DNA from: an uncultured Verrucomicrobia subdivision 3 bacterium
GTDB taxonomy: Bacteria > Verrucomicrobiota > Verrucomicrobiia > Limisphaerales > UBA11358
DNA: 49,118 nucleotides
Assembly: GCA_903833055.1 (NCBI GenBank)
Contig: CAILDU010000070.1
Location: 1-49,118 of the forward strand
Direction of reading: 5' to 3'
The translations under genes were made by a program, and so were the position numbers. The notes under the pieces are model-generated. The model was given only the letters and a program-made list of their open reading frames with translations, was not told where the DNA came from and ran no database searches. Shown here in pieces: positions 1 to 49,118 of the stretch (position 1 is its first letter; each line of letters begins with the position of its first letter).

Positions 1-1
1 G

Positions 2-154
2 CCGTTCACGAAATTTTATCCCGCCGAGGATTACCATCAGGGTTATTACGACGCCAATTCCAGCCAGCCTTACTGTCAGGTCGTCATCACGCCCAAACTG
101 GAAAAGCTGGAGCATAAAAAAGTTATCGAGACGACTGTGCAGACGCCAAAGTGA
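2..154 (+). CDS. msrA: Peptide methionine-(S)-sulfoxide reductase MsrA, C-terminal end (partial)
   Basis: The gene enters from the left edge, and 50 codons in frame 2 run to a TGA stop. The visible peptide contains [12 protein letters not shown], then [17 protein letters not shown], which is the characteristic C-terminal part of MsrA enzymes. This family reduces methionine-S-sulfoxide in damaged proteins, usually in the cytoplasm, with thioredoxin as reductant. The catalytic N-terminal GCFW motif would lie outside the window, so activity cannot be judged. The tail ends in a short charged stretch ([13 protein letters not shown]) with no reductase B domain fused behind it. The next gene, rex, lies about 60 bases downstream on the same strand; both are redox related, but co-transcription is only inferred. 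Confidence 0.85.
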
Positions 155-215
155 GAACGGAATTAAAAATCCCACCACACATCCGCTTGCGTAGAACTTT
201 GCGGTCGTTTAATTT

Positions 216-854
216 TTGCGCGTGAAAAAAGTTGGCCGACCCATCATCCCCCGCAAGACAATTTACCGGCTTTCGATTTATCTGCGCTGTCTTGCGCGGC
301 TGCGCGAGAATAGTCTCGGCACGGTTTCCAGCGAGGCGCTCGCCAAAGCCGCCGGCGTCAAACCCACGCAACTCCGCAAAGACCTCGCTTACTTCGGCAC
401 ATTCGGCACGCGCGGTCTCGGCTACGACGTCAACGAACTTTCCCTGAAAATTTCCGACGAACTCGGCACGTCCAGTTTGCAGCCCGTCATTCTTGTCGGC
501 GTCGGCCATCTCGGTCTCGCGCTCGTTTCCTATCGCGGTTTTGAAAAAGAAGGTTTTGAAATCATCGCTGCCTTCGACGCCGAACCGCGCCGCAAACGTG
601 ACAAGGAAATCAAGCAGCCCATTCTCGGCATGAACGAAATGTCCGCTTTCATTCGCGAAAACAACGTAAAAATGGCGATTCTCTCCGTGCCCGCCGCCGC
701 CGCCCAAACCGTCGCCAACCAGCTCATCGAAAGCGGTGTAATGGGCATTTTGAATTTTTCACCCAGCGTTCTCGCCGTGCCGGAAGACGTGATGGTCAAT
801 AACGTCAACCTCGCCATCGAGTTGGAAAACCTGAGTTACTTTATTCAGGGCTGA
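216..854 (+). CDS. rex: Redox-sensing transcriptional repressor Rex
   Basis: The 212-residue protein has the Rex layout. A winged-helix DNA-binding domain (about residues 10-80) carries the family signature KPTQLRKDLAYFG followed by GTRGLGYDV. A Rossmann NAD(H)-binding domain starts at VILVGVGHLG (GxGxxG, residues 95-100), and a C-terminal helix ends in ENLSYFIQG. Rex senses the NADH/NAD+ ratio and represses fermentation and respiration genes when NADH is low. The length matches the family (about 205-215). The first codon given is TTG at 216; a GTG at 222 (MKKVGRP) is an equally good start and neither has a clear Shine-Dalgarno sequence. No Rex target operon is recognisable next to it. The following gene is convergent, with only 6 bases between stops. 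Confidence 0.95.
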   Translation: MRVKKVGRPIIPRKTIYRLSIYLRCLARLRENSLGTVSSEALAKAAGVKPTQLRKDLAYFGTFGTRGLGYDVNELSLKISDELGTSSLQPVILVGVGHLGLALVSYRGFEKEGFEIIAAFDAEPRRKRDKEIKQPILGMNEMSAFIRENNVKMAILSVPAAAAQTVANQLIESGVMGILNFSPSVLAVPEDVMVNNVNLAIELENLSYFIQG

Positions 855-860
855 AAATTT

Positions 861-1976
861 TCAGCGCGCCGTTGCAGTTTTTAAATCCCGCGACGTTGCC
901 AACGCAATCACGCGACCTTGCTCGCCGACGGCGCAGTAGAAGTGATAAACCACGCCGTTCCATTTCAATACCCACGGCTTGTGCGCGTAAGTTTTGTCGT
1001 AAGGCTCCGACGGCTCGATTAAATTTTGTCCCGTCCATTTCGTCCAGTGAACCAAATCGTAGGAACACGCAAACGTGTCGAACGCCTTCGGTTTCCAGCC
1101 CGCGCCAAAATAAAACATTGTCCATACATCGCCCATTTTCACGATTTGCGGATCGCCGGTGATGCCGTTAGTTTTCGCCTCGCCATTCGCCACGACCGGA
1201 TTTTCGCCGTAACGATTCCAGTTCACCATGTTCGTCGAAACCGCCATGCCGATGCGCTCAAAACCATTTTTATATTTGCCGTTGTAAAACATCACGAACG
1301 GCCAACCGAGCGATTTCGTTTCGTCGTGAATGATGGAACTCTTGTAAAGCGTCTTGCGCTCAAAACTCCTCACGTCCGTTTGCTTCGGCGACAACACCGG
1401 ATTCTCCGCGAGCCGACTCCACTCCGTCACCTTCGTCGGATTTTTCGTCCACGCAATTCCAATTGAAAGTGGATCTGTCTCGTAACCTTGTTTCGCGCCG
1501 CCGATGTAGGACAACCAGAATTTGCCGCCAAACTTTTCCAACTCATGCGTTCCGTCCCAGCGATAATCATACAAGGCAATTCCACCATCTTCCTGCCACG
1601 CGTCCCAAAGATTCGTCGCAGTGAACGAAAGAATCCTTCCAAGTTTTTCCCAATGGAGCAAATCATCGCTACGCGCGAGAAAAGTCTGGTAGCCAACCTT
1701 GTTCGTGATGGCGACATACATCATAAACCAGTGGTCGCCGCTGCAAAAAATACTCGGGCAATCCACAAATTCATTCGTGCCCGCGCCCTGAATGACCACG
1801 CCGTATTTGAACGGCGTTTTCACTTCGTCATAAATCTGCGCCATCGTGTTCGTATCCACGAGCCGCGTTTCAGGAATGGCGGGAATAACGGCGCGAACAG
1901 AATTTATTTCGTCGGCAAAAATAAAATTGGCCGCGCAAAATAAAACCGCAGCGAACAGGTAAAATCTTTTTAGCAT
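861..1976 (-). CDS. Secreted five-bladed-propeller glycoside hydrolase-like protein
   Basis: The 371-residue product starts with a clear signal peptide (MLKRFYLFAAVLFCAANFIFA, cleavage probably after FA-D), so it is exported. The body repeats propeller-blade motifs typical of the GH43/GH32/GH130 fold: CPSIFCSGDHWFMMYV, ARSDDLLHWEKLG, PFVMFYNGKY, MAVSTNMVNWNRYG, GDPQIVKMGDVWTMFYFG and KPWVLKWNGVVYHFYCAV. Candidate acidic catalytic residues lie in DCPS, DETK and GDPQ, but I cannot fix the family or substrate. The start codon overlaps the end of the upstream isomerase gene by 7 bases, which suggests translational coupling. With that isomerase and a mutarotase next to it, a role in releasing a pentose or deoxyhexose from a plant or algal glycan is plausible, but this is inference. 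Confidence 0.72.
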   Translation of the reverse strand: MLKRFYLFAAVLFCAANFIFADEINSVRAVIPAIPETRLVDTNTMAQIYDEVKTPFKYGVVIQGAGTNEFVDCPSIFCSGDHWFMMYVAITNKVGYQTFLARSDDLLHWEKLGRILSFTATNLWDAWQEDGGIALYDYRWDGTHELEKFGGKFWLSYIGGAKQGYETDPLSIGIAWTKNPTKVTEWSRLAENPVLSPKQTDVRSFERKTLYKSSIIHDETKSLGWPFVMFYNGKYKNGFERIGMAVSTNMVNWNRYGENPVVANGEAKTNGITGDPQIVKMGDVWTMFYFGAGWKPKAFDTFACSYDLVHWTKWTGQNLIEPSEPYDKTYAHKPWVLKWNGVVYHFYCAVGEQGRVIALATSRDLKTATAR

Positions 1977-3397
1977 ACCCGCGCCACTTCCACGCCAAGC
2001 AACTTGCCGAGCTTGTCAATTTTGTCCGCGATGTGGCCGACGCCAACCGCGCAATGATGCGCCGGGCCGTGCGCGTTCCAGTCATTCACAAACTTCCGCG
2101 CGCCGATGGAAAATTTGTAGCGACTGTTTGTGTTGCCGATTTCCAAAATCGGGCCGGGAACGGATTCGCCTTCTGCGACGAGCAATTTTAATTTTCCACC
2201 CTGCGTTTCCACGACGGAAAGCAAGGTGACCGCGCCGTGTTTCACGGACATTTCCACCGAGAGTCCCCTGCCCACCTTGCCGTGATAGACTTTTAACGGA
2301 CGCACTTTCGTTTTGCCCTCGGCAATCTTGATGTGCCCCGGCCCGTCGTGTCCCATCAAAACCACATCGTCCGTAAAATCCATCGCGTAATATTCCGTGA
2401 ACGATCCGCCGACGCCGAAGGTGTCCATGATCTTCATGGCCTGCGCGTTTTTCACTTCATATTCGCCGGCTACTGGAATACCGCGCGCGGTGAGCAACGA
2501 ATTTCCTAAAATGATTGAACTGATGGCATCTTCGTTTTCCTCGTTGCCCGTGCCGTTGTAAAAATAAGCGAGCGAGCCGAGGTTGTGTTCCTTCACCAAA
2601 CGGTCAAGCGCAACGGAAGTTTTCGCGGCGCGTTCGAGTTCAGGTTGCGAACAATCCGGTTGCACTGAGAAAACTTTTTTAAACTTCGCGACGCGTTCTT
2701 TGATTTGCTTTGCAGAAACTTCGCGGCGCAACGCAGCGAGTTCATCCACCTCCAAAATTTCCAGATGACCCCCGAACGTGGCGCATTGCAGCGTCGTGTC
2801 GGAATAAATATCCAGCATCCCACCGTAATAATGCCCCATCAAACCGAGACGATTGTGAAACATCGTGTGCGCGACGCGCGCGGCTTCAATCCACGCATCC
2901 ACTTCATTCCAGCAAATCGGATCGTCGTGCAACATTCCGGTTACTTGATGAAAATCAATCTTTGCGCGACTGAAAACATTCGCTATTTCCGGCACGGGAC
3001 ACGCGGCGCAATACGCCAGCCAGTCGCCAGTCATCGCCGTGCGGTCGCCCATTTTATTAAATTTTTCGTAATCAATCGCGACGGCGGGCGCGAGGTTCAG
3101 AATGATGACAGGAACTTTTGCGCGCTGCACGACCGGCAAAACGGTGGACGAAAGCGCGTAGGTCGTGACGTGCAGAAAAATTACATCCACGTCGGCTTCA
3201 CGAAATTTATGTCCGGCTTCAAGCGCCTTCACCGGATTGTCAATCAGGCCGAGATTTACAACTTCAACGCCCGGACGCGCCAGTTTTTTCTGAACGGTGC
3301 GGACGTAACCTTCGAGGCGCGGCTTTAATCCTTTGAATTGCGGCCAGTAAGTGTCGAGGCCGATGCCGAACAGTCCGACGCGAAGATTACGTTTCAT
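1970..3397 (-). CDS. L-fucose/L-arabinose isomerase family protein
   Basis: The 475-residue protein has the length and layout of the AraA/FucI superfamily, which converts aldoses to ketoses with a divalent metal. The N-terminal part (RVGLFGIGLDTYWPQF) and the middle VPVIILNLAPAVAIDY match the open alpha/beta domains. The C-terminal half has GVGGSFTEYYAMDF (E335, in the place of an AraA catalytic Glu), LMGHDGPGH (residues 348-355) and GPAHHCAVGVGH (His447/448, in the place of the AraA metal His). The second catalytic Glu of classical AraA is not obvious, because the GHDGPGH segment occupies that place. The substrate may therefore not be arabinose. The gene lies between an RbsD/FucU mutarotase (upstream) and a secreted glycosidase (downstream, 7-base overlap), consistent with a small sugar-use operon. 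Confidence 0.78.
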   Translation of the reverse strand: MKRNLRVGLFGIGLDTYWPQFKGLKPRLEGYVRTVQKKLARPGVEVVNLGLIDNPVKALEAGHKFREADVDVIFLHVTTYALSSTVLPVVQRAKVPVIILNLAPAVAIDYEKFNKMGDRTAMTGDWLAYCAACPVPEIANVFSRAKIDFHQVTGMLHDDPICWNEVDAWIEAARVAHTMFHNRLGLMGHYYGGMLDIYSDTTLQCATFGGHLEILEVDELAALRREVSAKQIKERVAKFKKVFSVQPDCSQPELERAAKTSVALDRLVKEHNLGSLAYFYNGTGNEENEDAISSIILGNSLLTARGIPVAGEYEVKNAQAMKIMDTFGVGGSFTEYYAMDFTDDVVLMGHDGPGHIKIAEGKTKVRPLKVYHGKVGRGLSVEMSVKHGAVTLLSVVETQGGKLKLLVAEGESVPGPILEIGNTNSRYKFSIGARKFVNDWNAHGPAHHCAVGVGHIADKIDKLGKLLGVEVARVC

Positions 3398-3409
3398 ATT
3401 AAAATACTT

Positions 3410-3470
3410 CCGCAGATTTCACAGATGAACGCAGATTGTATTTATCTGCGAAAATCTGCGTCATCTGCGG
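3410..3470. repeat. Palindromic CGCAGATT-word element (family B)
   Basis: The left arm 3410-3437 is built from 9-10-base words ending in CAGAT(T/G). The right arm 3453-3470 (AATCTGCGTCATCTGCGG) is its inverted partner, with an ATCTGCG copy in the loop. It fills most of the gap between the mutarotase and isomerase genes of one operon, so the transcript would carry a strong hairpin. A half copy lies near 49010. Confidence 0.7.
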
Positions 3471-3480
3471 ACAAATTGTT

Positions 3481-3870
3481 TTAGCCGGAAATCAAAATCG
3501 TATTCGCATATTGCGTCGTGTCGCCGGTGCGAATCAGGCCGATGGCGTGCGGCACGCGCTTCTTAAATTCGACGTGCGATTCAAATTTTGTCGGCACACC
3601 TTTCAACGCGGCGGCGAATTTTGCGCGCGTGGCGGGCGAATTGTTTTTCAAAAATTCCTTCGCTTGAATCGCCTCGGTGAAATTATGGTTCGCGCGCACG
3701 GCGGCGATGAGTTGCAGCACCGTCGGCAAATCGTCCACGACGGAAATGTCCACCGTCTCAATCATCGGCCAGAACGGAAAGCCGCGGTCGGCGATGACTA
3801 GCGCGTTGGTGTGACGCACGCACGCAAGCAGCGCGAGGATTTGCGGATTGAGTAGGCCGTGGTTAATCAT
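3481..3870 (-). CDS. RbsD/FucU family sugar mutarotase
   Basis: The 129-residue protein matches the RbsD/FucU family, which interconverts pyranose and furanose forms or the anomers of ribose and fucose. Diagnostic positions are visible: the catalytic His at residue 20 (CVRHTNALVIADRGFPF), Asp28 in IADRG, the middle VDISVVDDLPTVLQLI, a Lys in the EFKKRVP segment, and the C-terminal signature RTGDTTQYANTILISG. The length agrees with RbsD (about 130-140). It has no signal peptide, so it acts in the cytoplasm. The gene is 9 bases downstream of the hexomutase and upstream of the isomerase, all on the minus strand. The isomerase neighbour favours a fucose- or arabinose-related role over ribose, but the sequence does not decide. 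Confidence 0.85.
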   Translation of the reverse strand: MINHGLLNPQILALLACVRHTNALVIADRGFPFWPMIETVDISVVDDLPTVLQLIAAVRANHNFTEAIQAKEFLKNNSPATRAKFAAALKGVPTKFESHVEFKKRVPHAIGLIRTGDTTQYANTILISG

Positions 3871-3879
3871 AAAAAAATT

Positions 3880-5298
3880 CTAGTGGCGCAACAACGAGAC
3901 GCCAAGCTTCAAAAGTTTCTGCACATCGGCATCGGACTTGGCCTCGGCGTAAATGCGTAAAACGGGTTCCGTGCCGGAGCCGCGTAACATCAGCCACGTC
4001 GAATCTTCCGCGACAAACTTTACGCCGTCGCGCGCATCCACTTTGACCAACGGCGAACGGAGAAGTTTTTGGGGCGGATTCGTTTTAAGAAATTCCATGA
4101 GCGCGGCGCGTTTCGCCAATGGATACTGGGCGTCGTAACGGTCGTAACGATGCGGACCAAATTCTTTTTCCAGTTTCGCGTAAATTTTATTTACGGAAAC
4201 TTTCTCCATCGCCAGCATCTCCAGCAAAAACAATCCGGCGGCAATTCCGTCGCGTTCGGGAATGTGATTGGCGAAACCGACCGATCCGCTTTCTTCCGCG
4301 CCAAAGAGCGCGCCGGGCTTCATCATTTCCGGCGCGATGAAACGGAAACCGATGCCGACTTCCGTGAGCGGCAAATTCCACGCGGCGCACATTTTATCCA
4401 CCATCGCCGTCGTGTTAAAAGTTTTGGTCACCACGCCGCGCCCGCCGCGATTGCGAACGAGATGATGCAACAATAACGCAATGACTTGCTGGTTCGTCAG
4501 CGGATTTCCGCGACCATCCATCGCACCTATGCGGTCGGCATCGCCGTCGGTGACGAGACAAATATCGTGCGGATTCTTTTTTAACTGTGCACCGCCGAGC
4601 GCGTAATTTTTCGGCAACGGTTCGGGACAAATGCCGCCGAATAAAATATCGTGCGCGCCGTTGAGCGTCGTGACTTTGCAATTCGTTTTGGCGAGCAGTG
4701 TTTTAAAAACGCCCGCACCGACGCCGAACAATGCATCATGCGCGACACGGAGTTTGGATTTAGCGATGAGTTTGAAATCCACCAGTTTTTTTATCGCCGC
4801 AAAATGCGCCGGACGGATGTCGGCAGTTTTTAATTTTAAATTTTTAGTTTTTAGTTGCAGCGGATTCTTGTCCAAAAGTTTTTCCACAGCCTTGCACGTC
4901 GCTTCATCACTGCTGCCGCCGAAGTGCGATTTCAGCTTGAAGCCATTGAAGATTGGTGGATTGTGGCTGGCGGTAATCATCACGCCGCCGACCGCGCCAA
5001 GATTTTTTACGGCGAAGGAAATACACGGTGTCGGCGTCGGTTCCGGCGTGAGGACAGCTTCAAAATTATTTCCGGCAAAAACTTCGGCGGTGATTTGCGC
5101 GAAACGGTCAGAGAGAAAACGGCGGTCGTAGCCGATGATGACTTTTAATTTGTGATTGAAGATTTCGGATTTCGGATTTTTGGTTTCCGATTGCCAATAG
5201 TCGGCGGTCGCCTGCGCGACGCGGGCGACGTTCGCAAAGGTAAAATCTTCCGCGATGATCGCGCGCCAGCCGTCGGTGCCAAATTTAATTTGGCTCAT
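3880..5298 (-). CDS. Phosphoglucomutase/phosphomannomutase
   Basis: The 472-residue alpha-D-phosphohexomutase moves a phosphate between C1 and C6 of glucose or mannose. I start it at MSQIKFGTDGWRA (5298). A longer upstream reading is possible, but it only overlaps rpe and lacks family sequence. All four family loops are present: TASHNPP (phosphoserine Ser111), the metal loop DGDADR, the sugar loop GAEESGSVGF, and RGSGTEPVLRIYAEA for phosphate binding. Its ATG overlaps the rpe TGA (ATGA), so translation is coupled. Two stretches look foreign to the family: residues about 37-51 (SETKNPKSEIFNHKL) and about 147-159 (LQLKTKNLKLKTA). Both are encoded by low-complexity repeat DNA found elsewhere in intergenic positions. 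The substrate (glucose versus mannose) is not resolved. Confidence 0.92.
   Translation of the reverse strand: MSQIKFGTDGWRAIIAEDFTFANVARVAQATADYWQSETKNPKSEIFNHKLKVIIGYDRRFLSDRFAQITAEVFAGNNFEAVLTPEPTPTPCISFAVKNLGAVGGVMITASHNPPIFNGFKLKSHFGGSSDEATCKAVEKLLDKNPLQLKTKNLKLKTADIRPAHFAAIKKLVDFKLIAKSKLRVAHDALFGVGAGVFKTLLAKTNCKVTTLNGAHDILFGGICPEPLPKNYALGGAQLKKNPHDICLVTDGDADRIGAMDGRGNPLTNQQVIALLLHHLVRNRGGRGVVTKTFNTTAMVDKMCAAWNLPLTEVGIGFRFIAPEMMKPGALFGAEESGSVGFANHIPERDGIAAGLFLLEMLAMEKVSVNKIYAKLEKEFGPHRYDRYDAQYPLAKRAALMEFLKTNPPQKLLRSPLVKVDARDGVKFVAEDSTWLMLRGSGTEPVLRIYAEAKSDADVQKLLKLGVSLLRH
4826..4857 (-). repeat. 32-base AT-rich dispersed element inside the hexomutase gene (family D, copy 1)
   Basis: Read on the minus strand it begins CAACTAAAAACTAAAAATTT and ends AATTAAAAAC. 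It aligns with the intergenic copy at 6017-6048 (same length, few mismatches) and with a shorter copy at 6103-6127. It is translated as LKTKNLKLKT within the hexomutase. Confidence 0.75.
5158..5190 (-). repeat. GATTTCGG-type word repeat inside the hexomutase gene
   Basis: The + strand shows GATTTCGGATTTCGGATTTT followed by TGGTTTCCGA, a 7-base word (ATTTCGG) in two tandem copies plus degenerate copies. It encodes SETKNPKSEIF in the N-terminal domain, just before the conserved IIGYDRRF strand. The base composition differs sharply from the surrounding coding DNA. Confidence 0.6.
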
Positions 5299-6011
5299 AA
5301 GAGTAGTGACGGATCCGAAACGCTTGGAACCTTTAAATCCGCCAGCGCGGGGTCGTTGTCGTGCGCGATTTTTCGCATCTTGGTGATGGCAGACTTCAAG
5401 CTGCGTGCGCCAAACAAACTTGTTCCCGCAACAAACGTATCCGCTCCGGCGCGGGCGCATTCGGCGACGGTTTGATTGTTGATGCCGCCGTCCACTTCGA
5501 GACGATAATTCAATTTCCGTTCACGTCGCCACGCGTCAGCCTGCTGGATTTTTGGCAGGCATTCGTGAATAAAACTTTGTCCGCCGAAGCCGGGGTTGAC
5601 GGTCATCACGAGGAGCATATCAATCTTGTCGAGATATGGCTGGGCGGCGGTGATGGCGGTAGGCGGATTGACAGCGAGGCCGACTTTTTTACCGAGCTGT
5701 TTGATTTTCCAGATGAGCGGCAAAACTTGTTCGCCGAGTTCAACGTGGATGATGATTTGGTCAGCGCCAGCTTTGGCAAATGGTTCGAGAAGAATTTCCG
5801 GCTTGCCACACATGAGATGCACGTCGAAGAAAAGTTTTTTGGCGTGTGGCCGAACGGCGGCGACGACCGCGGGGCCGAAGGAAATGTTCGGAACGAACTG
5901 GCCGTCCATGATGTCGAGGTGCAGCCAATCGGCACCGGCGCGTTCGGCGCGGGTAGCATCCTTGCCGAGGCAGGTGAAATCGGCGGCGAGGAGTGAGGGC
6001 GCAATAATCAT
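5295..6011 (-). CDS. rpe: Ribulose-phosphate 3-epimerase
   Basis: The 238-residue TIM-barrel enzyme converts ribulose-5-phosphate to xylulose-5-phosphate in the pentose phosphate pathway. Clear family motifs are IIAPSLLAADF at the N-terminus, the metal/acid segment WLHLDIMDGQFVPNISFG, the histidine segment FFDVHLMC, the MTVNPGFGGQSFI loop, and the second Asp in LEVDGGIN. The length is a little above the usual 220-225 because of a short C-terminal tail (ADLKVPSVSDPSLLL). The last bases overlap the hexomutase start by four (ATGA). No Shine-Dalgarno sequence is evident, because repeat DNA runs almost up to the start codon. It forms the upstream end of the rpe-hexomutase-mutarotase-isomerase-glycosidase run. 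Confidence 0.96.
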   Translation of the reverse strand: MIIAPSLLAADFTCLGKDATRAERAGADWLHLDIMDGQFVPNISFGPAVVAAVRPHAKKLFFDVHLMCGKPEILLEPFAKAGADQIIIHVELGEQVLPLIWKIKQLGKKVGLAVNPPTAITAAQPYLDKIDMLLVMTVNPGFGGQSFIHECLPKIQQADAWRRERKLNYRLEVDGGINNQTVAECARAGADTFVAGTSLFGARSLKSAITKMRKIAHDNDPALADLKVPSVSDPSLLL

Positions 6012-6016
6012 TACGA

Positions 6017-6048
6017 GTTTTTAATTCTTAATTTTTAATTTTGAGTTG
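6017..6048 (-). repeat. 32-base AT-rich dispersed element, intergenic (family D, copy 2)
   Basis: On the minus strand it reads CAACTCAAAATTAAAAATTA and continues AGAATTAAAAAC. It lies between the histidine kinase stop and the rpe start, immediately upstream of rpe. It is closely similar to the copy inside the hexomutase (4826-4857) and is inverted relative to the copy at 6103-6127, so the gap can fold into a long AT-rich hairpin. Confidence 0.75.
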
Positions 6049-6102
6049 GAAGCAAATACTGGCGTAACAATTGTCAGCTCACATGATTCCATTTCGGGCA
6101 AA

Positions 6103-6127
6103 CAACTTAAAACTAAAAATTAAAAAC
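6103..6127 (+). repeat. AT-rich dispersed element, intergenic (family D, copy 3, shorter)
   Basis: It reads CAACTTAAAACTAAAAATTA followed by AAAAC on the plus strand. It is the inverted partner of copy 2 and lies six bases from the stop codon of the histidine kinase gene. Together, copies 2 and 3 occupy about half of the 6012-6133 gap; the remainder shows nothing recognisable. Confidence 0.7.
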
Positions 6128-6133
6128 GGAAAA

Positions 6134-9100
6134 CTAATTCGAGTCGGTGTCGAGGCAGGTGCGGATGGTTTTGGTGAGCGTCTGCGGCAGATAAGGTTTC
6201 TGCAAATACTGGATGCCGGGGTCGAGCTTGAAATCTTTGCCGAGCGTATCTGCGCCGTAACCACTGGTGAAAATCACTTTCATCTTCGGATTGTCTGCCC
6301 AGATTTTTTCCGCGACTTCACGTCCGTTCATGCCGCCGGTCATGATGACATCGGTGAAGACGAGTTTGATTTCGTTTTTATATTGCGCCCAGATTTGCAG
6401 CGCGCTGGGGCCGTCCACGGCTTCAAAAATACGGTAGCCGTGGCGGCGGAGTTCGCGGGAAACAAAGTCGCGCAGATCGCGTTCGTCTTCGACGACGAGA
6501 ATGGTTTCATTACCGCCGCGTTGACGAAATTGCGTCTCGGCATTTTCCGGCGCGGCCACGGGCGCGTCGGTCGCGGGCAGAAAAACGTGAAAGGTCGTGC
6601 CCTTATCCAGCACGCTATCCACCTGCACCCAGCCGTGATGCTGTTTGACGATGCCGAAAACCGTGGCGAGACCGAGGCCAGTGCCTTTGCCGAGTTCCTT
6701 GGTGGTGAAGAACGGCTCAAAAATGCGCGCCATGTTTTCCGGCGGAATGCCGCAGCCGGTGTCCGAGTGGCTGATGCAGACGAAACTTCCGGGACGGGCA
6801 TCCAGCACCGAGGCGGCGTAGGTCGCGTCAATTTCCCGGCGGCTCACGCGGATGGTTAGCTGCCCGCCGCGCGGCATCGCGTCACGCGAATTGACCGAGA
6901 GATTCAACAAAACTTGTTCCACCATGCCGGGGTCGGCTTCCACAACGGCGGACTCGCCACTGAAATTAATTTGCAGCGTCACGTCCTCGCCGAGCAACCG
7001 GTCAATCATTTCGGACATGCCGCTCACGAGTTGGTTCAAGTCAATCGGACGCGGGCTGGCGACTTGCTTGCGGCCGAAGGCGAGCAGTTGTCGCGTGAGG
7101 CCGGCGGCGCGTTCGGACGCCTGCTTGATCTGTTGTGCAGAAACCAGCGCCTTGGGATCCAGCGGCTGCATGGTGAGCAACGTGGCGTGGCCGAGGACAA
7201 CGGTGAGAATATTGTTGAAGTCGTGCGCGATGCCGCCGGCGAGCTGGCCGATGGCTTCCATCTTCTGCGACTGGCGCAACTGCTCTTCCAATTTTTTCTG
7301 CTCGGTGATGTTGCGGAACAAACTTAACAACAACCGCGGTTTGCCGCCGAGCTCGACGTAGGAATCGGTGATTTCAAAAGTCACCGCACGCCCGTCGTGC
7401 AGCAAGAAATCTTTCGCGCGCTTGCCGGTCAGTTTGCCGGACTGGAAATTTTCGCGGTGCGCCAGGAGCATTTTTTCCCAATCCGCGTGTCCGTCGTAAA
7501 TGATCGTGAATGGTTTGCCTTCCAGTTGGCGACTTGGCAGTCCAACCAAAGTGCAGAACGCTTCGTTTACCGCCACAATGCTGCCGCCCTCATCCGTAAG
7601 CCGCATGCCGTCGAGGGAATTGTCCCAGACGGAACGAAATAAAGTTTCCGAACTGCGCCGCGCCGTTTCCACCGCAAGCCGCTCGGTGATGTCGCGAACG
7701 TGAAACAGCAGCGCCGGCTGGCTTTCAAACTCCACGCGCACCACGCGAATTTCCACCGGCACAGCGCGACCGTCCGCGCGGCGGCTTTCGCTTTCAATCC
7801 ACGTAATCTGACCGTTCGCCAGCTTGTGAAATTCTTCCCGGGTTTTCTCGCGACGCTCGACCGGCACAAGTTCTTCAATGGCATTTTTACCCACCAACCA
7901 GTTGCGCTCCACGCCGTGCAACGCGCATGCCGCGCGGTTAGCATCGAGCACATTGCCCTGTAAATCTTCTACGAAAATGGCATCCGGCGAATTCTCGAAC
8001 AATTCGCGAAACCGCTTCTGGCTATGGCGCAATTCGTCCTCGGCGCGAATGCGTTCAAGCGCGCCGCTGCACTGGTCAGCCAAAGTTTGCAGCGTGTGCA
8101 AATCCGCTTGCGTGTAACTGCCCGACATCCGGCTCTGAATGAACAGCACGCCGATGACGATTTCACCTTTGCGGATTGGCGCAATCATCGTCGTGCCATC
8201 TTTATCACCCGTCTCGTCCGCAGAAATCAATTCCGCCCCGCGCGCGATGACGCGTTGCACGAGCGCGTTCGCCGTCTTTGGCTGCGGCGACGCAGGAATT
8301 TCGACACGCTGCCCTTCGATGGTGGTGATGGTTAGGAGCGAAACCACTTCGTCCTTTTCTGAATCAAACAAATCCAGCGCAAAATCGTCCCACCGAAATA
8401 ATTCATCAGCCGCCTCGCAGATGAACATTCCAGCCGTGGACGGAATGCTCACCGCGCTCAACTGATGGCTCAACTTGCCGAAGACTGAATTGTGATGCGC
8501 CGTCCGGCGGCGATCCGTTACATCCGTCGCCATCGTCAGCGCGCACAACCGCCCGCGAAAAGCCAGCGGCGTCCAGACTACTTCCATGTCCATCGCGCGT
8601 CCGCTCTTATGCCGATGCCGCCACACGATGCCCTGACTCTCGGCGTCCCAGACGGAATTATTATCATGGCGATCCCGCTCCGGCACGCGGAGATCCACGA
8701 GCGTCATCGTCAGAAATTCTTTTTGGCTGAATCCGTAATGCGTGATGGCTGATTCATTGACTTCAACAATCGCCAGTGTTTCCAAGTCAAAAACCCACAT
8801 CGGGTGCGGGTTGCCATGAAAGAGCAGCCGGTATTGTTTTTCGCTCTGGCGCAAATCGGATTCCGCCAGTTCGCGCCGCAACCGTTCCGCCGCCTCCGCC
8901 ACCGCGCGCAAAATGGACGACGGCAACCGCTCGCGGTTTTGTTTGAGCACGTAATCCGTCGCGCCCGCCTTGAGACTTTCAATCGCCGCCAATTCGCCAA
9001 TCGTGCCGGACAATAAAATGAATGGCGTCGTCGGAAATTTTGCGCGCACCAATCGGAGTGCCTCAATGCCGGTGAAATCCGGCAGTCGGAAATCCGCCAG

Positions 9101-9262
9101 AATCAAATCCCATTTCTCCTTCGTCAGCGAGGTGGTAAATTCCTCGCGGCCGGTCGCCAAAGTCACGCTCGCCGCGATGCCCTCGTGCGCCAGTTGATCG
9201 CGCACCAGTTGGGAATCCTCCGGATTATCTTCCAGATGCAGAATGCGGAGTGGTTGGTTCAT
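6134..9262 (-). CDS. Hybrid sensor histidine kinase with N- and C-terminal receiver domains
   Basis: The protein is about 1042 residues from [13 protein letters not shown] (ATG at 9262). An ATG 39 codons further upstream adds only non-family sequence. The order is: receiver (about 1-120, phospho-acceptor Asp57 in [10 protein letters not shown]), PAS (about 145-265), GAF (about 290-440), PAS (about 445-560), PAS (about 565-685), HisKA with His680 in [11 protein letters not shown], HATPase with [10 protein letters not shown] and DTGCGIP...[11 protein letters not shown], and a C-terminal receiver (Asp971 in [14 protein letters not shown]). There are no membrane segments, so it is cytoplasmic. 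Signals probably enter through the GAF/PAS modules and the first receiver. No DNA-binding regulator or Hpt protein is adjacent, so the output is unknown. The HisKA type (AHDFNN) is common in orphan hybrid kinases. Confidence 0.93.
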
Positions 9263-9425
9263 GCCGGATGTTTGCAGAAATACTTCCCCACAAACAAGCA
9301 GCCCGCCACCTAAAAGTAAAGCGGGATGATACAACGAGTTCACGTTCGTTTTCGCCGTTGACATTCCGGCGCGTTTCACTAGGCTTTGCGGCTCTTTAGC
9401 AAATCAATTGATCGTTTTATAAATT

Positions 9426-9704
9426 ATGCCGAACACGAAGTCAGCCGAACGCCGGATGCGTAACAGTCAGCGCAAAAACCTCCAGAACAGCCGCGTCAAA
9501 TCCAAATTGCGCCGCACCGAAAAAGAATTCCGCGCCGCTGTTGTCGCCGGCAAAACCGAAGAAGCCATCAAGCTCCTCCCCGGCGTCCATTCTGCCTACG
9601 ACAAGGCCGTCAAGGTCGGCGCCATCGCCCGCCCCACCGCCAACCGCAAAAAATCCCGCCTCGCCGTCTCCATCAAGGCGGTCAAGCCGGTCGCCAAAAA
9701 GTAA
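9426..9704 (+). CDS. rpsT: 30S ribosomal protein S20
   Basis: The 92-residue basic protein matches bacterial S20 along its whole length. It has the N-terminal MPNTKSAERRMRNSQRKNLQNSRVKS block, a central helix KEFRAAVVAGKTEEAIKLL, and the C-terminal KVGAIARPTANRKKSRLAVSIKAV. S20 binds 16S rRNA early in small-subunit assembly. It is monocistronic by appearance: the histidine kinase diverges on the left, and the glycosidase gene 57 bases downstream starts with its own signal peptide. The 163-base upstream gap (9263-9425) should hold the rpsT promoter; TTGATC and TATAAA-like words occur just before the start, but I do not place a promoter firmly. Confidence 0.97.
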   Translation: MPNTKSAERRMRNSQRKNLQNSRVKSKLRRTEKEFRAAVVAGKTEEAIKLLPGVHSAYDKAVKVGAIARPTANRKKSRLAVSIKAVKPVAKK

Positions 9705-9761
9705 GCGGCAATCGCATTTCGTAATTTCCTTCGCCCGCACGCTCTGGCTTAATCGCCGTTC

Positions 9762-10727
9762 ATGCGGGCTATTTTCATTTTCACGATCGCGGCCATTTCG
9801 GCTTTGACCGCTCTTGGCGGCGAAACTAATTTCACGCCGCTGGCTTTATCCGGCCAGACGTTCATCCACGACCCGTCCACCATCGTCAAGGATGGCGCGC
9901 GGTTTTACATCTTCGCCACCGGCATCGGCATCCGCACCAAATCCTCGTCCGACTTGCGGGAATGGACAGCGGGCAATTCCGTTTTCGACGCGCCGCCCGC
10001 GTGGACGACCAACGCCGTTCCCGGTTTCAACGGCTACATTTGGGCGCCTGACATCGTCCGCGTGAACGGAAAATTTTTCCTCTATTACTCCGTTTCGACG
10101 TGGGGCAAAAAAACTTCCGCCATCGGTCTCGCCACCAATCCCACGCTCGATGACACCGCGACAAATTTTCTTTGGCGCGACGGCGGCGAAGTCATCCACT
10201 CCACCAGCCAGAGCGCGTTCAACACCATTGATCCCAGCGCGCTGCTCGATACCGACGGCAAACTCTGGCTCGCGTTCGGTTCTTATTGGCAGGGAATTTT
10301 TCTGACCGAACTCAATCCGCAGACCGGCCTGCGCGTCAGCACCAACGCCCCGCTCTTTCAACTCGCGTGGAATCATTCCATCGAAGCCGCGTGCCTGACG
10401 CACCACGCCAATTATTATTATCTCTTCGTCAACTGGGGCGAATGTTGCAAAGGCACGAACAGCACCTACGAAGTTCGCCTCGGACGCGCCGAAAAAATCA
10501 CCGGCCCGTATCGCGACCGCGACGGCAAAGATTTAGCCGACGGCGGCGGCTCCCCGTTTCTGCACAGCACTGGCCGTTTCATCGGCCCCGGCCACATTGG
10601 CATCTTGCGCGACGGCGACACCACTTGGTTCAGCTATCATTATTACGACGCCGAAACGCGTGGTAGATCCCGCCTCGCGCTGGGAAAAATTGATTGGTCC
10701 AGCGGTTGGCCCGTGCCGGTGAAATGA
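9762..10727 (+). CDS. Secreted GH43 family arabinan endo-1,5-alpha-L-arabinosidase-like enzyme
   Basis: The 321-residue protein starts with a signal peptide (MRAIFIFTIAAISALTALGG). The mature part follows the GH43 five-bladed propeller of arabinanases: IHDPSTIVKDGARFYIF (catalytic base Asp), FNGYIWAPDIVRVNGKF, SAFNTIDPSALLDTDGKLWL (second Asp), WNHSIEAACLTHHANYYYLF (candidate acid Glu), STYEVRLGRAEKITGPY, and the final GHIGILRDGDTTWFSYHYY block. Such enzymes cut alpha-1,5-arabinan of plant pectin outside the cytoplasm. The release of arabinose fits with the sugar isomerase gene on the other strand about 6 kb away, but no direct link is visible. The gene is followed by a pair of inverted repeat elements and a convergent gene. 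Confidence 0.9.
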   Translation: MRAIFIFTIAAISALTALGGETNFTPLALSGQTFIHDPSTIVKDGARFYIFATGIGIRTKSSSDLREWTAGNSVFDAPPAWTTNAVPGFNGYIWAPDIVRVNGKFFLYYSVSTWGKKTSAIGLATNPTLDDTATNFLWRDGGEVIHSTSQSAFNTIDPSALLDTDGKLWLAFGSYWQGIFLTELNPQTGLRVSTNAPLFQLAWNHSIEAACLTHHANYYYLFVNWGECCKGTNSTYEVRLGRAEKITGPYRDRDGKDLADGGGSPFLHSTGRFIGPGHIGILRDGDTTWFSYHYYDAETRGRSRLALGKIDWSSGWPVPVK

Positions 10728-10730
10728 GTT

Positions 10731-10810
10731 GAACCACTGAAAATAGCCCAGCCTTTCAAGGCTGGGTAAAACGTCATCGGAAATAAATAAGTCCCGTTAG
10801 GGACGGCAGA
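10731..10810 (+). repeat. Double-hairpin dispersed element, copy C1
   Basis: It contains the GAAAATAGCCC lead, a hairpin CCCAGCC..GGCTGGG around TTTCAA, a roughly 20-base spacer, and a second small hairpin GTCCCGTTAGGGAC. It aligns with the reverse complements of 10820-10895 and 13519-13595. It lies just after the arabinanase stop, so it may end transcription there. Confidence 0.75.
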
Positions 10811-10819
10811 ATCTTTCTT

Positions 10820-10895
10820 TCGTCCCCCACGGGACTGGTGGCGTTGCCGAACCGTGAACCCAGCCATCAATGGCTGTGCTATTCTCAGAGGTTAC
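10820..10895 (-). repeat. Double-hairpin dispersed element, copy C2 (inverted to C1)
   Basis: Reverse-complemented it reads AACCTCTGAGAATAGCACAG, then a CAGCCATTGATGGCTG hairpin, and further on AGTCCCGTGGGGGACGAAAG. It is the head-to-head partner of C1 and abuts the 3' end of the NHL-repeat gene on the other strand. Confidence 0.72.
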
Positions 10896-10902
10896 AACCA
10901 AC

Positions 10903-13449
10903 TTACGGCCAGAGACGCACGCGATAGAAGCGCTGGCTGTTCGTGCCAATGGCATCCGTAGTGAAAACGGAATTACTGGTAGCGGTGATGGGACTGCCGA
11001 GGTCCAGCCAGATGGGCGCGGCGAGATTGGTGGCGCATTGCAATTGATACGTCTGGTTGGACACCGCGCCCCAAGTGAATTGGTAGAGACCATTGCTGGC
11101 CGTGAACGCGGGCGTGATGGGCGGCAACTGCACGTTCACCGCGACCACGCTGCTCGTGACGCTGCCGGACGCGCTGGTGACGATGACCGAATACTGATTG
11201 CTTGCACTACTCACCGCGAGATTCGACACGGTGAAGGTTGGCTTATCCGCATAATCCATATACGCCAGCTTGCGGATGCGGTTGTTGCCGGAATCGGCAA
11301 AACAAAGGTTTCCCGCTGCATCAAGCGTAATACCATAAGGCGCTGAAAAAGTGGCAAGGTTCGCTGAACCATTATCCCCAGAGAATCCCTGAACACTTTG
11401 ACCGGCGATGGTGTTGATGATGCCATTCGTGCCTATCTTCCGAATGCGATTGTTACTTAAATCCGAGATAAATAAATTTCCAGTCGAATCCACGGCCATC
11501 CCAAAAGCAAATGACAACGATGCAAAATAGGCATAATAGCCATCATCCGAAAAACCAAAGTTTGCCGGCTGGTTAGCAATGGTGGTAATGATGCCATTCG
11601 TTCCTACCTTGCGAATACTCGTATTGCTATCACCAATATAAAGATTTCCCGTGGCGTCCAAGCATACCGAATATGGCGACACGGCTGTGCTGGTGGCAGC
11701 AACATTGTAATCAGGAGAGCCTAGGCTAGAGTGTCCATTTCCGGCGTAGGTGGTGATGATGCCGTTCGTATCAATTTTGCGGACGCGATTATTAAATCTG
11801 TCCGCCACGAATAAGTTTCCCAACCCATCCACGGCCACGCCATACGGTCGGTTCAATTTTGAATTCGTCGCGGCGACATTATCGGCGGAATAACCAGCGA
11901 TGCCTGTGCCCGCCACGGTAGTAATGATGCCGTTCGTATCTATTTTACGGATGCGCTGATTTTGATAGTCAGAGATAAAAAGATTTCCGGCTAAATCTAC
12001 CGAGACTCCGTTTGGCCGATTCAAACTGGCATTGGTGGCCGCACCGCCATCTCCTGAGAAAGCCGGAATGCCGTTGCCCGCCACAATGCTCAACATCCCA
12101 TTGGCATCCATTTTGCGGACGACATTGTTGTAATAGTCCGTAATGAAAAGATTGCCTTGCTGATCTATCGCCAATCCCCAAGGCACATCAAGCGCCGCAT
12201 TGGTTGCCTGAATATTATTCGCAACCGCCTGACCAACTACCGTGGAGATGATGCCGTTGGTAATTTTGCGGATGCGGTTGTTGGCCGAATCAACAACAAA
12301 CAAGTTGCCGGCAGAATCTGAAACCGTGCTACTGGGATAAGCCAGATAGGCATTGGTGGCGAAACCGCCATCACCGGAAAAACCATTCGTGCCGTTGCCC
12401 GCGACCGTAGTAATGATGCTGTTGGTGATTTTGCGGATGCAATGACTGCCGATGTCGGCGATGAAAACATTTCCTTTGGAATCCACGCTGACTCCGTTTG
12501 CCTGATTTATCTTGGCCGTATTAGCATTGCCTCCATCGCCGGAATAGCCTTGAGTTCCATTGCCCGCAATTGTGGAAATGATTCCACTCGCATTGACTTT
12601 ACGGATGCGAAAATTAGCTGTGTCAGCGATATAGAGATTTCCCGCCGTATCAATGGCCACCCAAGTAGGATTGTTTAATTTGGCGCTTGTGGCAGCAGAG
12701 CCATCGCCTAAAGAGCCTCCACCACCGGCCACAGTTGAAATGATTCCGCTGGCATTGATTTTGCGGATGCGAGAATTGTAAGTATCGGCAAAAAACAAAT
12801 TGCCAGACGTGTCCACCGCCAGTCCTCCTTGTGGCAAGTTGATTCTCGCATTGGTTGCCTGACCTCCGTCACCAGAAAATCCCTGATACGCCATGCCTAT
12901 ACCAGCGTAGGTCGTGATAATGCCATTGGTATCCACCTTGCGGATGTAATTATTCCAAGTGTCCAAGATGAACAGGTTTCCATTCGTGTCCACTGCGACT
13001 GCTGACGGGTTGGCCAAACTAGCATTGGTTGCCGGGCCGCCGTCACCGGCATAAGTGTAGCTACCACTTCCGGCTACAATCGTGGTCACACCGTTGGTAG
13101 CCACTTTACGGATGACGTTGTTTACAGTATCGGCAATGAACAAATTACCGGACGAATCAAACGCGGCGCCTGATGGCACACCTAAAAAAGAATTCGTCGC
13201 TTGCAAGTTGTTGAACAGATTCCCGCCCGCCACGGTGGTGATGATGTTGTTCGGCAGGTTCGTGCCGTTCAACAGCCATTGGTAAGTCAACGGCCCAACG
13301 CCCGTCGCCATCACGCTGAAAGTGGTATTGCCGCCCAAGAAAACCGTCTGATTCACCGGCTGGTTGGTGATGACGGGTTGCGCGTTGCCGGTGAGCGCAA
13401 GGAACAGCCCCAGCCCAATAACCATAATTTTTCCCAAGGCAGATTTCAT
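10903..13449 (-). CDS. Secreted NHL-repeat protein with a split Ig-like domain
   Basis: The 848-residue protein has a signal peptide (ends LTGNAQ). Residues about 24-66 (VITNQPVNQTVFLGG...LTYQWLLNGTNLPNN) are the first half of a bacterial Ig-like domain. Twelve NHL-type blades follow, each with GNLFIADxxNNRIRKV, GIITTVAG and GFSGDGGxATNAxL. The second Ig half then appears (FTVSNLAVSSASNQYSVIVTSASGSVTSSVV), followed by a C-terminal module (YQFTWGAVSNQTYQLQCATN) ending FYRVRLWP. The propeller, enough for two six-bladed rings, thus looks inserted into an Ig loop. The function is unknown; such proteins are exported and may bind carbohydrate or protein. The tail resembles a shared C-terminal module of exported proteins in this group. 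The gene is flanked on both sides by C-type repeat elements. Confidence 0.88.
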   Translation of the reverse strand: MKSALGKIMVIGLGLFLALTGNAQPVITNQPVNQTVFLGGNTTFSVMATGVGPLTYQWLLNGTNLPNNIITTVAGGNLFNNLQATNSFLGVPSGAAFDSSGNLFIADTVNNVIRKVATNGVTTIVAGSGSYTYAGDGGPATNASLANPSAVAVDTNGNLFILDTWNNYIRKVDTNGIITTYAGIGMAYQGFSGDGGQATNARINLPQGGLAVDTSGNLFFADTYNSRIRKINASGIISTVAGGGGSLGDGSAATSAKLNNPTWVAIDTAGNLYIADTANFRIRKVNASGIISTIAGNGTQGYSGDGGNANTAKINQANGVSVDSKGNVFIADIGSHCIRKITNSIITTVAGNGTNGFSGDGGFATNAYLAYPSSTVSDSAGNLFVVDSANNRIRKITNGIISTVVGQAVANNIQATNAALDVPWGLAIDQQGNLFITDYYNNVVRKMDANGMLSIVAGNGIPAFSGDGGAATNASLNRPNGVSVDLAGNLFISDYQNQRIRKIDTNGIITTVAGTGIAGYSADNVAATNSKLNRPYGVAVDGLGNLFVADRFNNRVRKIDTNGIITTYAGNGHSSLGSPDYNVAATSTAVSPYSVCLDATGNLYIGDSNTSIRKVGTNGIITTIANQPANFGFSDDGYYAYFASLSFAFGMAVDSTGNLFISDLSNNRIRKIGTNGIINTIAGQSVQGFSGDNGSANLATFSAPYGITLDAAGNLCFADSGNNRIRKLAYMDYADKPTFTVSNLAVSSASNQYSVIVTSASGSVTSSVVAVNVQLPPITPAFTASNGLYQFTWGAVSNQTYQLQCATNLAAPIWLDLGSPITATSNSVFTTDAIGTNSQRFYRVRLWP

Positions 13450-13518
13450 TTGCGAATGCGTCTAATGTTTCTCGTTTTCCAACCTTGGTCAACCCTCAAT
13501 TCAGCAATCAAACCAGCT

Positions 13519-13595
13519 TCGGTCGTCCCTGCGGGACTTGAAATCTTACGGAGTTACCCCGGCGTTAAAACGCCGGGCTATTTTCAGAGGTTCCG
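13519..13595 (-). repeat. Double-hairpin dispersed element, copy C3
   Basis: On the plus strand GTCCCTGCGGGAC and CCCGGCGTTAAAACGCCGGG are two perfect hairpins separated by about 20 bases, ending GCTATTTTCAGAGGTT. The order and spacing match C1 and C2. It lies upstream of the NHL gene start, so the NHL gene is bracketed by members of one family. Confidence 0.78.
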
Positions 13596-13613
13596 CCGGA
13601 ACCGGGCATCTTC

Positions 13614-13640
13614 CTTCGCGCATTTGCGTCTTTGCGTGAG
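13614..13640. repeat. CTTTGCGN octamer tandem, half element (family A)
   Basis: Three 8-base words (CTTCGCGC, ATTTGCGT, CTTTGCGT) are followed by GAG. The element ends five bases from the stop codon of the DnaJ-like gene, read on the opposite strand. Similar tandems with inverted arms occur at 30343, 31853 and 37462. Confidence 0.65.
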
Positions 13641-13644
13641 AGTT

Positions 13645-14580
13645 TTAATCGCGCGGGTTGAATTTTGATTCCTTCGCGAGCTGCTCCCACAATTTCTTCT
13701 GCGCGTCGGTAATTTTTGCGGGCACAACAATTTTGGTCGCCACAATCAGGTCGCCGGTCTTGCCAAGGCCACGTCCGCGCACGCGGAGTTTTTGGCCGCT
13801 CGCCGTGCCAGCGGGAATCTTGATGTTCACTTTGCCGTCGAGCGTGGGCACGGCAATCTCCGCGCCGAGCGCCGCTTCCCACGGCGCAAGTTCGAGTTCG
13901 TAAATGAGATTGTGTCCGTCCACCTCAAAGTCGGGATGCTTGGCGAGGCGCACGCGCAAATACAAATCGCCGCCGTGTTCGCCGCGTCCGGCGATGCGGA
14001 GTTTTTGTCCCTCGGTGATGCCCGCCGGAATTTTGACCTGCTGCGAATCGGTGCGGTTCTCGTGCCGCACGGTGACGGTGCGGACGGAGCCGGTCTTGGC
14101 TTCTTCGAGCGTGACCATGATGTCGCCCTCGATGTCGCGACTGGGTTCTTCCACTTGACCACCGGGAAATCCGCCGCGCCCGCCCGCGCCAGCGGCACGT
14201 CGTTGCGCGCCGAACATCTGCTCAAAAAAATCGCTGAAGCCCGTGCCTTGAAATTCAAATTCCACGCCGCCGCCGCGTCCCGCGCCACCGCGAAATGGCT
14301 GGCCGCCGCCGAAACCGCCTGCGCCGGGCGGCGGGCGAAAGTCTGCGCCTTGTTTCCAGTTCGCGCCGAGCTCGTCGTATTTCTTGCGCTTATCGGCGTC
14401 AGACAAAACTTCGTAAGCCTCGTTGATGTCCTTGAATTTTTCCTCCGCACGCTTTTTATCCTTGGCGACGTCGGGATGAAATTCGCGCGCGAGTTTGCGA
14501 AAGGATTTCTTCATCTCATCGGCGGTCGCGGTGCGCGGCACGCCGAGGGTCTGGTAATAATCTTTGTATTGGGCAGCCAT
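13645..14580 (-). CDS. DnaJ-class J-domain co-chaperone (CbpA type, no zinc finger)
   Basis: The 311-residue protein has a J domain at residues 5-72 (DYYQTLGVPRTATADEMKKS..., HPD in REFHPDVAK), a Gly/Phe-rich linker (PPPGAGGFGGGQPFRGGAG...), and two DnaJ C-terminal beta domains. The cysteine-rich zinc-finger repeats of true DnaJ are absent, so it belongs to the type II, CbpA-like group that delivers clients to DnaK. The C-terminal domain shows GDIMVTLEEAKTGSVRTVTV, KIPAGITEGQKLRIAGRG and KIPAGTASGQKLRVRGRGLG. It is 70 bases downstream of the htrA-like gene on the same strand, with a repeat between. This context suggests a shared protein-quality theme, although this protein is cytoplasmic and the neighbours are exported. 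Confidence 0.93.
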   Translation of the reverse strand: MAAQYKDYYQTLGVPRTATADEMKKSFRKLAREFHPDVAKDKKRAEEKFKDINEAYEVLSDADKRKKYDELGANWKQGADFRPPPGAGGFGGGQPFRGGAGRGGGVEFEFQGTGFSDFFEQMFGAQRRAAGAGGRGGFPGGQVEEPSRDIEGDIMVTLEEAKTGSVRTVTVRHENRTDSQQVKIPAGITEGQKLRIAGRGEHGGDLYLRVRLAKHPDFEVDGHNLIYELELAPWEAALGAEIAVPTLDGKVNIKIPAGTASGQKLRVRGRGLGKTGDLIVATKIVVPAKITDAQKKLWEQLAKESKFNPRD

Positions 14581-14584
14581 TTGT

Positions 14585-14648
14585 GAGTTGCAGGTTACAG
14601 GTTGAAAGTTACAAGTTCAACTATTCGCCAACCTTCAACTTGCAACCC
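14585..14648. repeat. GTTGCAAGTT-type word repeat (family E)
   Basis: The gap between the J-domain and HtrA genes is filled with variants of the word (A)GTTGCAGGTTACAGGTTGAA and its inverse (CCAACCTTCAACTTGCAACC), forming an imperfect inverted repeat. It ends very close to the htrA-like stop codon. Confidence 0.6.
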
Positions 14649-14650
14649 AT

Positions 14651-16153
14651 TCACTTCGGACGTTTGGCGTTGTCTACGCTCAAGAAGCGCGTGCCAGCCA
14701 AAGCGGGTCGCCAGATTTTCAGGAGAATCTGATCACTCTTCGCAGACTTGCAGAGGCGCACGGCATCGGCGGAATTTTTCACCGGCTGATGATTGATTTC
14801 GATAATGATATCAGTGGGTTTCAGCCCGGCGTCGGCGGCGTTGGAATCGCGGTCAAGCTGCGTGACAATCGCGCCTTGAACCTCGTCGGGCAGATGAAGC
14901 TGGGTGCGAACGGTGTTCTCAAAATCCGCCACGGTCACGCCGTCCAGCGCGTCGGTTTTGGAAGCGGTGGTGCTGACGGCATCGGAATTTTTCTGCGCGT
15001 CCACGGCGCTGCTGGTGACGAGTTCGCCGAGCGTAACGGGAATTATTTTCACCGCACCGTCGCGAAAAATTTTCAGCGCAGCGGGCGAACCGGGTTCGCA
15101 GGCGGACACAATCAGTTGCAGACTGTTGACATCAGCGACGGCGTGGCCGTTGACGGCGGTAATGACATCGCCAGACTTGAGGCCAGCTTTGCCCGCAGCC
15201 GAACCGGCGGTGACATCACCAATCAACACGCCATTTTCATCGGGCAGAGAAAATTCCTTGGCGAGATTACCGTCAATATCTTGCAGACTCACACCGTCGA
15301 GATAGCCGTGCCGGATTTTTCCAGTCGTGATGAGTTGTTGGAGAACGCGCCGCGCCATGTTGACCGGCACAGCGAAACCGATGCCCTGATTGCCGCCACT
15401 GCCGCTGATGATAGCGGTGTTGATACCGACGAGCCGACCTTGCGCGTCAATCAGCGCGCCGCCGGAATTGCCGGGATTAATCGCGGCGTCGGTCTGGATA
15501 AAATTTTGATAGCCGTTGAAACCCACGCTGCGGCCAATCGCGCTGACGATGCCTTTGGTCACCGTCTGGCCGACGCCAAACGGATTGCCGATGGCGAGCA
15601 CGACATCGCCGACTTCAAGCTGATCGCTGTCGGCGAGCGTGGCGGCGGGCAAGTTGTCCATGTCAATTTTCAACACGGCCACGTCGGTCAATTCATCGCG
15701 CCCGATGAGCCGCGCGCCGCATTCTTTTTTATTTCCGGCGATGGAAATTTTAATTTGATCCGCACCGGCAACAACGTGATTCGCCGTCACAATATAACCG
15801 TTCGAGGAAACGATGACGCCGGAGCCGAGGCTTTGTTCTTTGCGCGTGCGTTCGCGATCGTCACCGGCAAATTGATTGCCGAAAAACTGGCGGAAAATTG
15901 GATCGTTGAAAAACGGATTGGGGCGTTCCTTGACGAAACGCGCGGTGTAAATGTTGACGACGCTCGGCGCCGTTTTTTTTACAACGGAAGCAAAGCTGGT
16001 GGCAGTCGCCGCGTCGCGATTGGCGGGCGTGCTATCAATGCAGAAGGTCGGAATGCTCTCGGCGGCGCGCGCGGTGAAATGTAAAGCAACGCCAAAAACC
16101 ATCGCGCCACAAACCGCAGCCGAAACACCGGCGAGCGTCCTCGTCAATTTCAT
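14651..16153 (-). CDS. Do/HtrA-family periplasmic serine protease with two PDZ domains
   Basis: The 500-residue protein from MKLTRTLAGV (16153) has AGGA upstream; an ATG 17 codons earlier adds Arg-rich non-signal sequence and is rejected. The signal peptide spans residues 1-31. The trypsin-like domain has the catalytic triad His126 (VTANHVVAG), Asp157 (LTDVAVLKID) and Ser230 (INPGNSGGALID). A first PDZ lies at about 285-375 (GVLIGDVTAGSAAGKAGLKSGDVI) and a second at about 420-495 (GAIVTQLDRDSNAADAGLKPTDII). The family degrades or refolds misfolded envelope proteins. The linker between the PDZ domains is Ser/Thr/Ala rich. The gene lies 51 bases downstream of an FKBP isomerase gene, and the two are probably one transcript. 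Confidence 0.94.
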   Translation of the reverse strand: MKLTRTLAGVSAAVCGAMVFGVALHFTARAAESIPTFCIDSTPANRDAATATSFASVVKKTAPSVVNIYTARFVKERPNPFFNDPIFRQFFGNQFAGDDRERTRKEQSLGSGVIVSSNGYIVTANHVVAGADQIKISIAGNKKECGARLIGRDELTDVAVLKIDMDNLPAATLADSDQLEVGDVVLAIGNPFGVGQTVTKGIVSAIGRSVGFNGYQNFIQTDAAINPGNSGGALIDAQGRLVGINTAIISGSGGNQGIGFAVPVNMARRVLQQLITTGKIRHGYLDGVSLQDIDGNLAKEFSLPDENGVLIGDVTAGSAAGKAGLKSGDVITAVNGHAVADVNSLQLIVSACEPGSPAALKIFRDGAVKIIPVTLGELVTSSAVDAQKNSDAVSTTASKTDALDGVTVADFENTVRTQLHLPDEVQGAIVTQLDRDSNAADAGLKPTDIIIEINHQPVKNSADAVRLCKSAKSDQILLKIWRPALAGTRFLSVDNAKRPK

Positions 16154-16204
16154 AGTCCTGAATGGACAACGGCCAGCGCCGCGTCGTTCAATGCGGACGG
16201 CCAA

Positions 16205-16987
16205 TTACTTCGCGCCGTTGGCGGCATCCGGCTTGATGACTTCGATCTTCGCGCCGTTTTTCATGTCGGCGGCACTCGGCACTTTGATGATGTCGCTCGT
16301 GAGCGGCGCGGCGGGTGCAGGCGTCTTGGCGTCGAGCAATTCAACTTCAAAAATCAAAGCGGAATTCGGCGCGATGCTGCGGTTGCCCTGCTCGCCGTAA
16401 GCCAGTTCGGAGGGAATAAATAATTTCCATTTCGAGCCGACGGGCATTTTCAGCAGCGCTTCGGTCCAGCCGTGAATGACGCCGGTGACGGGAAACTGCG
16501 TGGGCTGACCGCGCTTGTATGAACTGTCGAACTCCGTGCCGTCAATCAATGTGCCTTTGTAATTCACGGTCACAGTGTCGTTCGGCGTGGGCAACGCGCC
16601 AGTGCCTTTGGTCAGCACAATATATTGCAGGCCGTCGGGCAGCGTCTGGACGCCCGGATTATTTTTGTTGGCGGCGAGAAATGCGTCGCCGTCGGCTTTA
16701 TTTTTGGCTGTCTTCTTGGTGCGAAATTCCTGTTGGAAACTGGTGAGCACCTGTTGCGCTTCTTCCGGCGTGAGCAACGTCGCCCCGCCGGACTGGATGG
16801 ATTTGATGGCGCTGGCCGCGACATTCGCATCAATGTCCAAACCCTGTTGCTGCCAGTTATGGCCGAGCATCATGCCGATGGCATAGCTGACGCGCGATTT
16901 TTCATCGGTCAAAACATTTGTTCCCTCGGCCAAAACCACGGAGGCGAGGCTCAAGCTGATAACAGTTCCAAAAATAATTTTTTTCAT
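16205..16987 (-). CDS. FKBP-type peptidyl-prolyl cis-trans isomerase, exported (FkpA/Mip type)
   Basis: The 260-residue protein has a signal peptide (MKKIIFGTVISLSLASVVLA), so it probably acts in the periplasm. Residues about 28-110 match the FKBP N-terminal dimerisation helices (SYAIGMMLGHNWQQQGLDID...). The isomerase domain follows at about 120-225 with VNYKGTLIDGTEFDSS, VIHGWTEALLKMPVGSKW, FIPSELAYGEQG and ALIFEVELLD. A C-terminal extension (TSDIIKVPSAADMKNGAKIEVIKP) goes beyond the usual family end and has no recognised domain. The family speeds proline isomerisation in folding envelope proteins. The htrA-like gene follows directly, pairing a folding helper with a protease. Confidence 0.94.
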   Translation of the reverse strand: MKKIIFGTVISLSLASVVLAEGTNVLTDEKSRVSYAIGMMLGHNWQQQGLDIDANVAASAIKSIQSGGATLLTPEEAQQVLTSFQQEFRTKKTAKNKADGDAFLAANKNNPGVQTLPDGLQYIVLTKGTGALPTPNDTVTVNYKGTLIDGTEFDSSYKRGQPTQFPVTGVIHGWTEALLKMPVGSKWKLFIPSELAYGEQGNRSIAPNSALIFEVELLDAKTPAPAAPLTSDIIKVPSAADMKNGAKIEVIKPDAANGAK

Positions 16988-17068
16988 ACGATTGATTTGC
17001 GAACCCGCATAATTCTGGATTCAACTGACAAAGGCAATCCGCTTTTCATTCAAAAAAATTGCGCCTAC

Positions 17069-17461
17069 CTAAAAATCGAATGAATAAGTGAGGTCGTATT
17101 CAAACTGCGCCAGCGCCGAGTAAGGCGTCAGCGGCGCGGGCGCGTAAGCGTTCATCGGATCGTGATTCGAGTGGACGTATTTGACGCCCACATTTTTCCA
17201 GAGGTTCCAGAAACTCCAGCCAGATTTGGGGACGGGCTTCTGAAGCGGACGCAACCGGCTTTTTTTAATCGGCGGCAAATTGCGGAGCGAGTTGGAATTC
17301 GCCGCCGGAATGTCCAGATTGGTTGCAATCATGCCATGACCGGATTGTTCCATCAGGGCGTGAACGGACGGCGGCATCCGGTTGGTGGCGGTATTATCCA
17401 CCGCCCGAATCAACCCGACATTGAGCAAAGCCAGTAAACCAATCGTCCGGAAAAATTTCAC
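17069..17461 (-). CDS. Small secreted protein of unknown function
   Basis: The 130-residue product has a likely signal peptide (MKFFRTIGLLALLNVGLIRA). I do not recognise a family. The mature part contains a basic, proline-rich stretch (LPPIKKSRLRPLQKPVPKSG), then WSFWNLWKNVGVKYVHSNHD. It ends in alternating aromatic residues, LAQFEYDLTYSFDF, with a terminal Phe as in outer-membrane beta strands. One strand alone cannot make a barrel, so a periplasmic or surface-associated role is only a guess. It is the most upstream gene of the minus-strand FKBP-HtrA group, with an 81-base gap to the FKBP gene. It diverges from the prc-like gene. Coding is supported by the signal peptide and the intact frame. 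Confidence 0.6.
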   Translation of the reverse strand: MKFFRTIGLLALLNVGLIRAVDNTATNRMPPSVHALMEQSGHGMIATNLDIPAANSNSLRNLPPIKKSRLRPLQKPVPKSGWSFWNLWKNVGVKYVHSNHDPMNAYAPAPLTPYSALAQFEYDLTYSFDF

Positions 17462-17571
17462 GCGCCCTGTTTAACATATTTCCCGGCCAGACCACCAAAA
17501 AAACTTGTCGGCAAAAACGGGCGGTGGCGAAAAACTGTGCAATTTAATTTCCCCGCTGAACGGTTTGAGTT

Positions 17572-19923
17572 ATGCTTGGTCAAATTGTGTCCATGCCAAT
17601 CACTATGCACCGCGCCCGAAAAATTTTTCTACTGTTAATCATTCCCGCCATCGCACTGGCCATCTGGGCCGGTTGCAAGACGGAGAAGTCCGACGCACCC
17701 GCCCTGCCCAACCTGCCCGCGACGAGCCTGAAACCCGGCCCGAGCGACTCGCACACCGCCTACGTCGCAGCGCGCTTGCTGGAGACATATCATTATTCCC
17801 AACGCCCGCTGGACGAACAATTGTCGGAGAAATTTTTTGACGGCTATATTAACTCACTCGACCCGCGCCACGAAAATTTTCTCCAGAGCGACATTGCGGA
17901 GTTTCAAATCTACCGGACAAATCTCGACAAGCTGACGCTCGAACACGGCACGGCGGATTTGACACCGGCGTTCGCGGTTTACGACCGTTACGCCGAGCGC
18001 ATTCAGCAGCACGACGCGTATGCGATGGATTTGCTTGAACACGACAAATTTAAATTCAATGCCGACGAAAAAATTGTCCTCGACCGTCGCCACGCGCCGT
18101 TCCCGACAAATCTGGTCGAGGCAAAAGCGCTCTGGCAGCAACGGCTGCGCTATGAGTATTTGCAGGAAAAATTGTCGCGCGAAATTATTCAGACCAATGA
18201 CAATTTCATCGTGAAGTTGCCAGCGGACGCGACGAAAGATATTCCCGCCACGTTGGAACGGCATTATCGCTGGAATTTGCAGATGACGACGAACTGGGAC
18301 AACGAGGGCGTGCTGCAAACTTATCTCAACGGCCTCGCGCATGCCTACGATCCACACTCGGATTATTTCAGCGCGCCGCACGCGCAGGATTTTTCCATCG
18401 GCATGAATCTTTCGCTGTTCGGCATCGGCGCGCAACTGTCGGAGGACGACGGCTATTGCACCATTCGCTCGCTCGTGCCCGGCGGTCCGGCAGCCAAGAG
18501 CAAAGCGGTGTTTGAAAAAGATCGCATCATCGCCGTCGCGCAAAGCAATCAACCGCCCGTGGATGTCGTGGACATGGAATTGGAAAAAGTCGTCCAGAAA
18601 ATTCGCGGCACGAAAGGCACGGAAGTTCGCCTGACCATCAGCCCCGCGTCTGACCGCAGCGCGCGCAAAATCGTCTCGTTCATCCGCGACGAAATCAAAC
18701 TGGAAGATTCCGAGGCGAAGGCGAAGTTGATTGAACTGCCGAATGGCAAACGCATTGGCATCATTGACCTGCCGTCGTTTTACGCCACGGTCAATCTCGG
18801 CAACGACGGCAACACTACTCCCAAAAGCACCACGGCGGACGTGACCAAGCTCATCAACAAACTGAAAGCGGAAAAAGTTTCCGGCATCATTATTGACCTG
18901 CGCACGAATCCGGGCGGCTCGCTCGAAGAAGCGATTAAGTTCACCGGCCTATTCATCAAGGACGGGCCGGTTGTCCTCGCGCGCAATCCCGACGGCGCGG
19001 TGCAGGCGGATTCCGATCCCGACCCGACGCAACTTTATGACGGGCCGCTCGTCGTGATGATTAATCGCTTCAGCGCGTCTGCGTCGGAAATTGCCGCCGC
19101 CGCATTGCAAGATTACGGACGCGCGCTCGTCGTCGGCGACAGTTCCACGCACGGCAAAGGCACGGTGCAAAACCTGAATCCGCTCAAGCCGTTTATGCTG
19201 TCGTCGGAAAAAGGTTCGTCGAACGATCCCGGCACGATTAAAATTACCATCCGCAAATTTTATCGCGTGAGCGGCGCGTCCACGCAACTCAAGGGCGTCG
19301 CGTCGGATATCGTTTTGCCGGACGCGCTGGACTATTCGACGCAGGTCGGCGAAGTCGCGCTCGATAATCCGTTGCCGTGGGACACGATTCAGCCAGCGAA
19401 CTACGAGAAATTCAATCTCGTCCAGCCGTATCTCGAGACACTCAAGGCACGTTCCGACGAACGCGTCGCGACGAATCAGGATTTTCTCTACGTCAAACAG
19501 GACATCGAGCAATTTCTGAAATCGCAATCGGAGAAGACTGCCACTATTAACGAACACGATGCGCTCAAGGAGCACGAACGCGCGTTTGTGCAAGGCAAAG
19601 CGCGCGATGCGGAGCGTTCTGCGCGTAAGCTGGACGGCGTGAAAGTTTATGACATCACCGTGAAAAACTCGGAACTGCCGGGATTGGTGGAAGCGGGCGT
19701 GAAACCGGAAACCAACACGATTACGACCACGGAACCGACCAATGCGGTTTCCAATTCCACTTATACGCTCGTCAGCAGTTCCACGACCACCAACCTCACG
19801 ATGAAGTCTGCCGCCGATAAAAAATCGCCGCCGCCGTTTGACCCGCAGCTCGACGAAGCCCAGCGCATTCTGCTGGATTACATTTCGCTGCTCGGCAAAA
19901 ACCGTCCGGTCGTTGCGAACTAA
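17572..19923 (+). CDS. prc: Carboxy-terminal (tail-specific) processing protease, S41 family
   Basis: The 783-residue protein matches the Prc/Tsp family, which trims or degrades exported proteins from their C-termini. The N-terminus has a hydrophobic helix and a lipobox-like LAIWAGCKT, so it may be a periplasmic lipoprotein. A helical N-terminal domain (about 55-250) leads into a PDZ (about 260-350, MNLSLFGIGAQLSEDDGY). The S41 core follows with IDLPSFYA, IIIDLRTNPGGSLEEA, RFSASASEIAAAALQDYGRA (catalytic Ser503) and THGKGTVQ (catalytic Lys529). The C-terminal Prc domain extends to about 780. Numbering is from ATG 17572; ATGs at 17593 and 17605 are alternative starts. The gene diverges from the FKBP-HtrA group, so three envelope protein-quality genes meet here. 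Confidence 0.94.
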   Translation: MLGQIVSMPITMHRARKIFLLLIIPAIALAIWAGCKTEKSDAPALPNLPATSLKPGPSDSHTAYVAARLLETYHYSQRPLDEQLSEKFFDGYINSLDPRHENFLQSDIAEFQIYRTNLDKLTLEHGTADLTPAFAVYDRYAERIQQHDAYAMDLLEHDKFKFNADEKIVLDRRHAPFPTNLVEAKALWQQRLRYEYLQEKLSREIIQTNDNFIVKLPADATKDIPATLERHYRWNLQMTTNWDNEGVLQTYLNGLAHAYDPHSDYFSAPHAQDFSIGMNLSLFGIGAQLSEDDGYCTIRSLVPGGPAAKSKAVFEKDRIIAVAQSNQPPVDVVDMELEKVVQKIRGTKGTEVRLTISPASDRSARKIVSFIRDEIKLEDSEAKAKLIELPNGKRIGIIDLPSFYATVNLGNDGNTTPKSTTADVTKLINKLKAEKVSGIIIDLRTNPGGSLEEAIKFTGLFIKDGPVVLARNPDGAVQADSDPDPTQLYDGPLVVMINRFSASASEIAAAALQDYGRALVVGDSSTHGKGTVQNLNPLKPFMLSSEKGSSNDPGTIKITIRKFYRVSGASTQLKGVASDIVLPDALDYSTQVGEVALDNPLPWDTIQPANYEKFNLVQPYLETLKARSDERVATNQDFLYVKQDIEQFLKSQSEKTATINEHDALKEHERAFVQGKARDAERSARKLDGVKVYDITVKNSELPGLVEAGVKPETNTITTTEPTNAVSNSTYTLVSSSTTTNLTMKSAADKKSPPPFDPQLDEAQRILLDYISLLGKNRPVVAN

Positions 19924-19930
19924 ATAAGTT

Positions 19931-20512
19931 ATGAAGCTGTTCGCCATTCTGGTCGTGGCGCTGGCGCTCGGCGGCAAGGCGTTGGCCGATGTAAATTATT
20001 ATCTCGGCAAACAGCAGGCCAAACGCGACGTAAGCCAGAGCGACGCGCAGCAAGGCATCACACCCACGCAACCGCAAACGCCCGCCGCGCCGTCAGCCCC
20101 ACCGACCGATCCCGCGCTCGTCGCCACGCTGCAAAACATTGCCGATTTACGCGCGGACTTGGACGCGATAAATCAGGCCGCAGACGCGCAAGCCGGAGCC
20201 GACCAGCGCGCTTCATTGATGACGCATCTTTCAGCGGCAGCGGCGCACGATAAAAAAGCTGTCACGGCGTCCCTTAAAAAATTAGCCGGACACTTAATTA
20301 CCGCAACCAGTGGCAATAAAAAATTGACCGCGCAAAATGCGAAACTGGCGCGCAGCTTTCACGCCGTCTTCAACGCCGCGCATCTTTCCACAACGCAAAT
20401 TCAAACGTTGCTCGACGACGTGGAAAAAATTCTTACCGGTGGCGGCGTGGCCGACGGCGATGCGAAAACCATTGTCGCCGACCTCAAACAGATTGCCACC
20501 GAAACGCAATAG
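19931..20512 (+). CDS. Secreted protein of unknown function with helical C-terminal region
   Basis: The 193-residue product has a signal peptide (MKLFAILVVALALGGKALA). A short Gln/Pro-rich linker (TPTQPQTPAAPSAPP) is followed by a long, mostly helical Ala/Asp/Gln-rich part (LVATLQNIADLRADLDAINQ..., LDDVEKILTGGGVADGDAKT). I do not recognise a family, and no catalytic or metal-binding motif is visible. The gene starts 7 bases after the prc stop and ends 4 bases before yacG, so it is probably co-transcribed with prc. A periplasmic partner or substrate adaptor of the protease is possible but unsupported beyond position. Confidence 0.7.
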   Translation: MKLFAILVVALALGGKALADVNYYLGKQQAKRDVSQSDAQQGITPTQPQTPAAPSAPPTDPALVATLQNIADLRADLDAINQAADAQAGADQRASLMTHLSAAAAHDKKAVTASLKKLAGHLITATSGNKKLTAQNAKLARSFHAVFNAAHLSTTQIQTLLDDVEKILTGGGVADGDAKTIVADLKQIATETQ

Positions 20513-20516
20513 CACC

Positions 20517-20726
20517 ATGCGTCCCGTCAAATGCCCGACGTGCAAGAAGTCCGGCGACTGGTTCGCGGGCAAGTTCGCGCCGTTCTGTTCGCACCGCTGC
20601 AAGCTGGTTGACCTCGGCAAATGGTTCAACGCCGAACACGCGATTTCCGAACCGCTCAAGCCGGAGCATTTCGAGCAATACGCCGACCTACCACCGGGCA
20701 AACACTTGGACACGCCGGAAGATTGA
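20517..20726 (+). CDS. yacG: DNA gyrase inhibitor YacG-type zinc protein
   Basis: The 69-residue protein starts at MRPVKCPTCKK (ATG 20517). It has the YacG zinc pattern C6-x2-C9-x14-C24-x3-C28 (CPTC...FCSHRC), followed by the signature KLVDLGKWFNAEHAI. The family binds one zinc ion, and the E. coli member binds GyrB and inhibits gyrase. The length matches family members (about 60-70). The gene sits four bases behind the secreted unknown gene and upstream of a lipoprotein gene. A longer reading of the same frame into the upstream gene has no family similarity and is rejected. Confidence 0.92.
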   Translation: MRPVKCPTCKKSGDWFAGKFAPFCSHRCKLVDLGKWFNAEHAISEPLKPEHFEQYADLPPGKHLDTPED

Positions 20727-20766
20727 CTCCGAAATTCGGCTGGCGATAATGGAAAAATACTTAATC

Positions 20767-21180
20767 ATGAAAAAAATCCTAAACTTGTTTTCATTTCTCG
20801 GCGTCGTCTTGTTGCTCGCGCTGGCCAGCGGCTGCGCCACCACGAAACACACGGAGCAAATGCTGGTTCAAGCCGGTTTCAAAACGGTCGTGGCCAGCAC
20901 GGACAAACAGGCGCAGCATCTCAAAACGTTGCCAGCGGATAAATTGAGCGTGGCTAAATTGAACGGCAAAACTTACTACGTTTTTCCCGATCCGGCGCAC
21001 AATCGCATTTACGTCGGCAACGTGCAGGCGTATCAGGATTATCAGCAGGCGCTCATGTATGCCAAGCTGCAAGGCGACAATCGGGAGCTGGGCGCGCTCG
21101 GCGAAGACACCGGCCAGAGCGGCGATGTTCGCTGGGCGGACTGGAGCGAAAATACCGGTTGGACCGGCGGCAGTTATTAA
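20767..21180 (+). CDS. Small lipoprotein of unknown function
   Basis: The 137-residue product starts at MKKILNLFSFLG (ATG 20767, with GGAAAA nearby); an ATG six codons earlier (20749) is possible. The hydrophobic signal ends in the lipobox LASGCATTK, predicting lipidation and membrane anchoring. The mature domain has TEQMLVQAGFKTVVASTDKQ, an ADKLSVAKLNGKTYYVFPDP segment, and an aromatic C-terminus (DVRWADWSENTGWTGGSY). I recognise no named family, although the globular part looks like a compact alpha/beta domain. The gene follows yacG by about 40 bases and precedes the membrane metalloprotease by 53. Confidence 0.75.
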   Translation: MKKILNLFSFLGVVLLLALASGCATTKHTEQMLVQAGFKTVVASTDKQAQHLKTLPADKLSVAKLNGKTYYVFPDPAHNRIYVGNVQAYQDYQQALMYAKLQGDNRELGALGEDTGQSGDVRWADWSENTGWTGGSY

Positions 21181-21233
21181 ACTGTTTGAATCTTTTTTCA
21201 AAACTTCTGTCCATTCACTGACTGAATTATTTT

Positions 21234-21929
21234 ATGATGTGGAATTTTAATTACTTGTTGTTCGTGTTTTTGCCCGGCCTGTTGATCGGCTTGTGGGCGC
21301 AGATGAAATTGCATTCGGCGTTCGGCAAATACAGCCAGATTCCCGTCGAGTCCGGCCTGACGGGCGCGCAGGCGGCGCGGCGAATCCTCGACAACGCCGG
21401 TCTCAACGACGTGCCGGTGGAAGAAGTCGAAGGTAAATTGACCGACCATTACGACCCGACCAAGCGCGCGCTGTTTTTGTCGTCGGAAAATTACAGCGGC
21501 AACTCCATCGCCGCCGTCGGCGTCGCGGCGCATGAGTCCGGTCACGCGCTGCAACATCAGGCCGCTTACGCGATGCTGAATTTGCGGATGGCACTCGTGC
21601 CGGTCACGCAATTCTCCAGCGCGGCTTACGGAATCATTATGCTGGCTGGCTGGATCATGGGCATGAGCATGATGAAAACAATGTTGCCCATCATCATCGT
21701 CGTCTTCGGCATCATCACATTTTTCCAACTCATCACGTTGCCGGTCGAATACGACGCCAGCAATCGCGCGAAGGAACAACTGTTTCGCCTCGGTCTAGTG
21801 CGCGAGGATGAGCGCGCGGGCGTGGCGAAAGTTCTGGACGCCGCCGCGCTCACCTACGTCGCCGCGCTGGTCAGTTCGCTCCTGACGCTGCTTTATTACA
21901 TCACCGCCGCGCGCGACAGCCGGAATTGA
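21234..21929 (+). CDS. YugP-type membrane zinc metalloprotease
   Basis: The 231-residue integral membrane protein matches the zinc metallopeptidase family represented by YugP. An N-terminal membrane segment (YLLFVFLPGLLIGLWA) precedes a domain with GLTGAQAARRILDNAGLNDVPVEEVEG, the zinc motif HESGH (residues 100-104) in GVAAHESGHALQHQ, and two central membrane helices (YGIIMLAGWIMGM and LPIIIVVFGIITFFQL). The conserved LPVEYDASNRA segment supplies the likely third ligand, and a C-terminal helix follows (ALVSSLLTLLYYI). The length agrees with the family (about 225-235). The physiological substrate of this family is not established. It lies between the lipoprotein gene and the sigma factor gene, with small gaps. 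Confidence 0.92.
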   Translation: MMWNFNYLLFVFLPGLLIGLWAQMKLHSAFGKYSQIPVESGLTGAQAARRILDNAGLNDVPVEEVEGKLTDHYDPTKRALFLSSENYSGNSIAAVGVAAHESGHALQHQAAYAMLNLRMALVPVTQFSSAAYGIIMLAGWIMGMSMMKTMLPIIIVVFGIITFFQLITLPVEYDASNRAKEQLFRLGLVREDERAGVAKVLDAAALTYVAALVSSLLTLLYYITAARDSRN

Positions 21930-21991
21930 GTTGGCGAAATTGAAGTTAATTTGCTTGCGGCTGCCCGCCACGCGTTTAACTTTTTGCATTC

Positions 21992-23008
21992 ATGGCGGCT
22001 AAAAAAATCCAACGCAAGTCGAAGCCGGTGCAACGGAAAAAGAAAATTTCCGTTCCCGCGCCAACTAAAATTGTCACGCTGTCGTCGCCACCGATTACCG
22101 TGCCGTCGGATTTGCCGATCACCAAACCGGCTGAGGGCGACACCACACAGTTTCTCCGCCGCGAAGCCGAGCGCATGGATGGCGACAGTTCCATCCGCCT
22201 TTATCTCCGCGAAATCGGTTTGGTAAAACTGCTCACGCCGCAGGAAGAAATCGAACTTGCCGCCAAAATTAAAAAGGGCGACAAAAAAGCGCGCGAACAC
22301 ATGATCAAGGCGAACCTGCGCCTCGTCGTAAAAATCGCGCGCGACTACGAAGGTATTGGCCTACCGTTATTGGATTTAATCAGCGAAGGCAACATCGGCT
22401 TGATGAAAGCCGTCGAGCGTTTTGATCCTGCGAAGGGCGGAAAACTTTCCACTTACGGCTCGTGGTGGATCAAGCAATCCATCAAACGCGCGCTCGCGAA
22501 TCAGTCTAAGACGATTCGTCTGCCGGTTCATTTGGTTGATAAAATTTCCAAGATGCGCCGCACGGCGATGAAGTTGCAGGAGGAATTTGGTCGCGAACCG
22601 ACCGATGAAGAATTGGCCGCTGAATTGAGCACCACCGCCGCGCGCGTTTCGCAAATGCGGACTGCATCCATCCGACCCGCGTCGCTCGACGCGCCGGTGG
22701 GCGATGATAATACCAATACTTTTTCCGAAATGGTCGAGGACGAGCGCGCCGTAAATCCCTACGACGAACTCGAAGACAAGACCGTCACCGGAATGTTGCA
22801 GGACATGGTCAAACATCTCGACGCCCGCGAGGCGACGATTCTGCGCTTCCGTTTCGGCCTCGACGGCGGCAATGAAAAAACTTTGGAAGAAGTCGGCGAA
22901 AAATTCGGGGTTACGCGCGAACGCGTCCGCCAGATTCAAAATCTCGCGTTACGCAAACTTCGCAAGATGATCGAAAAGCTCGAAAAATCCAAGGCCAAGG
23001 AAGTTTGA
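21992..23008 (+). CDS. RNA polymerase sigma-70 family factor (RpoD/RpoS-like, group 1 or 2)
   Basis: The 338-residue protein has a basic N-terminal tail (MAAKKIQRKSKPVQRKKK), then region 1.2 (DSSIRLYLREIGLVKLLTPQEE), region 2 (NLRLVVKIARDYEGIGLPLLDLISEGNIGLMKAVERFDP and STYGSWWIKQSIKRALANQ), region 3 (RLPVHLVDKISKM...) and region 4 with the -35 binding helix EVGEKFGVTRERVRQIQNLAL. It can recognise standard -10/-35 promoters. The long acidic region 1.1 of large RpoD proteins is absent, so it could be the housekeeping factor of this lineage or a group 2 stress factor. The next gene, apt, starts three bases after the stop, so they are probably co-transcribed. Confidence 0.94.
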   Translation: MAAKKIQRKSKPVQRKKKISVPAPTKIVTLSSPPITVPSDLPITKPAEGDTTQFLRREAERMDGDSSIRLYLREIGLVKLLTPQEEIELAAKIKKGDKKAREHMIKANLRLVVKIARDYEGIGLPLLDLISEGNIGLMKAVERFDPAKGGKLSTYGSWWIKQSIKRALANQSKTIRLPVHLVDKISKMRRTAMKLQEEFGREPTDEELAAELSTTAARVSQMRTASIRPASLDAPVGDDNTNTFSEMVEDERAVNPYDELEDKTVTGMLQDMVKHLDAREATILRFRFGLDGGNEKTLEEVGEKFGVTRERVRQIQNLALRKLRKMIEKLEKSKAKEV

Positions 23009-23011
23009 ATT

Positions 23012-23542
23012 ATGCCCGCTGTCACTGCTGCTGAAATCGCCGCCGCCATTCGCAACGTCCCGGATTTTCCTAAACCGGGCATTCAGTTCAAAGACATCAC
23101 GCCCGTGCTTGCCGACGCGCGCCTGTTCGCCGGCGCGATTGATTTGCTCACAGAACGGTTTACGCCCGGCAGCATTGATGCCGTCGTGGGCATTGATGCG
23201 CGCGGATTTATTTTTGCCGCCGCCGCCGCGACCAAATTGCAAGCCGGATTTATTCCCGTCCGCAAAAAAGGCAAGTTGCCCTTCACGACCATCGAACAAG
23301 ATTACGCGCTCGAATATGGTCACGCGACCGTCGCACTCCACACCGACGCCATCAAGCCCGGCGCGCGTATATTGCTCGTGGACGATTTGCTCGCGACCGG
23401 GGGCACATCCGGCGCCGCCGCCTCGCTCGTGAAAAAACTGGGCGGAAATATTTTGGAAATTGTCTTCCTCATCGAGCTGAAATTTCTGGATGGCCGCAAG
23501 CATCTGCCGAACTTTCCCGTGCGTTCGTTGGTTGAGTATTGA
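23012..23542 (+). CDS. apt: Adenine phosphoribosyltransferase
   Basis: The 176-residue enzyme makes AMP from adenine and PRPP in purine salvage. Family marks are FPKPGIQFKDITPVLAD at the N-terminus, the IDARGFIFAAAAATKL segment, VRKKGKLPF, the base-contacting EYGHATVALHTDAI, and the PRPP loop ILLVDDLLATGGTSGAA. The length is typical (170-180). The gene lies 3 bases after the sigma factor gene and its TGA nearly touches the next start. No signal or membrane segment is present. Confidence 0.96.
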   Translation: MPAVTAAEIAAAIRNVPDFPKPGIQFKDITPVLADARLFAGAIDLLTERFTPGSIDAVVGIDARGFIFAAAAATKLQAGFIPVRKKGKLPFTTIEQDYALEYGHATVALHTDAIKPGARILLVDDLLATGGTSGAAASLVKKLGGNILEIVFLIELKFLDGRKHLPNFPVRSLVEY

Positions 23543-23544
23543 GC

Positions 23545-24303
23545 ATGAGTGAAGCTCCCATTTTAAGCGTTGTCGCGCCTTGTTTCAACGAACAGGGAAA
23601 TTTGATTCCGCTTGTCACCGCCATTCGCGACGCGCTCGAACCGTTAAAAATTTCCTACGAAATTGTCATCGCCGACGATGTCAGCCGCGATGATTCTTGG
23701 AAAATTTTGCAGAAGTTAGGCGCTGACGACAAACGCATCCGCGCCGTGCGGCTCAATCGCAACTGCGGCCAATCCGCTGCCGTTTGGGCGGGCATTCAAG
23801 CGGCGACTGGCCGCTACATCGCGACGCTCGACGCCGATTTACAAAATCATCCGCGCGAATTGCCGCGTTTTCTCGAAGCGATTCAAAATGGAAACAGCGA
23901 TTGCGTCTGCGGCTCGCGCGTCGCCGCACGCGCGCAAGGTGATTCGTGGGTGCGCCAAGTTTCATCCAAGATTGCCAATGGCATTCGCAATCGTATTACG
24001 CACGAAACCGTCAGCGATTCCGCGTGCGGCTACCGGATTTTCAAACGCGAATGCGCAGCGCGCCTGAAATTTTTCAAAGGGATGCACCGTTTCATGCCGA
24101 CGCTGTTCCGCATCGAAGGTTTTGTCGTCACGGAAATCCCCATCAGCCATCACACACGGCTCACCGGCCAGAGCAATTACGGTGTGATGAACCGCCTGTT
24201 CGTCACCATCTACGATTTGTTCGCCGTGCGCTGGATGCAGAAACGGATGTTCCGTTTTGAAGTGAAGGAACAAATTAATTTTCCGCCGAGCCAGTCGAAA
24301 TAA
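23545..24303 (+). CDS. Family 2 glycosyltransferase (polyprenyl-phosphate sugar transferase type)
   Basis: The protein is 252 residues from MSEAPILSVVAPCFNEQG (ATG 23545). A TTG at 23539 overlapping the apt stop is a weaker option. The GT2 fold is shown by VVAPCFNEQGNL, IVIADDVSRDDSW, VRLNRNCGQSAAVWAGIQAA and the DAD motif in ATLDADLQNHP, followed by CGSRVAAR and CGYRIFKREC. It resembles DPM1/ArnC-type enzymes that load a sugar on a lipid carrier, but lacks their C-terminal membrane helices, so it probably acts at the cytoplasmic face. The C-terminal part contains ISHHTRLTGQSNYGVMNRLF. It follows apt by two bases and precedes a PAP2 phosphatase gene. Confidence 0.9.
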   Translation: MSEAPILSVVAPCFNEQGNLIPLVTAIRDALEPLKISYEIVIADDVSRDDSWKILQKLGADDKRIRAVRLNRNCGQSAAVWAGIQAATGRYIATLDADLQNHPRELPRFLEAIQNGNSDCVCGSRVAARAQGDSWVRQVSSKIANGIRNRITHETVSDSACGYRIFKRECAARLKFFKGMHRFMPTLFRIEGFVVTEIPISHHTRLTGQSNYGVMNRLFVTIYDLFAVRWMQKRMFRFEVKEQINFPPSQSK

Positions 24304-24306
24304 TTG

Positions 24307-24370
24307 GCCGCTAAAAAGCACAAAAGTCACAAAAATAAAAAGCCGGTTTTCTTTTGCGCTTTTTGGCGGC
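24307..24370. repeat. Inverted repeat with GC-capped A-rich arms (family A-like)
   Basis: The left arm GCCGCTAAAAAGCACAAAAG (24307-24326) matches the reverse complement of the right arm CTTTTGCGCTTTTTGGCGGC (24351-24370) at 18 of 20 positions. It occupies most of the gap between the glycosyltransferase and PAP2 genes and begins four bases after the stop codon. Confidence 0.72.
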
Positions 24371-24395
24371 TGATTTTCCCGCTACCTTTCCCGCG

Positions 24396-25091
24396 ATGCA
24401 CTGGCTGCAAACACTCGACACCGACCTGTTTTTATTTTTCAACCGGTCGCTCGTCAATCCGTTCTTCGACTGGCTCATGCCGATTTTGAGCGGCAGCAAC
24501 GGCGTAAAGACCCCGTTTTTATTGACCGCTATCGCCATTGGCCTCGCCCTATTCATCTTCGGCAACCGCCGTTTGCGGCTGTGCATGGTGTTCACACTTT
24601 TTATTGTCGCGACCAATGACGGTTTAATTTGCAACCCAATTAAACACGCCGTCGCGCGCGCGCGTCCGTTTGTCACGCTGCCAGAAGCGCGACTGTTCGG
24701 CATCGTCGGCAAAGGCTACATCCCGCCAGAAATAAATACCGACGGCGTGGACATGGCCGCTGGCAAAGGCAGCCACAACAGCATGCCGTCCGCGCACGCC
24801 GCCAACTGGTTCGCCGCCACAATGACGCTGTTTTTATTTTACCGGCGCAGCCTGTGGTTCATGTTGCCGCTGGCGTTCGGCGTCGCTTTTTCGCGCCTCT
24901 ACAACGGTGTGCATTATCCGAGTGACGTGCTGGCGGGTGCAATTATTGGCGCAGGTTACGCCGTGGCCGCAGCGGTCGCCATCGAAACTGCGTGGCAATT
25001 TTTTGGGAAGAAATATTTTCCGAACGCGTTCGCCAAAGCAACGTCGCTTGTGCCGAATTTGAATCTGAAAAATTCCCAGCGCAAAGATTAA
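24396..25091 (+). CDS. PAP2-family membrane phosphatase
   Basis: The protein is 231 residues from [16 protein letters not shown] (ATG 24396); a TTG start 14 codons earlier reads through repeat DNA. The three PAP2 signature motifs are present: [10 protein letters not shown] (KX6RP), [11 protein letters not shown] (PSxH) and [16 protein letters not shown] (SRX5HX3D). Several hydrophobic helices ([43 protein letters not shown]) place it in the membrane. Family members remove phosphate from lipid phosphates such as undecaprenyl pyrophosphate or phosphatidic acid. With the adjacent GT2 transferase, a role in lipid-linked sugar metabolism is plausible. The stop overlaps the convergent pdxJ stop by a few bases, so neither gene has a separate terminator. 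Confidence 0.9.
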
Positions 25092-25840
25092 GCGACGTAA
25101 TTTTTCATCGCCGCCAGCATTTCTTTGACGGCAGTTTCCATCCCGACGAACACCGCGCGGCTCACAAGACTGTGTCCGATATTCAATTCCACCAAATGCG
25201 GCACGCGAAAAAGTATCGCGAGATTTTCGTAATTCAAACCGTGGCCGGCATTCACTTTCAGACCAAGCGAATGCGCCTGTTCCGCGCCAGCAATGAGGCG
25301 CAGTAACTCCATTTTCGCTTTCCGCTTTCCGCTTTCCGCTTTTTGAAATTCTTCCGCAAAAGTTCCCGTGTGCAATTCAATAAATTGTGCGCCCGTGCGC
25401 GCGGCGGCGGCAATCTGCTTTTCGTCCGGTGCGATGAACAAACTCACTTCAATGCCCGCGTCGTTCATTCTTTTGCGCGTGTCCGTCAAAGATTTTTCCG
25501 CCGCGACCACATCAAGTCCGCCTTCCGTCGTCACTTCCAAGCGCCGCTCCGGCACGAGACAAACTATTTCGGGCTTTAGTTTCAAGGCGATTGCGACAAT
25601 CTCCGGCGCGTTCGCCATTTCCAAATTCAATCGCGTTTGAACTATTTCGCGCAGTTTCCAAATGTCGCGATCCTGAATGTGCCGACGATCTTCGCGCAGA
25701 TGCGCGGTAATACCGTGCGCGCCCGCCGTCTCGCAAATGCGCGCCGCCGCGACCGGATCCGGTTCACCAAATCCGCGACCGCGATAACGCGCCTCACGAA
25801 TCGTGGCGACGTGGTCAATATTAACGCCGAGCTTGAGCAT
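25088..25840 (-). CDS. pdxJ: Pyridoxine 5'-phosphate synthase
   Basis: The 250-residue TIM-barrel enzyme closes the ring of vitamin B6 (pyridoxine 5'-phosphate) from 1-deoxyxylulose-5-phosphate and aminoacetone phosphate. Family motifs are [93 protein letters not shown] and [16 protein letters not shown]. Residues about 166-178 ([13 protein letters not shown]) are encoded by a tandem 7-base word repeat rather than ordinary coding DNA. This lies in the variable loop after the ELHTG strand, so the active site should be intact. The start is four bases downstream of a secreted unknown gene, implying co-transcription. Confidence 0.95.
25315..25344 (-). repeat. Heptamer CTTTCCG tandem inside pdxJ
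   Basis: The + strand shows TCGCTTTCCGCTTTCCGCTT followed by TCCGCTTTTT, that is, the 7-base word CTTTCCG repeated about three times plus partial copies. It is translated on the minus strand as [10 protein letters not shown]. The word-tandem structure is the same style as the dispersed elements at gene ends in this window. Confidence 0.68.
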
Positions 25841-25844
25841 GAAA

Positions 25845-27356
25845 TTATTTGGACGGCGCGGGCAATCCGGCGGGCGGACGCGGGTGAAGATTTTTCAACG
25901 ATGAACGTTGCGGCAATCGCAAGTCGCAGCCGGGAAAATTTGGCGCTTCCAGCCAGTTACCCAGTGCCAGCATTTCCACGGCGGTAAAAATCCCCGGCGA
26001 CTTGCGCGTGAATGTCATTTGATCCGGCGCGATCTGGAAAATTTCCGTGACGGTATTGCCCAGCTTCGGCGCAGTTTTTTGAATCCATTTCATTGCCGCC
26101 GATTCACCACCCAGCTGCCGGTGTGACGTAAGCACAAAACCCAGCTGGCTCAAGTTCAGCGCGGTCGGTAGCCGTTCCGCCGTGATTTCCCAATGGTAAA
26201 ACACGAGATTTTTTTCCGCGAGCCGCTGGAATAATTCCGGCGGCAGTGGCTTGGAACGCGGCGTATTCGGAAACGCGCCCGCCAATAAAAATTGTCCCGC
26301 TGGCTCGTTGACCACACGCATGAACGGCGAGATGAACGGCACACCGGTGAGAAAAATTTCATTATTCGTCAGCGTCAGTTTAGACGACGCCAGAAACATT
26401 CCCGGCGCGCCCGGCTGCGGTTGAACGAGCGGCTGCAACCGCGCGTAAGCCTGCGCCAGCGCATCCGCCGCTTTGGCGACGGGCAACGCAGCAAAAGTCT
26501 GATACGGAATCTGCGCCATCGCCCAGGTGAAATACTGGTTTGGCGTCGGCGAAAGCTGGTAAGCCTGCGCCCACGGTTGCGCCGCGAACCACTTCGAGAA
26601 ACCGCGCACAGCGGTGAAACTCACGAACGGCTGGTGCAACGTATTCGTCGGCACGCGCCACGGTTCCAGATTCAACGCCAGATTTTCGGGGAAATAAAAT
26701 TTGCCGTTGATGCGCAAATTGTCATCCGGCGCGGTCACGGTGAACTGCGTTTCCGGCATGCCCAGCGTTATCAAATCAGGATTCCATTGCGCGAGGTTCG
26801 GCCAATTCACGTCAAGCACGAGCCACGCATTCTTGTCAACCGGCTGAAATATTTTTTTGAAAAGAGAATTGCCCAAAGTCGATGAATTCGCGTCGGGAAC
26901 AAAAGTCAACCAGCCATCGGAAAATTTGAATCCAGTCGTCGGAAAAAACAGCTTCAAACTTGTCTGCCAAATTTGTGCCCGCGCGGTGTCGAGCTGAATG
27001 ACGATGGCCACTTGCGGTTTGCCGTTCGCCGCCGCGCGCGTTTCTAAAAACCATTCCGACTTCTGCAAATCATCGAACAGCGGACGCAGTTTCGCCGCGC
27101 CGTCCGCGACCGTTACGCCCGTGTTTTTTTGCAGCCAGCCCGCGAGCCAGACAGACAAACGATTCGCCGTTTGCGCGCGCAACACCACCGCTTCGGCGGA
27201 ACAAAATTCATTCGTGAACGCGGAAAAGTTGGCGGCGGCGGAAATTTTTTGCGCGCCCGCAAAATGGATTTGCGCGATCAAGTCCGGCTGCGGCAACGCC
27301 GCGCGGACATTGACCACGGCCAGCCACAACGTAAATAGTAAAAAAATCTTCTTCAT
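25845..27356 (-). CDS. Secreted protein of unknown function (about 500 residues)
   Basis: The product is 503 residues from [19 protein letters not shown], a clear signal peptide. Longer readings add non-signal sequence and would overlap the divergent gene region. I recognise no named family. The chain looks like a soluble mixed alpha/beta protein with repeated blocks such as [54 protein letters not shown] and [19 protein letters not shown]. It ends in a Pro-rich tail ([12 protein letters not shown]). The conserved-looking block [17 protein letters not shown] is reminiscent of verrucomicrobial conserved exported proteins, but this is a weak impression. pdxJ follows four bases downstream, although no functional link between them is evident. 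Confidence 0.7.
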
Positions 27357-27470
27357 CGGGTGCATTTCTGTGCCAAATCCACCGCTGTTTTGCAATCGCA
27401 AAGACACGAAGACCATTGGCAAAATTCAATTTCAGATTGCCGCGCCGCCGAAATCGCGCTTTCATTCCGC

Positions 27471-27929
27471 GTGCTGAAACTGCGAAACCTGCTTAAATAC
27501 TGGCTGCCACCGCTCGCGTGGATGTGCCTGATTTTTTCCGCGTCCGCCGACACTCAATCTTACCAGCACACCACTTCGCTGTTTGAACCGCTGCTGCATC
27601 GGATGTTCCCGATGATGTCGCAGGCGCACATCGAACTCATTCATCATCTTTTCCGTAAAGTTGGACATCTCACCGAATACGCCCTGCTCGCCCTGCTCCT
27701 CTGGCGCGCGATTCGCCAGCCACAAAAAAACGAGCGGCGGCCTTGGCGTTGGGACGAAGCCGGATTATCGCTCGCCATTATTTTTCTCTACGCCGCCAGC
27801 GACGAACTCCATCAAGTTTTCGTCGCCCTCCGCACCGCGCTTGTTTCAGATGTCATCATTGATACGACCGGCGGTGCGATTGGTTTGCTCCTGCTTTGGA
27901 GCATCGGGAAAATCTTAAAACACTGGTAA
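27471..27929 (+). CDS. VanZ-like membrane protein
   Basis: The product is 152 residues from a GTG at 27471 (VLKLRNLLKYWLPPLAWM). An ATG at 27360 would add 37 hydrophilic residues and sit three bases from the divergent gene's start, so it is less likely. The VanZ-family pattern is visible: a first helix PPLAWMCLIFSASADTQ, then HHLFRKVGHLTEYALLALLLWRAI, AIIFLYAASDELHQVFV, and the final helix ALVSDVIIDTTGGAIGLLLLW. The conserved acidic and polar residues (K/H/E in KVGHLTEY, DELHQ, DVIIDTTG) are in place. The family is widespread, with an ill-defined role in the envelope. The gene stops two bases before the comEC-like gene, so they share a transcript. Confidence 0.85.
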   Translation: MLKLRNLLKYWLPPLAWMCLIFSASADTQSYQHTTSLFEPLLHRMFPMMSQAHIELIHHLFRKVGHLTEYALLALLLWRAIRQPQKNERRPWRWDEAGLSLAIIFLYAASDELHQVFVALRTALVSDVIIDTTGGAIGLLLLWSIGKILKHW

Positions 27930-27930
27930 A

Positions 27931-30285
27931 ATGAATCGTCCGCTCGCCAGCGTCGTCATGGCTTACGCCGCCGGACTGCTGCTCGCGCAAATTTTTCAAC
28001 CACCGCCCGCCGTGCTGCTTGGAATTACGGCTGTAATTTTAATTCTCACGCTCGCATCAGCAAAACTTCGTCCGTATTCCTTTTGGCCATTGCTCGCGCT
28101 GGCTGGCTGGACAAATTTTATTTGCCAGACGGCCGTCGTTTCACCGAATGATTTGCGGACGCAACTCGGCAACGAACCCGCAATCGTCACTGTTCGCGGC
28201 GAACTTTCCGAAACGCCGCGCTTAAAAATCACCGTTCGCGACGATGCGGAAAACTGGCGCAACGTCGCCCGCGTCCGCGTCACTGAAATCTCGCGCGTAG
28301 GAAATTTTATTCCCGCCAGCGGCGAAATTCTTGTCATCACGCCTAACATTCTTGGCACAAATTATTTTGCCGGACAGCGCGTGGAAATTTCCGGCGTCAT
28401 CGCGCGCCCGCCGCCGCCGCTCGCCGACGGACTTTTTGATTTTGAAAATTATCTCGCCACGCGCGGCATTTATTACCAGCTCAAAACCGAGTCCACTAAC
28501 GATTGGAAATTGCTCCCGCCAATTTTACCAAACGCGCCGCTCACCGACCGTTTTTTAAGTTGGTCAAAAAATACGCTCGCGCTCGGTTTACCCAATGAAG
28601 ACGAGCCTTTAAGACTCTTGTGGGCGATGACTCTGGGCTGGCGAACCGCCTTCACCGGCGACATCGGCGAACCCTTTTTGCGTGCCGGCACGATGCACAT
28701 GTTCGCGATTGATGGCTTAAGAATCGCACTGCTCTCCGGCATGATTGTCGCCCTGCTCCGCGCGCTGCGCGTCTCGCGCGCGTGGTGCGGCGCGATCGCC
28801 GTGCCGACGATCTGGTTTTACACCGCCGCGACCGGCTGGGAGCCGTCCGCCATCCGCGCGTCCGTGATGATGACCATCGTCCTCGGCGGCTGGGCGCTCA
28901 AACGTCCGAGCGATTTGCTGAACTCCCTCGCCGCCGCCGCGTTCGTGATTCTGCTGTGGAATCCGCTCCAGCTTTTTGAAGCCAGCTTTCAACTTTCATT
29001 TTTCGTCATGCTCATCATCGCGCTCATGCTGCCGAAATTAAATGAATTCTTCGACCGGCTGCTCAAACCCGACGAACTACTGCCCGACGAACTCGTTTCC
29101 CGCTGGAAAAAATCCGGTCGCTGGCTCGCGCGTAAACTCGCGCGCTACTGTGGACTTTCCTTCGCCGCTTGGATTGGTTCATTACCACTTTCCGGAAAAT
29201 ACTTTCACCTGTTCAGCCCCGTCTCAACCTTCGCCAACATCCTTGCCGTGCCGCTCGGAACCTTTGCGCTCATGGCGAATCTCGGCGCGCTCGTGTGCGG
29301 CCACTGGCTGCCGTGGTTCACCGAACTCTTCAATCACGCCGCGTGGTTTTTCATGGTGGCGATGACGTGGGTCAGCGTCGAGGCCGCCAAAATTCCCGGC
29401 GCGTATTTTTACGTTCCCGAACCGACGCTCGCCACGATTGCGATTTATTACGCCGCCGTCATCGCCATTTTTAGCGGCTGGTTTTCAACGCGAAAGAGAA
29501 TTTTTCTGGGCGCGGCAATTTTATTTTTCATTGGCGGAATTTATTTCTGGCAATGGCAAACCTCGCGCGACGAAACCGATTTGACCGTGCTGCCGCTCAA
29601 TGGCGGCCACGCGATTTACGTTGATGCCGACGGACGCGCGAACGACTGGCTCATCAATTGCGGCAATGAAAACGCGGTTAATTTCACGCTCAAAGATTTT
29701 CTGCGCGCGCAAGGCGTGAACACGCTTCCGCGCCTGATTTTGACCGAAGGCGACATGAAAAATGTCGGCGGCGCGCAAACACTCGACGAACTTTTTCACG
29801 TCGGCGAACTGTGGACGAGTGATGTGAAATTCCGCTCGGCAAATTACCGCGACACTCTTGCCGCATTTGAAAAGCCGACAATGCGCCACAAGATTTTGAA
29901 TTGCGAGAACACGATTGGCTGCTGGCAGATTTTATTTCCCAACGCGACGGATAATTTTGAAAAAGCCGATGACAGCCCGCTCGTGCTGGTTGGAAATTTT
30001 CGCGGCACGAAAGTTTTGCTGCTCTCCGATTTGAGCCGTGCCGGACAAAGCGATCTGCTCGCCACCACCAATGATTTGCGCGCCGACATCGTGGTCGCCG
30101 GATTGCCGACGGCAGGCGAGCCGTTGTGCGACGCGCTGATTGACGCGATCCGGCCGCGCGTCATCGTCATCGCGGATTCGGAATTTCCCGCCACGCGCCG
30201 CGCCAGCCGCGCCTTGCGCGAACGGCTGGAGCAGAAAAAAAATTCCCGTGATTTACACGCGCACCGCCGGCGCGGTGAAAATTGA
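27931..30285 (+). CDS. ComEC/Rec2-family protein with degraded catalytic site
   Basis: The 784-residue protein has ComEC architecture: two N-terminal membrane segments, a DUF4131-like domain with ITVRGELSETPR and AGQRVEISGVIARPPP, the multi-helix competence domain (about 225-530), and a C-terminal metallo-beta-lactamase-like domain (about 550-775). ComEC forms the inner-membrane DNA uptake channel. Key positions are altered. The usual HxxAISGLH reads MHMFAIDGLRI (His256 kept, Ser to Asp261, His to Arg264). In the hydrolase domain the HxHxDH metal motif reads LTEGDMKNVGG (residues 604-614), lacking both histidines; the LDVGQGD segment is replaced by LPLNGGHAI. Nuclease activity is therefore unlikely. 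It overlaps nothing, and its end is separated from folB by a perfect palindrome. Confidence 0.9.
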   Translation: MNRPLASVVMAYAAGLLLAQIFQPPPAVLLGITAVILILTLASAKLRPYSFWPLLALAGWTNFICQTAVVSPNDLRTQLGNEPAIVTVRGELSETPRLKITVRDDAENWRNVARVRVTEISRVGNFIPASGEILVITPNILGTNYFAGQRVEISGVIARPPPPLADGLFDFENYLATRGIYYQLKTESTNDWKLLPPILPNAPLTDRFLSWSKNTLALGLPNEDEPLRLLWAMTLGWRTAFTGDIGEPFLRAGTMHMFAIDGLRIALLSGMIVALLRALRVSRAWCGAIAVPTIWFYTAATGWEPSAIRASVMMTIVLGGWALKRPSDLLNSLAAAAFVILLWNPLQLFEASFQLSFFVMLIIALMLPKLNEFFDRLLKPDELLPDELVSRWKKSGRWLARKLARYCGLSFAAWIGSLPLSGKYFHLFSPVSTFANILAVPLGTFALMANLGALVCGHWLPWFTELFNHAAWFFMVAMTWVSVEAAKIPGAYFYVPEPTLATIAIYYAAVIAIFSGWFSTRKRIFLGAAILFFIGGIYFWQWQTSRDETDLTVLPLNGGHAIYVDADGRANDWLINCGNENAVNFTLKDFLRAQGVNTLPRLILTEGDMKNVGGAQTLDELFHVGELWTSDVKFRSANYRDTLAAFEKPTMRHKILNCENTIGCWQILFPNATDNFEKADDSPLVLVGNFRGTKVLLLSDLSRAGQSDLLATTNDLRADIVVAGLPTAGEPLCDALIDAIRPRVIVIADSEFPATRRASRALRERLEQKKNSRDLHAHRRRGEN

Positions 30286-30342
30286 AACGGACGAAGCCGG
30301 TTGGAAATTGGAAACAATGGACGGACAGAAGTTTTGATTTGG

Positions 30343-30407
30343 TCTCACGCAAAGACGCAAAGTTTGAAGCAGCAGATTTCTTTGCGCCTTTGCGTCTTTG
30401 CGTGAGA
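30343..30407. repeat. Perfect 20-base inverted repeat of CTTTGCGN octamers (family A)
   Basis: The left arm TCTCACGCAAAGACGCAAAG (30343-30362) is the exact reverse complement of the right arm CTTTGCGTCTTTGCGTGAGA (30388-30407). A further CTTTGCGC word lies just inside the right arm. The right arm ends on the base before the folB stop codon. It lies in the convergent comEC/folB gap, so it could work as a bidirectional terminator. Upstream of it, 30286-30342 shows nothing recognisable. Confidence 0.85.
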
Positions 30408-30758
30408 TTATCTTCCTCCGCTCCTGAAGAAAACGGAAACATAGCGCGCCTGCGGAATGATGAATTTTTTCACCTCAACGGTGACGGCTGGCGGCTTGAA
30501 CTCGACCAAAATTAAACCGGCAATGTCGGCGGCGAGCTTTTCAATCAGCTTCCATTCGCGGCCTTCGCCAAACTTTAGAAGTTTTTGCGTGACGGCATAA
30601 TAATCAATCGTATCAACGATGGCATCGCTGGTCGCGGCGGCGGAAAAATCGGATTCCAGCGCCACCGTCAGCAGCAAACGCTGCGGCTGCGCGCGTTCCG
30701 CATCCGGCACGCCCACGCGGTAAAACACTTCGAGGTCAACGATGGAAATCTGTGACAT
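30408..30758 (-). CDS. folB: Dihydroneopterin aldolase
   Basis: The 116-residue enzyme converts dihydroneopterin to 6-hydroxymethyl-dihydropterin and glycolaldehyde in folate synthesis. FolB marks are the N-terminal ISIVDLEVFYRVGVPDAERAQPQRL (Glu in the ERAQPQ segment), the tyrosine stretch VDTIDYYAVTQKLL, the GREWKLIEKLAADIAGLIL helix, and the C-terminal VTVEVKKFIIPQ with the conserved Lys. The length is typical (115-120). The start codon directly follows the stop of the HAD-Nudix gene, with zero bases between. The two genes are therefore one transcription unit, and the upstream gene is a candidate for the dephosphorylation steps before FolB. Confidence 0.93.
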   Translation of the reverse strand: MSQISIVDLEVFYRVGVPDAERAQPQRLLLTVALESDFSAAATSDAIVDTIDYYAVTQKLLKFGEGREWKLIEKLAADIAGLILVEFKPPAVTVEVKKFIIPQARYVSVFFRSGGR

Positions 30759-31844
30759 TTATGATTTACGATTGGCGATTTTGGATTTGGAAACGGCGTC
30801 GAGCAGAATTTTTGTCGGCTTGTTCAACTTCAGCCGCTTCGCCTCGGCGAGTTTGAGCCATTGAAATTCCCGCGCCTCCTCGTTCAGCACGACGCGCGGA
30901 TTTTTGGCGACGCACTTGCAGGTGTAATTCAGCAAAACAAAATGCGCGTCGCGGTAAAATTCCTTCGAGCTGATGCAGTCCTGCACGATGACGAATTTGA
31001 TGTCCGTGATGTTCAGCGCCGTCTCTTCTTTGATTTCGCGGCGCAAGGCGGCGAGCGAACTTTCGCCGCGCTTGATTTTGCCGCCGGGAATGCCCCACAA
31101 GCCCGACCATTTATGCGTGCGGATCATCAGCACTTCGTTTTTAGAATTGAAAATCAGCGCACCAACCGTCGCGAGCGGCGGCTCGAGGTTGTCCTCGAGT
31201 TGAACTGGCTGGAGGTGAAATTTATTTTTCACCAACACGCGCTTGAGTTCGTCAAGATGCTCCACGATGAGGTCAGGCTTGGCGGCGCGCAATTGTTCCA
31301 GCGTGTTGTAGCCGGTCAGCACGGCGCAGGAATGGATGCCGCCGTGGCGCGCGGTCTCAATGTCGTGTTCCATGTCGCCGATGAAAAGCGTTTCGTCGGG
31401 CTTGAGATTATTTTCGCGGAGAATGTCGTGGATTTTTTCGCGCTTGTCCCAAACGTCGGTGTAAGGCTTGTCGAGAAACGCGTCGAAGCCGGTGACCTTG
31501 CATTGCGTCGCAAAATAATCGCCGTGGACGGTGCTCAAAAGAAACGTGCGAATCTTTTGTGCGCGGCAAAATTCCAAAAACGCGCGCGCGTGCGGCAGTT
31601 CAATCACGGAATCTTGCGACTGGCCGAATTCGTGATGAAACCATGTTTCCAATTGATCCATCGGCACGTCGGGCGTGTGGCGGTCGTAAAATTTTTTGAA
31701 CGGCAGCGTGAACTCGGCGCGAAATTTATCGAGCGACATCGCGGTCTTGCCGGATTGCGTGAGAACGTAGTTGGACGCCTTCAACACGGCGGGCAAATCG
31801 TCCACCAAAGTTCCTGACCAGTCAAAAATAATGTTGCGGATCAC
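30759..31844 (-). CDS. HAD-family phosphatase fused to a Nudix hydrolase
   Basis: The 361-residue protein has two enzyme domains. Residues 1-205 form a HAD-type phosphatase (nucleophile Asp8 in FDWSGTLVDDL, LLSTVH motif II, Lys in DKREKI, GDMEHD with Asp157 and Asp161). The second Asp of the usual DxDGT motif is Ser10, which may alter the acid/base step. Residues about 222-350 form a Nudix domain with IPGGKIKRGESS and REIKEETAL (Nudix box about 255-278; the last Gly of the box is Ala). Nudix enzymes remove pyrophosphate from nucleotide-like substrates. The gene directly abuts folB, so a joint role in dephosphorylating dihydroneopterin triphosphate is an attractive inference. The last residues (SKSKIANRKS) come from repeat-type DNA. 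General housekeeping remains an alternative. Confidence 0.88.
   Translation of the reverse strand: MIRNIIFDWSGTLVDDLPAVLKASNYVLTQSGKTAMSLDKFRAEFTLPFKKFYDRHTPDVPMDQLETWFHHEFGQSQDSVIELPHARAFLEFCRAQKIRTFLLSTVHGDYFATQCKVTGFDAFLDKPYTDVWDKREKIHDILRENNLKPDETLFIGDMEHDIETARHGGIHSCAVLTGYNTLEQLRAAKPDLIVEHLDELKRVLVKNKFHLQPVQLEDNLEPPLATVGALIFNSKNEVLMIRTHKWSGLWGIPGGKIKRGESSLAALRREIKEETALNITDIKFVIVQDCISSKEFYRDAHFVLLNYTCKCVAKNPRVVLNEEAREFQWLKLAEAKRLKLNKPTKILLDAVSKSKIANRKS
30762..30790 (-). repeat. GATTTACGATTGGCGATTTT-type word repeat at the 3' end of the HAD-Nudix gene
   Basis: The words GATTTACGATTGGCGATTTT and GGATTTGG overlap the last codons of the HAD-Nudix gene and supply its stop. They are of the same style as the intragenic word repeats elsewhere in this window. 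Confidence 0.5.
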
Positions 31845-31852
31845 GAAATTGA

Positions 31853-31949
31853 TTTAACCGCAAAGAGCGCAAAGAACACAGAGAAAAATTTCGGGGAGGT
31901 TGAAGTAATTTGATTTCTCTTTGTGTTCTTTGCGCTCTTTGTGGTTAAA
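31853..31949. repeat. Long inverted repeat of CTTTGTG/CTTTGCG words (family A) at a divergent junction
   Basis: The left arm 31853-31886 (TTTAACCGCAAAGAGCGCAA, then AGAACACAGAGAAA) is complementary to the right arm 31914-31949 (CTCTTTGTGTTCTTTGCGCT, then CTTTGTGGTTAAA), with a 2-base indel and one mismatch. The loop is about 27 bases. It fills nearly all of the gap between the HAD-Nudix start and the pseudouridine synthase start, where both promoters should be. Confidence 0.85.
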
Positions 31950-31958
31950 TTTTTTGAA

Positions 31959-32543
31959 ATGCTTATCGCATTCAACAAACCTTACGGCGTGCTGTCGCAG
32001 TTCACGGGCGACGGCTCGCCGAACCGCGCGCTGGCGGAATTTAATTTTCCGAAAAATGTTTATGCGATTGGTCGGCTGGATGCAGATTCGGAAGGTCTGC
32101 TGCTTTTGAGCGACGAAGCGCATTGGAACGAAAAATTATTACATCCGCATCACGCGCACGAGCGCGAGTATTGGGCGCAGGTGGAAAAAATTCCGTTGCC
32201 GGAGAGTTTGCAGACATTGGAAAAAGGAATTTTGATTCAGGGCCGTAAAACTTTGCCGTGCCGCGCGTGGCTGCTCGCGCCGCAGCCGGAAATTCCGCCG
32301 CGCGTGCCGCCGATTCGTTTTCGCAAGAGCGTTCCTGATTGTTGGATTGGTTTGGAATTGATTGAAGGAAAAAATCGTCAGGTTCGCCGAATGACGGCGG
32401 CCATCGGGCATCCAACTTTGCGATTGCTGCGTGTGCGCGTAGGAAATTTTTGGCTCGATAATTTGGCGGCGGGACAATGGCGTGCGTTGACGGCGGCTGA
32501 AATTAAATTAGTTCACCCAATTGCGGACAAAAATTTGCGCTAA
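31959..32543 (+). CDS. RluE/RsuA-type rRNA pseudouridine synthase
   Basis: The protein is 194 residues from MLIAFNKPYGVLSQFTGDG (ATG 31959); an upstream start would read through the repeat arm. It lacks the N-terminal S4 domain and has the compact RluE layout. The catalytic Asp41 lies in AIGRLDADSEGLLLLS, followed by HHAHEREYWAQV, KGILIQGRKTLPCRA, the RluE/RsuA-type LIEGKNRQVRRMTAAIGHPTLRLLRVRVG and a C-terminal WRALTAAE. The family isomerises a uridine in rRNA; the E. coli RluE target is in 23S rRNA, but the target here is not shown by sequence. The gene is followed by a hairpin with a T-run. Confidence 0.92.
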   Translation: MLIAFNKPYGVLSQFTGDGSPNRALAEFNFPKNVYAIGRLDADSEGLLLLSDEAHWNEKLLHPHHAHEREYWAQVEKIPLPESLQTLEKGILIQGRKTLPCRAWLLAPQPEIPPRVPPIRFRKSVPDCWIGLELIEGKNRQVRRMTAAIGHPTLRLLRVRVGNFWLDNLAAGQWRALTAAEIKLVHPIADKNLR

Positions 32544-32546
32544 AAG

Positions 32547-32577
32547 CTTGTTCACCGGTGAGAACAAGTCGCTTTTT
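32547..32577 (+). terminator. Likely intrinsic terminator after the pseudouridine synthase gene
   Basis: The stem CTTGTTC / GAACAAG encloses ACCGGTGA and is followed, after TCGC, by a run of five T. It starts four bases after the stop codon, in the correct place and direction for that gene. An inner alternative palindrome, CACCGGTG, could pair instead. Confidence 0.65.
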
Positions 32578-32589
32578 GAGTGGTGAAAT

Positions 32590-32820
32590 GTGCGGATTCG
32601 CTTGATTTCATTTGTGAATAACGTTGACGTAACATTTTTGTAAAATTTCCTTGAAAGATACCACCGGTGGTAGCATGATGGCGTCCGTTCCCCAATTAGT
32701 TGGGGATTCGCAATTTTGAGGAAAAACCCGTTTTTCTTGGAAATTGGTGGATTTTGAGTGCCGGTGGGTTTCTGTCTCGCTTGAAACTGGCCGGTTGAGT
32801 TCTAAAAATTAAACCTGGAG
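32590..32820 (+). promoter_or_regulatory. nrdJ leader region with three compact inverted repeats
   Basis: The 283-base gap before nrdJ is the longest in the window. Besides the terminator it holds a perfect 14-base palindrome TACCACCGGTGGTA (32659-32672), a perfect hairpin CCCCAA-TTAG-TTGGGG (32690-32705), and GAAAAAC-CC-GTTTTTC (32721-32736). CCTGGAG precedes the ATG by six bases. TTGACG near 32624 could be a -35 element, but no well-spaced -10 is clear. I do not see the conserved boxes of a cobalamin riboswitch. Confidence 0.45.
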
Positions 32821-32826
32821 ATTACC

Positions 32827-35800
32827 ATGATTGATGCCCGTGAAGATGTCTCGGCGCCGGTTGCCAAAACCGCCAACCGCCGGACCAATAAAGTTTCTGC
32901 GACCCGTTCCATGAAACCCACAAAAACCACCGCCCAAAAGTCGCTACGTATCGAACGCGTTTTCAGCGACGCCAAAGTGAAGCCGTTTGACCAGATCGAA
33001 TGGGACAAGCGCACCGCCGAAATCACCGATGACGGCGGCAAGGTGATTTTCAAACAGGAAAATGTCGAGGTGCCGAAGTCATGGTCGGTGCTGGCGACGA
33101 AAGTTGTCGTGTCGAAATATTTTTACGGCGAGCAGAATACCAGCGAGCGCGAAACTTCGGTGAAGCAGCTCATTCATCGCGTCGCGCGGACGATTGCCGA
33201 CTGGGGCATCGCGGACGGTTATTTTTCCAAGACGGACGGCGAAATCTTTTTTGAAGAACTCACTTGGCTCTGCGTGAACCAATACGGCGCGTTCAATTCG
33301 CCGGTGTGGTTCAACGTCGGTTTGTATCACGAATACAACGTCGGCAAAGATTCCAGCAAGGGTAATTGGTTCTTCAATCGCAAGACGAAGGAAGCCGAAC
33401 GCGCCAAGACGCAATATGAGTATCCGCAGGGCAGCGCGTGCTTCATCCAAAGCGTCAAGGACGACATGGAATCCATCATGCACCTCGCTTACAGCGAAGC
33501 GATGCTTTTCAAATATGGTTCCGGCACGGGCACGGATTTGACGCCGATTCGTTCGAGCCGCGAAAAACTGAGTGGCGGCGGACGTCCGAGCGGCCCGATG
33601 AGCTTTCTGAAAGTTTACGATCAGGTTGCGAACGTCGTGAAGTCCGGTGGCAAAACCCGTCGCGCGGCCAAGATGAACACCCTGCGCGACTGGCACGGTG
33701 ACATCGAAGAATTCATTGACGCCAAGCAGAAGGAAGAGAAGAAGGCGTGGGCGTTGATCGAGCAGGGTTATGACGGTTCTTACAACGGCGATGCCTACGG
33801 CAGCGTGATGTATCAGAACGAAAATCTGTCCGTCCGCGCGAGCGACGAATTTTTTGAAGCCGCGTTGGCGGGCAAAGAATGGTGGACCAAGAGCGTAAAA
33901 GGTTTGCCGCTCCAGAAAAAGAACGCCAGCGTTTTGCTCGACAAAATCGCGGAAGGCACGCACATCTGCGGCGATCCCGGCATCCAATACGACGGTGCGA
34001 TTCAGAAATGGCACACGTGCAAAGGCACCGAGCCGATTCACTCCACAAATCCGTGCAGCGAATACGTTTTCGTCAATAATACCGCGTGTAATCTCGCTTC
34101 GTTGAACTTGATGAAGTTCAAACGCGCCGATGACAAGTTCGATGTCGAACGCTTCAAAGCCGCCTGCCGCATTTACATTACCGCGCAGGAAATTCTCGTG
34201 GACAACGCGAGCTATCCGACCAAGGACATTGCCGAAAATTCGCACATCTTCCGCACACTCGGACTCGGTTTTGCGAACCTCGGTTCGCTCTGCATGAGCT
34301 ACGGTTTGCCTTACGATTCCGATGAAGGTCGCGCACTCGCGGGTGCGATTACGGCCATCATGACCGGCCATGCTTATGAACAAAGCGCGGACATCGCCGC
34401 GACCACTGGCGCGTTCGCTGGTTACAAAGATGCGCGTTGCGCGGGCGTTGAAAAAACCGTCGCAAAGGACAACGTCGAATCCATGCTGGGCGTCATCAAA
34501 CTTCATCGCGATGCCGTTGAAACCATTCAGCCGAGCGCGGAATTTAATTATCTTAAAGTCGAAGCGCGCAAAACGTGGGACAGCGCGCTCGCCAAAGGCA
34601 AACAACACGGTTACCGCAACGCGCAAGTCACCGTGCTCGCGCCGACCGGCACGATTGCGTTCTTGATGGATTGCGACACGACCGGCGTCGAACCCGACAT
34701 CGCGCTCGTGAAATACAAATTGCTCGCGGGCGGCGGCATGTTGAAGATCGTCAATCGCGGCGTGGGCGATGCGCTCCGCCGTTTGAATTACAGCGAGGCG
34801 GACAACAAACAGATTCTCGCGCACATCGAGAAGTTCGACACGATTGAAGACGTCGAAGAAAACGGCGCGATCATCAAGAGCGGATTGAAAGCCGAGCATT
34901 TGCCGGTGTTCGATTGCGCGTTCAAGCCGTCGCGCGGCAAGCGCAGCATCGGTTACATGGCGCATCTAAAAATGATGGGCGCGGCGCAGCCGTTCATCAG
35001 CGGCGCGATTTCCAAGACCGTCAATATGCCGAGCGAATGCACCGTCGCCGAAATCCGCGACACTTACGTTCAGGCGTGGAAGATGGGTTTGAAATGCGTG
35101 GCGATTTATCGCGACGGTTCCAAACGTTCGCAGCCGCTCAACACGAAAAAAACCAATGAAGGCGGGGACAAAACCGCTGCCGCCACGACGGTTGATTCCG
35201 CCGCGCTCGAAAATCGCATCAAACAGCTCGAAGCCGAGGTTGCTACTTTACAGGACGACGCCGGCAAGCCGCTGCGCCGTCGTTTGCCTGACACGCGCAC
35301 GGCGGTCACGCACAAATTCGACATCGCGGGACACGAAGGTTATCTCACCGTCGGTTTGTTTGAAGACGGCCAGCCCGGCGAATTGTTTATCACGATGGCG
35401 AAGGAAGGTTCTACCATCGGCGGTTTGATGGACAGCATCGGCACGTTGTCCAGCATGGCGTTTCAATACGGCGTGCCGCTTGATGCGCTCGTCCGCAAGT
35501 TCGCGCACCAACGCTTCGAGCCGAGTGGTTTCACGAAAAATCCGGAAATCCGTAACGCCGCTTCCATCACCGATTATGTGTTCCGCTGGATGGCGTTCCA
35601 GTTCATTCCCGGCTACCGCGAAAATATTACCGCCGCGCGCAACCAGCCGGAATTGGTCATGCCCGGTCTCGCCGAAGAAATAAAAAAAAAGGTGAACCGG
35701 CCCGTCGCTGAACTGCCGATTGCCGAGGACACGGACATGATTGAACTCAAGGCCGATGCCAAGCATGCGCGCCGCTCCGCGAGCCTCACGCAGATGATCA

Positions 35801-35907
35801 CGAATCAGCAGGACGCCCCGACGTGTCCGAACTGCGGCAACGTCGTCGTCCGCAACGGCGCGTGTTACAAATGTTTGAACTGCGGCGAAAGCCTCGGTTG
35901 TTCTTAA
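32827..35907 (+). CDS. nrdJ: Adenosylcobalamin-dependent (class II) ribonucleotide reductase
   Basis: The 1026-residue enzyme makes deoxyribonucleotides using a coenzyme B12 radical, so it needs no oxygen. The N-terminal ATP-cone-free part starts the fold. Core marks are QYEYPQGSACFIQSVKDDM, YGSGTGTDLTPIRSSREKLSGGG, GKTRRAAKMNTLRDWH, the active-site HSTNPCSEYVFVNNTACNLASLNL (radical-site Cys), ENSHIFRTLGLGFANLG, APTGTIAFLMDCDTTGVEPD and NMPSECTVAEIRDTY. The C-terminal tail carries a Zn-ribbon-like CPNCGNVVVRNGACYKCLNCG, a common end of NrdJ. The Shine-Dalgarno CCTGGAG and ATG at 32827 support the start. No NrdAB or NrdD gene is nearby. A strong terminator follows. Confidence 0.96.
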   Translation: MIDAREDVSAPVAKTANRRTNKVSATRSMKPTKTTAQKSLRIERVFSDAKVKPFDQIEWDKRTAEITDDGGKVIFKQENVEVPKSWSVLATKVVVSKYFYGEQNTSERETSVKQLIHRVARTIADWGIADGYFSKTDGEIFFEELTWLCVNQYGAFNSPVWFNVGLYHEYNVGKDSSKGNWFFNRKTKEAERAKTQYEYPQGSACFIQSVKDDMESIMHLAYSEAMLFKYGSGTGTDLTPIRSSREKLSGGGRPSGPMSFLKVYDQVANVVKSGGKTRRAAKMNTLRDWHGDIEEFIDAKQKEEKKAWALIEQGYDGSYNGDAYGSVMYQNENLSVRASDEFFEAALAGKEWWTKSVKGLPLQKKNASVLLDKIAEGTHICGDPGIQYDGAIQKWHTCKGTEPIHSTNPCSEYVFVNNTACNLASLNLMKFKRADDKFDVERFKAACRIYITAQEILVDNASYPTKDIAENSHIFRTLGLGFANLGSLCMSYGLPYDSDEGRALAGAITAIMTGHAYEQSADIAATTGAFAGYKDARCAGVEKTVAKDNVESMLGVIKLHRDAVETIQPSAEFNYLKVEARKTWDSALAKGKQHGYRNAQVTVLAPTGTIAFLMDCDTTGVEPDIALVKYKLLAGGGMLKIVNRGVGDALRRLNYSEADNKQILAHIEKFDTIEDVEENGAIIKSGLKAEHLPVFDCAFKPSRGKRSIGYMAHLKMMGAAQPFISGAISKTVNMPSECTVAEIRDTYVQAWKMGLKCVAIYRDGSKRSQPLNTKKTNEGGDKTAAATTVDSAALENRIKQLEAEVATLQDDAGKPLRRRLPDTRTAVTHKFDIAGHEGYLTVGLFEDGQPGELFITMAKEGSTIGGLMDSIGTLSSMAFQYGVPLDALVRKFAHQRFEPSGFTKNPEIRNAASITDYVFRWMAFQFIPGYRENITAARNQPELVMPGLAEEIKKKVNRPVAELPIAEDTDMIELKADAKHARRSASLTQMITNQQDAPTCPNCGNVVVRNGACYKCLNCGESLGCS

Positions 35908-35924
35908 GCGGTCAGCAGGAACCG

Positions 35925-35965
35925 ACAAGCCGGAGAATTTTCAAATTCTCCGGCTTGTTTCATTT
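35925..35965 (+). terminator. Strong intrinsic terminator after nrdJ
   Basis: The arms ACAAGCCGGAGAATTT and AAATTCTCCGGCTTGT (16 perfect base pairs; the innermost A/T pairs probably open as loop) are followed by TTCATTTT. It lies 17 bases after the nrdJ stop and before the LOG-type gene, separating the two transcripts. Confidence 0.9.
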
Positions 35966-35989
35966 TGCAGACAGGACTACTTTGACGAC

Positions 35990-36667
35990 ATGAGCGAATC
36001 CACTCCATTCATCCACGAAGACCCTTGGCGCATTTTCCGCATCATGGCCGAGTTCGTGGACTCGTTCCAGACGATGTCGCAAGTCGGCCCCGCCGTGACC
36101 ATTTTTGGTTCCGCGCGCACGAAGCCGACGGATAAATATTATCGCGCCGCGCAAGACATCGCGAAGGGTCTCGCCAAACACAATCTCGCTGTCGTCACCG
36201 GCGGCGGCCCCGGCATCATGGAAGCCGCGAACAAAGGTGCGTCGCACGCGGGCGGAAAATCTGTCGGCCTCAACATTGAACTGCCATTTGAGCAGGCGGG
36301 TAATAAATACGCCAACGTGCCCGTCCACTTCCATTATTTTTTTGCGCGCAAAGTTTGCTTCGTGAAATATAGTCTCGGCTTCGTTTATATGCCCGGCGGT
36401 TTCGGCACACTGGATGAATTGTTTGAAGTGCTCACCCTCGTGCAAACGCAGCGCATTCCGCAATTTCCGCTCATCCTCTTCGGCAAAGAACATTGGAAAG
36501 GCTTGGTGGCATGGATGAAAACGCGTCTCGAAAAAGACAAACTCATCAGCCCCGGCGACCTTGACCTACTTAAAATTACCGACGACGTGGACGAAGTCAT
36601 CGCCATCATCCGCGACTACGAACGCCGCGTCGGCCCGCCTGGAACGTTGCCAATCGCGTTTGCCTAA
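35990..36667 (+). CDS. LOG-family protein (TIGR00730; cytokinin phosphoribohydrolase-like)
   Basis: The 225-residue Rossmann-fold protein matches the LOG/lysine decarboxylase-like family. Family motifs are VTIFGSARTKPTDKYY, VTGGGPGIMEAANKGA, SVGLNIELPFEQ, RKVCFVKYSLGFVYMPGGFGTLDELFEVLTLVQT (the PGGxGTxxE motif) and PLILFGKEHWKGLVAW. Plant and some bacterial members release free cytokinin bases from their nucleotides. The bacterial housekeeping role is mostly taken to be nucleotide 5'-monophosphate hydrolysis, and I cannot choose a substrate. The N-terminal HEDPWRIFRIMAEFVDSF extension is common in long LOG proteins. A 68-residue unknown gene and pabB follow closely on the same strand. Confidence 0.92.
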   Translation: MSESTPFIHEDPWRIFRIMAEFVDSFQTMSQVGPAVTIFGSARTKPTDKYYRAAQDIAKGLAKHNLAVVTGGGPGIMEAANKGASHAGGKSVGLNIELPFEQAGNKYANVPVHFHYFFARKVCFVKYSLGFVYMPGGFGTLDELFEVLTLVQTQRIPQFPLILFGKEHWKGLVAWMKTRLEKDKLISPGDLDLLKITDDVDEVIAIIRDYERRVGPPGTLPIAFA

Positions 36668-36684
36668 CTACGCCGGATTTTCAC

Positions 36685-36891
36685 ATGAAATTGACCAACG
36701 ACAACTATCTCATTTTGATTGGCACAAAAAAATTCACCGAACGCTATCACCGTGACAAAACCGGTTGGTTGAAGGTTTCTGCGCGTGGCCGAACGTTTCG
36801 GATGACCGCTGAACAGGTTTTGAACCACATTCTGCCTGTTCTCGCCGACATCAAACCAAGCCTGACCATCAAAGTCGAATACCAAGGTTAA
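36685..36891 (+). CDS. Small protein of unknown function, coupled to pabB
   Basis: The 68-residue product begins MKLTNDNYLILIGTKKFTER and ends SLTIKVEYQG. I recognise no family. It looks like a small soluble alpha/beta protein (a beta hairpin, a FRMTAEQVLNHILPVLADI helix, a final strand). Coding is supported by the intact frame between two genes, the 17-base gap after the LOG-type gene, and the TAATG overlap in which its stop shares a base with the pabB start. Translational coupling suggests co-expression with pabB, but no function can be given. Confidence 0.65.
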   Translation: MKLTNDNYLILIGTKKFTERYHRDKTGWLKVSARGRTFRMTAEQVLNHILPVLADIKPSLTIKVEYQG

Positions 36892-38399
36892 TGCGCCCGC
36901 TCATCCAAGAAATCCCAACCACGCACACGCCCGAATCGCTCATGGAGCAATTGCGGATTGCGGATTGCGGATTGCGGATTGTTTTGCTGCGGACGACACA
37001 GTTTGATTCGCCATCCGCGCGCTATTCCTTCGTCACGGCGAATCCATTTTTAATTTTCCAATCCTTCGGCTCGCGTTGTGAAATCAGTTTTCCAAACTCC
37101 CAATTACCACCTGCCAGCTCCCAAACTCAATTCGGTAATCCGTGGCATCTGCTCGACGCGCTCATGGCGCGTTACGAATTACTCGATGAAATTCATTCGC
37201 CCTTTCCGCTCGGCGGCGCGTTCGGTTATTGGGGCTACGACCTGAAAAATTTCACCGAACCCAAACTCCCGCGCCGCGCCGTCAACGATTTGGAACTTCC
37301 CGATTGCCACGTCGGTTTCTATGACAGCCTCGTGGTCTTCGATCATCAGCTTGGAAAAGTTTTCATCGTTTCCACCGGCCTGAACGCCGATGGTTCGCGC
37401 ACAGAATCACGCGCAAAGGCGCAATTGGAATTTTGGAAAAATCGGATTCAAGACCAGGAAGTTTCACGCAAAGCCGCAAAGCCGCAAAGCACGGATTCTC
37501 TTTGCGACTTTGCGGCTTTGCGTGAGATTTCATCGAACCTTACGCGTGACGAATTTATTTCAAAAGTTCAACGCGCACAGCAATACATCCGCGCCGGTGA
37601 TATTTATCAGGTCAACCTGTCGCAACGATTGACGGCGCAAGCCGATTTCAACGGCTGGAAAATGTTTGAAAAATTGTCCATCGTCTCCCCTGCTCCGTTT
37701 TCTGCGTATCTCGATTGCGATGGTGGGAGCCGGCACTGCCGATTTGAAATCGCGTCGTCCTCGCCGGAACAATTTTTACGCATGAGCGGCGCGCACATTG
37801 TCACGCGCCCGATTAAAGGCACGCGCCCGCGCGATGCGGATGCGACGCGCGACGCGCAACTCGCCTACGAATTGCAAACCTGCGCGAAGGAGCTGGCCGA
37901 GCTGGTGATGATTACCGATTTGCTGCGAAATGATTTGGGGAAAGTTTGCGAATACGGTTCCGTGCAAGTGCCGGAACTCGCCAAGCTGGAAAAATTCGCG
38001 CAGGTGCAGCATCTCGTCTCCACCGTCGAAGGCCGTTTGAAAAATGACGTGACGCATTTTGCCGCGTTCGCGTCGTGTTTTCCCGGCGGCAGCATCACCG
38101 GCGCGCCAAAATTTCGCGCGATGGAAATCATTGACGAACTCGAACCGATTTCGCGCGGTGTTTATTGCGGCGCGATTGGCTATTTAGGTTTCAACCGCGA
38201 GAGCCAGTTGAACATCGCCATCCGCACGGCGGTTTGCGCGGACGGAAAAATTCATTTCAACGTCGGCGCAGGCATTGTGGCTGATTCCAATCCGGCGGCG
38301 GAATATGAAGAGACGTTGGCGAAGGCGCGTGGATTTTTGTCCGCGCTGAAAATTACGTCGCGACAAGTGGAAACCAGCGAACGGCAAAAAATTGTTTAA
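36891..38399 (+). CDS. pabB: Aminodeoxychorismate synthase component I
   Basis: The 502-residue enzyme makes 4-amino-4-deoxychorismate for folate. It is assigned to PabB rather than TrpE because the active-site motif is PIKGT (residues 307-311, nucleophilic Lys309), where anthranilate synthases have PIAGT. Other chorismate-binding marks are YIRAGDIYQVNLSQRL, ELAELVMITDLLRNDLG, CFPGGSITGAPKFRAMEIIDELE and FNVGAGIVADSNPAAEYEET. At least three stretches are repeat-derived: residues about 21-31 (LRIADCGLRIV), about 67-82 (PNSQLPPASSQTQFG), and about 191-213, which is exactly a 66-base inverted repeat. A fourth (DGGSRHCR, residues 277-284) is suspicious. The reading frame remains open and the motifs intact, so it is probably functional. 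The stop overlaps the convergent phoU stop. Confidence 0.93.
   Translation: MRPLIQEIPTTHTPESLMEQLRIADCGLRIVLLRTTQFDSPSARYSFVTANPFLIFQSFGSRCEISFPNSQLPPASSQTQFGNPWHLLDALMARYELLDEIHSPFPLGGAFGYWGYDLKNFTEPKLPRRAVNDLELPDCHVGFYDSLVVFDHQLGKVFIVSTGLNADGSRTESRAKAQLEFWKNRIQDQEVSRKAAKPQSTDSLCDFAALREISSNLTRDEFISKVQRAQQYIRAGDIYQVNLSQRLTAQADFNGWKMFEKLSIVSPAPFSAYLDCDGGSRHCRFEIASSSPEQFLRMSGAHIVTRPIKGTRPRDADATRDAQLAYELQTCAKELAELVMITDLLRNDLGKVCEYGSVQVPELAKLEKFAQVQHLVSTVEGRLKNDVTHFAAFASCFPGGSITGAPKFRAMEIIDELEPISRGVYCGAIGYLGFNRESQLNIAIRTAVCADGKIHFNVGAGIVADSNPAAEYEETLAKARGFLSALKITSRQVETSERQKIV
36951..36981 (+). repeat. Heptamer GGATTGC tandem inside pabB
   Basis: ATTGCGGATTGCGGATTGCG continues GATTGTT, that is, four near-perfect copies of a 7-base word. 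It encodes LRIADCGLRIV near the N-terminus, between conserved parts of the chain. Confidence 0.75.
37091..37132 (+). repeat. CCAA(A)CTCCCAATT-type word repeat inside pabB
   Basis: TCCAAACTCCCAATTACCAC, then CTGCCAGCTCCCAAACTCAA, is made of related 10-11-base words. It encodes PNSQLPPASSQTQ, which has no counterpart that I know in PabB proteins. Confidence 0.55.
37462..37527. repeat. 66-base CTTTGCGN inverted repeat inside pabB (family A, in frame)
   Basis: The left arm 37462-37489 (TTTCACGCAAAGCCGCAAAG, then CCGCAAAG) pairs with the right arm 37500-37527 (CTTTGCGACTTTGCGGCTTT, then GCGTGAGA) with only two mismatches over 28 positions. The element is 66 bases (22 codons), so the frame is kept. 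The same element type occurs in intergenic gaps at 30343 and 31853. Confidence 0.85.
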
Positions 38400-39070
38400 G
38401 CCACCCCACCCTGATTCTTGAAACCAGTGTGACGGATGTCCTGCGCTTCGCAGAGATAGACAACATCCTCGGCGATGTTCGTCGCGTGGTCGGCGATGCG
38501 TTCGAGACTTTTGGCGGCGACCATCCAGTGTAGGCAGCGACTGATGGCATCAGGATTTTCCACCATGTGCTGCACGAGCGCGGCGTGAATGTCTTTGTTA
38601 AGCGCGTCCACTTCCTTGTCACGCGGAATGACAGCGCGCGCGGCGGCGGCGTCGTGATGAACAAACGCGTCGAGCGCAGCCTTGAGCATATCGAGAGCAC
38701 AACTGGCCATGCGCGGGAGATCGAGTTGAATTTTCACCGGCGGTTCCTGCGACAAATCGCGCGCGCGTTTGGCGATTTTGGTGGCTTCATCGCCGATGCG
38801 TTCCAGGTCCTGCGAAATTTTCATCGCGACGGTGACGAGGCGAAGGTTCGTGGCGAGCGGTGCTTTCGTGAGCAATTGGATGGCGAGATCGTCAATCTCC
38901 ACTTCGCATTGGTCAATCACATCGTCGTCGGCCTTCACGCGCAGGGCGAGATCGTGATTACGTTGCGTGAGCGATTGAACTGCGTCGTTGACGGATTTTT
39001 CGGTGTGGCTGGCCATCACCAAAAGTTTTTGGCGCAAATTCGCAATGCCGGTTTCAAAATGATTTTCCAT
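38396..39070 (-). CDS. phoU: Phosphate-specific transport system accessory protein PhoU
   Basis: The 224-residue all-helical protein has the two PhoU three-helix repeats with metal-binding motifs: ISQDLERIGDEATKIAKRA in the first half and AAKSLERIADHATNIAEDVVYL in the second. PhoU links the PstSCAB transporter to the PhoR kinase, repressing the phosphate regulon when phosphate is plentiful. The start MENHFETGIANLRQKLL is typical. It is the last gene of the pstS-C-A-B-phoU order, 18 bases after pstB. No phoB or phoR gene is visible in the window, so the kinase and regulator must be elsewhere. The stop codon overlaps that of the convergent pabB gene. Confidence 0.96.
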   Translation of the reverse strand: MENHFETGIANLRQKLLVMASHTEKSVNDAVQSLTQRNHDLALRVKADDDVIDQCEVEIDDLAIQLLTKAPLATNLRLVTVAMKISQDLERIGDEATKIAKRARDLSQEPPVKIQLDLPRMASCALDMLKAALDAFVHHDAAAARAVIPRDKEVDALNKDIHAALVQHMVENPDAISRCLHWMVAAKSLERIADHATNIAEDVVYLCEAQDIRHTGFKNQGGVA

Positions 39071-39088
39071 AGTTTGAATTCAAAAGGT

Positions 39089-39895
39089 TCAACCGAACCG
39101 TCCGCTCACATAATCTTCCGTGCGCTTCTGCGCCGGGTTCGTGAAAATTTTTCCGGTCGCGCCGAACTCGATCAGTTCGCCGAGATAAAAAAACGCCGTC
39201 TGGTCGGAAATGCGCGCGGCCTGCTGCATATTGTGCGTCACAATGACGATGGTGAACTCCTTTTTCAAATCCAAAATCAAATCTTCCACGCGCGTGGTGG
39301 CGATGGGATCGAGCGCGCTAGCGGGTTCATCCATCAAAATAATTTCGGGTTTGATGGCGATGGCGCGCGCGATGCACAACCGTTGCTGCTGGCCGCCGGA
39401 CAAACCGAGCGCGCTGGAATGAAGCCGATCCTTCACTTCGTCCCACAGCGCGGATTGCTGCAGGCTTTGTTCGATGCGCGCGTCGAGGTCGGATTTATTT
39501 TTCACGCCGTGCAGACGCAAACCGTAAGCGACGTTTTCGTAGATGGATTTCGGAAACGGATTGGATTTTTGAAACACCATGCCGACACGCTTGCGAAGCT
39601 CAATAACGTCAACATCGGCGGCATAAATATCGTGTCCGCCAATCTTCATCAAACCTTCAATGCGAACATTATCAATGAGGTCGTTCATGCGATTGAGGCA
39701 GCGGAGCAAAGTGGATTTACCGCAGCCACTCGGCCCGATGAACGCAGTGACGAGTTTTTCCTCCAACTTGACGGAAATATTTTTCAGCGCCTTAGTCGCG
39801 CCATAATACAACGAGAGGTTTTCAATCTCGATGAGCGACGCGGCGGCGTTCGCCGGATTGGTGGCGGCAGTTGGGGCAATCAAAGTTTCAGCCAT
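39089..39895 (-). CDS. pstB: Phosphate ABC transporter ATP-binding protein PstB
   Basis: The 268-residue ATPase of the phosphate importer acts at the cytoplasmic face. It shows [22 protein letters not shown] (Walker A), [21 protein letters not shown] (Q loop, PstB-specific), [18 protein letters not shown] (signature), [17 protein letters not shown] (Walker B) and [18 protein letters not shown] (H loop). The N-terminal ALIDEN-type region is extended by a short Ala-rich stretch ([14 protein letters not shown]). The length otherwise agrees with the family. It is 24 bases downstream of pstA and 18 bases upstream of phoU, on the same strand. Confidence 0.97.
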
Positions 39896-39919
39896 AACGT
39901 AAAAATTATTCCAGTAATT

Positions 39920-40909
39920 TCAACCGAGCGCCCGCAATTTTTTCCGCACACGCGCGCGAATTAAAATCGCCACGATGTTCAGTGCGAACGTGAGCATCAG
40001 CAAAACTAAAACCGTGGCGTAAAGGATTGGTCGCGTCTGTTCGATGTTTGGTGATTGCGTGGACAGCACGAAAATATGGTAGCCCAAATCCATGAATTGA
40101 TCGCTCAAATGCGCGGGTAGCGACGCCATGTAATATGCAACACCGGTGAAAAGTATCGGCGCGACTTCGCCCGCTGCGCGGCTGACGGCGAGAATTCCAC
40201 CGGTCATAATTCCCGGCAGCGCTTGCGGCAAAACGATTTTCAAAATGGTTTCCAGTTTCGTTGCGCCGAGCGCGAGGCTCGCTTCGCGCAGGCCGGGCGG
40301 AATGGCTTTCAATGATTCTTCCGTCGCCACGATGACGACCGGCAACGTCATCACCGCAAGCGTGAGCGATGCCCAAATCAACGCCGGTTGACCCCAAACA
40401 GCGGTGGGATTATGGAGCAACGCGTCCATGTTTTTGCCGATGAAGTTGATGAAAAAACCGAGGCCGAATAAACCGAAGACGATGGACGGCACGCCGGCGA
40501 GATTGTTCACGGCGGCGCGGATGATGCGCGTGATGATGGACGTGTTCGCCGCGTATTCAGTGAGGTAAATCGCGGTGATGACGCCGACTGGGATGACGAA
40601 AATCGTCATCACAATCACGCGGAACGACGTGCCGACAATCATCGGCAAGACGCCGGTAGTGTTCGCATCGAAGAAATCTTTCTTCGGAATCGTCGAGACG
40701 AAATGCCACGAGATCGCGCTCCAGCCATTGACGATGATGTTCAGCAAAATCGTTGCGAGAATGCCGAGGATGAATAGCGTCGCGAGTCCGGTCAGACCGG
40801 AGAAAAAGAACGACCAGAAATCAAATTTCTCCGCGCGGAAATGGCGCGTGAGCCGCGTCGTGTCGCTGGTTTTTTCCGGCAGGTATTCCGAAGGCGTGAG
40901 CGTATTCAT
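39920..40909 (-). CDS. pstA: Phosphate ABC transporter permease PstA
   Basis: The 329-residue inner-membrane permease has an N-terminal cytoplasmic part, then about six membrane helices. The PstA pattern is LATLFILGILATILLNIIVNG, IVMTIFVIPVGVITAIYLTEYAANT, AAVNNLAGVPSIVFGLFGLGFF, MTLPVVIVATEESLKAIPPGLREASLALGATKLETILKIVLPQALPGIMTG (the EAA loop contacting PstB) and GEVAPILFTGVAYYMA. The gene starts with an ATGA overlap with the pstC stop, so translation is coupled. It forms the phosphate channel with PstC. Confidence 0.96.
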   Translation of the reverse strand: MNTLTPSEYLPEKTSDTTRLTRHFRAEKFDFWSFFFSGLTGLATLFILGILATILLNIIVNGWSAISWHFVSTIPKKDFFDANTTGVLPMIVGTSFRVIVMTIFVIPVGVITAIYLTEYAANTSIITRIIRAAVNNLAGVPSIVFGLFGLGFFINFIGKNMDALLHNPTAVWGQPALIWASLTLAVMTLPVVIVATEESLKAIPPGLREASLALGATKLETILKIVLPQALPGIMTGGILAVSRAAGEVAPILFTGVAYYMASLPAHLSDQFMDLGYHIFVLSTQSPNIEQTRPILYATVLVLLMLTFALNIVAILIRARVRKKLRALG

Positions 40910-42096
40910 CGTTTGCCCTCCAGTTTATTTTTGAAACGGTGGATGACGAAATCGCCAATCATATTGGACACAAACGTCGCGGCAAAAAGTAGCGCACCGA
41001 GCATGAACAAAATTCGGTAATGCGGTCCGCCGGAAACGGCTTCGGCCATTTCAGCAGCGATGGTGGTGGTGATGCTGCGCGCGGAATCAAAGACGCTCCA
41101 CGACAGCACGCTCGCAGAACAAACCATCAGGACAATCATCGTTTCGCCAATCGCGCGGCCAAAACCGAGGACGGCGGCGGCGAAAACGCCGGGCAGCGCG
41201 GCGGGCAAAACGATTTGCCACGCGGTCTGCCAGCGCGATGCGCCGAGCGCGAGCGCGGCCTGCGTGTAGGCGCGCGGGACGCTGGTAAGCGCGTCTTCGG
41301 CGATGGAAAAAATTACGGGAATGACGGCGAAGCCGAGCGCGAGGCCGGCGACGAAAGCGTTCAATCGCGTTTGATAATGGAAAATACTTTGCAACACGGT
41401 CGCCATGACGAGCAGCGCAAAAAATCCGACGACGACGGAAGGAATGCCAGACAAGAGTTCGATGGCGGGTTTCAAAATTTCGCGGACGCGCGGGCGCGCG
41501 AGTTGCGAAACATAAATCGCCGCGCCAACGGCGAGCGGCACGGCGAAGAGCAAGCCAATCAAGGTAACTTTCAGCGTGCCGACGATAAGCGGAATGATAT
41601 TGAATTTTTTAATCTGGCCGACAGGTTGCCAGATGTATTCCGGTTTGTCGTAGTCAGTCCACTTATGCGGCGCGATGAGGTATTTCCATTCAGTCGTGTT
41701 GATGCTGGCGTCGGGGTCGTTGCGAAAATCTTCTGGAATATCGTTTTGCGCCTCGACTTTGATATCCATCATGGTGCGTAAGGTTGACTTGGGCAGCTTG
41801 GCTAGTTGATCCGGCGTGATTTCAAGATACGCCTCGAGTTCGGCGGCGGAATGTTTGTCCATTTCATCCGGCGGAATGGGTTTTTGAACGAGCGCGGTAT
41901 TGGTTTGACCAAAGAAAACGGGCAAGGCTTCGCGCGCGACGAACAGAAAAATCAGCAGCACCATTAAAATGGCGGAGAGCGAGACAAGGAAAATAAATTT
42001 TTCCGCGAGCCATTCGCCGGGGCGCGCTTTGTGACCGCGATGAATGCCCATCCAGCCGTGGCTACGGCGCGATTCGTTATTTGGATTAGGCGTCAC
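40906..42096 (-). CDS. pstC: Phosphate ABC transporter permease PstC with an enlarged external loop
   Basis: The 396-residue protein contains the PstC core: VGTLKVTLIGLLFAVPLAVGAAIYVSQLA, ELLSGIPSVVVGFFALLVMA, GFAVIPVIFSIAEDALTSVPRAYTQAALALGASRWQTAWQIVLPAALPGVFA (EAA loop) and AIGETMIVLMVCSASVL. Typical PstC is about 300 residues. Here about 100 extra residues lie between the first helix (about 33-57) and the second helix, roughly residues 60-160. This extra part is hydrophilic (PPDEMDKHSAAELEAYLEI, TEWKYLIAPHKWTDYDKPEY) and should face the periplasm. Its role is unknown, possibly contact with PstS. It is preceded by a 83-base gap with a hairpin after pstS and overlaps pstA by four bases. Confidence 0.94.
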   Translation of the reverse strand: MTPNPNNESRRSHGWMGIHRGHKARPGEWLAEKFIFLVSLSAILMVLLIFLFVAREALPVFFGQTNTALVQKPIPPDEMDKHSAAELEAYLEITPDQLAKLPKSTLRTMMDIKVEAQNDIPEDFRNDPDASINTTEWKYLIAPHKWTDYDKPEYIWQPVGQIKKFNIIPLIVGTLKVTLIGLLFAVPLAVGAAIYVSQLARPRVREILKPAIELLSGIPSVVVGFFALLVMATVLQSIFHYQTRLNAFVAGLALGFAVIPVIFSIAEDALTSVPRAYTQAALALGASRWQTAWQIVLPAALPGVFAAAVLGFGRAIGETMIVLMVCSASVLSWSVFDSARSITTTIAAEMAEAVSGGPHYRILFMLGALLFAATFVSNMIGDFVIHRFKNKLEGKR

Positions 42097-42109
42097 GGTA
42101 AAAATTTAT

Positions 42110-42150
42110 GCGGGCGGCGCGAAAATCTCAATGGATTCCGCACCGCCCGC
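42110..42150 (-). promoter_or_regulatory. Hairpin between pstS and pstC
   Basis: GCGGGCGG (42110-42117) pairs with CCGCCCGC (42143-42150), and inner GCGAAAATC / GATTCCGC pairing extends the stem. It lies 30 bases after the pstS stop and before the pstC start. By analogy with other binding-protein operons it may protect the pstS message or dampen readthrough, so that the binding protein is made in excess. No T-run follows, so it is not a simple terminator. Confidence 0.55.
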
Positions 42151-42179
42151 GTGAGTGATCTCGGAGGAACGCGATCAAA

Positions 42180-43028
42180 TCAGTTGCCGCTGCGGAGATT
42201 TTTCGGCAACGGATAATAGCCGACATCTTTGACATATTTCTGGCCGTCGTCGCTGCGAATCCAAGTGAGGTAGGCGGCGATGTCACCTTTGTCCTTGGCC
42301 GGATCCACATAGACGAACAGATGACGCCAGATGGGATAGGTTCCATTCATGACGGTTTCTTCCGTCGGGGCGATGGCCGGCGACGTGTCAGTTTTTTTAA
42401 TCGCGAGCAATTTGCTGCTGCCACCGTAAGCCGCGCCGCCGTAACCGATGCCGTTTTTATCTTTGACGACGGCTTGCACGATGGCCGCTGTGCCGGGCAT
42501 GGTTTGCGCGCTGGCGGCGAAGTCTTTACCTTTCAGCACATGTTCTTTGAAGAACTCGTAAGTGCCGGAACTGTTTTCGCGGCTGTAAACGGTGATGGGC
42601 GCATCCGGTCCGCCAACTTCTTTCCAGTTTTTAATTTTGCCGGTGAAGATGTCGCCGACTTGCGCGACAGAAAGTTCCTTCAACGAATTTTCCGGATTCA
42701 CATAAACTGACAATCCGTCGAGCGCGACTTTGTATTCCGTCGGGCGTTTGCCGCCTTCAAAAACGGCGGCGCACTTCATTTGTTCCGCCGGTTTGATTTT
42801 GCGCGAGGCGTCGCACAAATCGGTGGTCTGACTTTGGAGCGCGGCGAAGCCGATGCCGGAACCACCGCCAGAGACGGAGATTTTCACGGTCGTGTTGCTG
42901 GTCATGTAAGTCTCGGCCCACTTCTGCGCGAGGATGAGCAGCGTGTCGGAACCTTTGACGGTTATGTTGCCCGCGAAGGCGCTGGCGGCAAAAACGGTTG
43001 CCGCGAGAATAGTAATTAATTTTTTCAT
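42180..43028 (-). CDS. pstS: Phosphate-binding protein PstS
   Basis: The 282-residue protein has a signal peptide (MKKLITILAATVFAASAFA) and the periplasmic binding-protein fold of PstS. Ligand-site marks are VKGSDTLLILAQKW (the Ser/Asp loop), SVSGGGSGIGFAALQSQTTDLCDASRKI, VNPENSLKELSVAQVGDIFTGKIKNWKEVGG, and the TVYSRENSSGTYEFFKEHVL loop (Arg/Ser/Gly/Thr ligands). The C-terminus (YLTWIRSDDGQKYVKDVGYYPLPKN) matches the family. It captures phosphate and delivers it to PstCA. A PHO-box-like site lies 36-53 bases upstream of the ATG, and the gene is first in the operon. Confidence 0.95.
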   Translation of the reverse strand: MKKLITILAATVFAASAFAGNITVKGSDTLLILAQKWAETYMTSNTTVKISVSGGGSGIGFAALQSQTTDLCDASRKIKPAEQMKCAAVFEGGKRPTEYKVALDGLSVYVNPENSLKELSVAQVGDIFTGKIKNWKEVGGPDAPITVYSRENSSGTYEFFKEHVLKGKDFAASAQTMPGTAAIVQAVVKDKNGIGYGGAAYGGSSKLLAIKKTDTSPAIAPTEETVMNGTYPIWRHLFVYVDPAKDKGDIAAYLTWIRSDDGQKYVKDVGYYPLPKNLRSGN

Positions 43029-43063
43029 ACGATGATTATGACGGAGTTAATTGAATTATGTTC

Positions 43064-43081
43064 GTTACGTTTTGGTGACGT
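43064..43081 (-). promoter_or_regulatory. PHO-box-like site upstream of pstS
   Basis: On the minus strand the site reads ACGTCAC CAAA ACGTAAC, a 7+4+7 direct repeat with an 11-base period. It matches the E. coli consensus CTGTCAT AWAW CTGTMAY at the GTCA and GTAAC cores. It ends 35 bases before the pstS ATG and points toward pstS. It abuts the stop codon of the porin gene. The regulator (PhoB) is assumed, not seen. Confidence 0.7.
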
Positions 43082-44449
43082 TTAGAATTTCCACATCAGG
43101 TCAGCCATCACGTGGACGGCGGTGCTGTTGGGTTCGTTGACGTTGGCGCTGCCCGGCACCTTGAGCGTGGTGTTGATGAGGTCGTTCATGTAGCCGGTAA
43201 GCGAGAACGTGAGCGAGTCGGTGATGGAATAATTGAACTGCACGCGATGACCTTTGACGTTGGTTCCGCCAAAAGCGCCGGCTGAACCAGAGACGGGGGC
43301 TTTCTGGTAATAGGCGACATTGTCGTCATCCGTCAACTGGTCATACCAAGCATCGGCTTCGAGATACTCGTAGCGATAGGCCAAATCCCACGTGTGGCGC
43401 GTGCCAGCTTTGCCCAACGTCGCTCCGAGCCAGTAGCCCGTGTTGTTTTGCGTCGTGCCGGGATTTTCAATGAACTCGCCACCGACCTTGATGGGAAACG
43501 CACCGGCATATAGCGGAAAACTATCGAGCGTGTAAGTGACGCTCGCATCCGCAATGATGGGATTGTAACTGTTAATCAGAACACCAGCGGCGTTGCGGGT
43601 GTTGCCTTGATTGATGTAAGGCACGTTCGCCGTAGTGAGCGACTGCGGACTGCCAATCATCAAAATCCCGCCACCAACGCTGCTGGCCAGCTTGGGCGTC
43701 CACTTGGAGTTCAACATAACCTGGCCGCCATACATGGCCGGATCCTGCGTGGAGCTGGCGATTTCATCCTGCACAAACGCCGCGCCGGTGAAAGCGATGG
43801 TGTGCTTATCATTGATGGTGTAAGCGCCCGTGATCGCCGCGCCTTCCGGAGTGATGTCCGGATCAAACACCATTGGCGTGAAAACAAATGGGTTTTCCAT
43901 CTTGCCGATGGTCGCCGCGAGTAGCCAATCGCCATTATTGATGGCCGTCCACTTGCCATAAGCCGTATCAACGTAGATGTTTTTCTTCGAGCCGTTATCC
44001 TGCATCGTCGAATTGTTGGAATTAGGATTGCCGGTGTTGTAACCCTTCGGCGCGTCGCCACTGCCGAGGCGGAAACCCGCCTCCATGTTATCCAACATAT
44101 TCGCCACGATACCGAAGCGCAGGCGATAGCGAAAACGCGCGCGGTTCACATAAGCATTATTATCCGTCGCGCTAATCTGGTCGAAGCGTCCGCGAAAATC
44201 ACCGCCGATTTTGTAGCTCGTCACCCAATCCGGCATGCCGGTCTTGGCCTGCAATGCCGCGCGGAAATCCTTGTCGGATTCTTCGCGAAGATCCTTTGCT
44301 TCGTCCGTGGTCAAAATACCTTTGTCCACCAATTTATCAATCAGCGCGTCCGAAGATTGCGCGTGAGCTTGGGGAGCGAACGCCGCCAGTGCCGTAGCCC
44401 CAGCGAAGAGAGCAAGTTTAGTCAGTTTTTTGTGTTTGTTAGCTTTCAT
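43082..44449 (-). CDS. Putative outer-membrane porin (phosphate-linked by context)
   Basis: The protein is 455 residues from MKANKHKKLTKLALFAGATA (ATG 44449). Longer readings add 46 residues without a signal and run into the PHO sites. The signal peptide ends near AHAQ. A short N-terminal helical motif (DALIDKLVDKGILTTDEAKDLREE) is typical of certain porins of bacteria lacking classical OmpF proteins. The rest is rich in alternating strands (GGDFRGRFDQIS, RARFRYRLRFGIVANML, WDLAYRYEYLEA, HRVQFNYSITDSLTFSLTG) and ends in a C-terminal aromatic WKF, as expected of a beta barrel. It resembles the putative porin family that includes phosphate-selective OprO/OprP-like proteins. Location upstream of pstS and two PHO-like sites favour a phosphate route, but selectivity is inferred. 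Confidence 0.85.
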   Translation of the reverse strand: MKANKHKKLTKLALFAGATALAAFAPQAHAQSSDALIDKLVDKGILTTDEAKDLREESDKDFRAALQAKTGMPDWVTSYKIGGDFRGRFDQISATDNNAYVNRARFRYRLRFGIVANMLDNMEAGFRLGSGDAPKGYNTGNPNSNNSTMQDNGSKKNIYVDTAYGKWTAINNGDWLLAATIGKMENPFVFTPMVFDPDITPEGAAITGAYTINDKHTIAFTGAAFVQDEIASSTQDPAMYGGQVMLNSKWTPKLASSVGGGILMIGSPQSLTTANVPYINQGNTRNAAGVLINSYNPIIADASVTYTLDSFPLYAGAFPIKVGGEFIENPGTTQNNTGYWLGATLGKAGTRHTWDLAYRYEYLEADAWYDQLTDDDNVAYYQKAPVSGSAGAFGGTNVKGHRVQFNYSITDSLTFSLTGYMNDLINTTLKVPGSANVNEPNSTAVHVMADLMWKF

Positions 44450-44480
44450 AATGTTTGATGTCGGAAAACGCGGATAGATT

Positions 44481-44498
44481 GTGGCAGTATTGTGACAA
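44481..44498 (-). promoter_or_regulatory. PHO-box-like site 1 upstream of the porin gene
   Basis: On the minus strand it reads TTGTCAC AATA CTGCCAC, a 7+4+7 direct repeat close to the CTGTCAT AWAW CTGTMAY consensus. It ends 32 bases before the porin ATG. Confidence 0.7.
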
Positions 44499-44513
44499 AC
44501 AAAAGTCGGCAAT

Positions 44514-44531
44514 GTTACGTTTGTGTTACAA
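44514..44531 (-). promoter_or_regulatory. PHO-box-like site 2 upstream of the porin gene
   Basis: On the minus strand it reads TTGTAAC ACAA ACGTAAC (7+4+7). It begins 33 bases from site 1, which is three 11-base turns, so the two sites sit on the same DNA face. The divergent DUF47-Pit genes start 91 bases away on the other side. One CCGTCAT word near 44580 faces that direction, but I do not call a site there. Confidence 0.7.
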
Positions 44532-44621
44532 CTCCCGAGTTCCCGACTTGCGCTCGGCCTAATAAATTGCAAAATCCACTCCGTCATTGTTTCACTATTT
44601 CAGCAAAATTAAACGTTAATT

Positions 44622-45251
44622 ATGTTTTCACTCCAGAAACTCTTCAGCAAAGGCGACCGTTTTCAGGAATTGCTCGAAGCCGCCGCTCAAGAATCCCACG
44701 AAAGCGTTCGCCTCGTGATTGAGATGATCAAATCGCCGCGCAACACCCAGAATTTTGACGATCTCGTGCTGACGCGTCGCAAAGAAAAGAAAATCTCCGA
44801 GCAGATCAGCGTGGAACTGGTGCAGACTTTCATCACTGGCCTGGAACGTGAGGACATCGAAGCGCTGGCGCGCGGACTTTATCGCATTCCCAAGGCCGCG
44901 GAAAAACTCGCGGAGCGTCTGGTGATCGCCAGTCCGCACATGGAAGGCGTGGATTTTTCCAAGCAGGCCGACATGATGGCCAAGGCCACTGACGCCGTGC
45001 ATGAAATGGTCAAGCAACTCCGCGACATGAAGGACTTGGAAAAGATCAAATTGCTCAATGACCGTCTGCAATACGTCGAGGGCGAGGCCGACAAATACAT
45101 GAACGAATTGCTGCGCGATCTTTACGCCGGCAAGTTCGATCCGCTGCGCGCCATGATCATCCGCGATGTCTATGAACTGATGGAAAAAGTCGTGGATCGC
45201 TGCCATGACACCGGCAACGTGATCATGCACATCGTCCTCAAAAATTCCTGA
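44622..45251 (+). CDS. DUF47 family PhoU-like protein (Pit accessory)
   Basis: The 209-residue helical protein matches the DUF47/PhoU-related family, with MFSLQKLFSKGDRFQELLEAAAQ, ISEQISVELVQTFITGLEREDIEALARGLYRIPKAAEKLAERL and the C-terminal DVYELMEKVVDRCHDTGNVIMHIVLKNS. Such proteins are usually encoded beside Pit transporters and are thought to regulate or assist them. The gene stops six bases before the pit gene, so the pair is one unit. It is distinct from the classical phoU further left, so this region carries two PhoU-type proteins, each with its own transporter. Confidence 0.93.
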   Translation: MFSLQKLFSKGDRFQELLEAAAQESHESVRLVIEMIKSPRNTQNFDDLVLTRRKEKKISEQISVELVQTFITGLEREDIEALARGLYRIPKAAEKLAERLVIASPHMEGVDFSKQADMMAKATDAVHEMVKQLRDMKDLEKIKLLNDRLQYVEGEADKYMNELLRDLYAGKFDPLRAMIIRDVYELMEKVVDRCHDTGNVIMHIVLKNS

Positions 45252-45256
45252 CGCCC

Positions 45257-46648
45257 ATGCTCCTGGTATTCACGGTCATTTTGGTGGCGTTGATTTTCAC
45301 CTACACCAACGGTTTTCACGACACCGCCAACGCCATCGCCACGGTGGTGGGCACCAAAGTCCTGACGCCGCGCCAGGCCATTCTGCTGGCAGCCGTCACG
45401 AATTTGTTTGGCGCGTTTTTCGGTCTCGCCGTGGCCAAGACGATTTCCAGCGGGCTGGTGGATGCCCATTTCATCACGCAAGGCGTCCTCGTTTGCGGCC
45501 TGTTTGCGGCCATCGGCTGGAATTTGCTGACGTGGTATTTCGGTCTGCCTTCCAGTTCCAGCCATGCGCTCGTCGGCTGCCTCGTGGGCGCCGCCATCGC
45601 TTCGGCGGTCTGTTTGAACGACGTCAAGCCGCTGACCGACAAGGACGGAAAAACGGTTTCCATCTGGAGCGCCATGAAATGGACCGAGGTGAAAGATAAG
45701 AAGGAAAAAAAATTGGTTCCCGCGTCCGCCGAAGTCATGGCGGCCATGGGCGATTGCCTGAAGACAAATGGCACGCATACGATTCTGCTGGGCACCAACA
45801 AAGTGCAAGTCGTCGCGTTTTGCGGCCGCGCGGCGGTGGTGGAATCCGTGCTGAAGCCGGGCGCAGATAAGAGCGGTCTATTTTATAAGGTGGTCATTCC
45901 CATGTTCACGTCGCCGCTCTTTGGCTTTGTCGGCGGATTTCTCTTCATGCTGATTTTATATTTCCTGCTGCGTAAGTGGAAGCCGATGACCGTCAGTCGC
46001 GTCTTCGGAAAATTACAATTGTTCAGTTCAGCTTACATGGGTTTCGGCCACGGCATGAACGACGCCACGAAATGCATGGGCATCATCACCCTCGCGCTCG
46101 TCGCCGCCACCACGTCCGGCGTGTTTGTAGATCTGCCTTCGTGGGCAAGTTTTCTCGTGACCAAGGAAGGTTCCAATCCGTTCGCCCTCACACTCGGAGA
46201 TAATATGATGGCCATGTTGCCCAACTTTCTTCAATTCGGTTACATGCCGAATCCGGCCGATGTGAAAAGCCAAGGTATTCCGAACTGGGTCGTGATTCTG
46301 TGCGCGCTAACAATGGCGGCGGGCACCGCTGCCGGTGGCTGGCGCATCATAAAGACGATGGGGCACAAGATGGTGAAACTTCAGCCGGTTCACGGTTTCG
46401 CGGCGGAAACCACGGCGGCAACCGTTCTCGCCATTACCGGTTCGCTGGGAATGCCGGTTTCCACCACGCACGCCATCAGCACCAGCATCATGGGCGTAGG
46501 TTGCGCTAGGCGTTTCAGCGCGCTCAAACTGGGTGTCGTGGAGCGTATCGTTTGGGCGTGGATTCTCACCATTCCCGTCACCGCGGGCGTGTCGTTTTGT
46601 CTGGTCTGGGCCTGCCTTAAGCTAGGCATCCTGCACTTGGCGACCTGA
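45257..46648 (+). CDS. Low-affinity inorganic phosphate transporter, Pit family
   Basis: The 463-residue membrane protein carries both Pit family signature repeats: FTYTNGFHDTANAIATVVGTKVLTPRQA near the N-terminus and AYMGFGHGMNDATKCMGIITLAL in the second half, plus GLPSSSSHALVGCLVGAAIA and GMPVSTTHAISTSIMGVG. About ten hydrophobic helices are spread through the chain. A hydrophilic central loop of roughly 90 residues (about 119-210, LNDVKPLTDKDGKTVSIWSAM...) is longer than in E. coli PitA. Family members carry phosphate (as metal phosphate) with protons or sodium. With DUF47 directly upstream it forms the standard pair. The stop is followed by a CTTTGCG repeat and the convergent nadA gene. 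Confidence 0.94.
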   Translation: MLLVFTVILVALIFTYTNGFHDTANAIATVVGTKVLTPRQAILLAAVTNLFGAFFGLAVAKTISSGLVDAHFITQGVLVCGLFAAIGWNLLTWYFGLPSSSSHALVGCLVGAAIASAVCLNDVKPLTDKDGKTVSIWSAMKWTEVKDKKEKKLVPASAEVMAAMGDCLKTNGTHTILLGTNKVQVVAFCGRAAVVESVLKPGADKSGLFYKVVIPMFTSPLFGFVGGFLFMLILYFLLRKWKPMTVSRVFGKLQLFSSAYMGFGHGMNDATKCMGIITLALVAATTSGVFVDLPSWASFLVTKEGSNPFALTLGDNMMAMLPNFLQFGYMPNPADVKSQGIPNWVVILCALTMAAGTAAGGWRIIKTMGHKMVKLQPVHGFAAETTAATVLAITGSLGMPVSTTHAISTSIMGVGCARRFSALKLGVVERIVWAWILTIPVTAGVSFCLVWACLKLGILHLAT

Positions 46649-46657
46649 CCCCCATCC

Positions 46658-46673
46658 CTTTGCGCCTTTGCGT
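46658..46673. repeat. Two CTTTGCGN octamers (family A half element)
   Basis: CTTTGCGC and CTTTGCGT are in tandem, ending five bases before the nadA stop codon read on the opposite strand and nine bases after the pit stop. The element sits exactly in the convergent gap, as at 30343. Confidence 0.6.
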
Positions 46674-46678
46674 TAAAA

Positions 46679-47677
46679 TTATCTCGCCGAGATTTTCAGC
46701 ATCCGTTCCATCGGCAAACGCGCCCGCTCAATTATTTCCTTCGGCAACTCCACACGCGGCGCGAGGTTCTTCATGCAATCACGCACTTTTTCGAGCGTGT
46801 TCAACTTCATGAATTTGCATTCGCTGCAACGGCAGCCGTCCGTCGGCAACTTCATCGCATTGAAAACCGGCGCGCAAAGAAATTCCTTATCCGGACATTC
46901 CTTCTGCATCCGATGAATGATTCCCGATTCCGTCACGATGACAAAACGCTTCGCCGAATCATTTTTGCAAAACGTGATCATCTTCTCCGTCGAACACACT
47001 GCATCCGCCAGATCGCGCACCTCGCGCAAACTTTCGGGATGAACAATAATTTTCGCATCCGGAAATTGCCGTTTCGCCGCCAAAACTTGTTCCCGCTGAA
47101 ACTCAACGTGCGCGTAACAATTCCCCTTCCACAACGTCATCGGTCTGCCGGTTTGTTCCATCACCCATTGCCCAAGATTTTCGTCCGGCACGAAAAGTAA
47201 ATCGCGATCTTTCGGCGCGGCGTTGACGATTTTTTCCGCATTGCCGCTCGTCACGATCACATCGCACAACGCCTTCACCGCCGCACTGCAATTGATATAG
47301 GCAATTGTCCAGAAATTCGGATTGGTTGCCTGTAACGCCGCCAGCTTTTCCGCCGGACAACTTTCTTCCAGTGAACAACCCGCATCGCGATCCGGCAGCA
47401 CGACGATTTTATTCGGGTTCAAAATCTTCGCCGTCTCCGCCATGAAATGCACGCCGCAGAAGACGATCACATCCGCATCCGTCTTCGCCGCCTGCTGCGC
47501 GAGGCCGAGCGAATCGCCCACAAAATCCGCCACGTCCTGAATCTCCGGCACCTGATAATTGTGCGCGAGAATGACGGCATTTAGCTGCTTCTTCAGCGAA
47601 TGGATTTCCTGCGCGAGTGGCGTGAACTTATTTTGGCTCATTCCCACGCGCGGGTGCATTGCGGCGACATCAATCAT
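46679..47677 (-). CDS. nadA: Quinolinate synthase A
   Basis: The 332-residue enzyme condenses iminoaspartate with dihydroxyacetone phosphate to quinolinate in NAD synthesis, using a 4Fe-4S cluster. Family marks are LNAVILAHNYQVPEIQDVADFVGDSLGLAQQA, VIVFCGVHFMAETAKILNP, DAGCSLEESCPAEKL, AYINCSAAVKALCDVIVTSGNA, VMEQTGRPMTLWKGNCYAHVEF, and the C-terminal DGCRCSECKFMKLNTLEKV with cluster cysteines. The most upstream ATG (47677) is used. An ATG at 47641 (MSQNKFTPLAQ) with GGGA just in front is a good alternative. purD lies 30 bases upstream on the same strand, so they are likely co-transcribed; no nadB or nadC is visible. Confidence 0.95.
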   Translation of the reverse strand: MIDVAAMHPRVGMSQNKFTPLAQEIHSLKKQLNAVILAHNYQVPEIQDVADFVGDSLGLAQQAAKTDADVIVFCGVHFMAETAKILNPNKIVVLPDRDAGCSLEESCPAEKLAALQATNPNFWTIAYINCSAAVKALCDVIVTSGNAEKIVNAAPKDRDLLFVPDENLGQWVMEQTGRPMTLWKGNCYAHVEFQREQVLAAKRQFPDAKIIVHPESLREVRDLADAVCSTEKMITFCKNDSAKRFVIVTESGIIHRMQKECPDKEFLCAPVFNAMKLPTDGCRCSECKFMKLNTLEKVRDCMKNLAPRVELPKEIIERARLPMERMLKISAR

Positions 47678-47707
47678 ATTTGAAAGTTACTTGGATGTGG
47701 AAAAACG

Positions 47708-49003
47708 TCAAACCACCAACGCCTTGGCCGCGATGTCGCAGCGAAAGTGCGCGTCATCAAACTGGATGCACTCCACCGCAGCGTAAGCGACGGCTTGCGC
47801 GGCGCGCAAATCTTTGCCGAGCGACGTCACGCCCAGAACGCGCCCACCGTTCGTCACAATTTGCCCGTCCTTAATGGCTGTTCCTGCGTGGAAAACTTTC
47901 GTATGCGGCAATACATTTGCGGCGTCGAGGCCGGTAATGACTTTACCTTTCGCATAATTGCCCGGATAACCGCCACTCGCCATCACGACGCAAACACTCG
48001 CCAGCGGAGACCATTGTAATTTGTGTTTCGCCAACGTTCCGCTCGCGCTGGCGTCGAGTAGTTCAACCAAATCATTTTCCAAGCGCGTGAGATACACCTG
48101 CGTTTCGGGATCGCCGAAGCGTGCGTTGAATTCCAAAATCTTCGGGCCGTTCTTCGTGAGCATCACACCGGGATACAGTAGCCCGCGATAATCAATTCCT
48201 TCCGTCACGCAGCCGCGCATGAAAGGTTCGAGCACGCGACGCGCGGTCTCGGCGAGCTGCGTGTCGTTGAGGAACGGCGAGGGCGAATACGTGCCCATGC
48301 CACCGGTGTTCAGGCCTTCATCGTTGTCGAGCGCGCGCTTGTGATCCTGCGACGTGGGGAAAATCTTCGCCGTCGTGCCGTCGCATAACGCATGGAGCGA
48401 CACCTCGATGCCTTCGAGAAATTCCTGGATGACGACGTTCGCGCCTGCCGCGCCGAACGCCTTACTGACCATGATTTCATCCACGGCCTTCTCGGCTTCG
48501 GCTTGGTTGTGGCAAATCAACACGCCTTTGCCGAGCGCGAGGCCGTCAGCCTTCACGACGCACTTGCCGCCGAGTGTCGCGGTAAATTTTTTCGCGGCTA
48601 CGACATCGGAGAATGTTCCCGCCGCCGCGGTCGGAATGCCGTATTTCTCCATGAACTTCTGCGAGAAAACTTTCGAGGCCTCGAACTGCGATGCCTTCTG
48701 ATTCACGCCCCAAATTTTCAAGCCGTGCTTCTGAAACAAATCCACGATGCCAAGCGCGAGCGGATTGTCCGGGCCGACGACAGTGAAATCCACGCGTTTC
48801 TCCTGCGCGAACGCGAGCAGTTTGGGCAAATCTTCCGCGCCGATGTTGACGCACTCTACCGCAGTGCCATTCTTGCCGAGGCGTTCCTGCGCGATGCCTG
48901 CATTGCCCGGCGCGCACCACATCTGCGTGGCGTGCGGCGATTGCGCGAGTTTCCAGACGAGGGCGTGTTCACGTCCGCCCGAACCGATGACGAGGATTTT
49001 CAT
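47708..49003 (-). CDS. purD: Phosphoribosylamine-glycine ligase
   Basis: The 431-residue ATP-grasp enzyme joins phosphoribosylamine and glycine in purine synthesis. The N-terminal domain begins MKILVIGSGGREHALVWKLAQS. The ATP-grasp core shows VVGPDNPLALGIVD, SKVFSQKFMEKYGIPTA, GGKCVVKADGLALGKGVLI and EEFLEGIEVSLHALCDG-like sequence (here QEFLEGIEVS). It continues with NTGGMGTYSPSPF, YRGLLYPGVMLTKNGPKILEFNARFGDPETQVYL, and the C-terminal HAGTAIKDGQIVTNGGRVLGVTSLGKDL. The length matches the family (about 425-435). It is 46 bases downstream of the partial gene at the right edge. No other purine synthesis gene is close. Confidence 0.97.
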   Translation of the reverse strand: MKILVIGSGGREHALVWKLAQSPHATQMWCAPGNAGIAQERLGKNGTAVECVNIGAEDLPKLLAFAQEKRVDFTVVGPDNPLALGIVDLFQKHGLKIWGVNQKASQFEASKVFSQKFMEKYGIPTAAAGTFSDVVAAKKFTATLGGKCVVKADGLALGKGVLICHNQAEAEKAVDEIMVSKAFGAAGANVVIQEFLEGIEVSLHALCDGTTAKIFPTSQDHKRALDNDEGLNTGGMGTYSPSPFLNDTQLAETARRVLEPFMRGCVTEGIDYRGLLYPGVMLTKNGPKILEFNARFGDPETQVYLTRLENDLVELLDASASGTLAKHKLQWSPLASVCVVMASGGYPGNYAKGKVITGLDAANVLPHTKVFHAGTAIKDGQIVTNGGRVLGVTSLGKDLRAAQAVAYAAVECIQFDDAHFRCDIAAKALVV

Positions 49004-49009
49004 TTGCGG

Positions 49010-49038
49010 CCCGCAGATTACGCGGATTTCGCCGATTG
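49010..49038. repeat. CGCAGATTA-word repeat, half element (family B)
   Basis: CCCGCAGATTACGCGGATTT followed by CGCCGATTG consists of three 9-base words of the type CGCAGATTA/CGCGGATTT/CGCCGATTG. It lies six bases upstream of the purD start and is related to the element at 3410-3470. Confidence 0.6.
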
Positions 49039-49049
49039 AAAATTAAATT

Positions 49050-49118
49050 TTACTCCAGAAAGGCGTTCAGGGTTTTGGTTGCGCCATTTTTCAAGTTTAA
49101 TTCCACAACCTTGCTGCC
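49050..49118 (-). CDS. C-terminal end of an unidentified gene (partial)
   Basis: A 22-codon reading on the minus strand runs from the right edge to a TAA at 49052-49050. It ends with VELNLKNGATKTLNAFLE. The fragment is too short to identify. It could be the tail of a gene co-transcribed with purD, which starts 46 bases downstream, but it might also be non-coding. Confidence is low. Confidence 0.35.
   Translation of the reverse strand, partial: GSKVVELNLKNGATKTLNAFLE

Follow-up and report, generated by a model that had tools for sequence, protein, structure and literature searches.

The locus analysed here lies in a 49,118-nt stretch of DNA (the window), in which pabB encodes a folate-pathway enzyme, component I of aminodeoxychorismate synthase. 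Its product has two Pfam domains, Anth_synt_I_N at residues 11–159 and Chorismate_bind at residues 219–478, a TIGR00553 (pabB) score of 347.7 bits against a cut-off of 328.4, and E. coli PabB (1k0e) as its top match in the PDB. Between the two domains, the gene contains a palindrome built from octamers.

36891–38399, + strand: pabB, aminodeoxychorismate synthase component I (502 aa), the host gene; identified by Pfam, TIGR00553 and PDB match
37458–37531, no strand: CGCAAAGN-octamer palindrome in pabB, in frame, about residues 191–213 (VSRKAAKPQSTDSLCDFAALREIS); seen in arm pairing, RNA fold and the AlphaFold2 (AF2) loop
37458–37489, + strand: left arm, with a GAAGTTTCACG end and three perfect CGCAAAG units
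37500–37531, − strand: right arm, with three perfect CTTTGCG units and a CGTGAGATTTC end

An in-frame palindrome in the middle of a coding sequence

An earlier note on this DNA described a 66-base palindrome in frame within pabB, composed of two 28-base octamer-built arms with two mismatches, encoding residues ~191–213 and forming a strong mid-gene hairpin in the mRNA. Each of these points is borne out. Direct comparison of the core arms (37462–37489 and 37500–37527, 28 nt each) gives exactly two mismatches, the residue numbering is correct, and ORF 36891–38399 runs across the palindrome with no frame interruption and the chorismate-binding part follows, as the note had also stated. The symmetry reaches further, to 37458–37489 and 37500–37531, giving arms of 32 nt that are 91% complementary around a 10-nt loop. 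All six units are perfect CGCAAAG/CTTTGCG. The predicted RNA fold of 37440–37550 has an energy of −51.3 kcal/mol, far beyond chance: the mean for dinucleotide shuffles is −27.7 (z −7.3), and 0 of 200 shuffles were as good. The element is inverted end to end, meaning that terminal inverted repeats, as in a MITE, are present. This copy has a short T-tract. An Rfam search with the palindrome returned nothing over the gathering score, only sub-threshold chance matches to miRNAs.

How can such a sequence be read through? Repeated in tandem, CGCAAAGN has no stop codon in any of the six frames, whatever the base at N. Since eight does not divide by three, every frame passes through a single octapeptide cycle, RKxAKxQx in one direction and LCxFAxLR in the opposite one; three 8-nt units restore the frame. 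About 46% of all 8-mers are likewise stop-free when repeated, so the property is helpful rather than special. The complete window element is open in four frames, as compared to a shuffle average of 1.9.

An AlphaFold2 model built from 46 aligned sequences has a pLDDT of 88 and a pTM of 0.89; an earlier model with 29 close homologues (pLDDT 48) was too poor for use. Residues 191–210 are the poorest long stretch inside the modelled protein (pLDDT 55 for residues 191–200 and 49 for residues 201–210, with 202–207 the sole segment below 50), and the element residues, 191–212, form the sole long low-confidence loop, in which short low-confidence helices are drawn. This loop lies between helices 172–187 and 219–234. 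The insert is thus modelled in a loop that is compatible with the fold, between the two PabB domains. E. coli PabB is ~25 residues shorter in the linker region.

Two other parts of pabB are repeat-like. Near the gene start, an in-frame tandem array of a 7-mer (GGATTGC) at 36949–36985 encodes LRIADCGLRI, in a region ~5 residues longer than in most congeners. A repeat-like segment of the N-terminal domain at 37088–37135 encodes PNSQLPPASSQ, a loop that has variable repeat-like strings in congeners and is much longer in L076 and L077.

A dispersed family of octamer palindromes

The pabB palindrome has relatives elsewhere in the window, where CGCAAAGNCGCAAAG (up to 2 mismatches) has 15 matches against 1.6 expected, and 0 of 100 shuffles had as many.

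30343–30407, no strand: full copy of the CGCAAAG family, intergenic, between convergent ORFs; arms 100% complementary
31852–31950, no strand: palindrome between genes, of a related 9-mer type (CGCAAAGAG.. / ACACAGAGA) and not of the pabB octamer
13606–13641, no strand: half copy, right-arm type only
46636–46672, no strand: half copy, right-arm type only

The earlier note had placed two intergenic palindromes with the pabB element. One of these, at 30343–30407, is indeed of the same type; the other, noted at 31853–31949, is a real palindrome but of the related 9-mer type. The two half copies were absent from that note. The window also has nine to ten degenerate ~168-nt repeats at 11270–13253, flanked by an inverted repeat (10731–10766 and 13558–13593), and an AT-rich inverted repeat (4825–4857 and 6103–6135) with 85% complementary arms 1.2 kb apart.

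In the 2.75-Mb genome, the double unit CGCAAAGNCGCAAAG occurs 45 times exactly, versus 0 for a reversed control; when a single mismatch is allowed, the counts are 100 and 2. CGCAAAG double units are found in 42 of 49 congeners. ORF structure and identifiable neighbouring genes, used in place of full gene calling, put nearly all of the 35 copy clusters resolved in the genome outside conserved ORFs, and pabB is the sole clear mid-gene case. A scan of 84,980 species genomes found near-identical palindromes at 117 or more loci in at least nine phyla; those among the matches listed are Acidobacteriota, Bacteroidota, Verrucomicrobiota, Chloroflexota, Planctomycetota, Thermodesulfobacteriota, Myxococcota, Spirochaetota and Pseudomonadota. 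The consensus common to the phyla is approximately AAAAAnRTCTCACGCAAAGN...CTTTGCGTGAGAYnTTTTT, with the flanks adding a symmetric extension. The A- and T-tracts outside the arms (L095–L211) have the shape of a two-way terminator, and for this reason copies between genes could stop transcription in both directions. In-frame copies are seen in unrelated protein genes besides pabB: in an EcfA-like ABC protein of a Spirochaetaceae member (L116), the copy separates the two ATPase parts and lies just ahead of the second ABC (ATPase) domain, and in a planctomycete protein (L101) it precedes DUF7008. A literature search of open papers for the DNA motif and the peptide signatures found no description of the octamer family.

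The dispersed copies bear on whether the pabB palindrome could have originated locally, by tandem duplication and template switching with no dispersed family involved. The octamer periodicity and the 7-mer array elsewhere in pabB fit such an origin, but the TCACG...CGTGA ends and the unit match dispersed copies here and in the nine or more phyla, making it highly improbable.

What moves these elements? Two of the six Y1 transposase genes in the window's genome lie within ~1 kb of a CGCAAAG copy. Around the 117 matches listed (0.79 Mb) there is one Y1 gene, 5 kb from a copy, and adjacency gives mobilisation by a RAYT no clear support. The search, which covered Y1 transposases, found no mobilising enzyme for the CGCAAAG family. 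At L240 and L244, Y1 transposase genes of the window's genome adjoin GTAG-tagged hairpins; this looks like an ordinary REP–RAYT arrangement, separate from the CGCAAAG family. Direct repeats were not seen by eye in the flanks of 80 copies, which have inverted A/T tracts instead, and the target-site duplication that the earlier note had suggested looking for at the edges of the pabB element is not visible.

Probable turnover of palindromes in the PabB linker

The linker (residues ~183–215) was compared across ~60 PabB orthologues (63 in the hairpin count) from the genus and other families of the order, which were aligned and arranged by a tree from which the linker had been left out. Its length ranges from 23 to 80 residues, and at least nine palindrome types, labelled by eye from motif counts, are found in it, including CGCAAAG, CACAGAG, CCCTCACCCC... 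and GTAG-tagged REP dimers; the linkers also show CGCCGAG, CCCTCACCCCGGCCCTCTCCC, GGAGCGCCGG, GCGTGATGCGTG, GGGACGCG and other hairpins.

CGCAAAG palindrome: L008, L010, L034, L071, L074
Single remaining CGCAAAG arm: L018, L019
CACAGAG palindrome: L009, L021, L086; decayed in L015
CCCTCACCCCGGCCCTCTCCC palindrome: long in L066, L068, L069, L070, L078; short in L020
GGAGCGCCGG palindrome: L024, L075
GCGTGATGCGTG palindrome: L073, L213
GGGACGCG palindrome: L033
GTAG-tagged inverted REP pairs, read from the sequence: L022, L091
Other palindrome: G059

Because related species carry other, mostly unrelated, palindromes at the same spot, the linker reads as a repeated landing place for small repeats. 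Parsimony gives at least 18 state changes when only strong hairpins are counted, and 25 when decayed copies are included, on a tree in which many forks are weakly supported. For example, the nearest relative by core identity (L009) has CACAGAG in place of this genome's CGCAAAG. The paralogue TrpE serves as a control: its linker has 26 residues in all 20 genomes checked, and none of those linkers has a hairpin. Copy-rich genomes tend to have the corresponding family in pabB, with p values of 0.0008 for CACAGAG and 0.007 for CCCTCACC that ignore kinship; for CGCAAAG, there is no significant link between genome copy number and linker occupancy (p 0.39).

Does this diversity amount to evidence for insertion? 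The earlier note had proposed in-frame insertion of a dispersed palindrome, and the dispersion of the family, the other families at the site in congeners and the structure model all favour this. The exact gap at residues 191–213 of sister PabB proteins that the note had regarded as proof is not found among congeners; there is no clean empty site, because palindrome-free congeners mostly have linkers of 23–28 residues, as compared to 33 here. The pattern it had set against insertion, with all relatives having the segment in a diverged, non-palindromic form, does not hold in the congeners.

One of the orthologue assemblies, L212 (G059:C134), has at ~524–560 a linker palindrome with a central NN and a frame break, which looks like a hairpin collapsed in assembly. 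The window copy is free of N and its frame is open, and comparable inserts occur in congeners from separate assemblies. An assembly artefact is the least credible of the explanations, and almost certainly wrong.

A different possibility is that the hairpin is under selection, by pausing translation or shaping the pabB mRNA between the domains. The coding-strand hairpin is very stable, and about one-third of orthologues have strong hairpins. However, 40 of the 63 orthologues have a decayed hairpin or no strong one, L018 and L019 retain a single arm, and the N positions between units are mismatched in both the pabB copy and L010, leaving selection on the hairpin very unlikely.

The age of the copy can be judged against L010, the closest same-family orthologue by silent sites. 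Four-fold sites of the two genes are 69% identical (random, 32%), so about a quarter of neutral sites are expected to have changed on this lineage, equivalent to ~11 of the 42 unit bases. Because 0 of the 42 depart, our reading is that the pabB copy probably arrived or was rewritten after the split from L010.

Rewriting raises the possibility of a single entry. In such a history, one ancestral octamer palindrome entered once and was rewritten in place, either through replication errors templated by the hairpin or through gene conversion in which dispersed copies were the donors, and other families replaced it occasionally. The perfection of the pabB copy despite diverged silent sites is consistent with this, as is the codon position that CGCAAAG and CACAGAG copies share across much of the genus. 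On the other hand, the CCCTCACC, REP-dimer, GGAGCGCC and GCGTGATG palindromes bear no relation to the octamers and lie at slightly shifted codons, and conversion between CGCAAAG and CACAGAG has little common sequence to act on. A single entry is a serious contender but the less likely account.

We consider it likely that small palindromic repeats have instead inserted into the linker in frame and replaced one another there, in the manner of Rickettsia palindromic elements (RPEs), the site being one that tolerates them. The 66–74 bp segment would be a copy of a non-autonomous, dispersed, MITE-like palindromic repeat that acts like RPEs, and it would have joined pabB in frame where the linker connects the N-terminal and chorismate-binding domains. 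The linker may tolerate almost any stop-free insert; copies there would then survive selection, and those elsewhere in genes would be lost. Arms of CGCAAAGN octamers would help through their freedom from stops. As the genus evolved, different palindrome families would have refilled or overwritten the site many times; their copies would have arrived by insertion akin to transposition, or by conversion templated by other copies, and would be nearly neutral for the enzyme. The hotspot may then reflect selection for tolerance, not targeting. It seems rather unlikely that the linker is a preferred landing or replacement site at which a resident hairpin attracts or templates the next palindrome, with unrelated families swapping in frame.

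Relation to known repeats and significance

What is known, and what is new? First, in-frame palindromes that add tens of residues to loops of housekeeping-gene products have been described from Wolbachia, from Methanocaldococcus jannaschii and, under the name of RPEs, from Rickettsia (PMC10969869, PMC2996958). The CGCAAAG element resembles RPEs in being palindromic, dispersed, in frame and located in a loop, a likeness of arrangement. It differs from all three in its unit sequence, its shorter length and its mostly intergenic distribution in this genome, and also in that many families occur at one site of one gene, in a host that is neither a member of the Rickettsiales nor an archaeon. Second, intragenic REPs are known, chiefly from Opitutus terrae, likewise a verrucomicrobium, and in two Xanthomonas species nearly the same position in recB is occupied by different REPs (PMC3733652). 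GTAG/CGTC REPs are also small dispersed hairpin repeats, some of them intragenic, and REP dimers with a GTAG tag occupy the PabB linker of L022 and L091; the CGCAAAG family, in contrast, has neither a GTAG nor a CGTC tag, and its consensus ends are RTCTCACG...CGTGAGAY. Third, PARCELs are palindromic coding repeats that have spread horizontally (PMC2996958), but unlike the CGCAAAG element they form amphipathic domains, 25 residues long and in tandem, in membrane-associated proteins. Since in-frame palindromes and intragenic REPs are known, the kind of element has precedents; new are the octamer family and the hotspot itself, a single linker recurrently occupied by many palindrome families.

The case draws attention to an octamer palindrome family that is common to at least nine phyla. 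Coding palindromes were initially presented as a feature particular to Rickettsia. In the environmental bacteria studied here, a single enzyme linker appears to record many in-frame arrivals from several palindrome families, with the TrpE paralogue of the same genomes as a built-in control. The PabB linker may thus be regarded as a natural assay of selfish repeats becoming protein sequence.
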